This document shows, piece after piece, positions 1 to 64,000 of a DNA stretch of 64,000 bases (positions within the stretch are counted from its first letter, which is position 1; every line of letters begins with the position of its first letter). Below the pieces are notes generated by a model that was given only the letters and a program-made list of their open reading frames with translations, did no database searches and had not been told where the DNA came from. The stretch is from Dyadobacter sediminis (GTDB lineage Bacteria > Bacteroidota > Bacteroidia > Cytophagales > Spirosomataceae). The translations under genes were made by a program, and so were the position numbers. The stretch is taken from assembly GCF_005860765.1 (NCBI RefSeq), contig NZ_VCEI01000011.1, positions 248,001-312,000 of the forward strand, written 5' to 3'.

Positions 1-40
1 ATCAACCGATCCGGGCTGCTTTTTTATATAAAGAGACTTT

Positions 41-2884
41 TTATCTGCTCAGGAACAGATTGCGTTCGCCGTAAACTTTCTGGAAAAAATCATCCTGTAA
101 ATCATCAATGAAATAAATCGCTTCACCAGTGGATTTCATTTCAGGTCCGAGCTCCTTGTTTACATTCGGGAATTTGTTGAAAGAAAAAACCGGAATTTTG
201 ATAGCCCAGCCTTTTTTAACCGGATTGAAAGTAAAATCTTTCAGCTTTTTGGTTCCAAGCATCAGTTTCGTTGCATAATTTACATACGGTTCCTGGTAGG
301 CCTTGCAAATGAAAGGGACGGTTCTTGATGCACGGGGATTGGCTTCAATAACGTACACCACGCCGTTTTTGATGGCGAACTGCACATTGATAAGACCGAT
401 CACGTTCATGGCCAGCGCAATTTTCCGTGTATGTTCTTCAATCTGACGGATTTCATCATCCGTCAGGTGAAATGGCGGCAAAGTCGCATGCGAGTCACCG
501 GAGTGGATTCCTGCCGGTTCGATATGTTCCATCACACCGATAATATAGGCATCTTCACCGTCACAGATTGCATCCGCTTCCGCTTCCAGCGCACCTTCGA
601 GAAAATGATCCAGAAGAATATTGTTATCCGGAATATCGTGCAGGATTTTTACCACATGCTGTTCCAGTTCTTTTTCGTTGATAACGATTTTCATACTCTG
701 GCCGCCGAGCACGTAACTTGGACGAACCAGAAGCGGAAAGCCCAGCGAGCGCGACAATTCCACTGCAGCATCCGAAGTTCTTACGGTCCCAAACTGAGGA
801 AACGGAATTTCAAGATCTTCGAGCAGGGATGAAAAACGTCCGCGGTCTTCTGCCCAGTCCAGCGAATGGTAACTGGTGCCGATGATCTTGACACCATATT
901 TTTCAAGTTTTTCGGCCATTTTAAGTGCCGTTTGCCCGCCAAGCTGCACAATGACGCCTTCCGGTTTTTCATGTTCGATGATGTCAAAAACATGTTCCCA
1001 GAATACCGGTTCGAAATAAAGCTTGTCCGATATATCCGGATCGGTGGAAACCGTTTCCGGGTTGCAGTTGATCATGATGGTTTCATACCCTTCTTCTTTG
1101 GCCGCCAGTACACCGTGCACGCAGGAATAATCAAACTCGATTCCCTGCCCGATCCGGTTTGGTCCCGAACCCAGCACCACTACTTTTTTGCGGTCACTGA
1201 CAATCGATTCATTATCGGGATGTTCTTGCGACGAATTGAAAGTGGAATAGTAATAAGGCGTGCGGGCTTCAAATTCCGCCGCACACGTATCAACGCATTT
1301 GTAAACACGGTTGATTCCCAGTGCCTTCCGCTTGTCGTAAACCTTGCTTTCTTTTGTGTTCAGCAAATGGGCGATCTGACGGTCTGCATAACCTTTCTGT
1401 TTGGCATTCAGCAGCAGCTCTTTCGGCAGATCTTCCAGGTCGAATTTTTCAATCTCATGTTCCAATTCGATCAGTTCTTCAATCTGGCGCAGGAACCAGG
1501 AATCTATTTTGGTCAGATTCTGGATTGTTTTGAAAGACAAGCCTATTTTAAAGGCATCGTATATATGGAACAGCCGGTCCCAGCTCGGATGCTGAAGACT
1601 GCGTTTGATCGCTTCCTGGTCGCGTAGTTCACGGCCGTCCGCACCCAGTCCGTTTCTTCTGATTTCCAGTGACTGACAAGCTTTCTGCAGCGCTTCCTGA
1701 AAATTGCGTCCGATTCCCATGGCTTCACCGACGGATTTCATCTGAAGACCAAGCGACCGGTCGGCACCTTTGAATTTGTCGAAATTCCAGCGCGGAACTT
1801 TTACAATAACGTAATCAATGGAAGGTTCAAAAAAAGCAGAAGTACTTCCGGTAATCGGGTTGATCAGTTCATCCAGATTGTAACCAATCGCCATTTTGGC
1901 AGCAATTTTGGCAATCGGGTAACCCGTTGCTTTCGATGCAAGTGCCGAAGAACGGGAAACACGCGGGTTGATTTCAATCGCAATAATCTGGTCATCAGCC
2001 GGATTTACAGAAAACTGAACGTTACAGCCGCCGGCAAATTTTCCGATTCCGTCCATCATTTTAATGGCAAGATCGCGCATTTGCTGATACAGCGTATCCG
2101 GCAAAGTCATGGCCGGTGCAACGGTAATGCTGTCGCCGGTATGAACGCCCATCGGGTCAAAATTTTCAATGGAGCAGATAATGATGAAGTTGCCGTTACT
2201 GTCACGCAGCAATTCAAGCTCATATTCTTTCCAGCCCATGGCACTTTGTTCAACAAGTACTTCGTGAACCGGAGAAGCATGCAGGCCGTTGTTAAGTGCT
2301 CTGTCAAAATCCTCTTCCCGCTCTACAAAGCCGCCGCCTGTTCCGCCAAGCGTATAGGAAGGACGGATTACAAGCGGGAAACCAATTTCCTGCGCAATTT
2401 CCTTGCCTTCCAGAAAGGATCTTGCAGTGCGTCCGCGGCATACATTTACATTCAGTTCAAGCATTTTCAAACGGAATTTTTCTCTGTCTTCCGTTGTCTC
2501 AATGGCTTTTATATCCACACCGATAATTTCGATGCCGTATTTTTTCCAGATTCCTGCCTTATCGCAGTCGATAGCAAGGTTTAATGCAGTCTGGCCTCCC
2601 ATGGTTGGAAGAACGGCGTCAATGGGCTTACCAAGTGCCTTGTGCTTTTCCAGAATCTCAACAATATATTTCTTTTCAAGCGGCAAAAGATATACATGAT
2701 CTGCACTGATCGGGTCCGTCATGATGGTTGCCGGATTCGAATTGATCAGTACAACCTCAATTCCTTCTTCGCGAAGGGAGCGGGCTGCCTGTGAGCCGGC
2801 GTAATCGAATTCGCACGCCTGACCGATGACAATTGGACCTGAACCGATAATCAGAACGGATTTAATATTGGTGTTTTTGGGCAC
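41..2884 (-). CDS. carB: Carbamoyl-phosphate synthase large subunit (no MGS domain)
   Basis: The 947-residue protein makes carbamoyl phosphate from bicarbonate, ATP and ammonia delivered by CarA, feeding pyrimidine and arginine synthesis. Both halves of the internally duplicated synthetase are visible: GSGPIVIGQACEFDYAGSQA near residue 13 and GSGPNRIGQGIEFDY near 575, each followed by ATP-grasp motifs (RPSYTLGGTGGG; RPSYVLGGQSM) and EINPR/EANPR metal-binding ends. The protein stops about where the second synthetase domain ends. The C-terminal methylglyoxal-synthase-like allosteric domain of the roughly 1073-residue E. coli enzyme is absent, so UMP/ornithine control through it cannot operate. 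The start is GTG, since no in-frame ATG precedes it and the N-terminus matches the family. carA is not in the window. Confidence 0.96.
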   Translation of the reverse strand: MPKNTNIKSVLIIGSGPIVIGQACEFDYAGSQAARSLREEGIEVVLINSNPATIMTDPISADHVYLLPLEKKYIVEILEKHKALGKPIDAVLPTMGGQTALNLAIDCDKAGIWKKYGIEIIGVDIKAIETTEDREKFRLKMLELNVNVCRGRTARSFLEGKEIAQEIGFPLVIRPSYTLGGTGGGFVEREEDFDRALNNGLHASPVHEVLVEQSAMGWKEYELELLRDSNGNFIIICSIENFDPMGVHTGDSITVAPAMTLPDTLYQQMRDLAIKMMDGIGKFAGGCNVQFSVNPADDQIIAIEINPRVSRSSALASKATGYPIAKIAAKMAIGYNLDELINPITGSTSAFFEPSIDYVIVKVPRWNFDKFKGADRSLGLQMKSVGEAMGIGRNFQEALQKACQSLEIRRNGLGADGRELRDQEAIKRSLQHPSWDRLFHIYDAFKIGLSFKTIQNLTKIDSWFLRQIEELIELEHEIEKFDLEDLPKELLLNAKQKGYADRQIAHLLNTKESKVYDKRKALGINRVYKCVDTCAAEFEARTPYYYSTFNSSQEHPDNESIVSDRKKVVVLGSGPNRIGQGIEFDYSCVHGVLAAKEEGYETIMINCNPETVSTDPDISDKLYFEPVFWEHVFDIIEHEKPEGVIVQLGGQTALKMAEKLEKYGVKIIGTSYHSLDWAEDRGRFSSLLEDLEIPFPQFGTVRTSDAAVELSRSLGFPLLVRPSYVLGGQSMKIVINEKELEQHVVKILHDIPDNNILLDHFLEGALEAEADAICDGEDAYIIGVMEHIEPAGIHSGDSHATLPPFHLTDDEIRQIEEHTRKIALAMNVIGLINVQFAIKNGVVYVIEANPRASRTVPFICKAYQEPYVNYATKLMLGTKKLKDFTFNPVKKGWAIKIPVFSFNKFPNVNKELGPEMKSTGEAIYFIDDLQDDFFQKVYGERNLFLSR

Positions 2885-2978
2885 AGTTAATGATAATTTG
2901 TAGAATAAAAGAAATTAAATATCAACAACTTTTGGCTTTGCCTGGGATTTATGAGCAGGGGTACGTCCAAAAATTCCA

Positions 2979-2986
2979 CAAAGTTA
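2979..2986 (-). promoter_or_regulatory. Candidate -7 box upstream of carB
   Basis: On the minus strand this reads TAACTTTG, matching the Bacteroidota TAnnTTTG -7 element, about 95 bases upstream of the carB GTG. No convincing -33 TTG was found at the expected spacing, so the call rests on one element. Confidence 0.35.
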
Positions 2987-3071
2987 ATTCACATATCTGA
3001 AAAAGAAGATCAGGTTGGCGGAAATTACTGTTATTTTTTAGGCTGACAGCAATAATAAACTCAGATACAGT

Positions 3072-4907
3072 TTATTGCAGCGGCACAATGGAAGGTGCTG
3101 AAATGTCGAAATCCCTTAAACGGAGCGGAACATTGCCGTCAATCGCAAATCGGATGGAAGAGGAGTTTCCCGGAATATTCGGGTAATACCCGATCCGTAA
3201 CTGAAGTGTATTAAACGTAAGACTTTCATTTCTGAGCCGCAGGCCAAACCCATAACCCTGATAAAGCGGCCCGCTCCAAAGCGACTGTACGCCGTTGACA
3301 AGCCCCAGATCGGCAAAGACAAAGTAGGCAATTCGGAATCCGAGCAAACTTTTGTCAGAAAAAAACACTGTTTCGGTTCCGAGTGTCAGCCTTTTGGTAC
3401 CGATAAGCTGCTCGCTGTTGATGCCTCTGATACCCTGTTCTCCGCTGATATTCAGGTAGTCCAGCGGATCTCTGTTAACGCCGTGCGTATAACGGAATGC
3501 CAGAAACTGCCGGAAAAAGCTGTATCGAAACGGAATCAGGTTGCTGATGTAATTGAGCTGGCCATGCAGTACGCCTTGCTGTGCATTGCCTTCCTTGGAA
3601 TAAGTGCCGATATTCACCAATCCGTACATATAACCCAGATTGTATGGAAGATATTTTCCCGTAGCATATTGCAGCCCGCCATAACCTCTTGCCCCGAACT
3701 CTGTATTTTCCTGTCCGATTGTCAGCGCAAAAAGATTTCCGACTGGAACGTCTTCGGTACGGCCGAAACCGTAAATCAGTACGTCGCGTTTGTAATTACG
3801 GTTGGAATAACCCAGACTGATCAGGGTCGCACTTCGGTTCCAGTAAATGCGGTTGAGGTCCGGCGCTACTTGCGGGCGGTCCCGAAAGCTGTATTTGTTG
3901 TGCCGGATGGCAGTCACAAGCCTTGAATCCTTGCTCAGCCGGCTTTCCGGAAAAGGAAATTTGAAAGCCCTTCCGAGCCAGATATCATAGTAATTGAATT
4001 CCGTGGGATAACGGATCTGCACTTCGGTGTCGTCCAGAAGCCGTTTGTATTGCCGGAGCCGGGTATGCCCGACATCTACTGCGCCTGCATATTTGGTTTC
4101 ATTCGTTAAAAACCGCCTGAAAAAATGAATGGATTGTTCCTGACGGTCGCGTTCAAAAATCAGGTTTGCCTGTCCGGTAATAAAGGTTTTTCCGATATAA
4201 GGAATCGTGTAAATGGTCCTGAACTGAAACTTCTGAAGCGTATCTCTGGCATCCCAGCGAAAAGCTGTCCGCTGCGAATGCGTCGTTCCGCGCACATTGA
4301 TGTTTTCCAGCCCGATGTTGAATTTGTTAAATGAATTGAACCCGCCTGAAAAATTCAGCGACCACGCATCCTGTATCAGTACAATGACATCAGCCATCCA
4401 CGTTACATCCTTTCTGGGCACCACCAGTATACGCGCATCCACAATCGTCCGGTTGGTTCTCAGCAGACGTTCGTTGTCTTTCAGCACCTGCGCTCGAATG
4501 TCGTCGCCTTCCGAAAAGAGCAGAAATGATTTCCGGATAATGCCTTCGCGCGTATTGGTATGCAGGCTTTTACTCACAAATCTTTCCAGCTGATTCCCTT
4601 TCCGCGTGGTGTCGTACACGGATTCACCTAAGATATTGAGCTGCCGAATGTATATTTTCCTGATCACCATTCCTTCGTATGGTGTAAAAGGATTGGTCTC
4701 GATTTCTTTTACCTCAGTTACTTTTCCCTGATTGTAAACATCCCTGAAAAGAAGCCTGTAAACGGCGCGCGAAAATTTGGTCTTCGACATCCGCGTTTTC
4801 AGGTTTGTATAGCGCGTACTGTCTCTGCTGTATATTTCCAGGCTGTCCGGATTTTGCGCCGACGCCAGTGTGGAAAGCAAGAAAAACAGCAGGATATATC
4901 TATACAT
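3072..4907 (-). CDS. Outer-membrane beta-barrel protein with POTRA-like N-terminus
   Basis: The 611-residue protein has a signal peptide ending LLSTLASAQ. The first 200 residues (IRKIYIRQLNILGESVYDT, then LFSEGDDIRAQVLKDNERLLR) resemble the POTRA segments of BamA/Omp85-type proteins. The remainder is alternating aromatic and polar strands, as in a barrel (GFNSFNKFNIGLENINVRG). It is most likely a conserved Bacteroidota surface-antigen-like barrel. The essential BamA itself is normally longer with five POTRAs, so this would be a paralogue of unknown substrate. The longest frame begins with TTG; the ATG two codons in places the signal peptide correctly. It lies alone, with about 100 to 190 bases on each side. 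Confidence 0.7.
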   Translation of the reverse strand: MYRYILLFFLLSTLASAQNPDSLEIYSRDSTRYTNLKTRMSKTKFSRAVYRLLFRDVYNQGKVTEVKEIETNPFTPYEGMVIRKIYIRQLNILGESVYDTTRKGNQLERFVSKSLHTNTREGIIRKSFLLFSEGDDIRAQVLKDNERLLRTNRTIVDARILVVPRKDVTWMADVIVLIQDAWSLNFSGGFNSFNKFNIGLENINVRGTTHSQRTAFRWDARDTLQKFQFRTIYTIPYIGKTFITGQANLIFERDRQEQSIHFFRRFLTNETKYAGAVDVGHTRLRQYKRLLDDTEVQIRYPTEFNYYDIWLGRAFKFPFPESRLSKDSRLVTAIRHNKYSFRDRPQVAPDLNRIYWNRSATLISLGYSNRNYKRDVLIYGFGRTEDVPVGNLFALTIGQENTEFGARGYGGLQYATGKYLPYNLGYMYGLVNIGTYSKEGNAQQGVLHGQLNYISNLIPFRYSFFRQFLAFRYTHGVNRDPLDYLNISGEQGIRGINSEQLIGTKRLTLGTETVFFSDKSLLGFRIAYFVFADLGLVNGVQSLWSGPLYQGYGFGLRLRNESLTFNTLQLRIGYYPNIPGNSSSIRFAIDGNVPLRLRDFDISAPSIVPLQ

Positions 4908-5012
4908 GTACAATTTTATTCCAAATCAACAGATTTAACGTAAACGTACCAACGACAGATATAGTGAGATCCAGCAAATGGATTTAAAAACCGGAATTTG
5001 AAAGGGGTAAAG

Positions 5013-6692
5013 TTACTTTTTATCGGCTTCCAGAATCGCCTGTGCCGCTTTTTCCAGTGTACTCGGAGCAGGCGCTTTCTTCTGAGCGAATTTACCGTTG
5101 GGCCGCATCACAGCAAACGTGGCCGCATCCAGCGGATTGAGCCTGAAAAGAAGATCCATCATCTGGTTGCTGTCGAGGAACAAATGGACGCCTTTAAGCT
5201 GATGGCGTACAACATACTGCCGTAAACGTGCTTCCTGGGAAATACTCTCATCGCCGGGCAAATGAAGATAAACGAAGACAACATCATCAGGCACATTGGC
5301 CTGCAATGCCGGAATGTAGTCAAGTTCTTCTCTGCTCCGCGGATCGTCCAGGTTCCACTTTGTAATGTAAATGGTTTTTCCCTTGTAACGTTCTGTTATG
5401 CGGTTCAGCCAGGAAGTGCCGTTGTCATTGGAAGCCGTGAAAAAGTAGCCGGGCAGAACTTCAACGGGATCAGCTGTAACATTCTTGAATTCAACTGCCG
5501 TTCTGATGTTGGCGCTGTCTTTGACTTCCAGGTTTACGATTTCGTCCAGCGACTGCCTGAACTGCGGAATGCCTATATTCGACTGAATGTATTTGCTTAG
5601 AACAAGCTGTTGTTTATAGGAAAATTTGTACAGATTCTTTGCCAGATAACGCACTCTCAGGAATTCAGTAGCGGTGCTGTCAAAAAGCTCGCTGTAAAGT
5701 TTGTTTTCTCTTTCATAATTGAAAAGCAGGTTCAGAACCATTTCGTTACGCGCAAAAATTTTGTTCATAAAATCAAGCTCGCCTTTGTCTCTCAAACCGC
5801 TGCCGGTTATGGCATCCAGCCGTTGCTTTTCTTCCTGTGTCAGATTGGCTGCATTGTTCCGGATCAGGGAAGACATCAATCTTACCGGAAGCGTGTTGGT
5901 ACGTGACGGATTGGTGTATTTCTTTTCCTCAACCAGAAGATCTGCATAATTGCCGAAGCGGTTTGCCCAGATGACGCGCTGCGCCGTAAGCGGCGGACTG
6001 GAAAGCCGTTGCAGACTGTCCAGCAGTTCCTTGGGAACCTGCACCTGGTTGCTTAATGCATATTCGTATAAAACCTGCAGTTGTTCCTCATCCGAAATGG
6101 ATTTTGCCCATTGATACAATGCAGGCGAAGCTACTGTATTTTGCGTGGCAGAACGGACTGCAGACAAACGAAGCTGTGCACGGCTTTGCGCCAGACGTTT
6201 GGCATCTTCCGGACTTCTTTCCCAGAATGACTTGAAAAAGTCAGTTCCAAGTTGTTTGCTGGAATTCAGAAGCCGGGTTTCTTCAGTCAGGAATTGTGCA
6301 TACTGATTATTGGCATCTGCATTTACGCCTGAGAAGTAAAACAGTTTTTTTGCGTTTCGCAATGAATCGCCGTTGAAGACAATTTCAACGGTTCCAGCCG
6401 AGCCAAGAAACGTAGTAAATGCTTTTCCGCCGTAATCCAGATAAAATTCCTCTTTTGGAAAAAGAATGGGCAAGGAAACCCTGAAACTTCCGTCTGCCTG
6501 AAGCGGCGCTTGTTTGCTGAGTTCAGATTGCGGCTGCAGTATGTTGTTTCTGGAAAATGTAATGGAAGGAGCCTGACGGTATAACCGGCCATTCAGATTT
6601 AAAATTTTTCCTTTGATAATCAGCGAATCGGTAGCTGCCCATGAAACGGATAAAAATCCTGTGAATATAATAGTGAGAACGATGAGGCGCAT
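5013..6692 (-). CDS. Exported thioredoxin-like (TlpA-type) protein lacking CxxC
   Basis: The 559-residue protein starts MRLIVLTIIFTGFLSVSWA, a signal peptide; the longer frame adds 27 residues that do not look like one. The N-terminal third resembles the DUF4369-type domain that precedes TlpA-like thioredoxin folds in Bacteroidota, and the middle is helical. The last 130 residues have the thioredoxin fold pattern (KGKTIYITKWNL... then LDYIPAL). Where TlpA proteins have a W-C-x-x-C-R-x-E-x-P type active site, this one has WNLDDPRSREELDYIP: the tryptophan and E...P frame are kept but both cysteines are gone. Disulfide chemistry is therefore unlikely and a binding or chaperone role is possible. 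It lies 120 bases downstream of nuoC. Confidence 0.65.
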   Translation of the reverse strand: MRLIVLTIIFTGFLSVSWAATDSLIIKGKILNLNGRLYRQAPSITFSRNNILQPQSELSKQAPLQADGSFRVSLPILFPKEEFYLDYGGKAFTTFLGSAGTVEIVFNGDSLRNAKKLFYFSGVNADANNQYAQFLTEETRLLNSSKQLGTDFFKSFWERSPEDAKRLAQSRAQLRLSAVRSATQNTVASPALYQWAKSISDEEQLQVLYEYALSNQVQVPKELLDSLQRLSSPPLTAQRVIWANRFGNYADLLVEEKKYTNPSRTNTLPVRLMSSLIRNNAANLTQEEKQRLDAITGSGLRDKGELDFMNKIFARNEMVLNLLFNYERENKLYSELFDSTATEFLRVRYLAKNLYKFSYKQQLVLSKYIQSNIGIPQFRQSLDEIVNLEVKDSANIRTAVEFKNVTADPVEVLPGYFFTASNDNGTSWLNRITERYKGKTIYITKWNLDDPRSREELDYIPALQANVPDDVVFVYLHLPGDESISQEARLRQYVVRHQLKGVHLFLDSNQMMDLLFRLNPLDAATFAVMRPNGKFAQKKAPAPSTLEKAAQAILEADKK

Positions 6693-6812
6693 GAACGTAT
6701 TTGTTAGGAATTGATAACGAAAAATAGTGAGGCTTTTTCGTGCTGCCAAATTTGTTATTTTTATTCCGTTCATAATTGGCAGCTATTCGTCCGGCTGTAA
6801 GTTTTTGATTGG

Positions 6813-7355
6813 TTATGCCCTGTCTTCATTTTCGGGAAGCTGTTCCGAATTGCCGTCTTCATAGCGCACATAAATGCCGTGATAACGTTCCTGAACAGTA
6901 TAATCTTTTCTGAGTGGATGGCCTTCCCAGTCTTCAGGCAGTAAAATACGCCGGAGGTCAGGATGTCCCTCAAAGTATATGCCCATCAGGTCAAAGGCTT
7001 CTCTTTCATGCCAGTCGGCAGTGCGCCAGATGTGGCTTACAGATGGAACCGAAGGCAAAGTTTGATCCGGTGTATTTCTGGGGAAAACCGTTTTGAGCGC
7101 CAGATTATGACCGTAAGGAATGGATGTCATGTTGTAAATTACTTCCATTGTTGCTATTCCCGGCCCGTTATCCATCGCGGTGATGCATTCCAGAAAGTCA
7201 AAATACAATTGTTCATCTTCATGCAGAAAGCGGCATATTTCAGCGACATCTTCCAACGGAACGATCAGAATAGGCTGCGTGCCTTTGGTATCTATATCCA
7301 GTCCGGATTCGGTAAACCGGGCAGCGATCAAAGCGGTAATTTCCTGAAAAGTCAT
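6813..7355 (-). CDS. nuoC: NADH-quinone oxidoreductase subunit C
   Basis: The 180-residue protein is the 30-kDa subunit of complex I, in the peripheral arm next to the quinone site. The signature WHEREAFDLMGIYFEGHPDL, followed by RRILLPEDWEGHPLRKDY, is clear. It is a separate NuoC, not a NuoCD fusion. It starts 10 bases after nuoB ends. nuoD does not follow; the next gene downstream is the thioredoxin-like gene, so the rest of complex I must be elsewhere. Confidence 0.95.
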   Translation of the reverse strand: MTFQEITALIAARFTESGLDIDTKGTQPILIVPLEDVAEICRFLHEDEQLYFDFLECITAMDNGPGIATMEVIYNMTSIPYGHNLALKTVFPRNTPDQTLPSVPSVSHIWRTADWHEREAFDLMGIYFEGHPDLRRILLPEDWEGHPLRKDYTVQERYHGIYVRYEDGNSEQLPENEDRA

Positions 7356-7365
7356 GATTTTGGGT

Positions 7366-7899
7366 TTATGCTACGGGCAATGCTGCATTTTCGGATTCCA
7401 TTTCCAGGAACAGTTCCGGAGCAATGGGGTGTTCGCCTCTTATTTTTTCCTGCAGTTTCAAAAAACCGCCGATCAATGCTTCCGGACGCGGCGGGCAACC
7501 CGGAACGTATACATCCACAGGTATGATCCTGTCAACACCTTTTACGACATGATAGCCGTGTTCCCAATATGGGCCGCCGCAGTTGGAACAGCTTCCCATC
7601 GAAATGACATAGCGCGGTTCGGGCATTTGTTCGTAAAGCCTGCGGATACGGTCGGCCATCCGGAAAGTCACTGTTCCGGCAACGATCATGACATCAGACT
7701 GTCTCGGAGAAGGCCGTGGCAAAATTCCGAAACGTTCCAGATCATAATTGGATGCATAAGCCGCCATCATTTCTATTGCACAGCATGCAATCCCGAATCC
7801 CATCGGCCACAAGGACGATAACCTTGCCCAGTTCATCAGGTCTTCGGCATTGGTGAGAATAATGCCGCCGTTGCCTGTTTTTATTTTATCACTCATCAT
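7366..7899 (-). CDS. nuoB: NADH-quinone oxidoreductase subunit B
   Basis: The 177-residue protein is the complex I subunit that holds iron-sulfur cluster N2, the last carrier before quinone. Expected cysteine ligands are visible: the pair C39-C40 in [12 protein letters not shown]104 in [12 protein letters not shown] and C135 in VPGCPPRPE. It is immediately upstream of nuoC and surely cotranscribed with it. Two adjacent ATG codons could start it. nuoA, which normally abuts nuoB, lies 1.2 kb further upstream beyond an opposite-strand gene and a repeat. Confidence 0.96.
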
Positions 7900-8035
7900 T
7901 CGTATTTATCTTTGAAAATTTTCAACGCAATGGATACTGCCGTATGTGCATCATCCATTGAACATAAAAGTAACCATAATTAGCTGTAATATGTTTCCGG
8001 TTTTCACGCACAAAGCAATTCCGTTGTTCCATCAT

Positions 8036-8764
8036 ATGAAAAACAGGATACTTCTGTACTTACTTCTTACAACAGCCACTTTTACGTCCGTTCAGGCGCA
8101 AACCGATTCTACACTGCGGATTTTTGACAGCGGTTTTGGCATTTACGCCGAACTGGGAATGCTTCCTGCAAACAAAGCCATAAGAAACGAGCTTGCCAAA
8201 ATGAACATCAAACCTTTTACGGCTTTTATGGGCTCCGTAGTGCTCACAAGACGGAGGGAATCGCCGCGCTGGTTTTCAGAAGGCCGCATCATAGCCATGA
8301 ACAGCACCAATTATACAACCGGAAAAAACGGCTTGAAAGCAGATCTTGCCGGCATCGGAATCGGAACGGACGGCGGACCCAAACTGATGAACAACCCGCG
8401 CTGGAACCTCACCATTCCTTTCGGAGCTGACGTAATGCTCTACCGGCTGAGTATCAAAAGCGACGGTCAGGTTGCAATCGGACCGTTACTGCAGAATCCG
8501 TCTGCTTACAAGCCGGTAAGATTACTGAATGCCAACATTAACCTGCATGCAGGAATCGGCGCGGATTACAAGATGGATTTCTTGCCAAAGTTTAATGAGA
8601 AGGTATTTTTAAGCGGCAAATTAACATATCAGCAGCCGCTTCTGGCAAAAAGGAAATGGAAATCGGAAAGTGTAACGGTAAGCGATTTGCCATCACTGAA
8701 ACTAAACCAGATCTTTTTCCAGATCGGGCTTGTATTTTTCCCCAAACGCAGGATAAAGTCATGA
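8036..8764 (+). CDS. Exported protein of unknown function, possible small barrel
   Basis: Not recognised. The 242-residue protein starts MKNRILLYLLLTTATFTSVQAQ, a clear Sec signal peptide; the longer frame adds 30 residues that do not belong. The mature part is rich in glycine and alternating hydrophobic residues (IYAELGMLPANKA, ADLAGIGIGTDGGP, LHAGIGADYKMDF) and ends in basic strands, which suggests an outer-membrane or periplasmic beta protein. It is transcribed against nuoA and nuoBC and sits between them, in line with a secondary insertion into an ancestral nuoABC order (inference). Confidence 0.6.
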   Translation: MKNRILLYLLLTTATFTSVQAQTDSTLRIFDSGFGIYAELGMLPANKAIRNELAKMNIKPFTAFMGSVVLTRRRESPRWFSEGRIIAMNSTNYTTGKNGLKADLAGIGIGTDGGPKLMNNPRWNLTIPFGADVMLYRLSIKSDGQVAIGPLLQNPSAYKPVRLLNANINLHAGIGADYKMDFLPKFNEKVFLSGKLTYQQPLLAKRKWKSESVTVSDLPSLKLNQIFFQIGLVFFPKRRIKS

Positions 8765-8767
8765 TTT

Positions 8768-8814
8768 TTAGCTGTTAGCTATTAGCTTTTAGCGAATAGA
8801 TTTTGGCTTTTAGC
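8768..8814. repeat. Short TTAGC-rich direct repeat
   Basis: Starting a few bases after the stop of the preceding gene, TTAGC or TTAGCT recurs four times in under 50 bases (TTAGCTGTTAGCTATTAGCT and on), with a related GGCTTTTAGC end. A related sequence, GCTGTTAGCTAACAGC, occurs at 29548-29563. It is non-coding. It resembles dispersed AT-rich repeats seen between genes in this phylum, but that is from memory. Confidence 0.6.
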
Positions 8815-8850
8815 AACTGGCTTTTAATTCCTTATTCGTAAATCTTACAA

Positions 8851-9129
8851 ACAACAAATGACCAAACCCCGCCAACTTCCCAAAACACGCACCTCAAAAC
8901 AAAAAATGACAAAAAGCAGCAAACGTCACTAAAAAGCCAAAAAACAACAATTGACCAAACCCCCACCAACTTTCCGAAACATAGACATCAAAACAAAAAA
9001 TGATAAAAAGCAGCAAACGTCACTAAAAAGCCAAAAAACAACAATTGACCAAACCCCCACCAATTTCCCGAAACACGCACCTCAAAACAAAAAATGACAA
9101 AAAGCAGCAAACGTCACTAAAAAGCCAAA
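8851..9129. repeat. Three-copy 92-94 bp tandem repeat between nuoA and nuoB
   Basis: Three head-to-tail copies lie at 8851-8943, 8944-9037 and 9038-9129. Each begins ACAACAAWTGACCAAAC and ends GCAAACGTCACTAAAAAGCC. Copies 1 and 3 share CACGCACCTCAAAAC where copy 2 has CATAGACATCAAAAC; elsewhere differences are single bases. The unit is very poor in T on the plus strand (A and C dominate) and has no open frame or start. The array fills most of the 380-base gap beside the end of nuoA (nuoA stops at 9145), so it lies in the 3' region of the nuoA transcript. Confidence 0.92.
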
Positions 9130-9144
9130 TCAAAACATCCAGCC

Positions 9145-9615
9145 TTAACTCCTGCGATATTTTTCATTAACCCTTTTATACATGTCCATTGGTACGGGCG
9201 ATTTTACCTCCGGAACCTTCGGGTTTGGCCTTACCCAGTCCAGATAACCTTTTGCCCATGCATATGCCAGACCTAAAATAAGGATTCCGATAAAAACGCT
9301 CATTTCGGCCATTGCAAACCAGCCCCACGCGCCGTTTGTCTGCCTGATCAGCTCTTCATTTCCAAAAACAACAGACCATGGAAACAGAAACAGAAGCTCT
9401 ACTTCAAACAGCACGAATATGAGCGCAACAACATAAAACCGTACATTGAACTGAATATTCGCATTTCCAACCGGATCTTCGCCGGATTCATAAGTTGTCA
9501 GTTTTTCTTCGTTCGGTTTGGCCGGACGCAGAAAGCGGGCAATGGTCAGCATGACGCCGAGCAGCGTCAGTGCGGCAATGATAAATAAAAAGATATAGCC
9601 GAAATCGGAAAGCAT
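9145..9615 (-). CDS. nuoA: NADH-quinone oxidoreductase subunit A
   Basis: The 156-residue protein is a small membrane subunit of complex I. There are three transmembrane helices (about residues 5-27, 66-88 and 101-123) and the conserved loop YESGEDPVGNANIQFNVRFY, followed by VLFEVELLFLFPW. The C-terminal tail after the third helix is longer than usual, about 30 residues ending NEKYRRS. Normally nuoA overlaps or abuts nuoB; here a tandem repeat and an opposite-strand gene separate them. Confidence 0.95.
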   Translation of the reverse strand: MLSDFGYIFLFIIAALTLLGVMLTIARFLRPAKPNEEKLTTYESGEDPVGNANIQFNVRFYVVALIFVLFEVELLFLFPWSVVFGNEELIRQTNGAWGWFAMAEMSVFIGILILGLAYAWAKGYLDWVRPNPKVPEVKSPVPMDMYKRVNEKYRRS

Positions 9616-9634
9616 GATTACCCGGATGTTTGTG

Positions 9635-9642
9635 CAAAGCTA
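9635..9642 (-). promoter_or_regulatory. Candidate -7 box for nuoA
   Basis: The minus-strand sequence TAGCTTTG fits TAnnTTTG and lies 20 bases upstream of the nuoA ATG, a plausible distance for a short leader. No clear -33 element at the expected spacing was found. Confidence 0.4.
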
Positions 9643-9682
9643 CTGATTTTGGGCAAGCAGTAAAGTTTGTCGTCTAAAAATG

Positions 9683-9716
9683 AAAAAGCCATTGTTCCGG
9701 CACCGGGTACAATGGC
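9683..9716 (-). terminator. Intrinsic terminator of the nitrilase gene
   Basis: On the minus strand, GCCATTGT pairs with ACAATGGC across a 13-base loop and is followed by TTTTT. It begins about 22 bases after the stop of the nitrilase-family gene. Confidence 0.75.
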
Positions 9717-9737
9717 CTAAAATGTTCAGGTTTGTTT

Positions 9738-10694
9738 TCATTTTCCGGGTTCCTGCAGCCAGACTACTTTTTGTTCGGACTTGTGTTCCTGGCCGATGAC
9801 GTGGCGGTACAAATCCGGACGGCGTGCTTTCAGATATCTGAAACCACCCGCCTGTTCCAGCTTTTCGGGCGTCAGTGTAGCAACGGCAATATCGTTGCCC
9901 AGTTCACGGCACTCGGCAATGACGTCGCCGAAAGGATCAAGGATCATGGAACAGCCGTTTTTAAGCTGGTCATCATCCATACCGACGGGATTGCTGAAAA
10001 CGGCATAAACCGCATTGTCATAAGCACGTGCCGGCAGCCATTTCATCAGCCAGCTCCGGCCTTTCAAACCATCAAATTCCTGTCTGAGCGAAGTAGGATC
10101 TGCTTCCCTGTTTTCCCACAATGCGGGATCCACAAAGCCGGCGCCGGGACGGGTAGAAGGTGTACACATGGTTACGTGCGGCATAAAGATAATGTCCGCT
10201 CCGAGCAATTTGGTTGCTCTTACGTTTTCCACGATATTGTTATCATAACAGATCAGGATGCCGCATTTCCAGCCGTAAAGCTCAAAAACAACGTATGCGT
10301 CGCCGGGTGTCAGATGCAGATTTATAAACGGATGCAGTTTTCGGTATTTGGCGACCAGCCCGTTTTCATCCACGCAAACATACGCTTTGTACATTTTGTC
10401 ATCCGCATCTTTTTCAAAAAGTCCGGCCAGAACGGCAATCCTGTTTTCTGCCGCAATGCGCTGAAGTTTTTGAATGCTCGGACCGTCGGGAATGAACTCT
10501 GAAATTTCGAGCATCTGTTCGCGCGACAGATTCCGGGCAAAAGTGTAGCCGGTAATCGAACATTCGTGAAACGCAATCACTTTTGCGCCTTTTTCAGCCG
10601 CTTCCTTTGAAAGCCGGCTGATCACCTCCAGATTGTAATCCTTGTCACCGCTTTTATTCTCAAACTGTGCCGTAGCAATTTTTAAATTTTCCAT
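9738..10694 (-). CDS. Nitrilase-superfamily carbon-nitrogen hydrolase
   Basis: The 318-residue cytoplasmic enzyme has the complete Glu-Lys-Cys triad: E44 (AFHECSITGY), K119 (YRKLHPF) and C149 (CGILICYDNN). The family hydrolyses amides, nitriles or carbamoyl groups; candidates are N-carbamoyl amino acid amidohydrolase, aliphatic amidase or omega-amidase. The asparagine pair after C149 and the PHVTMCTPSTRPG loop do not let me name a substrate. It ends at a good terminator. The upstream neighbour, a MoeB-like fusion 39 bases away on the same strand, may be cotranscribed. Confidence 0.85.
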   Translation of the reverse strand: MENLKIATAQFENKSGDKDYNLEVISRLSKEAAEKGAKVIAFHECSITGYTFARNLSREQMLEISEFIPDGPSIQKLQRIAAENRIAVLAGLFEKDADDKMYKAYVCVDENGLVAKYRKLHPFINLHLTPGDAYVVFELYGWKCGILICYDNNIVENVRATKLLGADIIFMPHVTMCTPSTRPGAGFVDPALWENREADPTSLRQEFDGLKGRSWLMKWLPARAYDNAVYAVFSNPVGMDDDQLKNGCSMILDPFGDVIAECRELGNDIAVATLTPEKLEQAGGFRYLKARRPDLYRHVIGQEHKSEQKVVWLQEPGK

Positions 10695-10733
10695 GTTTTG
10701 CCCATCGCATTATTTTCCTTTACTATCTGTAAT

Positions 10734-11780
10734 TCACCATTGCTTCGCCCAGAAACTTTGTCCTTTGAAACCGCTCTGTAAAAGCAGACGCGCAGCCTGA
10801 CTGCTCCGTTTTCCGCTCTGGCAGTAGAAGATGATCTTTTTATCCTGTGGAAATGACGCAATGCTTTCCGGGATTTCGGATAACGGAATATTGATTCCGC
10901 CAAAGTTATCTGCTTCAAATTCGTTGTATTCCCTCACATCCACCAAATGAACTTGTTCCGGATCTTCCATCTGCAGACTTTCAAATTCTTCATAAGTAAG
11001 TTCGCCGATAGCCGGTTCCGGTTTTTCAGCCGTTCTTGGTTCGGAAGGTTTGATGTCGCCGGCAGCAGCCGATCTTGCAAATTCAAACAACTGCACGGAA
11101 CCGTTAAGCGCATTGATCAACATCAGTTTGCCGGACAAGACATCACCTATTCCGCAGATTATCTTAATGGCTTCATTCGTCATGTAAGTACCGATGATGC
11201 CCGGCAGAATTCCGATTACGCCGGCTTCTTCGCAGTTGTCGCCATCCTCTGCATCGGGAAAAAGGCAGCGGTAAGTTGGGCCGTTATGGTAATTGAATAC
11301 GGAAACCTGGCCTTCAAAACGCAGGATGGAACCGAAGACAAAGGGTTTGTCCAGTTTAACACAAACATCATTGACAAGATACCGCGTAGGGAAATTGTCC
11401 GATGCATCAATAACCAGATCATATTCGGAAACGATTTCAGCAGCATTTTCTTCCGCAAGCCGCACCGGATAAGAGTGTATTTGAACAAAAGGATTGATTG
11501 CTGATAATTTATTTGCAGCCGTTGCCGATTTGTTTTTGCCCACATCGTCACTGGAATATAAGATCTGGCGGTGCAGGTTGGTGACGTCAACGGTATCATC
11601 ATCGACAATTCCCAGGCTGCCAGCGCCGGCCGCCGCCAGATAAAGCAGCACCGGGCAGCCCAGCCCGCCCGCACCGACTACAAGGATTTTTGATGCCTTG
11701 AGTTTTTCCTGTCCGGCCAGTCCGACTTCAGGTAAAAGAATTTGCCTGCTGTAACGTTTGCGTTCCTGAATTTCGAGCAT
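10734..11780 (-). CDS. MoeB/ThiF-type E1-like adenylyltransferase fused to rhodanese
   Basis: The 348-residue protein has two domains. Residues 1-245 are an E1-like adenylyltransferase (GAGGLGCPVLLYLAAAG at 36-52, DDDTVDVTNLHRQ at 60-72) that activates the C-terminal Gly-Gly of a ubiquitin-like sulfur carrier such as MoaD or ThiS. Residues 260-348 are a rhodanese domain with active-site C320 in FYCQSGKRSS, which can supply persulfide sulfur. The two CxxC pairs that hold zinc in E. coli MoeB are missing: PCYRC is PTYRC here and the distal pair is absent. No molybdopterin or thiamine genes are nearby, so the partner carrier is unknown. Confidence 0.85.
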   Translation of the reverse strand: MLEIQERKRYSRQILLPEVGLAGQEKLKASKILVVGAGGLGCPVLLYLAAAGAGSLGIVDDDTVDVTNLHRQILYSSDDVGKNKSATAANKLSAINPFVQIHSYPVRLAEENAAEIVSEYDLVIDASDNFPTRYLVNDVCVKLDKPFVFGSILRFEGQVSVFNYHNGPTYRCLFPDAEDGDNCEEAGVIGILPGIIGTYMTNEAIKIICGIGDVLSGKLMLINALNGSVQLFEFARSAAAGDIKPSEPRTAEKPEPAIGELTYEEFESLQMEDPEQVHLVDVREYNEFEADNFGGINIPLSEIPESIASFPQDKKIIFYCQSGKRSSQAARLLLQSGFKGQSFWAKQW

Positions 11781-11961
11781 TTGTTCATGATTTCAGTTTA
11801 ACGAAGCTATTAAATTCCCGGATAAACTAAAACTGCGCCGGTATGTACTTTCGGAACGGCATGGTCAATTCAGGGTAATGAGAACTGCGATTTGCAAATA
11901 AACCGCAGATGCTTTGGCGATTTGCATGTGCGGAGCATACGAAATTCTGAATTTTATGGGG

Positions 11962-11969
11962 TAACTTTG
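11962..11969 (+). promoter_or_regulatory. Candidate -7 box for the GNAT gene
   Basis: TAACTTTG matches TAnnTTTG, 41 bases before the ATG at 12011. No -33 TTG at the usual spacing was found. Confidence 0.4.
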
Positions 11970-12010
11970 AGACCGTTAAATCAACCTGTTATTGAACTTA
12001 CGTTATTTTG

Positions 12011-12517
12011 ATGGATCTTATTATCAGAAGTGCTGCTCCGAAGGATTTGCCTTCACTGCTTGAAATTATAAACCACGCCATTCTGAATACTACCGCAATT
12101 TACGATTATGAACCCCGTACACTGGAACAGCAAAAGGCATGGCTGGAACAGATGTTCATCGACGGAATGCCTGTGATTGTTGCCGAATCGGACGGTGAAG
12201 TGATCGGTTACGGTTCCTATAATATTTTTCGTCCGAAAATCGGTTACAAATTCAGCGTTGAACATTCCATTTACCTGGATGAAAAATCCCGTGGAATGGG
12301 AGTAGGGGGAAAGCTGCTGGGCAGTCTCATTCAGCGTGCCAGGGAATCGGGACTGCATACAATGATTGCCGGAATTGATGCAGCAAACCGCGGAAGCATC
12401 GAATTTCACAAAAAATACGGTTTTGTCGAAAAAGGGTACCTTAAGGAAGTAGGTTTCAAATTCGATCAGTGGCTGGACCTTGTATTTATGCAGCTGCAAC
12501 TTGAAGATGACGATTGA
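12011..12517 (+). CDS. GNAT N-acetyltransferase, phosphinothricin/methionine-sulfoximine type
   Basis: The 168-residue cytoplasmic enzyme transfers acetyl from acetyl-CoA to an amine, probably an amino acid analogue. The acetyl-CoA pyrophosphate loop SRGMGVGGKLLG lies near residues 96-107. IYDYEPRTLEQQKAWL near the N-terminus and GIDAANRGSIEFHKKYGF near the C-terminus are typical of the PAT/MnaT subfamily (MnaT acetylates methionine sulfoximine). ATG at 12011 was chosen; the frame one codon longer starts with TTG. It is a single gene between two minus-strand genes. Confidence 0.88.
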   Translation: MDLIIRSAAPKDLPSLLEIINHAILNTTAIYDYEPRTLEQQKAWLEQMFIDGMPVIVAESDGEVIGYGSYNIFRPKIGYKFSVEHSIYLDEKSRGMGVGGKLLGSLIQRARESGLHTMIAGIDAANRGSIEFHKKYGFVEKGYLKEVGFKFDQWLDLVFMQLQLEDDD

Positions 12518-12528
12518 ACATAAAAAAA

Positions 12529-12582
12529 CGGTCTCGGAATCAGCGGATGTAAAATGAATTACAATTCCGGATTCCAAGACCG
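12529..12582. terminator. Bidirectional terminator between GNAT and BASS genes
   Basis: CGGTCTCGGAATC (12529-12541) pairs with GATTCCAAGACCG (12570-12582) with one mismatch. It is flanked by an A-run on the left and CTTTT on the right, so it can serve both convergent genes. Confidence 0.75.
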
Positions 12583-12600
12583 CTTTTAAACCAACAAGAG

Positions 12601-13707
12601 TTAATGTGCGCGGCCGGTTTCCACGTACGTTGCTTCGTCACCGGTCGGTTTGCTTTGCCACCACGATGCCAGAATAGAACCCGTGATGTTCATTAAAGGG
12701 CCAAAAATAGCCGGAGCCAGCCCGACCGTGGCCATTTTACCCATTTCCTTGGCAATTCCCGACGCCAGTCCGCCGTTTTGCATGCCGACTTCAATGGCAA
12801 TGGTGCGGCAATCTCTTTCGCTCATCTTGAACAGCCTTCCGGACCAGTAACCAAGCGTATAACCGGAAAGGTTATGAATCAGTACAAGCAGGAGCAAAGC
12901 AGGTCCGATGGTAAGCAGACTGTCGCGGCCGGCAGCCGTGATAATCACGATGATGAATGCAATGCCCGCCATGGAAACAAGCGGCATGGCGGCATCCAGC
13001 CATTTTACCTTTCCACTGAACAGTCTGTTGAAAAGAAGTCCGGCACCGATCGGGATAATCACCATTTTGATAATATCCCACATCATATGCAGCGTATCGA
13101 TCTGAACGAAAGCACCGGCCAGCATACTCATCAGCACCGGCGTGACAATCGGGGCAAGCATGGTTGAAATCGCAGTGATTGTAATGGAAAGCGCCAGGTT
13201 TGCTTTTGCAAGATAGGAAATCACATTGGATGCCATGCCATTCGGCGAGCAACCGATGAGGATTATGCCCGCTGCAATTTCGGGCGGAAAACCGCTGATG
13301 CTCGCCAGCGTGTAACCGATGGTCGGCATGATGATAAAATGGCTTACAACGCCGATCAGCACGCCTTTAGGCATTTTTACAACGCCTACAAAATCACCGA
13401 AACTCATGGACGTTCCCATTCCGAACATAATGATCTGGATCAGCGGTGTAATCAGCGTGGCCAGTTTGAAGCCGTTTACACTCTGGAAATGCTGCGGGTA
13501 ATACAGGGCCGTTGTGACCGCTGCAAAAATAATGGTGGTGTAAGTAAACCCTTTCAGCTTTTCATACCCTCTGAAACTGATGGCCAGCGACAGAAAAAAT
13601 GCTATAAAGAATGGCCCCGCCTGCGGTAAATTGCCTGAAAGCGCAAGATAAAGTGCCACGAGCAGGCATAAAGCAGCAATGCCGGACAGGAGCTTGTAAA
13701 TATTCAT
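12601..13707 (-). CDS. Bile acid:sodium symporter (BASS) family transporter
   Basis: The 368-residue integral membrane protein has about ten hydrophobic segments and no signal peptide. The two family signatures that form the sodium and substrate site are present: GCSPNGMASNVIS in the fourth/fifth helix region and IEVGMQNGGLASG in the ninth. BASS carriers move organic anions (bile acids, pyruvate, pantoate, 2-keto acids) with sodium. Next to an RraA-like aldolase and other exported catabolic enzymes, uptake of a keto acid produced in the periplasm is a reasonable guess. ATG at 13707 was chosen because the longer frame starts with TTG. Confidence 0.85.
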   Translation of the reverse strand: MNIYKLLSGIAALCLLVALYLALSGNLPQAGPFFIAFFLSLAISFRGYEKLKGFTYTTIIFAAVTTALYYPQHFQSVNGFKLATLITPLIQIIMFGMGTSMSFGDFVGVVKMPKGVLIGVVSHFIIMPTIGYTLASISGFPPEIAAGIILIGCSPNGMASNVISYLAKANLALSITITAISTMLAPIVTPVLMSMLAGAFVQIDTLHMMWDIIKMVIIPIGAGLLFNRLFSGKVKWLDAAMPLVSMAGIAFIIVIITAAGRDSLLTIGPALLLLVLIHNLSGYTLGYWSGRLFKMSERDCRTIAIEVGMQNGGLASGIAKEMGKMATVGLAPAIFGPLMNITGSILASWWQSKPTGDEATYVETGRAH

Positions 13708-13781
13708 ACGGTTGTTTTGCAATAAAAAAAGGTGAATGGAAATTTCGGAAGCAATGTATTGTAAAGACTGGAAACGGCTAA

Positions 13782-14714
13782 TTACCAGGTTCTTTTCTTC
13801 ATATATTCATCCAGTTCCGAACGTTTCATCGGAATTTCATTCGGATTATTGTCCAGCCATTTCAGGAAATCGCCTTTTAGTTTATCCGACCATTGGCTGT
13901 CGATTTGCCCAGGCGTATATTTTCCTTCTTTCAGCATCTGGATTCCGAACTTGTCGCGCAATGCAATGAACTCGGCGGTAACCACTACTTTTTCGGCCAG
14001 GTGGGCAGGAATAAAAATAACGCCTTCTCTTTTGGCAAGCACAAGATCGCCGGGCAGCACGATGGCACGCCCGATACGGATCGGCGTATTCAGTCCGGAA
14101 AGAAATACATCTTTAAGGTAAGACGGGTCCCAGTCTCTTACGAATGCATTGAAACCTTCAATTTTGGAAAGCCCTTCCAGGTCGCGTGAAGATGCGTCAA
14201 AAATGACACCGTTTCCGGATTTTGCAAATATGGAGTTGCCGAGATTATCGCCGATCAAAGTTCCCTGCGCTATTTTCCCGAAACCGTCCGCAACATACAC
14301 GTCGCCTTTGCTCAGCTGATCAATCGGCCAGGAATTGGTATTGCCGATACGGCCGTTTTTGGCACCACGGTCTTTGATATTTTTTTCAACATCCGGCCGG
14401 GAAGGCATAAACTGGGCCGTCAGGGCACGTCCGGCAATGGGCACATCCTGATGAATCATTTTCCAGTTCCCGTCAAACTGGCAGTTGTAACCTTCATTCT
14501 GCAGTACAACCCAGGCTTCTTCAATGGCAATTTCTTTTACCCTGCGGATCAGATCGTCGGAAACTTTGGGCCGTCCGTCCGGAAATCGTTCTCCTTTCCA
14601 TTCCGAGGTCAGGAAAATCAGTTCTTCTTTGGATATGGTCTGTGCATTTACAACTTTGGGAAAACTCAGGCTCAACGCCAGGATTGTCATAAAACCAATG
14701 AAAGGTACTCTCAT
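13782..14714 (-). CDS. Exported RraA-like aldolase-family protein
   Basis: The 310-residue protein has a signal peptide cleaving after FPKVVNAQ, so it acts in the periplasm. The core resembles RraA/HMG aldolase: VADGFGKIAQGTLIGDNLGN, then NGVIFDASSRDLEGL. D156 precedes R177-D178 by exactly 20 intervening residues, the spacing I recall for the catalytic motif of class II 4-hydroxy-4-methyl-2-oxoglutarate aldolases, which release pyruvate. A role as an RNase E inhibitor is unlikely given export and the motif. It is about 60 residues longer at the C-terminus than cytoplasmic RraA. It lies upstream of the BASS transporter by 74 bases, probably cotranscribed. Confidence 0.78.
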   Translation of the reverse strand: MRVPFIGFMTILALSLSFPKVVNAQTISKEELIFLTSEWKGERFPDGRPKVSDDLIRRVKEIAIEEAWVVLQNEGYNCQFDGNWKMIHQDVPIAGRALTAQFMPSRPDVEKNIKDRGAKNGRIGNTNSWPIDQLSKGDVYVADGFGKIAQGTLIGDNLGNSIFAKSGNGVIFDASSRDLEGLSKIEGFNAFVRDWDPSYLKDVFLSGLNTPIRIGRAIVLPGDLVLAKREGVIFIPAHLAEKVVVTAEFIALRDKFGIQMLKEGKYTPGQIDSQWSDKLKGDFLKWLDNNPNEIPMKRSELDEYMKKRTW

Positions 14715-14833
14715 AAAAAAATGAATTAAGCGCTGGGACTTTTGTCAGGATCAATAAAGGATGAAATAATTTCCGGTAACGTATATCTGTATAAAAGCAG
14801 AAGGAACGCCGAATATCATGGCTTAAATTTAAA

Positions 14834-14877
14834 TTTTCAAGCCGGAGCGAATATCCTGCTGAAATCCGGCTTGAAAA
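14834..14877. terminator. 13-bp inverted repeat downstream of amidohydrolase 1
   Basis: TTTTCAAGCCGGA (14834-14846) and TCCGGCTTGAAAA (14865-14877) are perfect complements. It follows the stronger hairpin at 14880-14916 on the minus strand and may be a second, backup terminator. Confidence 0.55.
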
Positions 14878-14916
14878 AAGACGTCTGAATGCTTTGTAAG
14901 AAATATTTCAGACGTC
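14874..14916 (-). terminator. Intrinsic terminator of amidohydrolase 1
   Basis: On the minus strand, GACGTCTGAA pairs perfectly with TTCAGACGTC over a 17-base loop and is followed by TTTTTT. It lies 15 bases past the stop codon and separates this gene from the RraA-like gene. Confidence 0.8.
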
Positions 14917-14930
14917 CTGTTCGGAGCGGG

Positions 14931-16205
14931 TTAATTGCTGGAAAGTACCAGAGGATTGGTAATGCCGTTGAGATCGTATACCACTTTTCCTGCGCGGATC
15001 GTCAGTTCCGCTTCCAGTTTATGTTTTCCGTGAATTTTTGTTCCGGTATAATCAAAGAAGCCAAATGTGCCGGTGTCGTTAAGCTGGAATTTGCCGTCGA
15101 GCATCCGCAGAACGGTTACATCTGCACGTGAGCCGACCGAAAGGTTCCCAAGCTGTTCGCGGTGAATGGCCTGCGCCGGAGCCCAGGTGCTTGCCTTGAT
15201 CACGGCTGGCAGATCCATGCCCATGGCGAGGAATTTGGACATGACGTTCAGCATATCTTTCATCGCATTGTTCATGCTGCCCGTATGAATATCCGTACTG
15301 ATCGTATTCGGGTAAAAACCGCTTTTTACAGCCGGAATAGCCTGTGAAAAGGCAAAACTGATCCCGCCGTAACCTACGTCGAACAAAATGCCTTTCTTAC
15401 GCGCTTCGTAAACGAACGGCTTTACTTTTCCGGTTGCAACGTCCAGAATCGGTTCTCTGCTGCTGAGCTGTCCGAAGCAGTGCGTGAAAATATCGCCGGG
15501 ACGCAGATGTTTCATAAACAGTTCTTCGATGGAAAGCACGGGCTTGCTTCCGCCAAAATCGATCATGACGGGAACATTGGCCAGTTTTCCGGCTTCCACA
15601 GCACGATCCGTCGGCGTCCAGTTGTAGCCATTGTAATGCGCCAGTTTGATGCCGACTACGTCTTCAGGGTTTTCTTTGGCAACACGGGCAGTTTCAGCAG
15701 CGTTCATGTCTTCGATGTTCTGCTCATACGTTCCGCCGCGCATCCCTTCACCCACGATGTTGAGAAATGCAAGTACGCGTGTTCTCGATGCATCAATGGT
15801 TTGTTTTTTAAAGGCAGGAAACGATTTCCATCCGGAGCAGCCGGCATCCACAACGGTCGTTACGCCCGTACGGAAAGTAAAACCGTCCGGCTGAAGCGCA
15901 TTGGGTCCGTTGCTGTAAGTCTGGTCCATATTGGTTCCGTAAAAGTTATGCGAATGCATGTCGATCAGTCCGGGCGTTACGTACAACCCTTTGGCATTGA
16001 CAACCTGCATTCCTTCTTTCGGATCAATGTTTTTGGCGACGAGCATGACGGTATCGCCTTTCAGCGCCACGTCCATGACGGTATTGATATTGTTTTTCGG
16101 GTCGATAACTGTTCCGCCCTTGATTACAATGCTGTACTTCTGGGCACTGGCGGCATGCAGGGAAAAAAAGAAGGCCAGACCGGCCAATAGCGATTTCTTG
16201 TTCAT
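14931..16205 (-). CDS. Exported metal-dependent amidohydrolase (paralogue 1)
   Basis: The 424-residue protein has signal peptide MNKKSLLAGLAFFFSLHAAS with cleavage after SAQ. It is a TIM-barrel amidohydrolase: GTVIDPKNN in the N-terminal beta domain, the HxH metal pair in GLIDMHSHNF, a candidate metal-bridging lysine in VGIKLAHYNG, a histidine in GDIFTHCF and the aspartate in ISTDIHTGSM. It is closest to the EF_0837-type deacetylase family, which in other bacteria is encoded beside SelA-like PLP enzymes (recalled). The gene at 29670-30920 is a full-length paralogue. It lies 144 bases downstream of susD. The substrate is unknown; deacylation of an amide is the family's usual chemistry. Confidence 0.85.
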   Translation of the reverse strand: MNKKSLLAGLAFFFSLHAASAQKYSIVIKGGTVIDPKNNINTVMDVALKGDTVMLVAKNIDPKEGMQVVNAKGLYVTPGLIDMHSHNFYGTNMDQTYSNGPNALQPDGFTFRTGVTTVVDAGCSGWKSFPAFKKQTIDASRTRVLAFLNIVGEGMRGGTYEQNIEDMNAAETARVAKENPEDVVGIKLAHYNGYNWTPTDRAVEAGKLANVPVMIDFGGSKPVLSIEELFMKHLRPGDIFTHCFGQLSSREPILDVATGKVKPFVYEARKKGILFDVGYGGISFAFSQAIPAVKSGFYPNTISTDIHTGSMNNAMKDMLNVMSKFLAMGMDLPAVIKASTWAPAQAIHREQLGNLSVGSRADVTVLRMLDGKFQLNDTGTFGFFDYTGTKIHGKHKLEAELTIRAGKVVYDLNGITNPLVLSSN

Positions 16206-16208
16206 GAT

Positions 16209-16221
16209 TAAGGTTCAGGAA
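16209..16221 (-). promoter_or_regulatory. Shared leader motif before amidohydrolase 1
   Basis: The minus-strand sequence TTCCTGAACCTTA sits 3 bases before the ATG. Close copies precede the genes starting at 27185, 29503, 30920, 34350 and, on the plus strand, 35091. Its function is unknown: operator, mRNA leader or initiation element. Confidence 0.5.
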
Positions 16222-16292
16222 TAGTTGGTAAACGGGTGTTTGTTCTGGAATTTCTCGCTTTCAAATGCTGCTTCAACTGGCTTTTGAAGCAT

Positions 16293-16330
16293 AAATCAGA
16301 CTTCCCGGTCAATTCCGGAAAGTCTGATTT
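16293..16330 (-). terminator. Hairpin downstream of susD
   Basis: AAATCAGACTT and AAGTCTGATTT are complementary arms, with GGAA/TTCC-like extension toward the loop. It lies 20 bases past the susD stop. There is no long T-run, so it may be a weak terminator or an mRNA 3' stabiliser. Confidence 0.5.
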
Positions 16331-16349
16331 CACTTGTTGAATCCATATT

Positions 16350-17909
16350 TTATTTATCCCACCAAACTTTGCTGGAAAGCGTGTTGGTGCCGCCCTGTCT
16401 TGTTCTTGCTTCGTAGAAGTTAACTTTATTATAAAGTTCTTCCGAATCAGGAATTACAAAGCGGGTCGGGATCTGTCCGCCTGTCAGGTTGCCGGGATAA
16501 TTAGTTGGTGTCAGCCTTGGGTAACCGGTGCGTCTCCAGTTGGACCAGATTTCATATTCATCTTCCAGGAAAAGCGCAACCCATTTCTGTGTCGCGATCT
16601 GCTCCATTTTATCTGCCAGTGTTCCGGTTTCCTTGTATGGATTTTGTTTCAGGTAAGCAGCAATTTTTGCGTCGGAAATAATGCCGCCTGCTCCGAAAGC
16701 CGCCCATTGTTTCATGCCCGAAGTTACTGCGGCGTTGTATTCAGCAGCAGGCGTTGTGGCCGAGTACCAGCCTCTCAGTCCTGCTTCTGCCAGCAAAAGG
16801 TGCACTTCTGCTGGTGTGAAAACCAGTAACGGTGCATTGTATTTCAGGATCGTGTTCGGATTTGGCTCGGAATAAGTATCGAAATCTGCAGGTAGCGAGT
16901 TGAAAGCTGCATTCGGCATCCCTTTTTGCAAAGCCGTTGCCGTATCCGCAACATAAGGAGCAGTAGCAGAAGCCTTTGTCCAGACAACCGAAATGACATT
17001 CAGACGCGGGTCTTTGGTCGTTTTCAAATGGTCGATCAATGTTTTCGCCAATTTTCCGCCTTCCACATTGTCGCCGCCGGGCGTTACATAATCTGTGGAC
17101 ATCAAACCTGCCGCGATAAAGTTGCGGCTGGCCGTGATGGAACCATCCACATAGGCAATCGTTGCCATATCTTCATCTGCTGTGATCACGCCGCCGGCAA
17201 TGGCTTTCTTTACCCAGGTTTCAGCCGTGGCTGCATCCACTTCTGTCAAACGCATGCCCAGACGAAGCATCAGCGAGTAGCCGAATTTTTTCCACTTGTC
17301 AATGTTGCCGCCATAAATCAGGTCCGCGTTACCGAATGTCTGCTGCGATGCGTCAAATGCATTGATCGATTCTTCCAGTTCTTTCAGCAAATCCGCATAA
17401 ATCGCTTGCTGCGTATCGTATTTCGGCGTAAAGTTCTGGCTCGAAAGCGCTTCTCCCGCTTCAAAATAGGGAATATCACCGTACAAATCGGTCAGGCGGT
17501 GAAACAGGTATGCTTTCCAGATGCGGGCAACGGACAGCCTGTTAACGTCTGCCGGATTTTCTGAAACCGCGTCGATCACCTGCGCAATGTCAATTACCGC
17601 ACCCTGACTTACCGGATCACCTCCATACAAGTTCCAGCTTCCCTGGCTGTAACCAAAATTGAAATATTTGTCTCCCGCCGCAGGAACTTCCTTGTAAGTT
17701 GCAAAATGCTGCATGGAACCGCCGATTGTAAGGTAAGCCGCGCCTGTGAAGTTGTTGCTCACGGTTACCAGCTGCGCCCGTGTGAAAAGAAAGCCCGGAA
17801 CAACCTCCGTGGAAGCATTCGGATTTACATTCATTTCTTCAAAACCTTTATCGCAGGAAGCGATGAACAGGGCCGGAGCCAGATATAATACTTTCACTAA
17901 ATTTCTCAT
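16350..17909 (-). CDS. SusD/RagB-family nutrient-binding lipoprotein
   Basis: The 519-residue protein is a surface lipoprotein that hands substrate to its SusC channel. The signal peptide ends in lipobox LFIASC, followed by DKGFEEMNVNPNA, the usual start of SusD-like mature proteins. The helical TPR-like core and late WEIWSNWRRTGYPRL and FYEARTRQGG stretches fit the SusD-like branch represented by PF12771. The ATG at 17909 was chosen; the frame two codons longer begins with GTG. It starts 22 bases after susC ends, so the pair is one transcript. Confidence 0.93.
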   Translation of the reverse strand: MRNLVKVLYLAPALFIASCDKGFEEMNVNPNASTEVVPGFLFTRAQLVTVSNNFTGAAYLTIGGSMQHFATYKEVPAAGDKYFNFGYSQGSWNLYGGDPVSQGAVIDIAQVIDAVSENPADVNRLSVARIWKAYLFHRLTDLYGDIPYFEAGEALSSQNFTPKYDTQQAIYADLLKELEESINAFDASQQTFGNADLIYGGNIDKWKKFGYSLMLRLGMRLTEVDAATAETWVKKAIAGGVITADEDMATIAYVDGSITASRNFIAAGLMSTDYVTPGGDNVEGGKLAKTLIDHLKTTKDPRLNVISVVWTKASATAPYVADTATALQKGMPNAAFNSLPADFDTYSEPNPNTILKYNAPLLVFTPAEVHLLLAEAGLRGWYSATTPAAEYNAAVTSGMKQWAAFGAGGIISDAKIAAYLKQNPYKETGTLADKMEQIATQKWVALFLEDEYEIWSNWRRTGYPRLTPTNYPGNLTGGQIPTRFVIPDSEELYNKVNFYEARTRQGGTNTLSSKVWWDK

Positions 17910-17931
17910 ATTCACTAAAATCTTTTAATGA

Positions 17932-20900
17932 TTAAAATTTCACTGTCAGGTTCACGCCCAGGCTTCTCGTTCTCGGCACACCAAATGCTTCCAGCCCCTG
18001 CGCATTGCCATTGGTATAGCTGGACTCCGGATCGAAGTAGTTGTTGCGTTTGTCTTTGTAAAGCAGCAGCAGGTTACGGCCGACCAATGAAACCGAAGCA
18101 GCCTGCAGTTTCAGGAATGAAAGCTTGCTGACATTCAGGTTGTAGCTCAGGATAACCTGGCGCAGCTTCACAAAGTCGTTGTTGAACGTGAAAATGCCCG
18201 TGTAGTTTTTATCATTGTCATAATACGTATCTACGTCCTTTTTCTCCCATGTTTTTGTAAAAGGAGCGCCCTCAGGCGTTACACCTGTTACCGTTACACC
18301 GGTTTCACGACCCGGAAGTGTTTCTTTTGGCAAGCCGAAACGATACGCATACTGATACATGTTCGAGTAAACCACGCTTCCGAATTTACCGTCCACAAGA
18401 ATGTTCAGCGAGAAGTTTTTGTACTTGAAATTGTTGGTGATACCCATGGTCAGCGGAGGAATACCATTGCCCAGTTTTTCAAGATCGCCTCTTACTGCGT
18501 AGCCGCTGGCTGTGTTAAAAACCACATTTCCATTGCCGTCAGTTTTCTTGTTGTAACCCCATACTTCACCGTAAGTACCGCCTACATAGTTATTGATCAA
18601 GCCACCGCCTACACCGGTTCCGATGCTAAGGCTTGGCAGGTTATCCGCCAGTTTCACGATTTTGCTTTGGTTGTAAGCCATGTTGTAGCTGATATCCCAC
18701 GTGAAATTGGTTTTACGAAGCGGCGTCGCAGTCAGCAAAAGCTCGATCCCTTTGTTGCTCAGCTCACCTACGTTCAGCAGTGCGGACGTGTAACCCGAAG
18801 AAGCGGCGATGGAGCTTTGAACAATGTCATTGGTTGTCTTACGGTTGTAAAAAGTAAGGTCAAGGCCGAAACGGTTGTTAAGGAATCGGGCTTCCACACC
18901 AGCCTCGTAAGTCGTCGAGGTAAGCGGACGCAAATCAGGGTTAGGCACCAGCGCCGAAGCCAGCTGCTGCACCGGACGACCATTGTGACCGCCTTGCGCC
19001 ATTTGATAGCTTTGGTAAATTCTGTAGGGATCTACGTTTACGGCACCCACTTGTGCCCATGATGCACGCACCTTGGCAAAGCTGATGGCTGCCGGCATGT
19101 CGATGGCTTCCGAAAGAATCACTGTTCCGCCTATAGCCGGGTAAAAAATGCTGTTGTTGGATTTGTTCAGAACCGAAAACCAGTCCTGACGTCCCGACAT
19201 GGTCAGGTAAGCCAATCCTTTGTAACCCAAATCAATCGATCCGAAAATGGAGTTAATTCCGCTTTTCCGGTAATTGGGTGTCGTGGTGGAAGTCGCAAGG
19301 TTGGTAAAGCTGTAAAAGCCCGGAATCGTGAATTCAGCACCGCGGTATAACATTTCATCATAAATGCTGCGCTGCGTGTTACCGCCAAGCAATGCGGAGA
19401 AGCTGAAATTTTCGAATTCCTTGTTGTAATTCAACGTCAGCATTCCGTTGGTTTCCGAAGAAGACGTATTGTTGGATTCGTAGCGTCCCAGCGGTTCGTA
19501 AGCATTGTTGGTAGGCACCACAAATTCGTATTTGAAATTGTAGTAATCCTGGCTCACGCTTCCTTTGATGAACAGGTTTTCAAGCAGATCGTAACGCACA
19601 CTTGCCTGGCCTAAAAACCGGTTCTTGCGGTCGTCGTTTTTGAATTTGTTAATGACAAAATAAGGGTTCGGCGCAGCAGGAACCGGGTTCCATTCTACTT
19701 CTCTGCCTGTAACCGCATCATAGCCGGGTGCCAGGTTACGGATATCCACCGTGTTGGCGATCAAATGCGTTGCCCAGTGTGGATTGTAATCGGCATAGCC
19801 TACTTTCGGACGGTTGTGGCCGCCTTCAATGTTATACTGCACAACTGTTTCGATGCTCAGTTTCTTGCCCAAAAATGCATTCACATTCAGGTTGGCAATT
19901 CTTCTTGTAAAATCGGAATTGGGAACAATGCTGTTTGATTTGGTATTGTTCAAACCAAAACGGAAGTTAATTGTCTCATTTCCGCCGGTAAATGCAATGG
20001 AATTGATGTAGTTTGTTCCCGTTCTGTAAAAGTTTTTAAGGTTGTCTTTCTGAGGAGAATAGGGGCGCATCTGTCCGTCAAACTGGATAACAGGCGTGCC
20101 GTCCATCTTGGCACCGTACGACAAGCGGCCTGAGCTTTTTGCCTGCGTTTGCGTCATGGGTTTTACGCCGTCCACACCTTGCCCGTATTCATATTGCCAG
20201 TCTGGAATAATCGCCAGGTTTTCCGTTGTGAAGTTGCTGTTGAACTCCACACCGATGCCTTTCTGAGCACGTCCTTTTTTTGTTGTAATCAGAATAACGC
20301 CATTTCCTGCACGCGCACCGTACAAAGCTGCTGCCGGTCCGCCTTTCAAAACGCTGATGGATTCGATGTCGTCCGGGTTAATACCGCCGATCCCGTCACC
20401 ACGGTCGGTGTTGTTGCCGTTTCCATCCGATGCGTTGCCGCCTCCAGGAACGCTGTTGTCCATCGGCATACCGTTGATGACATACAAAGGCTGGTTATTT
20501 CCGCTCAGAGAACCGTTACCGCGGATGATGATACGGCTTGAACCGCCGGGGCCTGTTGACATACCCGTTGCATTCACACCGGCAATTTTACCGGTCAAAG
20601 CATTGGCCACGTTGTTTTCACGTGCTTGTGTGAACTCGCTGCCTTTTACTTCGGTAACAGCATATGCAAGTGCTTTTTTCTCCTTTGAAATACCCAATGC
20701 AGTTACAACGACTTCATTAAGCGCTTTTGCTTCGGGTGCAAGCTGAACCGAAACCATCGTCTGGTTTCCGACAGGAGCTTCCTGAGAGGTGTAGCCTACA
20801 AAGCTGAAAATCAACACGGCACTTGCTGCTTCCTGATCCGGAATATCAATAAAGTATTTGCCGTCAGAATCCGTGGAAGTTCCGCGCTGCGAGCCTTTTA

Positions 20901-21366
20901 TCAGTACGCTTACGCCCGGCAGACCGGAACCGGTTTCGTCCGTAACCACACCCGAAACATTGCGTTTGGGCGCATCTTTGGCAGCCGGAGCAATTTCCGA
21001 AGCGGCCGATTCTCTTTTCAGGATAATACGGTCCTGCACCACTTCATACGTCACTTTGTGCGGAGCCAGTATTTTTACCAAAACCTGCGAAAGGGTTTCA
21101 TCCTGGAATTTGAAAGAATACTTCTGATTATTGAAAATCACCGGATTGTACATAAACTTGACCTTTGTCACATGCTCGATCCTTTCCAGCGCCTGATCCA
21201 TTTCGGCATTGGCCAGTCGTAACGTTACTTTTTGATCCAGAACTTTCTGGCCGCGCACGTCGTAAGCATGCACCAGCGTGCCGAAGGCAATAGAGAGCAA
21301 GGCTTGATACAGTGAAATGCGCATGATTCGCTGTAAAGCATTTTGAAATTGTACTTGTTTTGACAT
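17932..21366 (-). CDS. SusC/RagA-type TonB-dependent receptor with STN domain
   Basis: The 1144-residue outer-membrane channel imports the substrate captured by SusD using TonB energy. Visible domains are: signal segment to about residue 38; an STN signalling domain (LRLANAEMDQALERIEHVTK and on, about 45-115); a carboxypeptidase-like beta-sandwich (VSGVVTDETGSGLPGVSV, about 130-215); a TonB plug (NEVVVTALGISKEKKALAYA, ending near GNGVILITTKKG); and a 22-strand-type barrel ending GVNLTVKF. The STN domain implies signalling to FecR and the ECF sigma factor just upstream. The chosen start MSKQVQFQNAL is 11 codons inside the longest frame; the longer ATG cannot be excluded. Confidence 0.95.
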   Translation of the reverse strand: MSKQVQFQNALQRIMRISLYQALLSIAFGTLVHAYDVRGQKVLDQKVTLRLANAEMDQALERIEHVTKVKFMYNPVIFNNQKYSFKFQDETLSQVLVKILAPHKVTYEVVQDRIILKRESAASEIAPAAKDAPKRNVSGVVTDETGSGLPGVSVLIKGSQRGTSTDSDGKYFIDIPDQEAASAVLIFSFVGYTSQEAPVGNQTMVSVQLAPEAKALNEVVVTALGISKEKKALAYAVTEVKGSEFTQARENNVANALTGKIAGVNATGMSTGPGGSSRIIIRGNGSLSGNNQPLYVINGMPMDNSVPGGGNASDGNGNNTDRGDGIGGINPDDIESISVLKGGPAAALYGARAGNGVILITTKKGRAQKGIGVEFNSNFTTENLAIIPDWQYEYGQGVDGVKPMTQTQAKSSGRLSYGAKMDGTPVIQFDGQMRPYSPQKDNLKNFYRTGTNYINSIAFTGGNETINFRFGLNNTKSNSIVPNSDFTRRIANLNVNAFLGKKLSIETVVQYNIEGGHNRPKVGYADYNPHWATHLIANTVDIRNLAPGYDAVTGREVEWNPVPAAPNPYFVINKFKNDDRKNRFLGQASVRYDLLENLFIKGSVSQDYYNFKYEFVVPTNNAYEPLGRYESNNTSSSETNGMLTLNYNKEFENFSFSALLGGNTQRSIYDEMLYRGAEFTIPGFYSFTNLATSTTTPNYRKSGINSIFGSIDLGYKGLAYLTMSGRQDWFSVLNKSNNSIFYPAIGGTVILSEAIDMPAAISFAKVRASWAQVGAVNVDPYRIYQSYQMAQGGHNGRPVQQLASALVPNPDLRPLTSTTYEAGVEARFLNNRFGLDLTFYNRKTTNDIVQSSIAASSGYTSALLNVGELSNKGIELLLTATPLRKTNFTWDISYNMAYNQSKIVKLADNLPSLSIGTGVGGGLINNYVGGTYGEVWGYNKKTDGNGNVVFNTASGYAVRGDLEKLGNGIPPLTMGITNNFKYKNFSLNILVDGKFGSVVYSNMYQYAYRFGLPKETLPGRETGVTVTGVTPEGAPFTKTWEKKDVDTYYDNDKNYTGIFTFNNDFVKLRQVILSYNLNVSKLSFLKLQAASVSLVGRNLLLLYKDKRNNYFDPESSYTNGNAQGLEAFGVPRTRSLGVNLTVKF

Positions 21367-21563
21367 AATTTTGGTTTTGTCGGGTTTGAAATTCGGCATT
21401 AAATTCCCGTGATAGCCGTCATACGGACATCGTAAGCGTAAATAAACCGGGGATTAGGCGAGTCGGTGATGTTGCAGCATCATCGGCTCTTTTACAGGTA
21501 ATGGAAAGAAAAAACTGTTGTCATAGGCGTTAACGGGTTTGTTGTTTTAACTGAGGATTAAGA

Positions 21564-22661
21564 TCAGCAACCTTTACTGTTGATGATAATGCTTGCATCA
21601 AGCTGCTCATATTCAGCGCCAAGGGTTTTGCATATCAGGTTAATCTTTTCAAAAAGCGGTTCGTCGGACAGGGATGCGGTCAGATAACAGTTGCGCATGA
21701 CTTCCGCATCAAACACGATTTTCACACCGTAAGACCTTTCCAGCGCCGCGAAAACTTCCGAGATCGGAGTACCCTTGAATTCAAACGACTGTCGCTGAAT
21801 CGGCATTTCCAGCAGGGTAGGGTTGGGGATCAGGCTTCTGGTGAGCCGGAGTTCTTTCGCAGCAAAAACAATCTGCTGATTGGGCGTAAGAACCATTCCG
21901 CCAAGCCGGTCATTCGACTGCTGCTTTGACAAGGCTTCTTTTGTCATCGGGAAAACCGAAACCTTTCCGGTTTTTACAACCACTTTTACTTCACTGTCGT
22001 CAAATGCACTTACTTTGAAGCTGGTTCCCAGTACTTTTGTAGCCAGCGTATGGGCATATACGAAAAAAGGTTTATTCGGGTTTTTGGCCACTTCAAAAAA
22101 AGCCTCGCCGATCAGGAATACTTCCCTTTTGCCGTGTTCAAATTTTATCGGGTACGTAATGCGGCTTTTGGGCTGTAACAGTACCGAACTTCCGTCTTCC
22201 AGCAAAACCAGCCGTGCCTTTTCGGAATTGTTTTCTTCCTGTACAAGCGGTTCCGAAATCTGGCCCAGAATGACTTTGTATTGATCTGACTGCTGCTGCG
22301 AAGCCGTCTGTTTGTTAAACCACCAGCCTGCAAATATCAAAACCAGAACGGAGGCGGCCATCTGGTACCAGTGCGGCCTGAAACGGATATGTAAAAATGG
22401 CCTTTTAGCTGTTTTCTCACCAATGGCATGCGAAAGCCTGTAAATTTCATTGGCAATTTCGTCCTCTGAAATGTTGTTGAATGCTGCTTCGGTTTGCGCA
22501 AGCAGGTTATTTGCACTGGCAACCAGTTCGTGCCTGTCCGGATTGTTTTCCAGCCATTCCGTCCAGAACACAGCTTCTTCCGCGTCACTGAACAAAACCC
22601 ACCGTCTGAATGACGGATCAGCGGCCAGTTCTTCCGGAAGAAAATTTCGGTAATCTTGCAT
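21564..22661 (-). CDS. FecR-family anti-sigma factor
   Basis: The 365-residue inner-membrane protein has a cytoplasmic N-terminal part that binds the sigma factor, one transmembrane helix near residues 105-122 (MAASVLVLIFAGWWF) and a periplasmic FecR sensor domain (LEDGSSVLLQPKSRITYP, EAFFEVAKNPNKPFFVY, TKVLGTSFKVSAF). The C-terminal STN-like segment FEFKGTPISEVFAALERSYG contacts the SusC STN domain. ATG at 22661 was preferred because the longest frame starts with TTG. It lies 197 bases upstream of the chosen susC start. Confidence 0.93.
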   Translation of the reverse strand: MQDYRNFLPEELAADPSFRRWVLFSDAEEAVFWTEWLENNPDRHELVASANNLLAQTEAAFNNISEDEIANEIYRLSHAIGEKTAKRPFLHIRFRPHWYQMAASVLVLIFAGWWFNKQTASQQQSDQYKVILGQISEPLVQEENNSEKARLVLLEDGSSVLLQPKSRITYPIKFEHGKREVFLIGEAFFEVAKNPNKPFFVYAHTLATKVLGTSFKVSAFDDSEVKVVVKTGKVSVFPMTKEALSKQQSNDRLGGMVLTPNQQIVFAAKELRLTRSLIPNPTLLEMPIQRQSFEFKGTPISEVFAALERSYGVKIVFDAEVMRNCYLTASLSDEPLFEKINLICKTLGAEYEQLDASIIINSKGC

Positions 22662-23031
22662 ATAAGGCAAATAATAGTATGGCTGATTTTATGAAGGATG
22701 CAGGTTTCTTGGGCTAATACTCTTTTTCTGAGAATTATTTTCTAAAAAAAACAGTGATTGCAGCCTGATGATATTTTTAAAAGCCGTTTACTGCTTTTTA
22801 TCATTCCTTGATCCATTACAGAATTCCAGAAGAACAGACGTCTTGCTGAGTACCCAGCATAATTGATGTCTGAATAAGCAACGGTTTGATAAACTTGGAA
22901 AAAGCAGTTTTTTACCTTTTGCTCACTGAACTGTAGCCGATTGCTCATCGTCTTCGCTTAATTGGATCCGTTCAGTTTACTTCGGAGCAAGTAAACAAAT
23001 GGTTTCATTAACAATTAAACATCGATTCATT
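22662..23031. other. Divergent intergenic region, fecR / lipoprotein
   Basis: These 370 bases separate two divergent genes. I see no credible gene. The stretch is AT-rich with T-runs near 22730-22750, and must hold the promoter for the plus-strand lipoprotein and perhaps for fecR. No clear TAnnTTTG in either useful direction was found. Confidence 0.4.
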
Positions 23032-23484
23032 ATGAAAAATGTAGAAAACTTGCAGGTTACCAGTGGTTTGTTTAAATCCTTTTTATGCAGCCTGTTCTTG
23101 CTATTTGTTTTGTTTCAGTTCACTGCCTGCAAGCACGATGAAGATCGAAACAGTATATCGGGAATTTACGGTGCTATCGTCGATAAAGACGGCAAAGGTG
23201 TCGAGAATATAGAAGTTCAGATTTACGGGAAAGCTGGTAATGAACCGCGCGTGCTGTTGCAGAATGCATTTACCAATAAGCTGGGCAACTATGATGTCAC
23301 CGTGGATGTACCCGGAAAGTTTGAAATTATTGAGGTATCTGTTCCTTTTACAGAAATAGAAGGATCGAAAGAAAAGGTTTTTGGAAAGCCGATTGATGAT
23401 CCTTCATCTGCGAATATAGGATCAGGCTATGCCCGGATTGGCGAGAAAACGCGCATGGATTTCAAACTTGTAGAGAAATGGTAA
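23032..23484 (+). CDS. Lipoprotein with carboxypeptidase-regulatory-like fold
   Basis: The 150-residue lipoprotein has the lipobox LFQFTAC in the first 35 residues. The mature protein (SGIYGAIVDKDGKGVENIEV, then NAFTNKLGNYDVTV) looks like one CarboxypepD-regulatory beta-sandwich, resembling the 'radical SAM-associated putative lipoprotein' class of Bacteroidota by size and fold, although no radical SAM gene is near. ATG at 23032 gives the signal peptide; the longer frame adds 11 residues. It is the only plus-strand gene in the 13-34 kb block, and splits the sigma factor from FecR. Confidence 0.65.
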   Translation: MKNVENLQVTSGLFKSFLCSLFLLFVLFQFTACKHDEDRNSISGIYGAIVDKDGKGVENIEVQIYGKAGNEPRVLLQNAFTNKLGNYDVTVDVPGKFEIIEVSVPFTEIEGSKEKVFGKPIDDPSSANIGSGYARIGEKTRMDFKLVEKW

Positions 23485-23561
23485 AAGCATAAACGGCGGT
23501 TTTATTGATGTGCCTACAAGACTGGTCCAAAGGATCAGTCTTGTATCAGGTTGATGTTAAA

Positions 23562-24206
23562 TTAACGCAGAAATAAAACCAGAATCGAAATTGCCGTACC
23601 AACGCTTTTGATCTGTGATTTCAGGCAGGCAATTCCTTTAAACAGCAGATTGGCAACAGATTGTCGGTTAACCTGCATGAGATCGGCAATTTGCTCGTTA
23701 TCCATTCCTTCGTAATATTTCAGGAATATGGCTTCTTTCTGGCGACGGGGAAGTTCTTCCAGTGCAGTTCTTACTTTCGCCTTGTTTTCATTGAACAGCT
23801 CATTTCTTTCGATCTCGGTTTCTACAGTTTGAAAATCGGAAATCTGATTGACTTCGTCTGCGTCAAGTTGCGCAACGGCAGGATGATGACGGCGGAGTTC
23901 CTGAAAAAGCTGATTTCGCAGGGCTTTCAGAAAATAAATCGAGACATACTGAATGTGTATATTCTGCCTTCTTTCCCAGATGTGGATCATCAGTTCCTGA
24001 ATGGAATCTTTGATAAATTCCCGGTCTGATGTAAAACTGGTGGCGTAATTGAACAAAGTGCGGTATTGCTTGTCGGCCAACTGACAAAATGCAAGACTGT
24101 CGCCGGCCTGGGATTGGTGCCAGAGATTTAAAAGAAGTTCGTTCTCTTCAGCGATGCGTTGTCTCTTGTTCAAATCAAATTGGGTCAGGCAACAAAGTAA
24201 CTTCAA
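23562..24206 (-). CDS. ECF-type RNA polymerase sigma factor
   Basis: The protein is up to 214 residues, with region 2 (LFNYATSFTSDREFIKDSIQ, HIWERRQNI) and region 4 (ALEELPRRQKEAIFLKYYEG then NEQIADLMQVNRQSVANL) of the Bacteroidota ECF group paired with FecR. It should direct transcription of the SusCD locus when released by FecR. No in-frame ATG lies near the N-terminus, so the start must be non-ATG; TTG at 24206 is given, and a TTG 11 codons later is an alternative. It ends with a hydrophobic tail, AISILVLFLR. Confidence 0.9.
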   Translation of the reverse strand: MKLLCCLTQFDLNKRQRIAEENELLLNLWHQSQAGDSLAFCQLADKQYRTLFNYATSFTSDREFIKDSIQELMIHIWERRQNIHIQYVSIYFLKALRNQLFQELRRHHPAVAQLDADEVNQISDFQTVETEIERNELFNENKAKVRTALEELPRRQKEAIFLKYYEGMDNEQIADLMQVNRQSVANLLFKGIACLKSQIKSVGTAISILVLFLR

Positions 24207-24282
24207 AATTGCCGAAGAAAGAAATTTAAAGACAACTTTTATTTTTATGAGGAAATAATATCCTGATTAAAATCATTTGAGC

Positions 24283-24290
24283 CAAATATA
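24283..24290 (-). promoter_or_regulatory. Candidate -7 box for the ECF sigma gene
   Basis: The minus-strand sequence TATATTTG matches TAnnTTTG, about 77 bases upstream of the proposed TTG start. It is supported by the motif alone. Confidence 0.35.
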
Positions 24291-24492
24291 AATTGGAAAA
24301 TGACATAAGTCTTAGACTGGCACGTTTTCAGCAATGCAGGCGATAGCCGTAGCGGTAAACATACCGTTTGAAAATCAGTAAGGTACTGTCAAACCGAAAG
24401 AAAGCTGCATGCATCGAAATTGTAAAACAACTAATCCATTTTACGTTTTGGATCACCTGTTTCTCTCCGTCCGACAATGATTCTGCTCTTTA

Positions 24493-24900
24493 CTAGGAGG
24501 TTCGGATATTAACCATCCAGTCAATTCCGAATTTATCCTGAAAAGCACCGAACAGATCGCCCCACATCTGACGGTCGAGCGGTACGACAATGGTGCCATT
24601 TTCACTTAAAGCCTCATATTTGCTGCACAGGGAAGCCTCATCAAACCCGCTGAGCGAAAGGTTGATTTTGCCTGTGCCCAACGGCATTCCTTCGGGTGCA
24701 TCGCCAGCCATAAACTCGATCTCGCCGCCCATAAGCGTTCCGTGCATGACATGATCACGCATGCCATCCGGACAACTTCCGTCCAGGTCGCCGTAAGTCA
24801 TTATGTTGAGTTCACCACCGAAAACGGTATGATAGAAGTTCAGCGCTTCGCGGCAATTTCCGTCAAACATGAGATAAGGATTCAAATCCATTTTTTCCAT
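24493..24900 (-). CDS. VOC-family (PhnB-like) protein
   Basis: The 135-residue protein has the glyoxalase/bleomycin-resistance fold of the PhnB/DUF1338-like branch: LNPYLMFDGNCREALNFYHT at the start, GGELNIMTYGD, and the end GDLFGAFQDKFGIDWMVN. Members bind metals or small ligands; no enzyme activity can be assigned. It lies between the sigma factor and the RidA gene on the same strand, with over 280 bases on both sides, so it is probably its own transcript. Confidence 0.85.
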   Translation of the reverse strand: MEKMDLNPYLMFDGNCREALNFYHTVFGGELNIMTYGDLDGSCPDGMRDHVMHGTLMGGEIEFMAGDAPEGMPLGTGKINLSLSGFDEASLCSKYEALSENGTIVVPLDRQMWGDLFGAFQDKFGIDWMVNIRTS

Positions 24901-24946
24901 GGTTCAAGATTTAAAAACAAGTGATTTTGAAATAATCTGAATAGGA

Positions 24947-24954
24947 CAAAGGTA
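24947..24954 (-). promoter_or_regulatory. Candidate -7 box for the VOC gene
   Basis: The minus-strand sequence TACCTTTG matches TAnnTTTG, 46 bases upstream of the ATG. No -33 element was identified. Confidence 0.4.
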
Positions 24955-25142
24955 AATGCCGGCGGCTAAATCGTGCGGGTGAGATTGCGACAAGGAAAGG
25001 GGGGCTTTGTGACAATTAATGATGTCAGAACAAAGTTTAAAATAAACCCTGTCTTAGGTGTTCTTGGGCACATAATGAGCATCCGGGGACCTTCGTCGAA
25101 CCCGTTACCATTACAAGGTATTTCCTGCAAAATTTTATTAAT

Positions 25143-25180
25143 AAAAAGCCATTCAGTCTGTTAGAACTGAATGGCTTTTT
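25143..25180. terminator. Perfect 15-bp stem terminator after ridA
   Basis: AAAAAGCCATTCAGT (25143-25157) and ACTGAATGGCTTTTT (25166-25180) are perfect complements with an 8-base loop and A/T tracts on both sides. It lies 26 bases past the ridA stop on the minus strand. Confidence 0.85.
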
Positions 25181-25206
25181 ATATTTAAGAATACTTGCTG
25201 AATTTT

Positions 25207-25665
25207 CTAGATATAAGCAATGCAGTCGATTTCAACAAGTGAATCGCCCGGAACGCCGCCATAAACGGCAACGGTTGTACGGCATGGCGGTTTGTTTCCG
25301 AAACGGCCTTTGTAGGCTTCGTTCATGGCTTTGTAATCGTTCAGGTCGTGAAGAAAAACACTGCATTTCAGTACTTTTTCCATTGAAGAACCTGCTTTGA
25401 TCAATTCCTTTTCCAGTTCGTCCAGTACGTGTTTGGTATGTGCCGTAATGTCGCCTTCAAAATGTGCACCTTTTCCGGCTATAAAAACCATGTTGTTGAA
25501 CTTGGTGTGACCGGAAAACAGTGGAACGTCCTGATACATGACCACATCGCCTACTTCCTTTTCAGGAGCAACATCCGCTTTCGCTTTTGAAGCAACGCCA
25601 AGTCCTGCCACACCTGCAACAGAAGCGAATAATTTTTTTAGAATGGATCTTCTTTCAGACTTCAT
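25207..25665 (-). CDS. ridA: RidA-family enamine/imine deaminase with Tat-like signal
   Basis: The 152-residue protein's residues 30-152 form a RidA domain that hydrolyses reactive enamines or imines, such as 2-aminoacrylate, released by PLP enzymes. The conserved arginine lies in PPCRTTVAVYGGVPGDSLVE, followed by EIDCIAYI. Unusually, it has an N-terminal export signal: SERRSILKKLF, then VAGVAGLGVASKAKA. The RRxxLK pattern is Tat-like. Cytoplasmic RidA is about 125-130 residues with no leader. It is 38 bases downstream of the PQQ-type dehydrogenase gene, so cotranscription is likely. The SelA-like PLP enzyme at 30962-32182 also has a Tat-like leader and could supply its substrate. Confidence 0.85.
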   Translation of the reverse strand: MKSERRSILKKLFASVAGVAGLGVASKAKADVAPEKEVGDVVMYQDVPLFSGHTKFNNMVFIAGKGAHFEGDITAHTKHVLDELEKELIKAGSSMEKVLKCSVFLHDLNDYKAMNEAYKGRFGNKPPCRTTVAVYGGVPGDSLVEIDCIAYI

Positions 25666-25703
25666 AATGGATACTATTAATAAGGTTGTTTAATGCAATA
25701 TAA

Positions 25704-27185
25704 TTATGATCTTTTCTTCCTGCTTCTTTTTGCCAGCTTGTCATTCGCCGGCAAGGTTACTTTCCAGATGCTGCCGCCGGCCTTGTTACCGCCTTGTTTT
25801 CCGCCATATTCAATGATGTACAGAATGTTTCCAACCAGAAGCGCGTCAGTAGGAGCGGTAAATCCTTCTATCAGGCGTGTCGTTTTTACCTTGTAATTAT
25901 CAGTTGCCTTGTCATAAACAAGATCCAGATCCAGCAAATCCCGGCCCTGCCTTCTCAGCGGACTCGGGTTGGTGACGCCGTTTCTTGGCCCGCCGGTGTA
26001 GCGGATTACAAATCCGTCGCCGGCCAGGTCTTTCCCGAGTGCATTTTCATTGTCAAAGAACAGCGCAAGCGGCGAGGAATGTGCATTGAAAGTTCCGACT
26101 GTTGCGCCGGTTGTATCGCCGTCCATGACAACGCCTGTCTTTCTGTCGCGGTACTCGTTTGCATCCGGGCCCAGATTCTGTACAGCAGGTGTAAACTGAA
26201 CGTTTGCCGGTCTTTTAGGAAATTCCGGGTCGTTGTGAAAGTACTTCATCAGCCATGCAAAAGCAAATTTGCTCAGAAAAGGATCTTTTTCAGGATCGGG
26301 CTGGAAGTCGGGATATTGCTGCGGATTTTCGATGCCGCCCATGATCCAAGGGAAACCGTAATGATGTCCCTGTCTTACCCAGAACATATCTTCAGGATGA
26401 TCGTAATCTCCTGAATTTGAAACGGCAAACAAATTTCCCTTCGGATCAAACGCCATATCATAGGCGTTGCGGATTCCTTCTGCGTAAATGTATCCGTCGG
26501 CTTTCAGTTCGGCTTCATCTGCTGAAAGCAAGAGATCCTTGGAATCAATCGAGAAACGGAATATTTTGGCTGTGAGGGCATTGTCTCTTGCATTCGGGTA
26601 TTCGCCGCCGTTATCCTGAACTTCGCCGTGATCCGTGCGTGCGCCGGTATTTACATAAATGTATTTTCCGTCCGGACTGATTTCCAGTGCGTTCCAGCCA
26701 TGGTCAAAAGTGGTTTTATTGGCACCGTATTCAACCGTATTGAAAACAACGGTCATTTCGGGCTTTTCCACACCGCTTTTCATTTCATAGCGGACCATGC
26801 GGCCTTTGTTGCCTTTATTGTTGTTGACGTTGATATTACCCGCAAGAAAAAGCGTGTTTCCCTTGAAAGCAGCGCCTTGCAGACGGATTATGCCATGATC
26901 TTCGGCAGAAAGCAGTTTTTTACTTTCAGGCTGGCCATTCACAAGGACGACTTTGAGTACATCACCGAAAAATGTGGTATAATAAATTTCACCTGTAACC
27001 GGATGGCGAATAATCCGTACCGCTTCGGGTTCTACTTTCATGTAGTGCTCGATTGTAATATCGTCACGAAGCGACTTCGGCGTTGCCGTGCCCTGTTCCT
27101 TGGTTTGTGCGGAAGCCTGAAATGCGATGCCGGCAACAAGCAAGGCGGCTAAACCGGGTTTGAAAATGCGGCTGAGTGTGAGCAT
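25704..27185 (-). CDS. Exported PQQ-type sugar dehydrogenase propeller
   Basis: The 493-residue protein has a signal peptide ending AFQASAQ. The rest is a six-bladed propeller of the soluble glucose/aldose dehydrogenase type (FDHGWNALEISPDGKYIYVN, GARTDHGEVQDN, MAFDPKGNLFAVSNSGDYDH, IIEYGGKQGGNKAGGSIWKV). Such enzymes oxidise aldoses to lactones with PQQ and calcium. Catalytic residues cannot be confirmed by eye, so it may be a divergent relative. It lies 22 bases after a cytochrome c gene, which would be its electron acceptor. PQQ synthesis genes are not in the window. The C-terminus is very basic (KLAKRSRKKRS). Confidence 0.78.
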   Translation of the reverse strand: MLTLSRIFKPGLAALLVAGIAFQASAQTKEQGTATPKSLRDDITIEHYMKVEPEAVRIIRHPVTGEIYYTTFFGDVLKVVLVNGQPESKKLLSAEDHGIIRLQGAAFKGNTLFLAGNINVNNNKGNKGRMVRYEMKSGVEKPEMTVVFNTVEYGANKTTFDHGWNALEISPDGKYIYVNTGARTDHGEVQDNGGEYPNARDNALTAKIFRFSIDSKDLLLSADEAELKADGYIYAEGIRNAYDMAFDPKGNLFAVSNSGDYDHPEDMFWVRQGHHYGFPWIMGGIENPQQYPDFQPDPEKDPFLSKFAFAWLMKYFHNDPEFPKRPANVQFTPAVQNLGPDANEYRDRKTGVVMDGDTTGATVGTFNAHSSPLALFFDNENALGKDLAGDGFVIRYTGGPRNGVTNPSPLRRQGRDLLDLDLVYDKATDNYKVKTTRLIEGFTAPTDALLVGNILYIIEYGGKQGGNKAGGSIWKVTLPANDKLAKRSRKKRS

Positions 27186-27194
27186 GGTCTATAA

Positions 27195-27206
27195 TAAGGT
27201 TCAGGA
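27195..27206 (-). promoter_or_regulatory. Shared leader motif before PQQ-type dehydrogenase
   Basis: TCCTGAACCTTA on the minus strand, 9 bases before the ATG; the same element as at 16209-16221. It sits in the 22-base gap after the cytochrome stop codon, so it is unlikely to be a promoter here and is better explained as a leader or ribosome-loading element. Confidence 0.5.
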
Positions 27207-27207
27207 T

Positions 27208-27642
27208 TTACTCATTTTTACCTAAATGGCGGATGTATGCTACAAGCTGCCATCTTTGTTCGGCAGTAAATACATCTTTAAAAGGCGGCATGTTGCCTCT
27301 TCCGTTGGACAGTTTCCAGAAAAGGGCGCCGTCACTTTGCTTTTTAACCAGCGTGTCGTGAAAATTTGCCGGCTTCTGGCCAAGCGCACCACCAGCGGCA
27401 CCGTCGCCGTAACCTTCATCGCCATGACAGGAAGCACAGTATAAAGTAAACAGTTCTTCACCCTGCGCCAGCGTCAGCGGTTCTTCGTGATACGGGCTTT
27501 TAAGCGTGTCTGCCCATGCGGGCGCAACCCAGCGATCCTGGTTTGAATGACTGTAATTTTTAACGTTTTCCGGTGAAAATCCGGCGAGGATTATGCCGGA
27601 AAATAAAAACAGGCTGGCGGCTGTATATTTATTTTTTTGCAT
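27208..27642 (-). CDS. Exported monohaem cytochrome c
   Basis: The 144-residue protein has N-terminal hydrophobic segment AASLFLFSGIILAGF (signal or anchor), haem-binding CASCH at residues 69-73 and the axial methionine in RGNMPPF. It probably takes electrons from the neighbouring PQQ-type dehydrogenase toward a terminal oxidase. ATG at 27642 was chosen; the longer frame adds 23 basic residues ahead of the signal. It lies immediately upstream of the dehydrogenase gene. Confidence 0.88.
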   Translation of the reverse strand: MQKNKYTAASLFLFSGIILAGFSPENVKNYSHSNQDRWVAPAWADTLKSPYHEEPLTLAQGEELFTLYCASCHGDEGYGDGAAGGALGQKPANFHDTLVKKQSDGALFWKLSNGRGNMPPFKDVFTAEQRWQLVAYIRHLGKNE

Positions 27643-27679
27643 TAATGTTTTAAAAAATTGTTTTTTGCTACTTTTGCCA

Positions 27680-27755
27680 TTCTCCCTCCATCCCCTTAAA
27701 GGAACACTCAATTTGCCGGAGAGTAATATCCAACTTAACGGGGAAGGAAGGAGAA
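27680..27755. repeat. Imperfect long hairpin repeat between cytochrome genes
   Basis: TTCTCCCTCCATCCCCTTAA (27680-27699) pairs imperfectly with 27735-27755 (TTAACGGGGAAGGAAGGAGAA). The CTCC...CCCCTTAAAGG core resembles dispersed intergenic palindromes of Bacteroidota. It fills most of the 118-base gap and has no coding potential. Confidence 0.55.
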
Positions 27756-27760
27756 CAACT

Positions 27761-29503
27761 TTATTTCAGGTTGTCAACCGAGGCTCTTACTTTCGATACA
27801 TCCTCCGTACTTACTTCACCGGCATTGTTACCGAAGTTGGTTCTGATATGCGTTAAAACTTCTGCAATTTCTTCGTCCTTTAAAAAGCTGTGCTGCGGCA
27901 TGACGTTGTTGTACGATTGCCCTTTTACTTCAATCGGACCTTCAAGGCCATTCAGCAGCACTTTGATCAGCCGTTCCTTGTCACCCGTAACCCATTCCGA
28001 GCCGCCAAGCGGAGGGAAGCGCTGTGAGTCGCCCATTCCGTTTCGCTGATGGCATGCCGTGCAATATACACTGTACACTTTTCCGCCTGCAACCGGTTTG
28101 TCTTTGTCAAGATCATCGTTTACAATATCCGGTGTGCGGATATGGGACATGGATTTCCTTTTTTCCATTTTGGCAAGGGAAGCTTTCGTAAATTTCTTCT
28201 TGCTGCCTTTATACGTTACTTTCCAGATTTTACCCTTTTCGGTTTCGGCAATGTAAATGGCACCGTCCGGCCCCATGGCGATTCCCATTGGCCTGTAAAC
28301 GGCATCGCTTGTGTTGACAATCGGGTCAACGCCGGCAAAGCCATCTGCAAAAACCTCGTATTCACCCGAAGGCTGACCGCTTTTGAACGGTACAAAGCCG
28401 ATAAAATAGCTGGATTGCGGATACGGAGCGCGGTTTGTCGATCCGTGAAAGGCAATGAAAGAACCGTTTTTGTAATGTTCGGGAAACTGGTTTCCCTGAT
28501 AAAACAAAATGTCATTTGGAGCCCAGTGACCCGGAAATCCGATCAGCGGCTTTTCGTACTGATCGCAACGGCCCACTTCTTTTCCGTCGCCGCCGTATTC
28601 CGGGTTAAGCACTTTTTTGCCCTGCATCTGATCATAATAGCAATAAGGCCAGCCTGCATGCGTGCCTTCCTTAATCCTCAAAAACTCTTCCGACGGCAGC
28701 AGCGCACTTTGCCAGCCCGAAAAAAGCTGGGGCCAGAGTCGAAGCAAATCATCACGGCCATGCTGAACGGCATACAGGTTGTTGTCTGCAAAATTCCAGT
28801 CGAGGGCTACAACGCTTCTCAGTCCGGTTGCAAATTTGAGCCCGTCTTTCTGGTGCTGACCGGTTTTATTTGCATCAAAGCGCCAGATTCCGCCGTGATC
28901 TTCCAGGATCGGGCAGGGATCCATCCCGACCGAGCCGGGCGTACGGTTTTCTTCCTGGCATGCATTGGAGTTGGCTCCGAAAGGCACGTACATAAAACCC
29001 TTGTCATCGAATGTAAGCGGCTTTGCAATGTGCTCGTGCATGCCGTGCGGATGATCATCCGTCAGGATTACTTCTTCCTCACTTTCGGGAACCAGCTTTC
29101 CGGGTGTCAGTTTGTAACGGTAAACGACCAGTTCGGAGCTGAAATAAAGGTAGCCTTTGTAAATCCTCATAGCGGTTCCGTAAGCTCGTTCCTTTGCAGC
29201 GCCGCCAAACCTTTTGATGATATCGGCACGTCCGTCCTGATTGGTGTCACGCAATGCAATCACTGATTCGCTTTTGTCGGCAAAGCGTGCTTTTACATAG
29301 ATGTCGCCGTTATCGTTGATGGCCAGATGTCTGGCTCTTCCGGGCAGGCTGTCCACAACAACAGTTGCTTCAAAACCTTCCGGCAAAAACAACCCGCCGT
29401 TTTTGGTATTAACAGGCGGGTTTTCCTGATCGGAATGCTGCGTAAACCCCAATGCAAACAACAGCAGCAGCGAGGCGGACAGCTTTAAACGTTTGGTGAA
29501 CAT
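27761..29503 (-). CDS. Sorbosone/sugar dehydrogenase propeller fused to cytochrome c
   Basis: The 580-residue exported protein (LLLLFALGFTQH leader) is a fusion. Residues 35-440 are a PQQ-type propeller (PEGFEATVVVDSLPGRARHL, ATGLRSVVALDWNF, EGTHAGWPYCYYDQ, RPMGIAMGPDGAIYIAETEK). Residues about 465-555 are a cytochrome c domain with CTACH at 481-485 and axial Met in NNVMPQ. The architecture is that of L-sorbosone-dehydrogenase-like enzymes that oxidise sugars or aldehydes and pass electrons internally to haem. It is upstream of the separate cytochrome c and second propeller, with the hairpin at 27680 between. Confidence 0.85.
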   Translation of the reverse strand: MFTKRLKLSASLLLLFALGFTQHSDQENPPVNTKNGGLFLPEGFEATVVVDSLPGRARHLAINDNGDIYVKARFADKSESVIALRDTNQDGRADIIKRFGGAAKERAYGTAMRIYKGYLYFSSELVVYRYKLTPGKLVPESEEEVILTDDHPHGMHEHIAKPLTFDDKGFMYVPFGANSNACQEENRTPGSVGMDPCPILEDHGGIWRFDANKTGQHQKDGLKFATGLRSVVALDWNFADNNLYAVQHGRDDLLRLWPQLFSGWQSALLPSEEFLRIKEGTHAGWPYCYYDQMQGKKVLNPEYGGDGKEVGRCDQYEKPLIGFPGHWAPNDILFYQGNQFPEHYKNGSFIAFHGSTNRAPYPQSSYFIGFVPFKSGQPSGEYEVFADGFAGVDPIVNTSDAVYRPMGIAMGPDGAIYIAETEKGKIWKVTYKGSKKKFTKASLAKMEKRKSMSHIRTPDIVNDDLDKDKPVAGGKVYSVYCTACHQRNGMGDSQRFPPLGGSEWVTGDKERLIKVLLNGLEGPIEVKGQSYNNVMPQHSFLKDEEIAEVLTHIRTNFGNNAGEVSTEDVSKVRASVDNLK

Positions 29504-29513
29504 GAGTAAATTT

Positions 29514-29526
29514 TAAGGGTTTAGGA
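29514..29526 (-). promoter_or_regulatory. Shared leader motif before propeller-cytochrome fusion
   Basis: TCCTAAACCCTTA on the minus strand, 10 bases before the ATG. Same family as 16209-16221. Confidence 0.5.
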
Positions 29527-29547
29527 AAAAAGCTTTTTTTGCTATGG

Positions 29548-29563
29548 GCTGTTAGCTAACAGC
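29548..29563. repeat. Perfect 16-bp palindrome GCTGTTAGCTAACAGC
   Basis: The sequence is its own reverse complement. It lies between amidohydrolase 2 and the propeller-cytochrome gene and shares GCTGTTAGCT with the repeat at 8768-8814. It could be a regulator site or a dispersed repeat. Confidence 0.55.
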
Positions 29564-29669
29564 TTCCGGTTCTTGGATTTAATTTTGTTTTTATAAAAGT
29601 TATCATCTTACCGACAGTCGCTGAAAACTGCGGGCTAATCGCTTTGAGCTAATTACCGCAACTTTACAC

Positions 29670-30920
29670 TTACTTCAGATAGATCGGTTTTGCAATGCCG
29701 TTCAGGTCGTATACGATTTTGCCGCCCATGATGGTCATTTCACATTCAAGTTTTTCCTTGGCTTCCATTTTATAGCCGGTCTTGTCATAGAATCCGAAGT
29801 TACCTTTTCGCATTGAAAAAACAGCAACATCGGCAATGGCATTTTCTGAAATGTGGCCAAGGTTATCACGTTTGATCACTTTGGCGGGCGCCCATGTACT
29901 TGCCTTGATGACCGAAGGAAGGTCCATACCCATTGCATAAAACTTGGACATGATGCTGAGCATATCTTTCATGGAGCCGTTCATGCTTCCCGTATGCAGG
30001 TCCGTACTGATGGTTTCAGGGTAAAAACCAGCTTTGACAGCCGGTATCGCCTGCGAATAATTAAAGCTGGCGCCACCGTAACCCACATCAAATACAATGC
30101 CTTTCTTGCGCGCTTCCAGCACAAAGGGTTTCACTTTCTGCGTGGCCTCGTCCACGATAGTTTCTCTCACATTTCCTTCCAGCAAAGTATAGGCATGCGT
30201 GAAAATATCACCTTTGCGGAGGTGCTTCATAAACAGGTCTTCCAGCGGCAGCGGAGGCGTGCTTCCGCCAAAATCGATCATGACCGGCATGTTGGCCAGC
30301 GTTCCGGCTTTAACGGCGTTGTCAACAGGTTTCCAGTCGTTCCCGATAAAATGCGCCACTTTGAAACCGACAATATCATTTCTGTTTTTGATCGCAACCG
30401 CAGCGGCAAGGTTCGGGTCCATATCGCTGGTGTCCTGCTCGTAATTTCCGCCTCGCATGCCTTCCCCGACAATATTCAGAAAAGATAATACACGTGTTTT
30501 GGAATTGAAAATGACATTGTTTTTAAATTCCGAAAATGATTCCCAGCCGGCCCCGCCCGCATCCACAATCGTTGTAACGCCTACCCGGAACGTAAATCCG
30601 TCCGGCGGCACTGCAACCAGACCGTTACTGAGATAATGGTTCGGCTCCGTGCCAAAAAACACATGGCCGTGAATATCAATCAATCCCGGTGTAACGTACA
30701 TGCCTTTCGCATCCACAACCTGCCGGGCTTCAGACGGATTGATGTCTTTGGCAATTTTCCTGATTTTTCCTTCGGAAATCCCTACATCCATAATCTGGTT
30801 AAGATTATTTTTCGGGTCTATGACAGTTCCGCCTTTGATGAGGATGCTGTAAGTCTGGGCAAATGTAGCCGCGCTTTGCAGGCACAGCATGTAAAAAACA
30901 ATCAGAAATCTGTACTTCAT
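29670..30920 (-). CDS. Exported metal-dependent amidohydrolase (paralogue 2)
   Basis: The 416-residue protein has signal peptide MKYRFLIVFYMLCLQSAA with cleavage after FAQ. Same family as 14931-16205 and similar over the full length: GTVIDPKNNLNQIMDV, HxH in GLIDIHGHVF, candidate bridging lysine in VGFKVAHFIG, histidine in GDIFTHAY, aspartate in ISTDLHTGSMNGSM and the shared MGMDLPSVIKASTWAPA. It lies 41 bases after the SelA-like gene and is almost certainly cotranscribed with it, the same pairing reported for EF_0837/EF_0838-type genes (recalled). ATG at 30920 was chosen because it begins the signal peptide. Confidence 0.86.
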   Translation of the reverse strand: MKYRFLIVFYMLCLQSAATFAQTYSILIKGGTVIDPKNNLNQIMDVGISEGKIRKIAKDINPSEARQVVDAKGMYVTPGLIDIHGHVFFGTEPNHYLSNGLVAVPPDGFTFRVGVTTIVDAGGAGWESFSEFKNNVIFNSKTRVLSFLNIVGEGMRGGNYEQDTSDMDPNLAAAVAIKNRNDIVGFKVAHFIGNDWKPVDNAVKAGTLANMPVMIDFGGSTPPLPLEDLFMKHLRKGDIFTHAYTLLEGNVRETIVDEATQKVKPFVLEARKKGIVFDVGYGGASFNYSQAIPAVKAGFYPETISTDLHTGSMNGSMKDMLSIMSKFYAMGMDLPSVIKASTWAPAKVIKRDNLGHISENAIADVAVFSMRKGNFGFYDKTGYKMEAKEKLECEMTIMGGKIVYDLNGIAKPIYLK

Positions 30921-30924
30921 TTGA

Positions 30925-30937
30925 TAAGGGCTTAGGA
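30925..30937 (-). promoter_or_regulatory. Shared leader motif before amidohydrolase 2
   Basis: TCCTAAGCCCTTA on the minus strand, 4 bases before the chosen ATG, in the short gap after the SelA-like gene. Same family as 16209-16221. Confidence 0.5.
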
Positions 30938-30961
30938 ATAGCATTAAGGTATTATGGAATG

Positions 30962-32182
30962 TCAGACAACGGCTTTGGACAGTTCTTCTTTCAGCCGGGA
31001 TGCCACGATTTTTTCCTCGCCTGATTTCAGCATCCAGGCGGTAATGGTCAGTGAATTGTTTTCAGCAGGCATGATTTCAATCGACGGATTTCCCTTGCGC
31101 AGGTTTTCCTGAAGAACTTTTACCGGAAGGCTAACTTTTGCCGAGTCCCATGAAACTTTCAGGGTAGGCGTATGATTTCCGAGTTCGGGAACGGTCACTT
31201 CCGTGCTTACGCCGGCTACGCTTTTGGCCGCATTGCTGATGTGCGAAATGCGGTCTTCCCACATTTTCCATTCCTTTTTATGATCCATTTTCACAAAGTT
31301 GTCCAGCGCAACGTACATGCCGAGGATTTCTTCCTTGTTTACTTTCATGCCGCGGCCGATTGTCGATCCGCGCGGCGGCATGCTCAGTCTTGCTGCTTCG
31401 ATCAAGTGTTTTTTACCCATCAGGATGCCTGCGCTTTGCGGGCCGCGCATGGCTTTTCCACCCGAAACGCAAACCAGATCAAAGCCCATGTCGTTGAATT
31501 TCCAGAGATTTTCAACAGGCGGAACGTCGGCAGCCATATCAATCATGGTCGGGATGCCATTCTTTTTGCCGATCTCGACAAATTTTTCATGCTTGATCTG
31601 GCCAAGGTCGGCCTGAATGTTCAGGAACCAGAGCATGGCCGTTTTTTCATTAATTGCCTTTTCCAGTTCTTCCAGCGTTTCCACCTGAACGATTTTGCAA
31701 CCTGTATTGGTAAGTGCATGGGAGTAACCGATGTTATGGCCTTTCTGGATAATTACTTCCGATTTCATTCCGGTTCCTTCCAGATGCGGCAGCGCTTCCA
31801 CTTTTTTCTGGTCCATTCCGGTCAGCACGCCTGCAAGTCCGAGCGTTAATGCTGAAAAACAGCCCGCTGTGACTACGGCTGCTTCCGAGTGACAAATGGA
31901 AGCAATTTTTTCGCCTACCTTGGTCTGTACTTCATCCAGAATCATAAAATCCTTCGATGCACCCTGAATGGTTTCCACGACTTCGTCCTGCATCAGCGAG
32001 CCGGTCATGAACGTGTAGGTACCCGCTGCATTAATAAAAGTACGGATGCCGAGTTCTTTTGCAATGTTTCTGGCAGGCCCTCTGGCGATCAGGCCGGCAG
32101 TATCAAAACTGCTTTGTCCCAGAAATCCGCCGATCAGCGGAAATGTGGATAAATGCTTGATTAAATCTCTGCGGTTTATCAT
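30962..32182 (-). CDS. SelA-like PLP enzyme with Tat-like export signal
   Basis: The 406-residue fold-type I PLP enzyme is of the SelA-related group that includes D-glucosaminate-6-phosphate ammonia-lyase (DgaE). It shows AAVVTAGCFSALTLGLAG, aspartate in TMIDMAADVPP and the cofactor lysine K243 in VSGGKAMRGPQSAGIL. It starts MINRRDLIKHLSTFPLIGGFLG, which fits a twin-arginine signal (RRDLIK plus hydrophobic stretch); Tat would export the enzyme folded with PLP bound. Expected chemistry is elimination of ammonia from a 2-amino-3-hydroxy acid via an enamine. Nothing here resembles selenocysteine synthesis genes. An amidohydrolase follows in the operon. Confidence 0.82.
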   Translation of the reverse strand: MINRRDLIKHLSTFPLIGGFLGQSSFDTAGLIARGPARNIAKELGIRTFINAAGTYTFMTGSLMQDEVVETIQGASKDFMILDEVQTKVGEKIASICHSEAAVVTAGCFSALTLGLAGVLTGMDQKKVEALPHLEGTGMKSEVIIQKGHNIGYSHALTNTGCKIVQVETLEELEKAINEKTAMLWFLNIQADLGQIKHEKFVEIGKKNGIPTMIDMAADVPPVENLWKFNDMGFDLVCVSGGKAMRGPQSAGILMGKKHLIEAARLSMPPRGSTIGRGMKVNKEEILGMYVALDNFVKMDHKKEWKMWEDRISHISNAAKSVAGVSTEVTVPELGNHTPTLKVSWDSAKVSLPVKVLQENLRKGNPSIEIMPAENNSLTITAWMLKSGEEKIVASRLKEELSKAVV

Positions 32183-32453
32183 AATGGTAAAGGACGAAAT
32201 AAGGTGACAAAGGTTTTCGGGATTAACAACAATTGTTTTACAGCATAAGGATGCAGATTATATGCAAGAATACTCTCCTTTGTATAATAAATTTTTTTAT
32301 TTAGTATAAAGATGAGAATAATGTTTGGCATGCATGAATCCTGATGCTTTTTTATTCTGATGTTACTCTTGTTAAATGCAAATTCCTGTAAAATTTACTC
32401 TGCCGACTGCATATGTACTTTATTTCAGTCCTTTACCTGTAATAATCAGTTCA

Positions 32454-33560
32454 TCAATCCAGAAAAAGCTGTTTTACACAAACCGGCGTCGGAATGCTGA
32501 TTTCCTTGCCTGAATAAGTAAGTTTTCCGTCCGCAGCATTTCTTGTAAAAAAAACGGCATTGTCGTTATCCCGGTTGGTGACAATAACGAATTCTCCTTT
32601 CTGATCGACCAGGAAATTGCGCGGGTGCTTCCCATGTGTGGACACATGGCCTGCTACGGTCAGTTTGCCTGTTGCAGCATCCACTGCATACACCGCCAGA
32701 CTTTCATCGCCGCGATTGGACGCATACAGAAACTTCCCGTCTGGAGAAAAATGAATATCGGCAGCGTAGCTTTTACCTGTGAAGTCGGAGGGCAGCATGC
32801 TTACCCTTTCCATCGGAACGAGAGCGCCGGAATTTTTAACGATCTGGAAGGAATTGACAACCGACGCCAGTTCACACGCCGAGTAACCAAAATTTCCGTT
32901 CGGGTGAATAGCGAAATGACGAGGCCCGTCTCCGGATTTTACCTCAGCATACGGAACCGCAGCCGGCGTAAGTTTTCCGGTTTCGGGATGCACGGAATAA
33001 ACCATGATCCTGTCGATTCCCAGGTCGGACGCATAAATGTATCTGCCGTCGGAAGAAGGAATTACCGAATGCATATGCGGTTTCTGGGACGGTCCGCCTT
33101 TATCCTGGATGGAGTCGGCTGCTGCGCCGATGCTGCCGTCCTTGTTGAGCAGATAAACGCCAAGCTGACCGCTTCCGTAATTGGAAATATATAAAAACCT
33201 GCCTTTCGGGTCAACGCTGACGTGGCACGGACCTTTGCCGAGCGATGGCATGGCGTTCAGGCTTTTGAGCTTTCCGCTTGCCGCATCAATGGCGTAAGAC
33301 GATACCGTATTGTTGCCTTCATTGGCTGAATAAAGATATTTTCTGTTCGGGTGAAATTCCAGGAACGAAGGACTGTTTTTGTTGGTCAGTACTTGTAATT
33401 CTTTGTAGGAAAGATCTTTTCGGTCAAACTCGTAAACATAAATGCCTTCGCCTTTTTGCGTGTAAGTGCCCACATAAAGAATTTCTTTTGATCCGTTTTT
33501 TTGTGCGAAAGTCATGGCTGCTGAAATTAGGCAAATGAGCGTTAAAATGGTTTTCTTCAT
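32454..33560 (-). CDS. Exported seven-bladed lactonase (Pgl-like)
   Basis: The 368-residue protein starts MKKTILTLICLISAAMTFAQ. Repeats such as GPCHVSVDPKGRFLYISNYG, GPRHFAIHPNGNFGYSACEL and HGKHPRNFLVDQKGEFVIVT mark the lactonase 7-bladed propeller family (6-phosphogluconolactonase type). Because it is exported, its substrate is probably an unphosphorylated aldonolactone, as made by the PQQ propellers nearby. The frame extends 67 codons further upstream but only the internal ATG gives a signal peptide. The 271 bases downstream, before the SelA-like start, hold no gene. Confidence 0.83.
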   Translation of the reverse strand: MKKTILTLICLISAAMTFAQKNGSKEILYVGTYTQKGEGIYVYEFDRKDLSYKELQVLTNKNSPSFLEFHPNRKYLYSANEGNNTVSSYAIDAASGKLKSLNAMPSLGKGPCHVSVDPKGRFLYISNYGSGQLGVYLLNKDGSIGAAADSIQDKGGPSQKPHMHSVIPSSDGRYIYASDLGIDRIMVYSVHPETGKLTPAAVPYAEVKSGDGPRHFAIHPNGNFGYSACELASVVNSFQIVKNSGALVPMERVSMLPSDFTGKSYAADIHFSPDGKFLYASNRGDESLAVYAVDAATGKLTVAGHVSTHGKHPRNFLVDQKGEFVIVTNRDNDNAVFFTRNAADGKLTYSGKEISIPTPVCVKQLFLD

Positions 33561-33609
33561 ATTGGGTTTTGTTAGATGTAAAATGCTGTTTGTGAAAAGT
33601 ATGTGGGAT

Positions 33610-34350
33610 TTATTCAAAGATGAGCGTACCGAATTTTTTAAACTCGTGGAAACTGCCGCCTGTTTTTTGCCATGAATAATAAGTGGTTTCATTGTCGTAA
33701 TCAATGCGGTAAAAGTTGCCTTTCCATCTGGTACCGGATTTCGGGGCAGTGGGCGGCGCAATCGGGTTCATGAGTGCGAAGGGAATGAAGAATTCTGCTT
33801 TCCAGCCTTCCACGGAAGCCATGCTTTTTTTCTGGCCGCCTTCCGTACTGGTTGCATGCTGTACTTTGTTGCGTTCGTTGTAGTTCCAGGGTTTCCATCC
33901 CTGCGCCCTTCCATTGATATTGGGAACAAGGATCGGAAGTTCGTAATCCAGCGGAGAAAGTTCGTACTCGAGATAAACAGGTACCGAAGTGTCCGGCCAC
34001 AGAAAAACTTCCACGACGTCTTCTTCATACAATGCACCAAAATCTTCGGTAATGGTCGCCGTCAGTTTCCGGTCCGTACAATTGAAGAGGAAGTACATTC
34101 CCTTTTCAGAATACAGAACTTTGACCTGTGTGGAAAACTGCTTTCCGGGTGCCGGCTGTCTGGGGCCTTTCTGGACGGTGATATCAAACCACTGTGCTGC
34201 GGCCCAGTTCGGAGCATTTCCTTCTCCGTTTACTTTGAAGTCGGAAGTCTTTTTAATTACGAGAGAAGAATCTGCAGTGCGGGCATGAGAATGGCTTAGC
34301 GCCGTCACAAGGGACATTAACATAAACAGTAGTACAAACTTTTGCTGCAT
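33610..34350 (-). CDS. Exported CBM9-like carbohydrate-binding protein
   Basis: The 246-residue protein has a signal peptide with cleavage around SHSHARTAD. The body matches the family 9-like carbohydrate-binding/DOMON-type sandwich: APNWAAAQWFDITVQKG, then YLLFNC-like EKGMYFLFNCTDRKL, YEEDVVEVFLWPD and EGWKAEFFIPFALMNP. These proteins are often encoded beside sugar-acid and polysaccharide catabolism genes in Bacteroidota. It is the first gene of the minus-strand series that continues with the lactonase, 49 bases on. Confidence 0.8.
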   Translation of the reverse strand: MQQKFVLLFMLMSLVTALSHSHARTADSSLVIKKTSDFKVNGEGNAPNWAAAQWFDITVQKGPRQPAPGKQFSTQVKVLYSEKGMYFLFNCTDRKLTATITEDFGALYEEDVVEVFLWPDTSVPVYLEYELSPLDYELPILVPNINGRAQGWKPWNYNERNKVQHATSTEGGQKKSMASVEGWKAEFFIPFALMNPIAPPTAPKSGTRWKGNFYRIDYDNETTYYSWQKTGGSFHEFKKFGTLIFE

Positions 34351-34669
34351 CGGTTAGAAATAGGTTTAGGAAAATAGAAAAGGTAAAGATTATTTAACAC
34401 TGTCCTGCGCGGACAGCCGGGTTTGTGGGTTTAAAGGTGTAGATGGAATTACGCATTGTATTCTGCTGAGCCGTTATTCAGGCAATTTCTCCGGAAAGTG
34501 AAGCAATGATTTTAAAGCAATTTCATCAGGTTTTTACACATAACCAAATGACAATGTGCCTTCATGATATGTATTAGGCGTTTTTTGCGGGTATTCATGC
34601 ATGTTGTGGAATGATTATTTAAGAAAGTAAGACAAATTGATATTCTATAACCATTTAACTGTAAATGTC
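34351..34669. other. Divergent intergenic region with leader motif
   Basis: These 319 bases lie between the CBM9-like gene and the acidic-protein gene. At 34361-34373 the minus strand reads TTTCCTAAACCTA, the shared leader motif, 10 bases before the CBM9-like ATG. No other structure, RNA gene or good -7 box was seen. Confidence 0.5.
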
Positions 34670-34951
34670 ATGATACGCGAAAGAGGAGAGCCTGCGATAC
34701 TAGATACCAGCAAGCCGATATTAGAAGCACCTGTATTTCCTGATTATCCGTCCAACACGCAGACACAACGTCCGGTAGCAGAAGATCCGGACCTGGTTGG
34801 AGACGATGACGACGATGAAGATGATGTAGACATTGATGATACGACGGTTGATGATGAAGACGACGATTTCATCGATGAGGAACCAGTCATTGTTGACGGA
34901 GATGAAATTATCGACCTGGATGACGACGACGAAGATGATGATTTGTTGTAA
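34670..34951 (+). CDS. Hyperacidic small protein
   Basis: Not recognised. The 93-residue protein has a normal N-terminal 38 residues (MIRERGEPAILDTSKPILEA, proline-rich) followed by a tail in which 34 of the last 55 residues are Asp or Glu, in runs such as DDDDDEDD. It has no signal peptide or membrane segment. Such tails bind calcium or basic proteins, or are disordered. ATG at 34670 was preferred over one 11 codons upstream because the extra residues look like untranslated leader. A strong terminator follows, supporting a real transcript. Confidence 0.6.
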   Translation: MIRERGEPAILDTSKPILEAPVFPDYPSNTQTQRPVAEDPDLVGDDDDDEDDVDIDDTTVDDEDDDFIDEEPVIVDGDEIIDLDDDDEDDDLL

Positions 34952-34985
34952 GCCGGTCAGCCGATAAAATATAACTGATACTCAG

Positions 34986-35013
34986 AAAGCTTCCGTTTAC
35001 GAACGGGAGCTTT
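34986..35013 (+). terminator. Intrinsic terminator of the acidic-protein gene
   Basis: AAAGCTTCCGTT pairs with AACGGGAGCTTT (one G-T pair) over a 4-base loop, followed by TTTGTTT. Confidence 0.82.
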
Positions 35014-35079
35014 TTTGTTTGAAATGAGTAATGAAACCGGACTTGCGCCTTATTGAGCTAAATGTTTCGTTTCTTACCA

Positions 35080-35090
35080 TTCCTAAACCA
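35080..35090 (+). promoter_or_regulatory. Shared leader motif before the MHS transporter
   Basis: TTCCTAAACCA directly precedes the ATG at 35091. It is the same element as on the minus strand at 16209, 27195, 29514, 30925 and 34361, and it supports ATG 35091 as the start. Confidence 0.5.
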
Positions 35091-36626
35091 ATGCATTCGA
35101 CAGACAAAAATGTTACACAAAGCATTACGCAGGTAATTGCTGCCTCTTCACTCGGTACATTAATAGAATGGTATGACTTCTATATTTTCGGCAGTCTTGC
35201 GGTCATCATCGGGCAGCAGCTTTTTCCAAGTGATGCCGGCGCTTCCGCATTGATCAACACACTGGCGATTTTTGCGGCAGGGTTTATCGTACGGCCTTTC
35301 GGCGCGCTGGTTTTCGGACGGCTTGGCGACCTGATCGGCAGAAAATATACTTTTCTGCTGACGCTGGTTTTGATGGGCGGCTCTACTTTCCTGATCGGGC
35401 TGATCCCGTCTTATTCAAGCATCGGCTATGCGGCGCCCATTCTGGTATTGATCCTGCGACTTGTGCAGGGACTTGCGCTGGGAGGTGAATACGGCGGTGC
35501 TGCTACATACGTTGCCGAACATGCACCTGTGGGGAGAAGAGGCTTTTTTACAAGCTGGATACAAACCACGGCCACACTCGGATTGTTCCTGTCGCTGGGT
35601 GTTATTGTGCTCACCAAAAACATCATCGGCGCAGACAAGTTTGCTGACTGGGGCTGGCGGATTCCGTTTCTGCTGTCCATTCTGCTTGTCGGCGTTTCGG
35701 TTTACATCCGGATGAAAATGCATGAGTCGCCGGTTTTTTCCAAACTGAAAGCAGAAGGAAAAATTTCCTCGAATCCGTTAAAAGAGAGTTTTCAGAAAAA
35801 GGCCAACTTTAAAATGGTGCTTTTGGCTTTGTTCGGCGCGACAATGGGGCAGGGCGTCATCTGGTATACAGGCCAGTTTTATGCGCAATCGTTTCTGGAA
35901 AATACCTGCAAGCTGGATTTCAATGAATCGCGTTACATCCTGCTTTGGGCGATTCTTTTTGCAACTCCGTTCTTTGTCGTATTCGGAACATGGAGCGACA
36001 AGGTCGGGAGAAAATGGATCATGCTGGCGGGTATGCTGCTGGGCGTCGTGTTTTACAGGCCTATATACCAGTACTTTATAGATGCCACGAATGTAAAGGA
36101 ATTTGAAAAAACCGAACTGAAAAGTGCAACCTCGCCGATTGTGGAAAGAGGCCTTGTAAAAGACACAAAGGATTCCATTATCACCACGACTTCCTTCAAA
36201 ACACTTCAAAGCGGAATGACATTCAAGGAATCCAATGTAATCATTATTCCGGACGACGTACTCGCGCCTATGCCGGAACCGCAAACGATTATCAAAGACG
36301 TAACGCTTCCGCGAAGTACCTATATAACTATCATCATGCTTGTTTTCTTCCAGGTTCTGCTTGTTACGATGGTTTATGGCCCCATTGCTGCCTTTCTGGT
36401 CGAATTGTTCCCGACGCAGATCCGCTATACTTCCATGTCGTTGCCATATCATATCGGAAACGGCGTTTTTGGCGGACTTGTGCCCTTTATTGCGACGCTC
36501 GTTGCTTCATTCAGCGGCTCTACGCCACTTTCCGGACTTTGGTACCCGATCGGAATTGCAGCGCTTTCCTTTGTGATCGGTGCGGTTTATATTGATAACA
36601 AAGGCGACAAAAATGTAATGGATTAA
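35091..36626 (+). CDS. MHS-family MFS transporter
   Basis: The 511-residue proton symporter is of the metabolite:H+ family (shikimate, 2-oxoglutarate, proline/betaine carriers). Signatures: SLGTLIEWYDFYIFG in helix 1, RPFGALVFGRLGDLIGRKY in loop 2-3, LVQGLALGGEYGGAA in helix 4 and GTWSDKVGRKW in loop 8-9. About 80 extra, mostly soluble residues (roughly 320-405) interrupt the C-terminal half before the next helix; a loop of that size is uncommon in proteobacterial members. An ATG 20 codons upstream is possible but lies just after a terminator. The next gene is a small membrane protein. Confidence 0.88.
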   Translation: MHSTDKNVTQSITQVIAASSLGTLIEWYDFYIFGSLAVIIGQQLFPSDAGASALINTLAIFAAGFIVRPFGALVFGRLGDLIGRKYTFLLTLVLMGGSTFLIGLIPSYSSIGYAAPILVLILRLVQGLALGGEYGGAATYVAEHAPVGRRGFFTSWIQTTATLGLFLSLGVIVLTKNIIGADKFADWGWRIPFLLSILLVGVSVYIRMKMHESPVFSKLKAEGKISSNPLKESFQKKANFKMVLLALFGATMGQGVIWYTGQFYAQSFLENTCKLDFNESRYILLWAILFATPFFVVFGTWSDKVGRKWIMLAGMLLGVVFYRPIYQYFIDATNVKEFEKTELKSATSPIVERGLVKDTKDSIITTTSFKTLQSGMTFKESNVIIIPDDVLAPMPEPQTIIKDVTLPRSTYITIIMLVFFQVLLVTMVYGPIAAFLVELFPTQIRYTSMSLPYHIGNGVFGGLVPFIATLVASFSGSTPLSGLWYPIGIAALSFVIGAVYIDNKGDKNVMD

Positions 36627-36678
36627 GTGAAAAGCAAACCTTGCGGAATTCTGAAATTAAAGTTAAAATACTGAAAAA

Positions 36679-36930
36679 ATGAATGGTTTGAAAAAGTTGC
36701 TCGGAATAGTGTGGATGCTGCTGGGTCCTGTGATTATTGCCTTTTTATTCATGCAGGCAATAGATAAAATCGCCGCTTCCGCAGAAGGTGTTGCGCGGAC
36801 AAATACGACTTTGCAATGGTTTATTATCATCCTGATTTTTATACCAATCTGTGCAGGTCTTGTCATTTTCGGTTATTATGCGTGGAAAGGCGAGTACGAG
36901 CATTTGCCGGAAAGTTCGTCTGATTTATAA
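36679..36930 (+). CDS. Small two-helix membrane protein downstream of MHS transporter
   Basis: The 83-residue protein has two hydrophobic segments (about 8-26 and 47-68) joined by a polar loop, with an acidic end (EYEHLPESSSDL). It lies 52 bases after the transporter on the same strand, so it may be an accessory subunit. No family named with certainty. Confidence 0.65.
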   Translation: MNGLKKLLGIVWMLLGPVIIAFLFMQAIDKIAASAEGVARTNTTLQWFIIILIFIPICAGLVIFGYYAWKGEYEHLPESSSDL

Positions 36931-37002
36931 GTATGCCTTGTGCCGGAATTGGTTTTCCATTTAAGAACAGTTGGCAACAGCATCCGTACGATCACCAGAA
37001 AA

Positions 37003-37033
37003 GGAACAGCCGGATCATTGATCCGGCTGTTCC
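37003..37033. terminator. Perfect 15-bp inverted repeat
   Basis: GGAACAGCCGGATCA (37003-37017) and TGATCCGGCTGTTCC (37019-37033) are exact complements around a single base. There is no T-run on the plus strand; on the minus strand CCTTTTC follows. It probably ends the transporter transcript but could also be a protein-binding palindrome upstream of thiolase. Confidence 0.5.
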
Positions 37034-37149
37034 GGTAAAAAAGTCTCCATGCCGGAATAAAAAAACTTCTTTACCGTAAATGATGTTTTGTCCGTTGTAA
37101 GTTATAGGTATTGTATGCATCATCCCTGCCATCTGACCAAGAAACAATC

Positions 37150-38349
37150 ATGAAAGAAGAAGTTTTTATCTTATCCGCAGCACGTACCCCGATCGGCAGC
37201 TTTGGCGGAAGTCTGGCATCAGTTCATGCGGCAAAGCTTGGTGCGACCGCCATTCAGCAAGCCCTTGCAAAATCGGGCGCAGATCCGGAACGTGTTCAGG
37301 AAGTTTTGATGGGCAATGTGATTTCGGCTAATATGGGCCAGGCACCTGCAAGGCAGGCGGCAGTTTATGCCGGGTTGCCGACATCCGTTATCTGTACAAC
37401 GGTCAATAAAGTGTGTGCCTCGGGAATGAAAGCGGTGATGATGGGCGCACAGGCCATTCAGCTCGGCGATGCGGAACTGATCGTTGCCGGCGGAATGGAA
37501 AGCATGTCGCAGATTCCGTATTATTTGCCAAAAGCCAGAAACGGGTACGGATACGGGAACGGAGAAATTATTGACGGGCTTTTGAAAGACGGCCTTACAG
37601 ACGTTTATGACCAGATCGGAATGGGCATCTGCGGCGACCGAACTGCTTCCGAATATTCACTTTCACGCGAGGAACAGGACGAATACGCCATACGTTCCTA
37701 TAAACTAAGTGCGGAATCCACCGAAAAAGGATACTTTTCCAAAGAGATTGTTGCTGTTGAAGTACCCTCCCCAAAAGGCGGCGAGCCGGCAATGGTATCC
37801 GAAGATGAAGAATTCAAACGTGTAAAATTTGAAAAAATAACCTCGTTAAAACCGGCATTTTCAAAAGACGGAACCGTTACAGCGGCCAATGCTTCCACCA
37901 TCAACGACGGCGCGGCGGCCCTTGTACTGAGTGGAGAAGCAACGGTAAAGGAATCCGGCATCAAGCCGGTTGCCCGCATTGTAGCTTACGCAGATGCAGA
38001 ACAGGATCCTGCTTGGTTTACAACTACGCCGGTTCTGGCTACGCGGAAAGTACTTAAGAAGGCCGGTTTGTCTCTGGAAAATATTGATTATTTTGAAGTA
38101 AATGAAGCCTTTTCGGCCGTTGCACTGGCGTATGTCAAAATACTTGGCCTGGATATAAACAAGGTAAATGTATTTGGCGGGGCCGTTTCACTGGGACATC
38201 CGCTGGGCGCTTCCGGCGCCCGGATTCTAACAACCTTGCTTTCCGTTCTGGAACATAATGATGGCAGATACGGACTGGCAACCATTTGCAACGGCGGGGG
38301 CGGCGCTTCCGCAGTCATTATTGAAAAACTGTATAAAATCAGCGGATAA
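37150..38349 (+). CDS. Acetyl-CoA C-acetyltransferase (thiolase)
   Basis: The 399-residue cytoplasmic enzyme condenses or cleaves acyl-CoA (acetoacetyl-CoA or 3-ketoacyl-CoA). It has the nucleophilic cysteine in NKVCASGMKAVM, GGMESMSQIPYY, the histidine in EVNEAFSAVA, GGAVSLGHPLGASGAR and the C-terminal cysteine in ICNGGGGASA. Length and motifs match biosynthetic thiolases. ATG at 37150 begins the family's usual N-terminus. The end overlaps the convergent GtrA-like gene by 11 bases. Confidence 0.95.
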   Translation: MKEEVFILSAARTPIGSFGGSLASVHAAKLGATAIQQALAKSGADPERVQEVLMGNVISANMGQAPARQAAVYAGLPTSVICTTVNKVCASGMKAVMMGAQAIQLGDAELIVAGGMESMSQIPYYLPKARNGYGYGNGEIIDGLLKDGLTDVYDQIGMGICGDRTASEYSLSREEQDEYAIRSYKLSAESTEKGYFSKEIVAVEVPSPKGGEPAMVSEDEEFKRVKFEKITSLKPAFSKDGTVTAANASTINDGAAALVLSGEATVKESGIKPVARIVAYADAEQDPAWFTTTPVLATRKVLKKAGLSLENIDYFEVNEAFSAVALAYVKILGLDINKVNVFGGAVSLGHPLGASGARILTTLLSVLEHNDGRYGLATICNGGGGASAVIIEKLYKISG

Positions 38350-38842
38350 GCACTTTGAGCCGGTTGTAAAATCCTGTGCTTTTGAAGGTGAATGTTTTGT
38401 GAAGAATGTAATTGCTGACAAAGCTGAAACCCATCCCGGTGAGGTATGAACCCATTTCCGTTACATTGACTTCCTTTCTGGAAAACGGCAGTTTTAACTT
38501 GTAAATCTCGAATCCCAGTACTTTGGTTGCGAGTGTAAAGGAGCCTACCGTAAACAACTGTGTCACAGCCAGTGAAATCAGCGCAACCATAAAAAATTTG
38601 ATCATTTCCCGGCGTGTCTGATTGCTTTTTCTGGCATCGAAAGCAAACAGTTTGGTGAGGATAAAACCAACTACAAACCCGACCATATAAGACGGAACAA
38701 TGGACGCACTCCACGAAATATCGAACCAGTCCTGAATTAAACTGCTGGAAATCAATTGAATCACTGCACCTGTGCCTGCAACAAGAAAATACGCTATTAG
38801 ATCTTTGGCATTGAAAATACTTTTCTTCTTTATTGGGGCCAC
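38339..38842 (-). CDS. GtrA-like membrane protein
   Basis: The 167-residue protein has four predicted transmembrane helices: AYFLVAGTGAVIQLIS, SYMVGFVVGFILTKLFAF, MIKFFMVALISLAVTQLF and a last one ending NYILHKTFTFK, the GtrA signature. GtrA-like proteins help flip undecaprenyl-linked sugars for glycosylation. No in-frame ATG precedes the motifs; the start given is GTG. It converges with thiolase, overlapping its last 11 bases. Confidence 0.83.
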   Translation of the reverse strand: MAPIKKKSIFNAKDLIAYFLVAGTGAVIQLISSSLIQDWFDISWSASIVPSYMVGFVVGFILTKLFAFDARKSNQTRREMIKFFMVALISLAVTQLFTVGSFTLATKVLGFEIYKLKLPFSRKEVNVTEMGSYLTGMGFSFVSNYILHKTFTFKSTGFYNRLKVLIR

Positions 38843-39044
38843 CGGTGTGATATTTAGTAAAAAATCGGACTTTAACTGGCCCCAATATTAGAAAGAAAAT
38901 GCTCCTGAAACAATAAAGTCGCATGAGTTTGATCAACAGGGCGTATTTCCCGGATGAAGATACGATGGCACTATTTTTGTTGTACCCGGATTAGTTATTT
39001 CTTTCACGGCCAAAACAGAATTTCTCCGGCCATACTACTCTGTT

Positions 39045-39563
39045 ATGAAAAAATTTATTCTCAGCGCTTCGTTCTTCCTTTCTGTAATTTCAGCAAATGC
39101 GCAAGTCCAGCGGTGGGCAGTCGGCTTTGAAGTAGGCGAGCCTATTGCAGTCAGTGTACGAAAATACGGCGACCGCAACGCTCTGGATTTAAGTGTCGGT
39201 ACTTATATCGGTCTTTTCAAGGGTAAGGATAATTACAAAGTCAGCAATGATTTGCTGGGCGGCGTAGGTGTGATGTTCAATGGCACTTATTTATGGTATG
39301 TGCCATTGCTGAACGATAGAATTACGACTTATGCGGGTGTCGGAATTCAGGTCAATTCGCGCCGCTATTATCCGAACCGGGATGTGAAGTCGGTTCATAC
39401 CACCAACATTTCAACAGGACCATCAGGAACCGTCGGGATTGAATTCTTTTTCGGAGCCAGACCGGCTTCTTTCTTTGTGGAAGGCGGCGGCTATGCAGAA
39501 CTGATCCCGAAAATATTTTACTTTAATCCAAACCTGAGCGTAGGCCTCAGACATAACTTTTAA
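39045..39563 (+). CDS. Exported outer-membrane-like protein of unknown function
   Basis: The 172-residue protein has signal peptide MKKFILSASFFLSVISANAQ. The mature part has repeated amphipathic strands (RWAVGFEVGEPIAVSVRKYG, GTYLWYVPLLNDRITTYAGVG) and ends VGLRHNF, a typical barrel-closing strand with C-terminal phenylalanine. It is probably a small outer-membrane barrel. The next gene, 11 bases on, encodes a lipoprotein and is likely cotranscribed. Confidence 0.7.
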   Translation: MKKFILSASFFLSVISANAQVQRWAVGFEVGEPIAVSVRKYGDRNALDLSVGTYIGLFKGKDNYKVSNDLLGGVGVMFNGTYLWYVPLLNDRITTYAGVGIQVNSRRYYPNRDVKSVHTTNISTGPSGTVGIEFFFGARPASFFVEGGGYAELIPKIFYFNPNLSVGLRHNF

Positions 39564-39574
39564 CACTTGAAATC

Positions 39575-40108
39575 TTGAAAAATCTAGTCTATTGTATTAT
39601 CCTTTTTGTAACGGGAGTTTCCTGTTCTGAAACTTTGCAGCGGAACTACGACCGGAGACACGGAAATTATTCAGGCGATCGGTACAGCCGGGCCGAAAGA
39701 GATAGAATCAACCGGAGAGAAGATGCTGCAAGCCGCAATGCTTACAGAAGAGATTACGAAAGAGTTACTTCAGATGATTTAAGCATCCGTGCAGGTTCCG
39801 GTGGAGACACCGGCAGCAACGCCCAGCTTCTCCTTCAGTACGAAGATATGGACAAAGTCGGCGAAGTGATCATTTACGAACTCGACGTACTGGAAAGGCG
39901 CTGGAATGTGCTGCTGAACGAGTACAAAACCGCAGATCAAACGCAGAAAGAAACCATTTCTACCGAACTCGATCAAATCAGTGCAGATCAACTCACGCTT
40001 TACAGAGCATATACCCGCATTTACCGCGAGGGTAAAACAAACTGGCCGATTGTTAAAAGGGAGGTGGAAAATACATTGCGAACCGTCAGAAAAGTAGCGG
40101 ATAAATAA
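39575..40108 (+). CDS. Lipoprotein of unknown function, TTG start
   Basis: Not recognised. The 177-residue protein has a lipobox VTGVSC near residue 17, an Arg/Tyr/Asp-rich low-complexity stretch (residues 24-65, such as YDRRHGNYSGDRYSRAERDR) and a helical C-terminal half (QLLLQYEDMDKVGEVIIYEL). The start codon is TTG; no ATG lies nearby that would keep the lipobox. It probably forms a pair with the preceding barrel-like gene. Confidence 0.65.
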   Translation: MKNLVYCIILFVTGVSCSETLQRNYDRRHGNYSGDRYSRAERDRINRREDAASRNAYRRDYERVTSDDLSIRAGSGGDTGSNAQLLLQYEDMDKVGEVIIYELDVLERRWNVLLNEYKTADQTQKETISTELDQISADQLTLYRAYTRIYREGKTNWPIVKREVENTLRTVRKVADK

Positions 40109-40119
40109 GACAGGAATAT

Positions 40120-41130
40120 TTACCAGCCGGCACCTTTGGTGCCGGTTTTAATGCGGCACAAGTAACTATCCACGGTCATATAGAGCGTAGATCCGTCATT
40201 TCCCCACGCGCAGTTGGAAGTAAGTTCACCCATCACAATGCGCCCGAGCAGTTTTCCGGCCGGGCTGATCACAAACAATCCGCCCGGTCCGGACGACCAG
40301 AGATTTCCGTCCTTATCCACTTTGAAACCGTCCGGCAAACCGGCTACCCCCGACTTGCTCAAAGATGTGGCGTCATACAGAATTTTCCCTTTGCCCGCAT
40401 TCCCTTTTTCATCAACCGGATACGCCATCCATATTGCTTTTTCCGGGTCGGACTGTGCGATATACAACGTTTTGCCATCGGGCGAAAATGCAATGCCGTT
40501 TGGCCTGCTCAGATCGGAAATCTGCTGCGTAATATTTCCGTCGGGATCCATGCGGTAAACACCAAACTGCGGAATTTCACGCGTAGGATCGTCCTGTTTT
40601 TTATTCATGCCATAAGGCGGATCGGTGAAGTAAAAACTGCCATTGGCATGTTGTACAATATCGTTCGGACTGTTGAATCTCTTACCCTGAAAATGATCAG
40701 CAAGCGTCACTTTTCCGCCTGCGTTCAGCGGCATGGCCGAAATTCTGCGGTCACCGTGTTCGCAGGAAACAAGACGCCCTTTGTTATCAATGATCAGACC
40801 GTTGCTGCCGGGTTCATCGCTGTAATAGCCGCGTCCGGTATAGCCTGAAGGTTCAAGAAAAACGGAAAGTCCCTTTTTTTCATCCCATTTGAATACCTTG
40901 TTTTCGGGTACGTCCGAAAAAAGCAGAAAACTGCTGTCTTTCACCCAGACCGGCCCTTCGCACCATTGAAAACCCGAGGCAATTACTTCCACGTTCGAAT
41001 CTTTCGGAAGCAGTTTTTTAAATGCCGGATCTTCATAAATAATCTTGCCCATAGTCGGATAGGATTTCTGGGCAGAAACCGAAAACACAAGCGTGAAAGT
41101 AAGGCAGATTAAAGAAATTGCTGATTTCAT
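40120..41130 (-). CDS. Exported SMP-30/gluconolactonase-family protein
   Basis: The 336-residue protein has signal peptide ending FSVSAQ. It is a six-bladed SMP-30/gluconolactonase propeller: WCEGPVWVKDSSFLLFSDVP, RFNSPNDIVQHANGSFYFTD, LSRPNGIAFSPDGKTLYI and LPDGFKVDKDGNLWSSGPGG. Residues of the metal site (E in the first, N in the second, D in the last) are retained. It would hydrolyse aldonolactones in the periplasm, complementing the PQQ propellers at 25.7-29.5 kb. It stands alone on the minus strand. Confidence 0.88.
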   Translation of the reverse strand: MKSAISLICLTFTLVFSVSAQKSYPTMGKIIYEDPAFKKLLPKDSNVEVIASGFQWCEGPVWVKDSSFLLFSDVPENKVFKWDEKKGLSVFLEPSGYTGRGYYSDEPGSNGLIIDNKGRLVSCEHGDRRISAMPLNAGGKVTLADHFQGKRFNSPNDIVQHANGSFYFTDPPYGMNKKQDDPTREIPQFGVYRMDPDGNITQQISDLSRPNGIAFSPDGKTLYIAQSDPEKAIWMAYPVDEKGNAGKGKILYDATSLSKSGVAGLPDGFKVDKDGNLWSSGPGGLFVISPAGKLLGRIVMGELTSNCAWGNDGSTLYMTVDSYLCRIKTGTKGAGW

Positions 41131-41203
41131 CGGTTTGTAAAGGTTAAGAAGGAATTTTTGATTAAAGCCGCAAAGACTCTATAACTTACTGCCGACAGCC
41201 GTA

Positions 41204-42721
41204 CTATCCTTGTGTTTTCGGAAACAAGGAAAGAACCAGACTTGAAAAAGGAGCCAGCTGCATGGTGCTGAGCTTTCCGGAATGAACAGGATCCGTTGAA
41301 AACACCACATTCAGAAAAGCCGCTTTTTCATTGGGAAGCATGAGTTTTTTAGCCGAACTGCACAAGTTATGAATAATCAGAAGTGACTTGTCAGCATGCG
41401 GGCGGAAATACGCCAGCAGCTGATCATCGTGCAGGCATACGCGATGCAGGTTTGGAGCCAGGATCTGGGCGAGTGCAGGTTCCGTTTTCCGCAGTCGGAT
41501 CAGTTCACGATAATGGCTGAAAACCGATTCGGGATCAACGGACTGGACGGAAAGCGGAGCCACGGTGCGGGAAGTTGTAAATGTGGCATCAATCCATTTT
41601 GTGTTTTCATTTTCTGCATCATCGTCGGTCCACAGAAAAGGCTCGCGGATATACGGGTCCGGCTTGGTGCCCAGCATCCCGATTTCTTCCCCATAATAAA
41701 TGTAAGGCTGCCCGGGCAGCGTAAGCAGGATACTGGCTGCCAGTTTTATCTTGTTTTTATTGTTGCCGACAACGCTGCCGATACGGTCCTGATCGTGATT
41801 GGTCAGCATAATGGCATCGATGAACAGTGGATTGTATTTGGCAAAAAGTGCATAGCTTTCCAGAAGTTGTTCGATCAGCAGCTCGTCCCTTTCCTGAATT
41901 ACGATCCGCTGCAGCATAAAACTCAAATCGAAATGAAAAGTAGCGTCCAGATATTTATAGTAAGGAGCAACTTCTTCATTTTCAGCCCAGACCTCGGCTA
42001 CGGTAAAAGCATCGGCCTTCGCGTTCCGAACGATGCCGGAGAAAAATTTCCAGAAATCAAGAGTCTGTTCCTTTTCCCATTCCGGATAAATATGCCGCGC
42101 TGCATCCAGCCTGAAACCGTCCACACCGATTTCCATCAGCCAGAAGCGTACAATTTTTTCGATTTCGCAGCGCAGTTGTTCCGAATGATAATTGAGATCA
42201 GGCATGCCTTTAAAGAACAACCCATAATACTTTTCAGGGTCCTGCGGATTTTCATGCCATGGATAAACAACCTGCGAATCGTCCGATGTTTCCCTTTCGG
42301 AAATGCCGAGTGCTTCAATTTGCGCGGGCGTCATCCACCAGTAAAACGGGCGAAAGGCATTTTCCGGACTTTTGCGTGCTTCTGTAAACCAGGGATGCAA
42401 TGTACTGGTATGGTTTACGATCAAATCGAGGTAAATGTGCATGCCTCTTGCATGGGCTTCGGCGAGCAGCCTCCTGAAATCGTCCATGGTACCAAATTCC
42501 GGCTCAATGCCGTAGTAATCAACGACGTCGTACTTGTGGTAAGTCGGCGATGGGTGAATCGGTGTAAGCCACAGGGCTTCAATGCCCAGTCCGGCCAGAT
42601 AATCCAGTTTGGAAGTAATCCCGTTCAGGTCGCCGATGCCATCGCCGTTGGAATCGCAAAAGGAACGAACAAAGATTTCATAACAGATCCTGGGGATGTA
42701 TTTGGAATGATCTGCATTCAT
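41204..42721 (-). CDS. GH13 alpha-glucosidase/alpha-amylase family enzyme
   Basis: The 505-residue cytoplasmic protein (no signal peptide) has the alpha-amylase TIM barrel: calcium-type loop CDSNGDGIGDL, IYLDLIVNHT, nucleophile D206 in GVDGFRLDAARH, acid/base E243 in TVAEVW and D310 in LTNHDQDR. The loop and domain layout resemble oligo-1,6-glucosidase or trehalose-synthase-like members. It would release glucose or act by transglycosylation on small oligosaccharides. It lies 36 bases upstream of maf on the same strand. Confidence 0.9.
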   Translation of the reverse strand: MNADHSKYIPRICYEIFVRSFCDSNGDGIGDLNGITSKLDYLAGLGIEALWLTPIHPSPTYHKYDVVDYYGIEPEFGTMDDFRRLLAEAHARGMHIYLDLIVNHTSTLHPWFTEARKSPENAFRPFYWWMTPAQIEALGISERETSDDSQVVYPWHENPQDPEKYYGLFFKGMPDLNYHSEQLRCEIEKIVRFWLMEIGVDGFRLDAARHIYPEWEKEQTLDFWKFFSGIVRNAKADAFTVAEVWAENEEVAPYYKYLDATFHFDLSFMLQRIVIQERDELLIEQLLESYALFAKYNPLFIDAIMLTNHDQDRIGSVVGNNKNKIKLAASILLTLPGQPYIYYGEEIGMLGTKPDPYIREPFLWTDDDAENENTKWIDATFTTSRTVAPLSVQSVDPESVFSHYRELIRLRKTEPALAQILAPNLHRVCLHDDQLLAYFRPHADKSLLIIHNLCSSAKKLMLPNEKAAFLNVVFSTDPVHSGKLSTMQLAPFSSLVLSLFPKTQG

Positions 42722-42757
42722 GAGTAGTGTGGGAATATGTATAAGCGTACAAGTGTG

Positions 42758-43333
42758 CTACTGGAAATAAGGTTTCAGCAACCGGTAAACAACATGGACC
42801 GGAAGCCCCATAATCGTGTAAAAAGAACCTTCAATCTTTTCAATACCCGTCATACCGATCCATTCCTGAATGCCATATGCGCCGGCTTTGTCAAACGGCT
42901 TGTAATTTTCAATATAATAACTTATTTCGGAATCGTCCAGCTTTCTGAAATAAACCTTTGCAGCATCCGATACTGTCTGAATCTCACCATCCGTAAGCAT
43001 ACTGATTGCCGTCACTACGGTATGACTTCTGCCGGAGAGCAGCCGGAGCATCCGCCCGGCGTCAACTGCATCGGAAGGTTTTCCAAGGATCTGATTGTCA
43101 GCAATTACAACGGTATCTGCCGTAAGTACAATGGATTCAGACCGTAACCCCCGGAACATTTTCGATTTTTCATGCGAAATATGGGCTGCCACTTCTGCTG
43201 CAGGCAAATCTGCCGGAAAACATTCATCGGTCGGCAGTACTTCTACTGAAAAGTGAAAACCGGCGTCTGCAAGCAACTGTTTCCTTCGCGGTGAATTCGA
43301 GGCAAGAACAAGCGGTTTTTGTAAAGCAATCAT
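42758..43333 (-). CDS. maf: Maf-family nucleotide pyrophosphatase
   Basis: The 191-residue protein hydrolyses non-canonical or modified nucleotides (dTTP/UTP branch, YhdE type). Signature LASNSPRRKQLL at the N-terminus, LTADTVVIADNQILGKP, GRSHTVVTAISM and AGAYGIQEWIGM. ATG at 43333 was chosen; the longer frame adds 20 residues upstream of the family start. It is transcribed toward the GH13 gene (its stop is 36 bases from that start). Confidence 0.92.
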   Translation of the reverse strand: MIALQKPLVLASNSPRRKQLLADAGFHFSVEVLPTDECFPADLPAAEVAAHISHEKSKMFRGLRSESIVLTADTVVIADNQILGKPSDAVDAGRMLRLLSGRSHTVVTAISMLTDGEIQTVSDAAKVYFRKLDDSEISYYIENYKPFDKAGAYGIQEWIGMTGIEKIEGSFYTIMGLPVHVVYRLLKPYFQ

Positions 43334-43463
43334 GATGGCAAAGGAAGTCGGGATAGTTAAGAGTCGAAATTTAAAGGCAAACCACTTCTGCAAACAAGGA
43401 TTTTACGGATCATTCAACATTTTTTTGGCATTACCGGAACTATTAACAAATAAATAGATGTTT

Positions 43464-43505
43464 ATACATTAAATGTATCTACATATTTAATACATTTGAC
43501 AAATG
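43464..43505 (+). promoter_or_regulatory. marR promoter with nested palindromic operator
   Basis: ATACATT-A-AATGTAT (43464-43478) is a perfect 7+7 palindrome. A second one, CATTTG-A-CAAATG (43493-43505), overlaps both a -7 box TACATTTG (43491-43498) and the first ATG. TACATTT also pairs with AAATGTA of the first site. This is a strong candidate for autorepression by the MarR protein. Confidence 0.65.
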
Positions 43506-43508
43506 ATT

Positions 43509-43970
43509 ATGTCCATTGAAACCGATATAAAGCAAAAAAAATTTCGGAGCCCGTACCAACGGCTGGCGCTGAACCTTGTTTATACAAGCAACTGGCTGGG
43601 ATACAAGCAGCTTGAAATTTTTAAGGATTACGATATTACGTCGCAGCAATATAATGTGCTCCGAATTCTGCGTGGCCAGAAATCCGTTCCGATCAAAGTA
43701 AGTGAAATAACCGAACGGATGCTGGATAAAAATTCCAATACTTCCAGGCTCGTGGACAAACTGCTTGTTAAAAACCTTGCAGAACGAAAATCCTGCCCGA
43801 ATGACCGTCGTGCGGTGGATGTGGTGATTACGAAAGAAGGCCTGGATCTGCTGGAAAAACTCGATCCGTTTGTGGAAGAATGGGAAAACCGGTTCAGCAT
43901 CATTTCCCCGGATGATGCCGAGCGCTTCAGTGCATTGCTGGACAAGCTCAGAGAATCAGACAATCAGTAA
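43509..43970 (+). CDS. MarR-family transcriptional regulator
   Basis: The 153-residue winged-helix dimer: LEIFKDYDITSQQYNVLRIL (recognition region start), KVSEITERMLDKNSNTSRLV (HTH) and AERKSCPNDRRAVDVVITKEG (wing with the MarR DxR motif). It should repress itself and the following yceI-like gene. An ATG two codons upstream overlaps the operator, so the second ATG is preferred. Confidence 0.92.
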   Translation: MSIETDIKQKKFRSPYQRLALNLVYTSNWLGYKQLEIFKDYDITSQQYNVLRILRGQKSVPIKVSEITERMLDKNSNTSRLVDKLLVKNLAERKSCPNDRRAVDVVITKEGLDLLEKLDPFVEEWENRFSIISPDDAERFSALLDKLRESDNQ

Positions 43971-44007
43971 ACTCAATTATACAATTAATAATCAAGTCCA
44001 TTTAAAA

Positions 44008-44631
44008 ATGAAAAGTACAATGAAATCAGTTAAGTTTTTCGTAGCCTCTTTAGCAGTTGCATTGTTTGTATCCGGTTCTGTTTCAGCGGAAGACAACGGC
44101 AAAAAAGTAACCAATCTGAAAGTAAATCCTTCCAAAAGCGAACTGACGTGGACTGGTAAAAAAGTAACCGGCGAACATACGGGTACAATTGCCCTGAAAG
44201 ATGGAACCATCGTGCTGGACGGCGCCAAACTGACCGGCGGAAAGTTCACGGCGGATCTGACAAGCATAACATGTACGGACCTTACAGATAAGGAATACAA
44301 TGGTAAATTGATTGGTCACCTGAAATCGGACGATTTTTTCTCGGTTGAAAAACACCCGACTGCAACATTTGTAGTAACGAAGGCGACTCCGAAAGCAACG
44401 GGCGTTTACGACGTAACGGGCGATCTGACGATCAAGGGAATTACCAAACCGGTTTCTTTCCCGGTCACTGTTAAGAATACGCCTTCAGGTGCGGAAGCAA
44501 CAGGCAAACTGGTTGTGGACCGTTCCAAATATGACATTAAATACAATTCCAAGTCGTTTTTTGAAAACCTTGGTGACAAAATGATCCATGATGATTTTAC
44601 AATTGACGTAAAGCTGGTTGCGTCCAAATAA
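44008..44631 (+). CDS. Exported YceI-family lipid-binding protein
   Basis: The 207-residue protein has signal peptide with cleavage near VSAED. YceI lipocalin-like barrel: SELTWTGKKVTGEHTGTIAL, LIGHLKSDDFFSVEKHPTAT, ITKPVSFPV and SKYDIKYNSKSFFENLGDK. Members bind isoprenoid or fatty amide ligands. It starts 37 bases after marR, so they share a transcript, a pairing common in Bacteroidota. A strong terminator follows. Confidence 0.93.
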   Translation: MKSTMKSVKFFVASLAVALFVSGSVSAEDNGKKVTNLKVNPSKSELTWTGKKVTGEHTGTIALKDGTIVLDGAKLTGGKFTADLTSITCTDLTDKEYNGKLIGHLKSDDFFSVEKHPTATFVVTKATPKATGVYDVTGDLTIKGITKPVSFPVTVKNTPSGAEATGKLVVDRSKYDIKYNSKSFFENLGDKMIHDDFTIDVKLVASK

Positions 44632-44678
44632 CATGCATTTATTTGAAACGGCTGACCGGATCAGTTTTGGTTAAAGTC

Positions 44679-44707
44679 AATGCCTGCCTGTTTTTCAGGC
44701 AGGCATT
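44679..44707 (+). terminator. Intrinsic terminator of marR-yceI
   Basis: AATGCCTGCCTG pairs perfectly with CAGGCAGGCATT over a TTTTT loop, followed by CTTGTTTT. Confidence 0.85.
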
Positions 44708-44714
44708 CTTGTTT

Positions 44715-45164
44715 TCAGGGGTTGTGTTCGCGGTAGCGGGGAAAATCGTCCAAGTAATGAATTTCTCCGTTTACTATATGGAAACAATAATGATTTAGTC
44801 CGTTTGTAACGGCAAGAAAGCGGGGCTTCAGCGTAAAATTGTACCGGCCGATCTGCGCAAGAACGGTTTCATTGATCGGAACAAACGGAGCTTTGCATTC
44901 CACGAGCAGAAAAGGAAGGGAGTCGCCCGACAAGATGACAATATCCGTGCGTTTGGCAAGAGCGTTATACTTCAGTCCGGTTTCTACGGCAAAAAGCGAT
45001 TTCGGGTAACCGTAATGTGTGATCAGTAAATGAATAAAATGCTGCCTTACCCATTCTTCCGGTGTAAGCGAAACGAATTTCCGGCGTATGATATCGAAAA
45101 TAGATGGTTTCCCGTTAACCTGCTTAACTTTGTAAGCAAAGGAGGGAAGATTTAAAGGTTCCAT
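44715..45164 (-). CDS. Solitary HsdR-N-like nuclease-fold protein
   Basis: The 149-residue protein resembles the N-terminal domain of type I restriction R subunits: EEWVRQHFIHLLITHYGYP and the PD-(D/E)xK-like core RTDIVILSGDSLPFLLVECK. Residues D and E-x-K of the nuclease site are present. No motor domain, HsdM or HsdS gene is nearby, so it is not a restriction system as it stands; it is a stand-alone family seen in Bacteroidota. ATG at 45164 was chosen over a longer frame. It is divergent from the AMP nucleosidase gene with 47 bases between. Confidence 0.8.
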   Translation of the reverse strand: MEPLNLPSFAYKVKQVNGKPSIFDIIRRKFVSLTPEEWVRQHFIHLLITHYGYPKSLFAVETGLKYNALAKRTDIVILSGDSLPFLLVECKAPFVPINETVLAQIGRYNFTLKPRFLAVTNGLNHYCFHIVNGEIHYLDDFPRYREHNP

Positions 45165-45211
45165 ACGCGAAGATACGCATCCCGGCAAAGGCCGCCAATT
45201 AACAAGAACGA

Positions 45212-45988
45212 ATGATGACTACCAAAGAGCAAATTGTAGAAAACTGGCTTCCGCGTTATACTGGAACAGCTGTGGAAGATTTTGGAAGTTATATCCTGCT
45301 GACCAATTTTGTCAACTATGTAACGATGTTTGCAGAAAAGTTCGGCGTGGAGGTGAAAGGGCAGGGCAGAGCGATGCAAACGGCTACTGCAAAGGATATT
45401 ACGATTATCAACTTCGGAATGGGCAGCCCGATGGCGGCTACGGTTATGGATCTTTTATCTGCCATCAACCCGAAAGCGGTATTGTTTCTGGGTAAATGCG
45501 GCGGCTTGAAAAAGACGCAGGTTGGTGACCTGATTCTACCCATTGCAGCTATCCGCGGCGAAGGAACCAGCGACGACTATATGCCGGCAGAAATTCCTGC
45601 ATTGCCTTCATTCCGTCTTCAGAGCACGGTTTCCGCCAGCATTGCCAAGCATAAAATGGATTACTGGACCGGAACGGTTTACACCACCAACAGAAGAATC
45701 TGGGAACATGACGACAGTTTCAAGGAATATCTGAGAGAAATCCGCGCAATGGCCATTGATATGGAAACGGCAACTATTTTTATTGTCGGTTTTGCAAATT
45801 CCATTCCGCATGGCGCCTTGCTGCTGGTTTCTGACAATCCGCTGGTTCCGGAAGGTGTGAAAACGGAAGAAAGCGACAAGAAAGTAACGACAAACTATGT
45901 CAAGATGCATCTGGAAATTGGTATTGAGGCATTGACTGAACTGGCCCGCTCGGGCGCGTCGGTCAAACACCTGCGGTTTGAAAACTGA
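45212..45988 (+). CDS. amn: AMP nucleosidase
   Basis: The 258-residue protein has the nucleoside phosphorylase fold and the short Bacteroidota form of AMP nucleosidase (E. coli Amn is about 484 residues). It cleaves AMP to adenine and ribose 5-phosphate. It shows INFGMGSPMAATVMDL, LFLGKCGGLKKTQVGDLILP, MAIDMETATIFIVG and ALLLVSDNPLVPEGVKTEES. It ends 8 bases before the truncated haemoglobin gene. Confidence 0.92.
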   Translation: MMTTKEQIVENWLPRYTGTAVEDFGSYILLTNFVNYVTMFAEKFGVEVKGQGRAMQTATAKDITIINFGMGSPMAATVMDLLSAINPKAVLFLGKCGGLKKTQVGDLILPIAAIRGEGTSDDYMPAEIPALPSFRLQSTVSASIAKHKMDYWTGTVYTTNRRIWEHDDSFKEYLREIRAMAIDMETATIFIVGFANSIPHGALLLVSDNPLVPEGVKTEESDKKVTTNYVKMHLEIGIEALTELARSGASVKHLRFEN

Positions 45989-45996
45989 TTGGAAAA

Positions 45997-46368
45997 ATGA
46001 ATGAACTTACCTTATATGAACGCATCGGGGGCGATGCAGCCTTGCGGCAACTGACGGATAAATTTTATGATCTGGTTTTTGCCCATGAACTTATTTCCAG
46101 GCTTTTCAGGAGCGATAAGGAACTGATCAAGGAAAAACAGCGCCTGTTTCTGACGCAGTTTCTGGGCGGACCGCAGCTTTACTCCGATGTTTACGGACAT
46201 CCGATGATGCGCGCGCGTCATATGCCGCACACCATAACCGAAGACGATGCAGTTGCGTGGCTGCAATGCATGTCGGAGGCCGTCGGACAATTGCCGATCA
46301 GCAATGAACTGAAAGACGAATTGTTTGACCGCTTTCCGAGAACCGCTTTTTTTATGGTCAACACCTGA
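45997..46368 (+). CDS. Truncated haemoglobin (group 2-like)
   Basis: The 123-residue 2-on-2 globin: LYERIGGDAALRQLTDKFYD, FLTQFLGGPQLYSDVYGHP with the proximal histidine in RARHMPHTI, and the group 2 tryptophan G8 in VAWLQCM. It binds oxygen or nitric oxide. Coupled to amn by an 8-base gap. Confidence 0.9.
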   Translation: MNELTLYERIGGDAALRQLTDKFYDLVFAHELISRLFRSDKELIKEKQRLFLTQFLGGPQLYSDVYGHPMMRARHMPHTITEDDAVAWLQCMSEAVGQLPISNELKDELFDRFPRTAFFMVNT

Positions 46369-46469
46369 ACGGCCAATTCGAACATAAAAATACAGATCAG
46401 CAGTCCACATTCATAGTTCAAAACAAGCAAGATTTTAGAGTACGGGATTTCCGGACAGCGAGAATTATT

Positions 46470-46477
46470 TACCTTTG
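46470..46477 (+). promoter_or_regulatory. Candidate -7 box for cca-type gene
   Basis: TACCTTTG matches TAnnTTTG 4 bases before the ATG at 46482, implying a very short or absent leader. Confidence 0.45.
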
Positions 46478-46481
46478 CCGC

Positions 46482-47918
46482 ATGAATTTCAAAGAGCAGT
46501 TAACCCGATTTCCGATCCTTGAAACCGTTGCCAAAGCTGCGGCTGAACTTGGCGTGGAAGCATATATCATCGGCGGATTTGTACGGGACCTTATACTTAG
46601 CCGTGCCAGCAAGGACATTGACGTTGTGTCGGTCGGAAACGGAATCGAGCTTGCGGAGCGGGTCGCAGCCCGGCTTGGACCGGATGTTTTTGTGAGTATC
46701 TACAAAAATTTCGGAACGGCGCAAATCAGGCAGTGCGATCTGGAAATTGAGTTTGTGGGCGCAAGAAAAGAATCTTACCGCACCGATTCCCGCAAGCCAG
46801 CAGTGGAAGACGGAACGCTGAGCGACGATCAGAACCGGCGTGATTTTACGATCAATGCCATGGGCATCAGTCTGAATAAAGACACATTCGGTGAACTTGT
46901 CGATCCGTTTGAAGGCGTCCGTGATCTGAAACGCAAGATCATCCGTACACCGCTGGAACCGGAAATTACATTTTCCGACGATCCGTTGCGAATGATGCGC
47001 GCGATCCGTTTTGCAAGCCAGCTTAACTTCGACATTGAACCGGATACATTCGACGCCATTATCAAAATGAAGGAACGGATCGGTATTGTTTCTGCGGAAC
47101 GCATATCGGACGAGCTGAACAAGATCATTCTTTCGCCAACACCTTCGTACGGTTTCAAACTGCTTTATCATGCCGGGATTCTGGCCATTATGTTTCCTGA
47201 AATGATTGAGTTGCTGGGCGTGGAAACGATTGACGGGAAAGGGCATAAAGACAATTTTTACCATACGCTGCAGGTGCTTGACAATGTAGCACAGCATACG
47301 GACGATCTCTGGCTTCGCTGGGCCGCTATTCTGCATGATATTGCCAAGCCCGCTACCAAAAAGTTTGATAAAAAAGTGGGCTGGTCATTTCACAATCACG
47401 AAGAAGTAGGTGCAAGAATGGTACCGGTCATTTTCCGGCGCATGAAACTGCCTTTGAACGAAAAAATGCGGTTTGTCAAAAAACTCGTTCGCCTGCATCT
47501 GCGCCCGATTGTGTTGTCAAAGGAAGAAATTACCGATTCGGCCATGCGGCGTCTGCTTGTGGAAGCGGGCGAAGACATCGAAGCTTTGATGAAACTGTGC
47601 CGGGCCGATATTACTTCCAAGAATCCCGATAAGGTCAAACGTTTTCTGCACAATTTTGATCTGGTCGAACAAAAACTGAAAGATCTGGAAGAGCGTGACA
47701 AACTGCGTAATTTCCAGCCGGTAATAACCGGCGAAATCATCATGGAAACATTCGGACTGAAGCCTGCCAAGGAAGTAGGCATCATCAAGGAAATCGTACG
47801 CGAAGCCATACTGGAAGGCATCATTCCGAATGAATATGAACCCGCATTTGCTTACATGGTGCATGAAGGCGAGAAACTGGGCCTTTCCGTACAATCCACA
47901 GGTACGACTTTTGAATAG
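46482..47918 (+). CDS. cca: CCA-adding/poly(A)-polymerase-type tRNA nucleotidyltransferase with HD domain
   Basis: The 478-residue class II nucleotidyltransferase: IIGGFVRDLILSRASKDIDV (GG and DxD), RRDFTINAMGI, DDPLRMMRAIRFASQ, then an HD domain (WAAILHDIAKPATK, FHNHEEVGARM). It adds or repairs the 3' CCA of tRNAs; the HD domain adds phosphohydrolase activity in related enzymes. Confidence 0.93.
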   Translation: MNFKEQLTRFPILETVAKAAAELGVEAYIIGGFVRDLILSRASKDIDVVSVGNGIELAERVAARLGPDVFVSIYKNFGTAQIRQCDLEIEFVGARKESYRTDSRKPAVEDGTLSDDQNRRDFTINAMGISLNKDTFGELVDPFEGVRDLKRKIIRTPLEPEITFSDDPLRMMRAIRFASQLNFDIEPDTFDAIIKMKERIGIVSAERISDELNKIILSPTPSYGFKLLYHAGILAIMFPEMIELLGVETIDGKGHKDNFYHTLQVLDNVAQHTDDLWLRWAAILHDIAKPATKKFDKKVGWSFHNHEEVGARMVPVIFRRMKLPLNEKMRFVKKLVRLHLRPIVLSKEEITDSAMRRLLVEAGEDIEALMKLCRADITSKNPDKVKRFLHNFDLVEQKLKDLEERDKLRNFQPVITGEIIMETFGLKPAKEVGIIKEIVREAILEGIIPNEYEPAFAYMVHEGEKLGLSVQSTGTTFE

Positions 47919-47990
47919 TCTGGCAACAACATAACAGCTGTACCAAACCGATCATCCAGCAGATAAAAAATACTCCTCAAATTGAATTAA

Positions 47991-48194
47991 ATGGAAAATA
48001 ATACCCAATTCAAACGCTTTTTCGGCTCACTTCTTACCTTACTCGGCATTTCCGTATTGCTGTTTGCATGCGTGGCCTTTTTATCGGACAAACCCGTACT
48101 CGGACTTACCGTTTCCAAATGGGAATCCGTCGTTCCGTTTCTGGTAGGCACCGTATTTCTGCTGACTGGCGTTAACCTCGTAAGCAGAAGTTAA
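47991..48194 (+). CDS. Small two-helix membrane protein
   Basis: Not recognised. The 67-residue protein has helices at about 12-30 and 47-62 (LLTLLGISVLLFACVAFL, VVPFLVGTVFLLTGVNLV). It starts 72 bases after the cca-type gene and its stop overlaps the convergent DUF2851 gene by 4 bases. Confidence 0.6.
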   Translation: MENNTQFKRFFGSLLTLLGISVLLFACVAFLSDKPVLGLTVSKWESVVPFLVGTVFLLTGVNLVSRS

Positions 48195-49471
48195 ACACCG
48201 CGTACCAGTGCCGCCCCGACTGAACACGCCAGGCATTTGCGGTTTGTACAATAATGATTGTACCATTCGACCAGCGCCTGTGAGTCGGCGGCGGAAGTCA
48301 CGCACATTCCGACTTTGTTCCATTCACGCGTTATGCGATTGTTTTCAGCAGGCATTTCAGTCAGAAGGTGCACGATCCTTTCCATCAGTTCCGGTTTTTG
48401 CCGTTGCCGGGAATAGGCGGCAAGCAGCGGAACAGCGGCATTCATGATCAGTAAATTAATCGCATCTTTTCCCATAAACGGCACTTTGGAAGCCGCTTTT
48501 TTATCAAATATATAGTGCTCCCGCCAGTATGCGGATTGTTCAAGCCGAAACACGGATTGCAATTCGGTATACGTTTTTGCTGAAATCAGTTGCGAAAACA
48601 AACTGCCTTTTCTTGTAAATAACTGCGCAAACTGAGCCAGTCGTACGGTCGGAAATCCAGCAGGCCGCAGCTTTGCGAACTTCCATTCATGAGGAGGCAT
48701 TATTTTATCCGACAGATTGTATTTGGCGCTTAAAAACCGGAATTCTGTCTTTAATTCTTTTACATACTGATTTTCGGAATTTTCAGGAAGCAACCCCGCG
48801 CATCCGAAAAGCAACGCTTCGGTGTGCAGAATATCCATGTTTGATTTCCGGATAATTTTACAGGTTATTTTTTTAATCAAACCTGAAAAAGCGGCATCAT
48901 TGAGCTTGAAGCCAAAATGCCGGGCAATCCATTGGTAAGCTGTTTCTTCCCAGTCTTGCCGGTTTTCTGCAAGCAATTCATAAACCTCTTCGGACTTTTT
49001 ATGTAGCCGTTCTGCCAGAACACTGTCGAGCATGGCCGTTTTGATAATGGCACTTACATCCGGAAACAGGCTTGCGCATGGAATCGGATCGGCATCCTGC
49101 TGAAGACGCATGTATCTTTCCAGAACAGATGGTCGGACAAGACCATTCAGTTTTAAAGTAGGAAGCAAAGTGCCATCCTGACGGATAACAGGCTCGTCAT
49201 TTTCCCAGACTACATGCAGCACAACACTTTCGTAAGCCGCATTTTTTTCATGAGAATGCTTGTACCAGTCCGACGAACGCACATGAATCTCAATATTCCC
49301 GATCCACTGGATACCGTCAATCAGGACGCATGCTTCTGAAAAATCCGGTCCCGCATTCCTGTTTTTATTACCGGTACGAATAACAGAAAGCCGCATCTTT
49401 TCATCCGTTTCAAGACCTGCCGAATGGAAATATTGGAATCGCCATATAAAACTCAGGATATCTTCATTCAT
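48191..49471 (-). CDS. DUF2851-family protein
   Basis: The 426-residue cytoplasmic protein of a Bacteroidota-specific family: DILSFIWRFQYFHSAGLET at the start, NAGPDFSEACVLIDGIQWIG and IEIHVRSSDWYKHSH, which resembles a nuclease-like core with D, E and H candidates. C-terminal CTNRKCLACSVG has three cysteines that could bind metal. Function unknown. Confidence 0.82.
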   Translation of the reverse strand: MNEDILSFIWRFQYFHSAGLETDEKMRLSVIRTGNKNRNAGPDFSEACVLIDGIQWIGNIEIHVRSSDWYKHSHEKNAAYESVVLHVVWENDEPVIRQDGTLLPTLKLNGLVRPSVLERYMRLQQDADPIPCASLFPDVSAIIKTAMLDSVLAERLHKKSEEVYELLAENRQDWEETAYQWIARHFGFKLNDAAFSGLIKKITCKIIRKSNMDILHTEALLFGCAGLLPENSENQYVKELKTEFRFLSAKYNLSDKIMPPHEWKFAKLRPAGFPTVRLAQFAQLFTRKGSLFSQLISAKTYTELQSVFRLEQSAYWREHYIFDKKAASKVPFMGKDAINLLIMNAAVPLLAAYSRQRQKPELMERIVHLLTEMPAENNRITREWNKVGMCVTSAADSQALVEWYNHYCTNRKCLACSVGAALVRGV

Positions 49472-49605
49472 AAATTTAGAAAATGTAATTTGTAGAAATA
49501 TTTACCAACAATGCTCTTTGTTTTCTTTGTCTAAACCTGATTAGTTTCTGTTATTTGTACGCAGGTTTTATCGTTTGGTTTCTGAATTAGAAGTAAAAAA
49601 GTTTT

Positions 49606-50292
49606 ATGCTCTTCCGTTTGCAATTTATTGCGCTTAGAATTCTCATTCTTTTTTTTGGTATTTCAATTGTTTGGGTATTGATTCTTAAATTCTTGCCGGT
49701 ATGGATTACACCGTATATGTTGTCCTGTAAATTCAATGCGTTCAAAGAGGATGAAGACACGGAAATTCATCAGGACTGGGAACCGTACGAAAACATTTCC
49801 AAAGAAGTTGCGCTGGCAGTTGTAGCGTCGGAAGACCAGAATTTTCCAAAACACTGGGGCTTTGATTTTGACCAGATCTATAACGCCGTTACCGAAAAAA
49901 GAAAACGGGCACGCGGAGCCAGTACGATATCGCAGCAAGTAGCAAAAAATGTATTTTTATGGCACGGAAGAAGCCTGATCAGAAAAGGACTTGAAGCATA
50001 TTTTACGATTCTGATCGAAGTTATCTGGGATAAGGAACGCATTCTGGAAGTATACCTGAATGTGGCTGAAATGGGTAAAATGACTTTCGGAGTGGAAGCA
50101 GCTTCATTGCGTTACTATAAAAAATCAGCTAAGAAATTGTCCAGATATGAAGCGGCAAGAATCGCTGCGGTTTTACCAAATCCAATCCGTTTTTCTATTA
50201 AAAATCCGTCCTCTTACGTGAACAAACGAACAGGACAGATTGTACGGCAAATGCGGGCACTCGGCGGACAAAAATACATTGCAGATCTGTAA
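49606..50292 (+). CDS. mtgA: Monofunctional peptidoglycan glycosyltransferase
   Basis: The 228-residue GT51 enzyme that polymerises lipid II. N-terminal transmembrane anchor (LILFFGISIVWVLILKFL); catalytic motif EDQNFPKHWGFD, RGASTISQQVAKNVFLW, RKGLEAYFTILIEVIWDKER and VYLNVAEMG. No transpeptidase domain, as expected for MtgA. Confidence 0.95.
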   Translation: MLFRLQFIALRILILFFGISIVWVLILKFLPVWITPYMLSCKFNAFKEDEDTEIHQDWEPYENISKEVALAVVASEDQNFPKHWGFDFDQIYNAVTEKRKRARGASTISQQVAKNVFLWHGRSLIRKGLEAYFTILIEVIWDKERILEVYLNVAEMGKMTFGVEAASLRYYKKSAKKLSRYEAARIAAVLPNPIRFSIKNPSSYVNKRTGQIVRQMRALGGQKYIADL

Positions 50293-50345
50293 TGATCAGC
50301 AGTTATAAACCCGTTTACAATTTGGCTTATAAAATTGATGTTCAA

Positions 50346-51023
50346 TTATTTACTTCCTGCAAAGGCCTTGTTTCTCTGTTTAAGATAGCGGTAAGTACGG
50401 TGATGGAAAAGCGAGCTGTCCAGCTTTCCAAAAACTTCATTATTCCGTAATGCATACCAGTTTGTTTTCAGTAAATACAGGCTAACATAGGAGCGGGGAT
50501 GCTCCTGAATAAACAGCAGGGTTTTTATATTTAAATTCTCTTTTTCAATTTCCTGTAGATTTCTCCAGTAATTGATACTGTCCGGCAAATTACTTTTGCG
50601 TGCAAGCGATTCCATTTTTACAAAATCATTCACTTTTTGTTCGGAAGGAAGCAGGATGTTTTTATGAAAATATTCCCATTCCATATTGCTTTCGGAGCCG
50701 GAAGTAACGGATCTGGAAATATCGTTGGTATCCAGCAGAATACGCATTCCCGATTCAAAGAAAAAAGACAAAGATCCTTTCATTCCGGAAACCTGCAATT
50801 GATATAAATCAGGCAGCAAATTCGGGTCCATTTGCAGGTTTATGCTATCGGCGCTGAGCTTAATGGAATGCACAACGGCTGCAAAACCTTTTTCACGGGT
50901 AAGGATGATTGCCTTTCTGCCTTTCATTACCGTTGCACCATCGATTTTAATACGGACATGCTGTGCAAATGCCGGCGGGAAAATTAACAGAAAAACAAAA
51001 ATAATCTTTAAATTCTTGATCAT
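50346..51023 (-). CDS. Exported protein with DUF4369-like domain
   Basis: The 225-residue protein has signal peptide ending FPPAFAQ. Residues 22-110 resemble DUF4369 (RIKIDGATVMKGRKAIILTR, then LYQLQVSGMKGSLSFFFESG), which normally precedes a thioredoxin fold. The C-terminal half is helical (INYWRNLQEIEKENLNIKTL, then EHPRSYVSLYLL) and stops where a thioredoxin domain would begin, so this is a thioredoxin-less version or a truncated relative. Confidence 0.65.
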   Translation of the reverse strand: MIKNLKIIFVFLLIFPPAFAQHVRIKIDGATVMKGRKAIILTREKGFAAVVHSIKLSADSINLQMDPNLLPDLYQLQVSGMKGSLSFFFESGMRILLDTNDISRSVTSGSESNMEWEYFHKNILLPSEQKVNDFVKMESLARKSNLPDSINYWRNLQEIEKENLNIKTLLFIQEHPRSYVSLYLLKTNWYALRNNEVFGKLDSSLFHHRTYRYLKQRNKAFAGSK

Positions 51024-51091
51024 TCCGGACAGGTTCAGCGCAGCTTTTCTAACGATTCAAATGGCAGAGATGTAATTATGAATTCAGGATC

Positions 51092-51934
51092 TTATTTAAT
51101 TACTGCTTTTATCAGAACCGGTTGATGGTCGGACGGATAACGCTGTTCTTTGGCATCGGTCAGAACGCCGTATTTAAGCACTTCAATATTTTTACTTACG
51201 AATATGTAATCGATTCTTTTATCCATCAAGGCATCAAATTTAAAGCTGTTGAATGTGCCTTCGGGACCATAGGGAGCCTGTTTGGTTACATCGTGCGAAT
51301 CGTTCAAAATGGTTTTTATGGAATTGATTTGTTCCGTTTCCGGAGTTGAGTTAAAATCGCCGGTCAGAATGACAGTTGACTTTCCTGCAATTTCATTGAT
51401 TTTCTTTACCATCAAAATGCCTGATTGTTTGCGCGCTTCAACGCCCTGGTGGTCAAAATGAACATTAAAGAAGAAAAATTCCTTTTTGGAAATAACATCC
51501 TGGAATTTTCCCCACGAACAAATCCGGTTACAGCAGGTTGCATCCCAGCCTTTGCCCGGTTTTTCCGGCGTTTCGCTCAGCCAGAAATCGCCGGATTTCA
51601 GCAGTCTGAACCGGTCTTTTTTATAAAATATAGCGGAATGTTCGCCGCCTTCCCTGCCGTCATCGCGGCCTTTTCCGATGTATGTAAAATCAGTCATTTC
51701 AGCTACATCTTTCAACTGTCCGACCAATGCTTCCTGCACACCGAAAATCTCGAATTCATGGAACCGGATGAGCCCTTTGACATTTTCTTTCCGGTTTGGC
51801 CAGGCATTTACGCCGTCATTTGGTGTATTGTAGCGCAAATTGTAAGATGCAATGTTCATGGAAACCGGTTTTTGCGCGTAGGAAATCCGGCTCAGGATCA
51901 GCAGTAATGAGAAGCAAAGGACGATTTTTTTCAT
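51092..51934 (-). CDS. Exported endonuclease/exonuclease/phosphatase-family protein
   Basis: The 280-residue protein has signal peptide ending SRISYAQ. DNase I-like fold with metal and catalytic residues: IASYNLRYNTPNDGVNAWP, GVQEALVGQ, FFNVHFDHQGVEARKQSG, VILTGDFNSTPE and RYPSDHQPVLI. It could be a nuclease, sphingomyelinase-like or sugar-phosphate phosphatase. It lies 68 bases upstream of the DUF4369-like gene on the same strand. Confidence 0.88.
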   Translation of the reverse strand: MKKIVLCFSLLLILSRISYAQKPVSMNIASYNLRYNTPNDGVNAWPNRKENVKGLIRFHEFEIFGVQEALVGQLKDVAEMTDFTYIGKGRDDGREGGEHSAIFYKKDRFRLLKSGDFWLSETPEKPGKGWDATCCNRICSWGKFQDVISKKEFFFFNVHFDHQGVEARKQSGILMVKKINEIAGKSTVILTGDFNSTPETEQINSIKTILNDSHDVTKQAPYGPEGTFNSFKFDALMDKRIDYIFVSKNIEVLKYGVLTDAKEQRYPSDHQPVLIKAVIK

Positions 51935-52293
51935 TGTAAAAAGTTTATTGAAAACAGATTGTTGTTCGGGAGCTTAAATATCGGCAATTAGTTCTGAAAT
52001 GGAAGCATTCAGGAGAGGCCGGTGCATGCAGTATTTTGCACGTGTGGGATTTTTTTGTGAAAGCCTCGTCTACACCCCGAATGCAACTAATTTAGAAAAT
52101 CCAGATAGAATTTTAGGTACATACATGAATTTATTGAGATTATTTATTACTTATGCTGCTACTTGCCAAGTAGTCTGATTGCTTTTTTTACTTTCTTGGT
52201 ATGAAAATATGTTACCTTAAGGAAATCCTGCGTCAAAGTAATAATTGAGGTTACATTTGCAAAATCAGACTGCACTGCTTTAACGCTGTTTAC
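51935..52293. other. Intergenic region with candidate araR promoter
   Basis: 359 bases between divergent genes. TACATTTG at 52252-52259 matches TAnnTTTG and lies 34 bases before the araR ATG. No RNA gene or repeat was seen in the rest. Confidence 0.5.
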
Positions 52294-52998
52294 ATGACTA
52301 TTTACCCGCAAGCATCGCGTATACTTGTTGCTATTGACTGCATTATCTTCGGTTTTGACGGAAAGGACATCAAATTATTGCTGGTCAAGCGGAACTTTGA
52401 GCCGGAAAGCGGAAAATGGTCATTAATGGGCGGTTTCCTCAAGCTGGATGAAGATCTCACGGATGGTGCGTCAAGGATTTTATATAATCTGACGGGATTA
52501 AAGAATATTTATATCGAACAGCTTGAAACATTCGGGAAAGTGGGCAGGGATTCCGCGGAGCGCACTGTTTCCGTTGTATTTTTTGCCCTGATCCGGATTG
52601 ATTACCATGATACGGATGCAGTCCGCAATCACAATGCTTACTGGATTTCACTGGAAAACCGGCCCAAACTTATTTTTGATCATGAAGAAATGGTCTGCAG
52701 GGCTATTGAACATCTCAAATACAAGGCCGCCTTGCATCCGATCGGGTTTGAACTTTTACCGGATCTCTTTACAATTCCGCAGCTTCAGAAACTGTATGAA
52801 GCCATTTACAACATTCCGATTGACCGCAGAAATTTTAGCCGGAAGCTGCTTTCTACCGGTTTGCTGATTGATACCGGCTTCAAAAACAGTAACAGCGCAA
52901 CGAAAAAAGCTACTTTGTACAAGCTGGATTCCCTGAAATACAAAGAAAAATTCCATTCTTTCTGGAATTTTATGCCGGATTCCATGAAACAGGTATAA
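52294..52998 (+). CDS. araR: NUDIX-HTH transcriptional regulator (AraR/NrtR type)
   Basis: The 234-residue protein has a NUDIX-fold effector domain (residues 1-145, KLLLVKRNFEPESGKWSLMGG) and a winged-helix DNA-binding domain (about 160-230, FTIPQLQKLYEAIYNIPIDR and FSRKLLSTGLLIDTG). The NUDIX box is degenerate: after GGFLKLDEDLTDGAS the REUxEE catalytic core is RILYNL-like, so it should sense rather than hydrolyse. In Bacteroides such regulators control arabinose genes (recalled), and araBAD follow immediately. The effector is likely arabinose or a pathway intermediate. Confidence 0.88.
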   Translation: MTIYPQASRILVAIDCIIFGFDGKDIKLLLVKRNFEPESGKWSLMGGFLKLDEDLTDGASRILYNLTGLKNIYIEQLETFGKVGRDSAERTVSVVFFALIRIDYHDTDAVRNHNAYWISLENRPKLIFDHEEMVCRAIEHLKYKAALHPIGFELLPDLFTIPQLQKLYEAIYNIPIDRRNFSRKLLSTGLLIDTGFKNSNSATKKATLYKLDSLKYKEKFHSFWNFMPDSMKQV

Positions 52999-53096
52999 GG
53001 GTAAAGAACATTTTAATGGTCTGTAAAGACAGGGAAGTATGTCATAAAGTGTGCAGTACGGAACAGAAATGATGCTGTCAAAACTGGTTTCTTAAA

Positions 53097-53140
53097 TTGT
53101 GTCAAATAAACACTTTAAACCTATTTATTTATATTTGATA
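53097..53140 (+). promoter_or_regulatory. Candidate araBAD control region
   Basis: GTGTCAAATAAACAC (53099-53113) has GTGT/ACAC ends; TATATTTG (53130-53137) matches TAnnTTTG, with TCAAATA and TATTTGA inverted across the span. A natural place for AraR binding in the 271-base araR-araB gap, but no reference operator is at hand. Confidence 0.35.
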
Positions 53141-53269
53141 AGTAATTCTTAAAATTTTTATGATCCCGGAAACAATTTCAAATGACGGATCAGTGACATG
53201 GACTTTTAATAAAATTTATTTTCAACAGCCACATATACAAATTTGCATTGACCTTATTCCTCACCTTAT

Positions 53270-54964
53270 ATGACCGAAGACTACGTAATTGGAATTGATT
53301 TTGGTACGGATTCCGTACGGGCACTGATTGTTAATGCACGCACCGGCGCACACGCCGGAACAGCCGTTCAGGAGTATGCAAGATGGAGACAGGGCAAATA
53401 CTGCGATGCTTCCGTATCGCAGTTCCGCCAGCATCCGTTCGATTATCTGGAAGGACTGGAACAGGCCGTGTTGCATGCGCTGGAAAAATCGCCGGCCGGC
53501 GTCCGTGAAAACATCCGCGGTATTTCTGTTGATACCACCGGTTCTACGCCTGTGGCCGTTGACCGGAACGGCACGCCTCTGGCCATGCTGGCCGGAATGG
53601 AAGAAAATCCGAATGGCATGTTTGTGCTTTGGAAAGACCATACCGCCAATGCCGAGGCAGAAGAAATCAATTTGCTGGCGCATAACTGGCCGGTGGATTA
53701 TACAAAATTCGTAGGCGGCATTTACTCATCGGAATGGTTCTGGGCCAAAATGCTGCACATTCTCAGAGTTGATCCGGAAGTACGGGAAAAAGCGTTCTCG
53801 TGGATGGAGCATTGCGACTGGATTTCGGCGGAACTGACCGGCGAAACAGATCCTTTGAAACTGAAAAGATCCCGTTGTGCGGCAGGGCACAAAGCATTAT
53901 GGCACCAGGAATTTGACGGCTTGCCTTCCAATGAATTTTTTAAAGAACTGGATCCGTTGCTCGACGGAGTACGTGAAAGGCTTTTTACAAATACCGAAAC
54001 ATCTGATAAAAAACTGGGTGTCATTTCTGCAAAATGGGCTGAAAAGCTGGGCATTCCGGACGATGTAGTCATTGGAGTAGGGGCTTTTGACGCCCACATG
54101 GGCGCGGTCGGCGCTTCCATTGAACCATATTCTTTGTGTAAAGTAATCGGAACTTCTACTTGTGACATGCTGATTGCGCCCCGTGAAGAAGCCGGACACT
54201 TGCTGATCAAAGGCATTTGCGGGCAGGTGGACGGGTCCATTGTGCCGGGTATGCTGGGTATGGAAGCCGGCCAATCGGCATTCGGCGATATCTATGCGTG
54301 GTTTGCAAAGCTTATTGTGGAGCCGGTCAGGAATTTACTTGGAGACCATGAAGCCAATGAATTATCAAAGAAACTCATTCCATATCTGGCGGAGCAAGCT
54401 TCCGAACTTCCTGTAACTGAAAAAGATCTTGTCGCCGTGGACTGGATGAACGGCCGTCGGACCCCTGATGCCAAGCATACCTTGAAAGGAGCTTTGCTGG
54501 GCCTGAACCTTGCCAGTGATCATGCCCGGATTTTCAAGGCGCTGGTGGAAGCAACTGCATACGGCTCAAAAAGTATTGTGGAAAGGTTCAGAAGCGAAGG
54601 CATCCCGATTCATCAGGTGATTGCAATCGGTGGGGTTGCCAAAAAATCCTCCTTTGTGATGCAGACGCTTGCGGACGTTCTGAATATGCCCATTAAAGTC
54701 GCTGCTTCGGAACAGGCGTGCGCACTGGGTGCAGCCATGTTTGCAGCTGTGGCATCGGGTATTTATGAAACTTTGCCCGAAGCGCAGCAAGCCATGAGTT
54801 CAGGATTTGATACCGTTTACAATCCAAGGCCGGAACAGGCGGAAATTTACCAGTTACTCTACCAGAAATATCTTCAGTCCGGAGCATTCCTAGAAAACGA
54901 ATTTCTGAAGAATGCGCAGATTACAGATGAAAACCCTATAACTCCTGCTTTAACTAACTCTTGA
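53270..54964 (+). CDS. araB: Ribulokinase
   Basis: The 564-residue FGGY-family kinase phosphorylates L-ribulose. Phosphate-binding motif IGIDFGTDSVRALIVNA at the start, SVDTTGSTPVAVDR, GAFDAHMGAVGASIEPYSLC with GTSTCDMLIAP, and GGVAKKSSFVMQTLADVL. Length equals the E. coli enzyme. The leader TTCCTCACCTTA directly before the ATG is a looser relative of the leader motif found at 16209-16221. First gene of araBAD. Confidence 0.96.
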   Translation: MTEDYVIGIDFGTDSVRALIVNARTGAHAGTAVQEYARWRQGKYCDASVSQFRQHPFDYLEGLEQAVLHALEKSPAGVRENIRGISVDTTGSTPVAVDRNGTPLAMLAGMEENPNGMFVLWKDHTANAEAEEINLLAHNWPVDYTKFVGGIYSSEWFWAKMLHILRVDPEVREKAFSWMEHCDWISAELTGETDPLKLKRSRCAAGHKALWHQEFDGLPSNEFFKELDPLLDGVRERLFTNTETSDKKLGVISAKWAEKLGIPDDVVIGVGAFDAHMGAVGASIEPYSLCKVIGTSTCDMLIAPREEAGHLLIKGICGQVDGSIVPGMLGMEAGQSAFGDIYAWFAKLIVEPVRNLLGDHEANELSKKLIPYLAEQASELPVTEKDLVAVDWMNGRRTPDAKHTLKGALLGLNLASDHARIFKALVEATAYGSKSIVERFRSEGIPIHQVIAIGGVAKKSSFVMQTLADVLNMPIKVAASEQACALGAAMFAAVASGIYETLPEAQQAMSSGFDTVYNPRPEQAEIYQLLYQKYLQSGAFLENEFLKNAQITDENPITPALTNS

Positions 54965-54976
54965 AATATCTTTTAA

Positions 54977-56467
54977 ATGCTTGATCTGAAACAATTTGAA
55001 GTCTGGTTTGTAACCGGAAGTCAACATTTATACGGTGAAGAAACACTCCGCCAAGTCGATGAACATTCGCTTAAAATCAGTAATTACCTTGACCAGTCTC
55101 CGGCAGTTCCGGTAAAAGTGGTGTTCAAGCCTGTTGTAAAAACGCCTGATGAAATCTATAACATCATGCAGGAAGCAAACAGCACGGGCGTATGCATTGG
55201 CATTATTGCATGGATGCATACGTTTTCACCATCCAAAATGTGGATACGCGGCCTTCAGATTCTGCAAAAGCCGTTGCTGCATCTGCATACGCAATATAAC
55301 AGCGACATTCCGTGGGCAGACATTGACATGGATTTTATGAACCTGAACCAGTCGGCGCATGGAGACCGGGAATTCGGGTTTATCATGACCAGAATGCGGC
55401 TGAACCGTAAGGTAATCGTGGGGCATTGGCAGCAGCAACACGTGGTGGACAGCGTGGGGCAGTGGACGCGTGTAGCTGCGGCAAGGCACGACATGAAAGG
55501 CGCCAGATTTGTCCGGTTCGGCGATAACATGCGTCAGGTTGCTGTTACGGAAGGCGATAAGGTAGCTGCGGAAATGACCTTTGGATTTTCCGTCAATACG
55601 CATGCGGTTGGTGATCTGGTTGCGGTCATCCATGCAGTTTCCGATCAGGAAGTCGGTTTATTGACAGAAGAATATGAATCCGTGTACGCACTAGCGCCGG
55701 AACTCAGAAAAGGGAACGAAAGGTACCAAGCCTTGTGTGACGCAGCCCGCATCGAACTCGGAATGAAACATTTTCTCGAAGACGGTAATTTCAAGGGTTA
55801 TACGAATACTTTTGAAGACCTGCATGGCATGAAGCAGCTGCCGGGAATCGGTTCGCAGCGGATGATGGCGGCCGGTTACGGCTATGCCGGCGAAGGCGAC
55901 TGGAAAACGGCTGCTATGGTCCGTGCGCTGAAAGTAATGGGCAGCGGGCTGGAAGGCGGCAATTCCTTTATGGAAGATTATACTTACCATTTCAATCCGG
56001 CCAATAACCTTGTACTGGGCTCGCATATGCTGGAAATCTGTCCGACGATTGCTTCAGGCAAACCGTCTTGTGAAATCCATGCGTTGGGGATCGGAGGAAA
56101 GGAAGATCCTGTACGGCTGGTTTTTAACTCCAAAGCCGGTCCGGCCATCAATGTTTCCCTCATTGATATGGGCAACCGTTTCAGGCTTCTGGTGAATGAA
56201 GTGGAAGCAGTGGAAATAGCCGAAGAACTTCCGAAACTGCCTGTTGCGCGTGTTCTCTGGAAACCTCAGCCGGACATGCAGACAGCTTGTGCGGCATGGA
56301 TATACGCAGGCGGTGCACATCATACCGTTTACAGTCAGAACCTCCGTACGGAACACATAGAAGCATTTGCGGAAATGACAGGCGTGGAACTGGTGGTCAT
56401 TGATAAAAATACAACATTGCGACAGCTCAAAAATGAATTGAGATGGAGTGAAGCCTTTTACAGATAA
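54977..56467 (+). CDS. araA: L-arabinose isomerase
   Basis: The 496-residue enzyme converts L-arabinose to L-ribulose with manganese. [20 protein letters not shown] at the start, [25 protein letters not shown] and metal residues in [17 protein letters not shown] and [15 protein letters not shown]. It starts 12 bases after araB. Confidence 0.97.
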
Positions 56468-56478
56468 TTTCCGGTTAC

Positions 56479-57183
56479 ATGTCAAAATATACTTATCTCA
56501 AAGAATTGGTTTACGAGGCCAATATGGAAATCCCCAAAGAAGAACTGGCCATTGTCACGTTCGGCAATGTAAGCGGCGTTGACCGGGATCAAGGCGTGGT
56601 AGCCATCAAGCCCAGCGGCATACCTTACAGCAAACTCACCGTTCAGGACATCGTTATTGTTGATCTGGATAATCGGGTGGTGGAAGGGAAAATGCGGCCT
56701 TCATCGGATACCAAAACGCATACCTTGCTTTATAAAAACTTTCCTTCAATCGGCGGCGTTTGCCATACGCATTCCACGTACGCCGTTGCATGGGCGCAGG
56801 CCATTATGCCGATCCCGAACCTGGGCACCACGCATGCGGATCATCTGACGCCTTCGGTACCGGTAACTGAAGTAATGTCAGATGAAATGATCCGGAGGGA
56901 TTACGAGCTGGAAACCGGAAACCAGATTCTGGATGTGTTTACCAAAAAAGGACTGAGCCCGGAAGAAGTGGAAATGGTGCTGGTGGCCTGTCACGGGCCT
57001 TTTACGTGGGGAAAAGATCCGGGTAAAGCTGTTTACAATTCCATAGTACTGGAAGAAATAGCAAAAATGGCTTTCCTTACTTTACAGATCAATCCGTCCG
57101 CACAGGCTATCAAGCAAAGTCTTGTAGACAAGCATTATTTCCGGAAGCACGGCAAGGATGCCTATTACGGGCAGAGCTGCTGA
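56479..57183 (+). CDS. araD: L-ribulose-5-phosphate 4-epimerase
   Basis: The 234-residue class II aldolase-like epimerase makes D-xylulose 5-phosphate for the pentose phosphate pathway. LVIVTFGNVSGVDRDQGVVAI-like start, IKPSGIPYSKLT, zinc histidines in VCHTHSTYAVAWAQ and HGPFTWG. It starts 11 bases after araA. Its stop codon abuts the stop of the convergent 49-codon gene with no gap. No arabinose transporter or arabinan-degrading enzyme is in the window. Confidence 0.96.
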   Translation: MSKYTYLKELVYEANMEIPKEELAIVTFGNVSGVDRDQGVVAIKPSGIPYSKLTVQDIVIVDLDNRVVEGKMRPSSDTKTHTLLYKNFPSIGGVCHTHSTYAVAWAQAIMPIPNLGTTHADHLTPSVPVTEVMSDEMIRRDYELETGNQILDVFTKKGLSPEEVEMVLVACHGPFTWGKDPGKAVYNSIVLEEIAKMAFLTLQINPSAQAIKQSLVDKHYFRKHGKDAYYGQSC

Positions 57184-57333
57184 TTAGTTTTTCTTTTCGG
57201 TCCGCTTGGCGGCGATGTTCCGCATTTGCTGAAGGGCTTCCTGACGCGACATGCGCTTTTCGCTGGCTTTCGCTTCGTTGATCGCATCTTTGGAAAAACG
57301 GCCTTTCAGTAAATTAAAAAGTGTAAACAGCAT
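57184..57333 (-). CDS. Small basic protein, 49 residues
   Basis: The frame reads MLFTLFNLLKGRFSKDAI, then an amphipathic helical Lys/Arg/Glu-rich tail ending KRTEKKN. ATG 57331-57333 and TAA 57184-57186 are in frame. Codon pattern looks coding and the stop abuts araD. No family recognised; resembles short, conserved, charged proteins of Bacteroidota. Confidence 0.6.
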   Translation of the reverse strand: MLFTLFNLLKGRFSKDAINEAKASEKRMSRQEALQQMRNIAAKRTEKKN

Positions 57334-57383
57334 AGGTTCAATAAATCAGTTATATACATCAAACTTAACAAAGATCGGGACAT

Positions 57384-57427
57384 AAAAAAACTACCTTCCT
57401 TTCTGCAGCAGAAAGGAAAGGTAGTTT
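57384..57427 (-). terminator. Terminator of the 62-residue gene
   Basis: AAACTACCTTCCTTTCTGC (57388-57406) pairs with 57408-57427 with one bulged base; on the minus strand the stem is followed by a T-run (57384-57390). Confidence 0.8.
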
Positions 57428-57466
57428 AATGAATTGGTAACGTTGAGTATAGTGTTTAAATAGCAG

Positions 57467-57655
57467 TCAATTAGCTACATCTCTGCGCAATTTGCTCCCG
57501 GGATTGAAATCATCCTGAATCCAGCGTACAAAGTTGTGAGAATTGGTTTTGTAAATTTCAATTGACAAAGGTTTAATACCACTGAACTCAACCTCTTTAA
57601 CGTATTCTGCGTGAAGCTTTAAAATTTCGGACAGGGTCTTGCTATCAGTTTTCAT
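57467..57655 (-). CDS. Small protein of unknown function, 62 residues
   Basis: Sequence KTDSKTLSEILKLHAEYVKE then SGIKPLSIEIYKTNSHNFVR looks like a folded helical domain; a faint resemblance to the SAM-like N-terminal domain of tyrosine recombinases is seen, but without a catalytic part. ATG at 57655 was chosen because the longer frame starts with TTG. A strong terminator follows, so it is a separate transcript. Confidence 0.6.
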   Translation of the reverse strand: MKTDSKTLSEILKLHAEYVKEVEFSGIKPLSIEIYKTNSHNFVRWIQDDFNPGSKLRRDVAN

Positions 57656-57965
57656 CAATCATTGAGTATTTTAATGTATATACAGGGATTCTGCGACACC
57701 AACAAAGACATACCTGAACAATAAAATCCTGAAAATTTATAATAATAATTATAAATATAAGTAAAATAATTTAATAAATACTGGTTTTTTGCCCTTTTTA
57801 GAGATTAAATAATTGCAATATTTTTCTAAATTGTTACATTTTAGGGCAAACTGTGTATACATTATAATGAATAGGCCTTGTTTTATAATTTATATACGTA
57901 AAGTTACATTTGCCTGTAAAGCATGTTTCGGCCGCTTCCATATGCCATTTTATGTTAAATGGGGC
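57656..57965. other. AT-rich intergenic region
   Basis: 310 bases between a small gene and the end of the signalling operon. Very AT-rich near 57720-57780, with TACATTTG at 57906-57913 on the plus strand but no plus-strand gene to serve. Nothing else was recognised. Confidence 0.4.
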
Positions 57966-58358
57966 TTAATTTATGGAAAGCTTCATTTTAAGGCTTGCGA
58001 TGTCTAAAGGCTTGGGAAGCAGATCAATAATATGTGAACTGGCCCTGGCCTTTTCGATATCGCGTGAATCAATTGTGGAGGAAAGCATGAAAATCCGGAT
58101 CTTTTCCTTCAGAAAGTCAGGTGCCGCATCATATGCTTCTATGAACTCAAAGCCGTTCATATCCGGCATTTGGAGATCCAGCAATATAACCGTTTCCGGC
58201 AGAGCAGTGGCCTCGTCCAGCAGGTATTTCAAGGCGTCCCGCGCAGAATTGAATGTCCGCACAGCATTTGAAATGCCGCTTTTCAGAAGAAACTTCTCAT
58301 AGATCAACAGATCGAATGCGCTGTCATCAATCAATAAAAAGTTGAACAGTGCGCTCAT
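57966..58358 (-). CDS. Single-domain response regulator (REC)
   Basis: The 130-residue receiver domain: acidic pair D11-D12 in LLIDDSAFD, phosphoacceptor D61 in VILLDLQMPDMNG, S94-like switch in MLSSTIDS and K116 in LPKPLD. No output domain, so it works as a phosphorelay intermediate or by protein contact. Last gene of the operon; its ATG overlaps the stop of the REC-kinase gene by 4 bases. Confidence 0.92.
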   Translation of the reverse strand: MSALFNFLLIDDSAFDLLIYEKFLLKSGISNAVRTFNSARDALKYLLDEATALPETVILLDLQMPDMNGFEFIEAYDAAPDFLKEKIRIFMLSSTIDSRDIEKARASSHIIDLLPKPLDIASLKMKLSIN

Positions 58359-59455
58359 GACGGTTTGTTTTGTATGGAAGGAATATTGATCTCGAATCTG
58401 CTCCCTTGTCCCGGCTGCGATTGTACATGGATTTCTCCGCCCAGTTTGCTGATGGCTTCATGCACAATGTACAATCCGATTCCCGAGCCGCTGTTTGTGG
58501 CACCCGCACGGTAAAACATTTTAAAAATCTTGTCCTGGTCTGCCTCCTTGATCCCGAAGCCATTGTCTTCTATAACAATCTTGGCATGCGAAGTAGTGCA
58601 TTTTACCGACAGACGTACAAAAGGCTGTGGCTTGGCCGGATCCTGAAACTTTATGGCATTGTTGATCAGATTGTTAAAGATAATCCGCAGTTTCATAACA
58701 TCCGACATAAATACGCCGGACTGGTCTATTTCGGTAGTAAAATGTAGATTTCCGTACTCGGGCAAATATTTGATCGTCGCCAGAACTTCGGTAATCAGTT
58801 CTTCAAAACTAATGCTCGTTACAACCGGCACGCCTCTTGCATTTTTGTAATAATCAATGATATTGATAATAAAGGTATCCAGTTTCTTGACCGACTGCCG
58901 AATCAGCTCCAGGTATTCATTCTGGGATTTTACGTCATCTTCTATCAGCGCGAGGTTCACAATGCCGAGTACGGACATCAGAGGCGCCCGCAGGTCATGT
59001 GAAGCGCTGTAAACGAATTTGTCCAGTTCTTCATTGGCCTTCTGAAGCTCCATGTTGCGTTGTTTCAGGTCTTCCCGCGTTTTGTAGATATCATAGGCGT
59101 GGGTGATGGCATTTTCCACATATTTGTAATCCCACGGCTTGTCTATAAACCTGAAAACCTCTCCTTTGTTAATTGCGTCAATGGCTGCGCCTATGTCCGT
59201 ATGCCCGGTGATCAGAATCCGGATCGGCTTGGGATAGCGCGTCCTTATCTTCTCAAAAAACTGTACGCCTGTCATGATCGGCATGCGCTGATCGGCCAGA
59301 ATGATACAGAAATCCTTGGTTTCCAGAATTTGCTCGGCTTCCACTACGGAAGGCGTAATGGTGATATCATACTGCTTGCGAAAAGAAGCTTTGAAGGAAT
59401 GCAGATTGTGCTCCTCGTCGTCAATGTAAAGTATTGAAATGGATTTATTGCTCAT
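58355..59455 (-). CDS. REC-histidine kinase hybrid
   Basis: The 366-residue cytoplasmic protein: N-terminal receiver (LYIDDEEHN, D55 in ILADQRMPIMTG, FIDKPWDYKYV) followed by a coiled linker, HisKA with H152 in SASHDLRAPLMSV, and HATPase (NNLINNAIKFQDP, VIEDNGFGIKEAD, GSGIGLYIVHEA). It should receive phosphate from the upstream kinase or be regulated by it and pass it to the REC protein downstream. Its start overlaps the preceding gene by 11 bases. Confidence 0.93.
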   Translation of the reverse strand: MSNKSISILYIDDEEHNLHSFKASFRKQYDITITPSVVEAEQILETKDFCIILADQRMPIMTGVQFFEKIRTRYPKPIRILITGHTDIGAAIDAINKGEVFRFIDKPWDYKYVENAITHAYDIYKTREDLKQRNMELQKANEELDKFVYSASHDLRAPLMSVLGIVNLALIEDDVKSQNEYLELIRQSVKKLDTFIINIIDYYKNARGVPVVTSISFEELITEVLATIKYLPEYGNLHFTTEIDQSGVFMSDVMKLRIIFNNLINNAIKFQDPAKPQPFVRLSVKCTTSHAKIVIEDNGFGIKEADQDKIFKMFYRAGATNSGSGIGLYIVHEAISKLGGEIHVQSQPGQGSRFEINIPSIQNKPS

Positions 59456-61619
59456 TGAATTCTTGGATTGGGCGCATTTTACGTTTGACAGGAAGTGTAA
59501 TCAGGAACTCGGTCCCTTTTCCAACTTCGGTATTTACCTGAATGTTTCCCTGATGAACTTCGATAATTTTGAATACAATTGAAAGGCCCAGACCTGTACC
59601 GTCGCCAACCTGTTTGGTAGTAAAAAAAGGTTCGAATATTTTGGCGCGGACTTCGGGTTTCATGCCGGGGCCATTGTCACGCAGGGAAATTGCGATGTGT
59701 TCAGGATCCATCAGCCACGATTTTACCCAGATGGTCGGTTTACTGTTTTCATGTTTTTCTTTTAAAAGGGCATATATGGAGTTGGTCAGTATATTCATAA
59801 AAACCTGATTGATCTTACCTGCATAGCATTCGATGCTCGGGATATTTCCAAGGTCTTTGACCAGCTCAATTGAATTTCCCATCTGGTAATTCAGGATAAT
59901 CAGCGTGGATTCAATTCCTTCGTTGATGTTGGCAAGATTAAGGTCCGCTTCGTCCACTCTCGAAAAGATTTTAAGCCCTTTTACAATTTCGACCGTTCGG
60001 CTCGCACCGTCTTCCATTCCTTTCAGAAGCGTACCCAGTTCCGTTTTGATGTAGTCCAGATCCAGTTCTTCTTTCAGCTGCTCAATTTCGTTGATTTTGT
60101 TTTGCAGGCTTTCTATGGAATCCACCTGTCTGATGTCGTCGTACGAGTCCAGGATTTCCAGTACATCGTCAATGTCGCGCCGCAACGGCCTGATATTTGA
60201 GCTCACAAAATTGATCGGATTGTTGATCTCGTGCGCAATGCCTGCCGTCAGCTGACCGAGCGATGCCATTTTTTCGGAATCGATCAGCTGGGTCTGTGTA
60301 TCTTTCAGCTGTGTGAGTGCCGTATTGAGTTCTCTGTTGGCAAATTGCAGTTCCGCTGTCCGCTCGTTAACGCTTTTTTCGAGAAAGGCATTTTGTTCCA
60401 GGATGATTTTCTCGTTTTCCATGGATACACGCAGTGCCTGTGCCTGCGATTCTTCCCGTTCCCTTTTAAATATATTGATTTTGTCGGCCAGTGCAATGGA
60501 AAGCAATACAACTTCCATAATGGAACCAAGCTGCATGGTGTAAGTGGTCAGCGCATTGTACGGCAGAATATTGATGTTCCGCAACACCAGCAGAAACAGT
60601 CCGAGCAAAAAGAGGGTCCATGCAGTAAGGAACAGTTTGGCCGGACGGTAATTTTCTTTGGAAAGCTTGAAGCCCACGATGAACAATCCAACGGCACCGA
60701 CCACGCCGGCAATGTCAACGGCTCTGTAACTGAGCAGTTCGAAGCCGGCCAGGTTCAGCAATCCTGTCGATGAATACAATGCAATGATTACATTGATGAT
60801 GATGATCCCGAACGGCCATTTTTCCCTTAACTGGAGAAAATTCTTTACGAAGAGCATGGCGAATATTCCCGCGAAGCCCGAAAACCAGACCGTTGCTACC
60901 GCATTGAACTGAGGTGAATTCGGCCAAATGTACTTGAAAGCATAGCCTGAAAGCGCCGTTTGCGCTAGTCCGACAGAGAGAACGTAAAGCACATAGAACA
61001 GGTAACTTTTGTCGCTGGTGGAGAAATAGATGAAAAGGTTGTACAAAACCATCACGATGATGATACCGGTAAAAATACCGTTGATGGTTTCGGACAGCTG
61101 CGATGATTCCAGAAAATTTTCCTGATTCCGGAGAATCATTGGCAAAATAACCTGATTGGAACCTTTAACGCGCAGATAGTAGCATTTTTGATGATCCGGT
61201 TCGATTTCCAGCCTGAAAATCAGGTTCTGATGCTTGACTTTTCGTACATTGAAATTGTCATACTCATGATATCTGATAGATTGGGTTTTCTTCCCGTTCA
61301 ATTCCAGCAGCTCGCAGTCGCGGATCATCGGGTGAGCCAGTTCAAGGTACAGGTCCGAATTGGATGTTTTGTTGGCAAGCGTAAACCTGATCCAGAAAAT
61401 GGATTGGCTTAGTCCCATATTCGGCGTGTTGTCCGTGCTTTGCCTGAAATCCTTTTCTTTGACAACCTGGTTGAAAGTCATTTTGCCGGACTTATCCTCA
61501 AATATTTCAAGGTACTTACCGATTATGATGTTACCGCCAGTAAAATTTACGGTATCTCCAAAGACGGCGTAACCCTTGGAAATGAACATCAAAACGAATA
61601 GGTATCGGGCCAGTTTCAT
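59445..61619 (-). CDS. 7TMR-DISM sensor histidine kinase
   Basis: The 724-residue membrane kinase: signal peptide, an extracellular jelly-roll sensing domain (7TMR-DISMED2-like, about 25-175: [34 protein letters not shown]), seven transmembrane helices to about residue 390, a coiled coil, then HisKA with H462 in [15 protein letters not shown] and HATPase ([35 protein letters not shown]). DISM domains usually bind carbohydrate or other small ligands. Start overlaps the upstream gene by 4 bases (ATGA). Confidence 0.93.
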
Positions 61620-62317
61620 AAAACTCCAATCTTCATATCAAGTTCATAATGCAATGCTATTTCGCCTTTCGGACCTTTTTCCAGCGCAAACTGAACAGGA
61701 TTTTCTCTTAAATCAAGTATTCTCTCTTTTTCTTCTGCATTTGCAAACGGCAGTTGTTTCAGGTCGTTCACAATAATGGCTGTTGCAATAAGTCCTTCTT
61801 TGGGGTAATAAAATGCGCCATTCTCGCCCAGATCCCGGATGATTTCGAATCCGATTCGGAGGCACTGCCGCAAGGTAGGAGGCGAACAGAGTGCAAGCAG
61901 ATAATCTACACCAATCTGTGAAGTGATGGCTACTCCGATTCTACCCAGAAAAATGCTTCCGATTCCATATCCCGCGACTTCCTTGCTGTTAAAAAGACCA
62001 CAAAATTCCGCAAGCTTGTAATTTTCAATGTTCTGTATGTACGGATATATCCTTGTGTCTTTTTTTGCAATTGCGCCTTCCATGGGTAATTTCATTGTTT
62101 CATTGCGTATCTGGATTCTGCCGCCGCCAAAAATTTTTTCTCCATCCTCGGATTCTACGATAATTACATACGTATTCGGATCGTAAAGCCAGTCAAGATT
62201 GGCAGACGTCACTTGTTTCACACCGAATGCTTCCAATACTTTCCGGTGTTCATCCACGTACCTCTTACTGGTTTCAACATCGTCAGGTGCCTTATATGCT
62301 CGGATTTTGGCTACCAT
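61616..62317 (-). CDS. GNAT-like acyltransferase, FeeM/autoinducer-synthase-like
   Basis: The 233-residue protein shows a GNAT-like fold: NTYVIIVESEDGEKIFGGGR, then LAEFCGLFNSKEVAGYGIGS and IFLGRIGVAITSQIGVDYLL. The E/C-G-L-F pattern and GIGSIF fit the acyl-ACP-using N-acyl amino acid or homoserine lactone synthases more than ordinary acetyltransferases. Identity is moderate and the product unknown. It overlaps the upstream gene by 1 base (TAATG) and the downstream kinase by 4 bases, so expression is tightly coupled. Confidence 0.6.
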   Translation of the reverse strand: MVAKIRAYKAPDDVETSKRYVDEHRKVLEAFGVKQVTSANLDWLYDPNTYVIIVESEDGEKIFGGGRIQIRNETMKLPMEGAIAKKDTRIYPYIQNIENYKLAEFCGLFNSKEVAGYGIGSIFLGRIGVAITSQIGVDYLLALCSPPTLRQCLRIGFEIIRDLGENGAFYYPKEGLIATAIIVNDLKQLPFANAEEKERILDLRENPVQFALEKGPKGEIALHYELDMKIGVL

Positions 62318-64000
62318 TAAATTGTGTTGTTTACCATAAACAAGATTTCATCTAATGGATGTGGGGCTGTCTGGAGTAAAGGTTTTTCTTCTTTTGAAAC
62401 TTTCAGGATTAATAGATCGCCTGACTGCTCACCGGGTTCCATGACTGCGTGAAACCGGTCCTGCAACTCACGCAATTTTTTCTTTTCGGCATCGCTGAGG
62501 CCATCTCCGGATTCCATTCTTGCAAAGAGGAACAGAGGTGACAGCAAAGGCTGAAGGGTCAGGCCCAGTTCTTCGGCGCGGAGCCACAACCGCTGCGCCG
62601 CAATCCCTCCTGAAAAAAAAGGCTGATCCGCAGCCTTCGGTAATCTTACAACAGCAATGCACGGCGCAGTGCCGACGGCATGCTGCACACTTTCAACCAG
62701 CATGTTGCCACCTCCGATTGTTTTTACTGCATGGGCTACTTTCCTGTCACGCATGATGGCCAGTGCTGCAAGCTGTGCGGGACTGTTTCCAAATGAAATG
62801 AAACTGTTCCGGCCAAAAGTAGTCACCTGCTCCGCTGCGTCATCCGTGTTCCTTTCAAAAAAATCATAATGGCCATTGTCGTTCAGCATCATAATGAGGT
62901 TGCATTCGCCAATTATTCTGCCGAGTCTGTCCATTTTGTCTCTGTCTGTAATGAACTGCAATCCTGTATCGCTGACACTTTCTACGGCATGCTTCAGCGA
63001 CTGGTATGCACTGCTATCCGGCCGGAAAAGCATATCCTGCCCGGAGTCCGTAAATGTCGTTATCTCAAATTCCTCCGGTTCTGTGCTTGCACGGATCTGT
63101 TCCGGCATCTGCGGAGTGTCATTTTTGGCAGTAAAGCGGACAACGGCAAGTAAATCCGGATTGTCCGCCAACGGCGCAAACCGGGTTTCTGTTCGGTAAC
63201 CCAACTTCATGCATTCCATGATTACATTCTCATAGGCAGCGCCGAGTGCAAGATGAGCCGCCATGTTGTTATAGTTTGCAAAAGAGTAGGAGCGGAACGT
63301 ATCGTGAAACAAGTGAAGCCGCCCGTTCCGGAAAAGCCATTTCCATGGATAATGATTGCCCAGCGACTGCAAGCCCGTTCCGGCTTCTGCAATCTGCCTG
63401 ATATCGGCTTCGGAAGGCGTTATTTGATGAGGATGCTCAGGCAGCTTATCTGCCGTTTCAATGGCGGCCGCCAAATCAAATTTCTTGTTCGGATTACTAT
63501 AAACGGCTGATGTACTGGCAGGAAGTTTATTGGATACAATCTCTTCCAGATCTACATAATACCTACCCGAATCTGTAAACTGGCTCAGAAGTATTCTCCG
63601 GCACACGTCTGTTACCACTCCGCCGCCCAGAGTTACAGCACTTGCAAGCTGAGGCCATGTGCTGATACTTTGGCCTACTTCCAGAAGTGATGCCCGCCCG
63701 CGGTGCGAACTTTTCATCGCATCAATTATTTTCATGACCAGCGGCACCCGGTCGCCGGGGCTTATATTTTTAAGCTTTTCACGCGGAATGCCGTTCAGTA
63801 ATCCGTGCAGGATCGGCCTTTCCTCAAGCAGGTCAAATCTTTCCACATCCAGCATTCCGCGGTCACTGGTTTCCATTACGACGGGAATGGAAAGGCTTTT
63901 GGCAATTTCCCGGGCATAAATCTTTATTTCCAGATCATCGCATTCATCCACCAGAATGTCCAGCTTGCCGTGATCGGTCATAAATCCCATTATATTTTGA
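62317..64000 (-). CDS. ThiF-nitroreductase fusion (Rv1355c type), 5' end outside window
   Basis: The frame is open to the window edge, at least 561 residues. The visible N-terminal part is the second half of a ThiF/E1-like domain (KLDILVDECDDLEIKIYARE, VVMETSDRGMLDVERFDL, LGGGVVTDVCRRILLSQ). From about residue 170 on it is a nitroreductase-like flavin domain (LFHDTFRSYSFANYNNMAAH, LALGAAYENVIMECMKLGYR, SFISFGNSPAQLAALAIMRD, RLWLRAEELGLTLQPL). Proteins with this order are known as the Rv1355c family, function unknown. The upstream ATP-binding half must lie beyond 64000. First visible gene of the signalling operon. Confidence 0.78.
   Translation of the reverse strand, partial: QNIMGFMTDHGKLDILVDECDDLEIKIYAREIAKSLSIPVVMETSDRGMLDVERFDLLEERPILHGLLNGIPREKLKNISPGDRVPLVMKIIDAMKSSHRGRASLLEVGQSISTWPQLASAVTLGGGVVTDVCRRILLSQFTDSGRYYVDLEEIVSNKLPASTSAVYSNPNKKFDLAAAIETADKLPEHPHQITPSEADIRQIAEAGTGLQSLGNHYPWKWLFRNGRLHLFHDTFRSYSFANYNNMAAHLALGAAYENVIMECMKLGYRTETRFAPLADNPDLLAVVRFTAKNDTPQMPEQIRASTEPEEFEITTFTDSGQDMLFRPDSSAYQSLKHAVESVSDTGLQFITDRDKMDRLGRIIGECNLIMMLNDNGHYDFFERNTDDAAEQVTTFGRNSFISFGNSPAQLAALAIMRDRKVAHAVKTIGGGNMLVESVQHAVGTAPCIAVVRLPKAADQPFFSGGIAAQRLWLRAEELGLTLQPLLSPLFLFARMESGDGLSDAEKKKLRELQDRFHAVMEPGEQSGDLLILKVSKEEKPLLQTAPHPLDEILFMVNNTI

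Follow-up and report, generated by a model that had tools for sequence, protein, structure and literature searches.

Among the closest described enzymes are those of the TrzAS, OxzAB and TyzACB systems. TrzS, a member of the Rv1355c family, closes N-acyl-tryptophan into an oxazolone ring and desaturates it (PMC12856293), and TyzA was reported to have the FeeM / acyl-homoserine-lactone-synthase fold (PMC10404671). The physiological role of oxazolones is called a major unresolved question by the TrzAS authors in the Discussion of PMC12856293. According to published work, oxazolones do not survive treatment with acid or methanol.

The window analysed here, a stretch of 64,000 nt from Dyadobacter sediminis, encodes related enzymes together with three signalling proteins. 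All five genes are carried by the minus strand with junction overlaps of 1, 4, 11 and 4 bases. The features are as follows.

57966..58358, minus strand: gene 5, single-domain REC protein of 130 aa (Pfam Response_reg, 47.8 bits)
58355..59455, minus strand: gene 4, soluble REC-histidine kinase of 366 aa (Pfam Response_reg, HisKA, HATPase_c)
59445..61619, minus strand: gene 3, 7TMR-DISM histidine kinase of 724 aa (Pfam 7TMR-DISMED2, 7TMR-DISM_7TM, HisKA, HATPase_c)
60480..61520, minus strand: sensor half of gene 3 (DISMED2 at residues 34-163 and 7TM at 178-380, Pfam ranges)
60390..63282, minus strand: block with a separate history, comprising FDO, acyltransferase and sensor half (sliding windows, distance matrix, trees and AU tests; borders approximate)
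61616..62317, minus strand: gene 2, predicted GNAT-fold N-acyltransferase of 233 aa (TrzA/OxzA/TyzA/FeeM-like)
62317..64000, continuing to ~64611 outside the window, minus strand: gene 1, ThiF-FDO (PRK07877, Pfam ThiF)
62527..63366, minus strand: FDO (nitroreductase-superfamily) part of gene 1 (NF047509 match; no R-x-[TS]-N-[RK])

Judging from the sequences and a structural model, we consider it probable that this operon is a self-contained small-molecule signalling unit, in which the product of the enzymes would be sensed by the unit's own DISM kinase. Literature searches returned no description of such a unit.

The first-pass annotation had described a five-gene, fully overlapping operon. 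Its overlaps and gene order were confirmed, but gene 1 extends beyond the end of the window, a divergent sixth gene exists and the enzyme slot is swapped elsewhere. The complete start of gene 1 is found ~610 bases past base 64000, hence most of the ThiF ATP-binding part is located outside the window. The complete protein has 764 aa from an ATG (L004:7318-9612) or 771 aa from a TTG (up to 9633). A divergently oriented REC gene of 155 aa follows 360-380 bp further upstream (L004:9996-10463). It is present in all 48 Dyadobacter loci, as well as in 55 of the 63 from other genera, and belongs to the unit as its sixth gene. The flanks behave differently: nine of the ten L004 non-module ORFs of at least 150 aa, at least two of which are probably spurious, are unmatched among the 63 non-genus loci at E 1e-30, and the remaining one has a single match. 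As gene order is kept across genera and the flanks are not, the operon is more than a chance arrangement. A promoter/terminator scan gave 12 and 6 sites compared to 12.4 and 6.9 in shuffled sequences and thus no excess.

The complete gene 1 protein matches the NCBIfam model PRK07877 'Rv1355c family' over its full length with 691.6 bits (cut-off 476), and its FDO part matches NF047509. An assignment as molybdopterin or thiamine enzyme was rejected since the protein falls well short of the cut-offs of the MoeB/ThiF models but passes that of the Rv1355c model. The ThiF residues G131, G135, N163, R166, K178, D218 and D225, presumably including catalytic ones, are kept in at least 90% of 25 aligned fusions, a Rhodococcus member included. 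The intact FDO site of the Rv1355c / TrzS family is missing from the window protein. It lacks the conserved Arg motif R-x-[TS]-N-[RK], to which we ascribe a putative role in that site and which is present in 32 of 46 Dyadobacter loci and 28 of 33 fusions outside the genus. The 14 genus loci without the motif, the window among them, have an FDO that looks relaxed. By sequence, the nitroreductase-type domain of the window may be inactive, hence desaturation may fail in this strain.

Gene 2 has no match in Pfam or NCBIfam at E 0.001, and neither a PDB sequence search (no credible match) nor a plasmid search for its GNAT was productive. Its predicted structure is GNAT-like with the FeeM / acyl-homoserine-lactone-synthase fold, and in a Foldseek search with this model ranks 1-17 were occupied by FeeM and acyl-homoserine-lactone synthases, with 17-20% identity for the FeeM chains and 12-15% for the latter. 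A plain acetyltransferase was set aside on these ranks, despite two plain GNATs that equal FeeM by Z in the structure comparison. The model agrees with the earlier suggestion that gene 2 resembles small-molecule signal synthases. Frames of 957 aa containing the GNAT were considered as fusions and rejected, as the three that were fetched (L081, L084, L131) are separate genes with a 4-base overlap. As in TrzAS/OxzAB, the N-acyltransferase gene adjoins the ThiF-FDO gene, here with an overlap of 1 base. Based on family assignments and the modelled fold, the product of genes 1 and 2 is probably an N-acyl-amino-acid oxazolone.

Gene 3 passes the Pfam cut-offs for DISMED2, 7TM, HisKA and HATPase and is thus a 7TMR-DISM sensor kinase, in agreement with the extracellular DISM domain and seven helices proposed initially. 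Its H-box AHE[IVL]NNP is found in 46 of 46 genus loci and 85 of 85 outside. Of the 46 intact genus loci, all carry the H-box SHDLR[AS]P in gene 4 and 45 carry DQRMP; among loci of other genera, only 42 of 81 fit a relaxed H-box pattern.

Gene 2 is present in 48 of 48 Dyadobacter genomes and in 63 of 345 genomes of the class sample. Beyond the genus, the gene set has a scattered distribution over the phylum. Outside the genus 103 distinct loci were collected, of which 85 were counted as complete; the other 18 have less than ~3.5 kb on a side. These 85 loci are a biased set drawn from random phylum and class samples plus the 80 top hits from a motif scan. In all 85 a DISM kinase is located downstream of the acyltransferase. 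Hence the situation in which the enzymes usually occur without kinases is the opposite of what is seen for the acyltransferase; the sole exception named is one ThiF and GNAT pair without kinases in the genus (L091). The five-gene order expected in other Bacteroidota holds for the kinase and for the REC-kinase (81 of 85; 46 of 48 in the genus), but the single-domain REC is found in only 29 of 85 (47 of 48 in the genus) and the middle enzyme varies. It may be ThiF-FDO, ThiF, a methyltransferase or an enzyme of the cresol/vanillyl-alcohol-oxidase type, and in many genera FDO is missing or another enzyme stands in place of ThiF. Three TrzS-family plasmid loci of Actinomycetota, inspected out of 13 records, have no annotated kinase nearby in the incomplete PLSDB annotation. 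DISM paralogues outside the module were viewed as well (L354 and L355, and L312-L324 with ~1.5 kb per side), and an acyltransferase was not found beside them.

Within the genus, histories were compared for 46 of 48 loci, leaving out L139 (contig end) and L157 (broken genes). FDO, acyltransferase and the sensor half of the kinase share one history, while the kinase half, REC-kinase, REC and the flanking genes share another. According to sliding windows, trees and the distance matrix, the upstream ThiF part has a mixed history. GNAT distances correlate with those of 7TM (r 0.92), ED2 (0.86) and FDO (0.78) and much less with the kinase half (0.43). The kinase half in turn follows the REC-kinase (0.90) and less so the sensor-half parts (0.53 and 0.43), and the flanks follow the kinase half (0.72-0.81) rather than the GNAT (0.46-0.57). 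Only one of 17 well-supported GNAT splits conflicts with the sensor tree compared to eight with the REC-kinase tree, and none of 15 well-supported kinase-half splits conflicts with the latter. Kinase plus REC-kinase data reject two sensor clades in AU tests (p-AU 1.5e-52 and 1.8e-51) for groups chosen after the trees had been seen. This mosaic is the pattern expected of a signal synthase and its receptor, and the common history of acyltransferase and sensor half would link the putative product to its receptor. A directly co-evolving pair of FDO and DISMED2, the fastest-changing parts with mean identities of 0.46 and 0.47 in the genus, was rejected, as their partial correlation with GNAT and kinases controlled is -0.007 and the FDO motif is frequently lost.

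Since GNAT adjoins the sensor half, a recombination tract could join both without any function. FDO, acyltransferase and sensor half are contiguous and the upstream ThiF part is mixed, as such a by-product of one tract between well-conserved ends would have it. Moreover, the pattern is missing across genera, where in 81 of the 85 loci (four without recognised REC-kinase were left out) GNAT-sensor correlates at 0.60 and does not exceed GNAT-kinase half (0.66) or GNAT-REC-kinase (0.69). However, the sliding windows place the tract end where 7TM meets the kinase half, which is also the end of sensor specificity, and the GNAT follows 7TM more closely than the equally adjacent FDO. The sensor tree also tracks swaps of the middle enzyme best, with 13 changes of type compared to 15 for GNAT, 18 for REC-kinase and 19 for the kinase half (shuffled means 32-33). 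We consider a functionally uncoupled tract very unlikely.

The kinases could also turn on the enzymes in response to an outside or stress cue, the product being an ordinary lipid or antimicrobial that they do not sense. Kinases beside biosynthetic genes are common. Furthermore, antibiotics induce oxazolone production in Proteobacteria, as stated in PMC12856293. Yet such regulation gives no reason for the acyltransferase and the sensor half to share a history apart from the kinase half. Nor does it predict the outcome of a sensor search in the class sample, in which the best 46 matches were all located at acyltransferase loci (two lists compared by eye); below 186.8 bits module sensors are mixed with unrelated DISM kinases. 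This explanation appears unlikely.

A product sensed as a self-made antimicrobial for self-protection, for which lantibiotic autoregulation is a model, would equally yield co-inherited product enzymes and sensor. The N-acyl tyrosines of Stieleria are indeed antimicrobial (PMC12856293). Against this, a search of the module rows with module profiles, other neighbours being partly annotated, recognised neither a conserved transporter nor a conserved immunity gene. We regard self-protection as somewhat less plausible still than the cue-driven scheme.

The signalling unit, in contrast, agrees with the families, the folds and the common acyltransferase/sensor history, which support the initial proposal that ThiF-nitroreductase and GNAT make a compound sensed by the kinase. 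From these we infer its product, export, sensor binding, phosphate flow and biological role. The GNAT enzyme would acylate an amino acid, probably an aromatic one, giving an N-acyl amino acid. The ThiF domain would activate the carboxylate with ATP and close the oxazolone ring, which an intact FDO domain would then desaturate. The product may then act outside or within the membrane on DISMED2 and 7TM of the kinase from the same operon, from which phosphate would pass to the receiver domain of the REC-kinase, to the single-domain REC and possibly to the divergent REC. As none of these three carries a DNA-binding domain, an unlinked output regulator would be needed. In other genera the replacement enzyme may cap or oxidise a similar N-acyl amino acid by methyl ester formation or aryl oxidation, so that ligand and sensor would differ together.

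Taken together our data suggest a new family of chemical signals both made and sensed by bacteria. A wider proposal, which we see as evenly balanced, is a phylum-wide autoinducer family: N-acyl-amino-acid derivatives (mainly oxazolones, with methyl esters or oxidised forms elsewhere) would be read by 7TMR-DISM kinases, and strains of the genus would retain the kinase relay but trade blocks of matched synthase and sensor, much as in pherotype switching. If so, this would give an answer to what oxazolone lipids do biologically, which their discoverers regard as unresolved (PMC12856293). The signalling unit itself, if true, would bring Bacteroidota one more class of signals and one of receptors, and its exchangeable enzyme slot would supply a naturally occurring set of ligand-receptor pairs. 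Electroporation has been used to transform one Dyadobacter strain (PMC9430724). Oxazolone-type enzymes locked to an apparently co-varying receptor kinase make signalling directly testable in an environmental genus.

The peptide quorum systems agr and comQXP have variable specificity groups. There as here, synthase and sensor half are variable while kinase half and regulators are conserved; here, however, small-molecule enzymes take the place of the peptide, and the specificity groups are putative ones derived from sequences. With FeeM and LuxI-type acyl-homoserine-lactone synthases gene 2 shares the predicted fold, but here it accompanies a membrane kinase and a ThiF cyclase. The Phc system of Ralstonia (phcBSRQ) likewise combines a synthase, a sensor kinase, a soluble REC-kinase without DNA-binding domain and a single REC in one operon (PMC8578825). 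PhcB is a methyltransferase, an enzyme type also used by some loci here, and genes 3-5 resemble phcSRQ in architecture. Phc uses a fatty-acid methyl ester in contrast to the putative acyltransferase and ThiF chemistry. A 7TMR-DISM sensor and a divergent second REC further set the present locus apart. In TrzAS, OxzAB and TyzACB an N-acyltransferase gene also adjoins an Rv1355c-family ThiF-FDO fusion, and evidence from fold and family agrees. The published clusters, however, are described without kinases in the introduction, Results, Discussion and bioinformatic methods of PMC12856293, and the word 'kinase' occurs 0 times in the texts of PMC12856293 and PMC10404671, whereas here the two enzymes consistently share an operon with a receptor kinase and its relay.

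The last 6 kb of the window comprise five genes on the minus strand which overlap by 1, 4, 11 and 4 bases, as the first-pass annotation had claimed for a five-gene operon. Gene 1 codes for a fusion of a ThiF domain with a nitroreductase-superfamily part (FDO) and gene 2 for a GNAT-fold acyltransferase. The signalling domains assigned to the others are likewise returned by Pfam: gene 3 is a 7TMR-DISM kinase (DISMED2-7TM-HisKA-HATPase), gene 4 a REC-kinase (REC-HisKA-HATPase) and gene 5 a small REC. Gene 1 extends past the window edge to a full length of 764 aa (ATG start) or 771 aa (TTG start). Upstream of it lies a further gene:

L004 (the window's own locus):9996-10463, beyond the window edge at about 64995-65462 in window numbering; divergent to gene 1; 155-aa REC gene (Pfam Response_reg)

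It belongs to the unit, being found at 48/48 loci of Dyadobacter and 55/63 loci outside. The window's genome amounts to 6.2 Mb in 33 contigs. The genes at window:53270-57183, which resemble an arabinose operon (kinase, isomerase, epimerase), adjoin the unit in most Dyadobacter genomes.

Relatives of gene 2 occur in 12/296 genomes of a phylum sample, in 63/345 genomes (40/178 genera) of a class sample and in 17/150 genomes of a family sample, all 17 being Dyadobacter. Within the genus 48/48 genomes carry one, in a single case split over two frames. Searching 84,980 named genomes yielded 312 stretches encoding such relatives. The best 80 of these 312 were used and include Dyadobacter, Belliella, Algoriphagus, Litoribacter, Chitinophaga, Sphingobacterium and other genera, the closest named relative among them being that of Dyadobacter flavalbus NS28 (97%). 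At the Dyadobacter loci the DISM gene and the divergent REC are always present (48/48 each), the small REC in 47/48 and the REC-kinase in 46/48.

Outside Dyadobacter 103 distinct loci were obtained, of which the 85 with about 3.5 kb or more on either side were counted. Enzymes usually found without the kinases had been named as an argument against the unit; for the acyltransferase, a DISM kinase follows downstream on the same strand at 85/85 loci. The gap between both genes is ≤60 bases in 68 of them, and in the other 17 more sequence separates the two, usually an enzyme gene. The proposed gene order recurs elsewhere with respect to the DISM kinase and the REC-kinase (81/85), less often with respect to the small REC (29/85), and the enzyme slot varies; the 155-aa REC is found at 80 loci. 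The D. flavalbus genome (G423) has a second ThiF and GNAT pair (L091:8378-10306) with no module kinase detected within 20 kb around it. At another Dyadobacter locus (L157, genome G463) both the acyltransferase gene and that of the REC-kinase are fragmented, with the remaining unit genes present. A record labelled Azovibrio (L262) also contains the unit; this label is probably a binning error, since its acyltransferase is identical to that of the Bacteroides-labelled L263.

The complete gene 1 contains the Pfam ThiF domain and, at 691.6 bits, exceeds the cut-off of 476 for NCBIfam PRK07877 'Rv1355c family'. Rv1355c is TrzS, which by ATP-dependent cyclisation and subsequent O2 desaturation generates N-acyl tryptazolone from tryptophan N-acylated by TrzA (PMC12856293). 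Gene 2 has no family match in Pfam or NCBIfam. Its structure model (19 sequences, pLDDT 89.3) was compared with solved structures following its suggested likeness to signal synthases, and FeeM indeed ranks first: Foldseek ranks 1-17 contain only chains of FeeM or of acyl-homoserine-lactone synthases, and by Z FeeM is highest (16.9), with two ordinary GNATs less than 1 unit behind at fewer residues covered. FeeM and BjaI are also the nearest folds to TyzA of the tyrazolone-producing TyzACB (PMC10404671). Based on the family of gene 1 and the FeeM-type fold of gene 2, both genes are most simply predicted to constitute an N-acyl-oxazolone pathway. The motif R-x-[TS]-N-[RK], presumably important for FDO, is kept in 32/46 Dyadobacter loci and 28/33 fusions outside. 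It is absent from the FDO part of the window protein (window:62527-63366). Hence the product of this strain may not be desaturated, the desaturase step possibly being lost.

The middle enzyme at the 85 loci is a ThiF-FDO fusion (41), ThiF without detected FDO (33), a class I methyltransferase (4), an FAD oxidase (4) or an ICMT-type membrane methyltransferase (2), with none recognised at one; a dimerising-type O-methyltransferase occurs in L188, outside the counted loci. Pfam, with an additional NCBIfam search, gives ICMT, Methyltransf_25/11, Methyltransf_2 and FAD_binding_4 as families in this slot:

L018:8703-9344, L169:8467-9237 and L188:891-1955; methyltransferases of three kinds
L264:9694-11304, also L266, L274 and L276; FAD enzyme between acyltransferase and kinase

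The nearest solved structures to the FAD oxidase are p-cresol methylhydroxylase and vanillyl-alcohol or eugenol oxidases. These act on 4-hydroxyphenyl substrates, a hint that the acyl amino acid may derive from tyrosine. One N-acyl amino acid either cyclised, methylated or oxidised would give related yet distinct ligands. The sensor tree needs 13 changes of enzyme type, the acyltransferase tree 15, the REC-kinase tree 18 and the kinase-half tree 19, all far under shuffles (25 or more); the apparent margin separating the trees is modest.

The sensor half of gene 3 comprises DISMED2 and 7TM. In the class sample, where sensor matches and acyltransferase loci were matched up by eye, the 46 best sensor matches (at least 186.8 bits, query included) all lie at acyltransferase loci; the top match elsewhere reaches 182.3 bits, below which both kinds are intermixed. 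Among the family-sample genomes, the 17 module loci take the first 17 places (at least 351.9 bits; next 195.1 bits). The inspected DISM paralogues outside the module have no acyltransferase nearby.

Pairwise distances at 46 intact Dyadobacter loci separate two histories. FDO, acyltransferase, DISMED2 and 7TM correlate at 0.71-0.92, the kinase half, REC-kinase, REC and divergent REC at 0.86-0.93, and the groups with each other at 0.38-0.57. ThiF is intermediate. Gene 3 switches history at residues 400-440, where 7TM gives way to the kinase half. Consistently, 17 strong acyltransferase splits are contradicted once by the sensor and 8 times by the REC-kinase tree, and 15 strong kinase-half splits 0 times by the REC-kinase and 6 times by the sensor. 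Two sensor clades are rejected by kinase-half and REC-kinase data (p-AU 1.5e-52 and 1.8e-51, the two tests that gave results, on groups chosen post hoc from trees already seen). The two distance groups persist in the 32 motif-positive loci alone. Four flanking genes correlate at 0.59-0.84 with the kinase group versus 0.43-0.67 with the FDO/acyltransferase/sensor group. As the unit occupies a single site beside araA- and araD-like genes (44/48 and 46/48 Dyadobacter loci), the blocks were exchanged without leaving this site. Between the two closest loci (L004/L075) four-fold sites differ by 0.30-0.48 in all parts, but amino acids by 0.26 in FDO and DISMED2, compared with 0.03 for the acyltransferase and 0.01 for the kinase half. 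FDO and DISMED2 thus change fast and are not merely imported; in FDO this may be due to relaxed constraint just as well as to diversification.

Other data argue against coupling. At 81 loci outside Dyadobacter the acyltransferase correlates with the sensor at 0.60, no more than with the kinase (0.66) or the REC-kinase (0.69). FDO and DISMED2 show no correlation after controlling for acyltransferase and kinases. Three inspected TrzS-family plasmid loci of Actinomycetota have no annotated kinase; a GGDEF gene lies close to one of them, and cyclic-di-GMP genes are described beside trzAS (PMC12856293). Rv1355c/TrzS-family genes are found on actinobacterial plasmids in 13 records (Rhodococcus, Mycolicibacterium, others).

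Taken together, the predicted link of product and receptor is unusually well supported. The unit is best read as a synthase, its dedicated receptor and a relay of three proteins, whose output regulator would be encoded outside: Pfam finds no DNA-binding domain in the four REC-bearing or kinase proteins, so the output must lie elsewhere. LvrB is a REC-controlled kinase activated when its REC is phosphorylated (PMC13269768). The literature searched, covering few subscription papers, describes no operon that unites 7TMR-DISM kinases with a synthase of oxazolones or N-acyl amino acids; a 2026 quorum-sensing review lacks the words 'oxazolone' and '7TMR', and the main texts of PMC12856293 and PMC10404671 lack the word 'kinase'. 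Compared with known systems, gene 2 resembles FeeM and acyl-homoserine-lactone synthases in fold, gene 1 shares its family with TrzS of TrzAS, and the series of signal synthase, kinase, REC-kinase and REC is the same as in the Ralstonia phc operon (PMC8578825).
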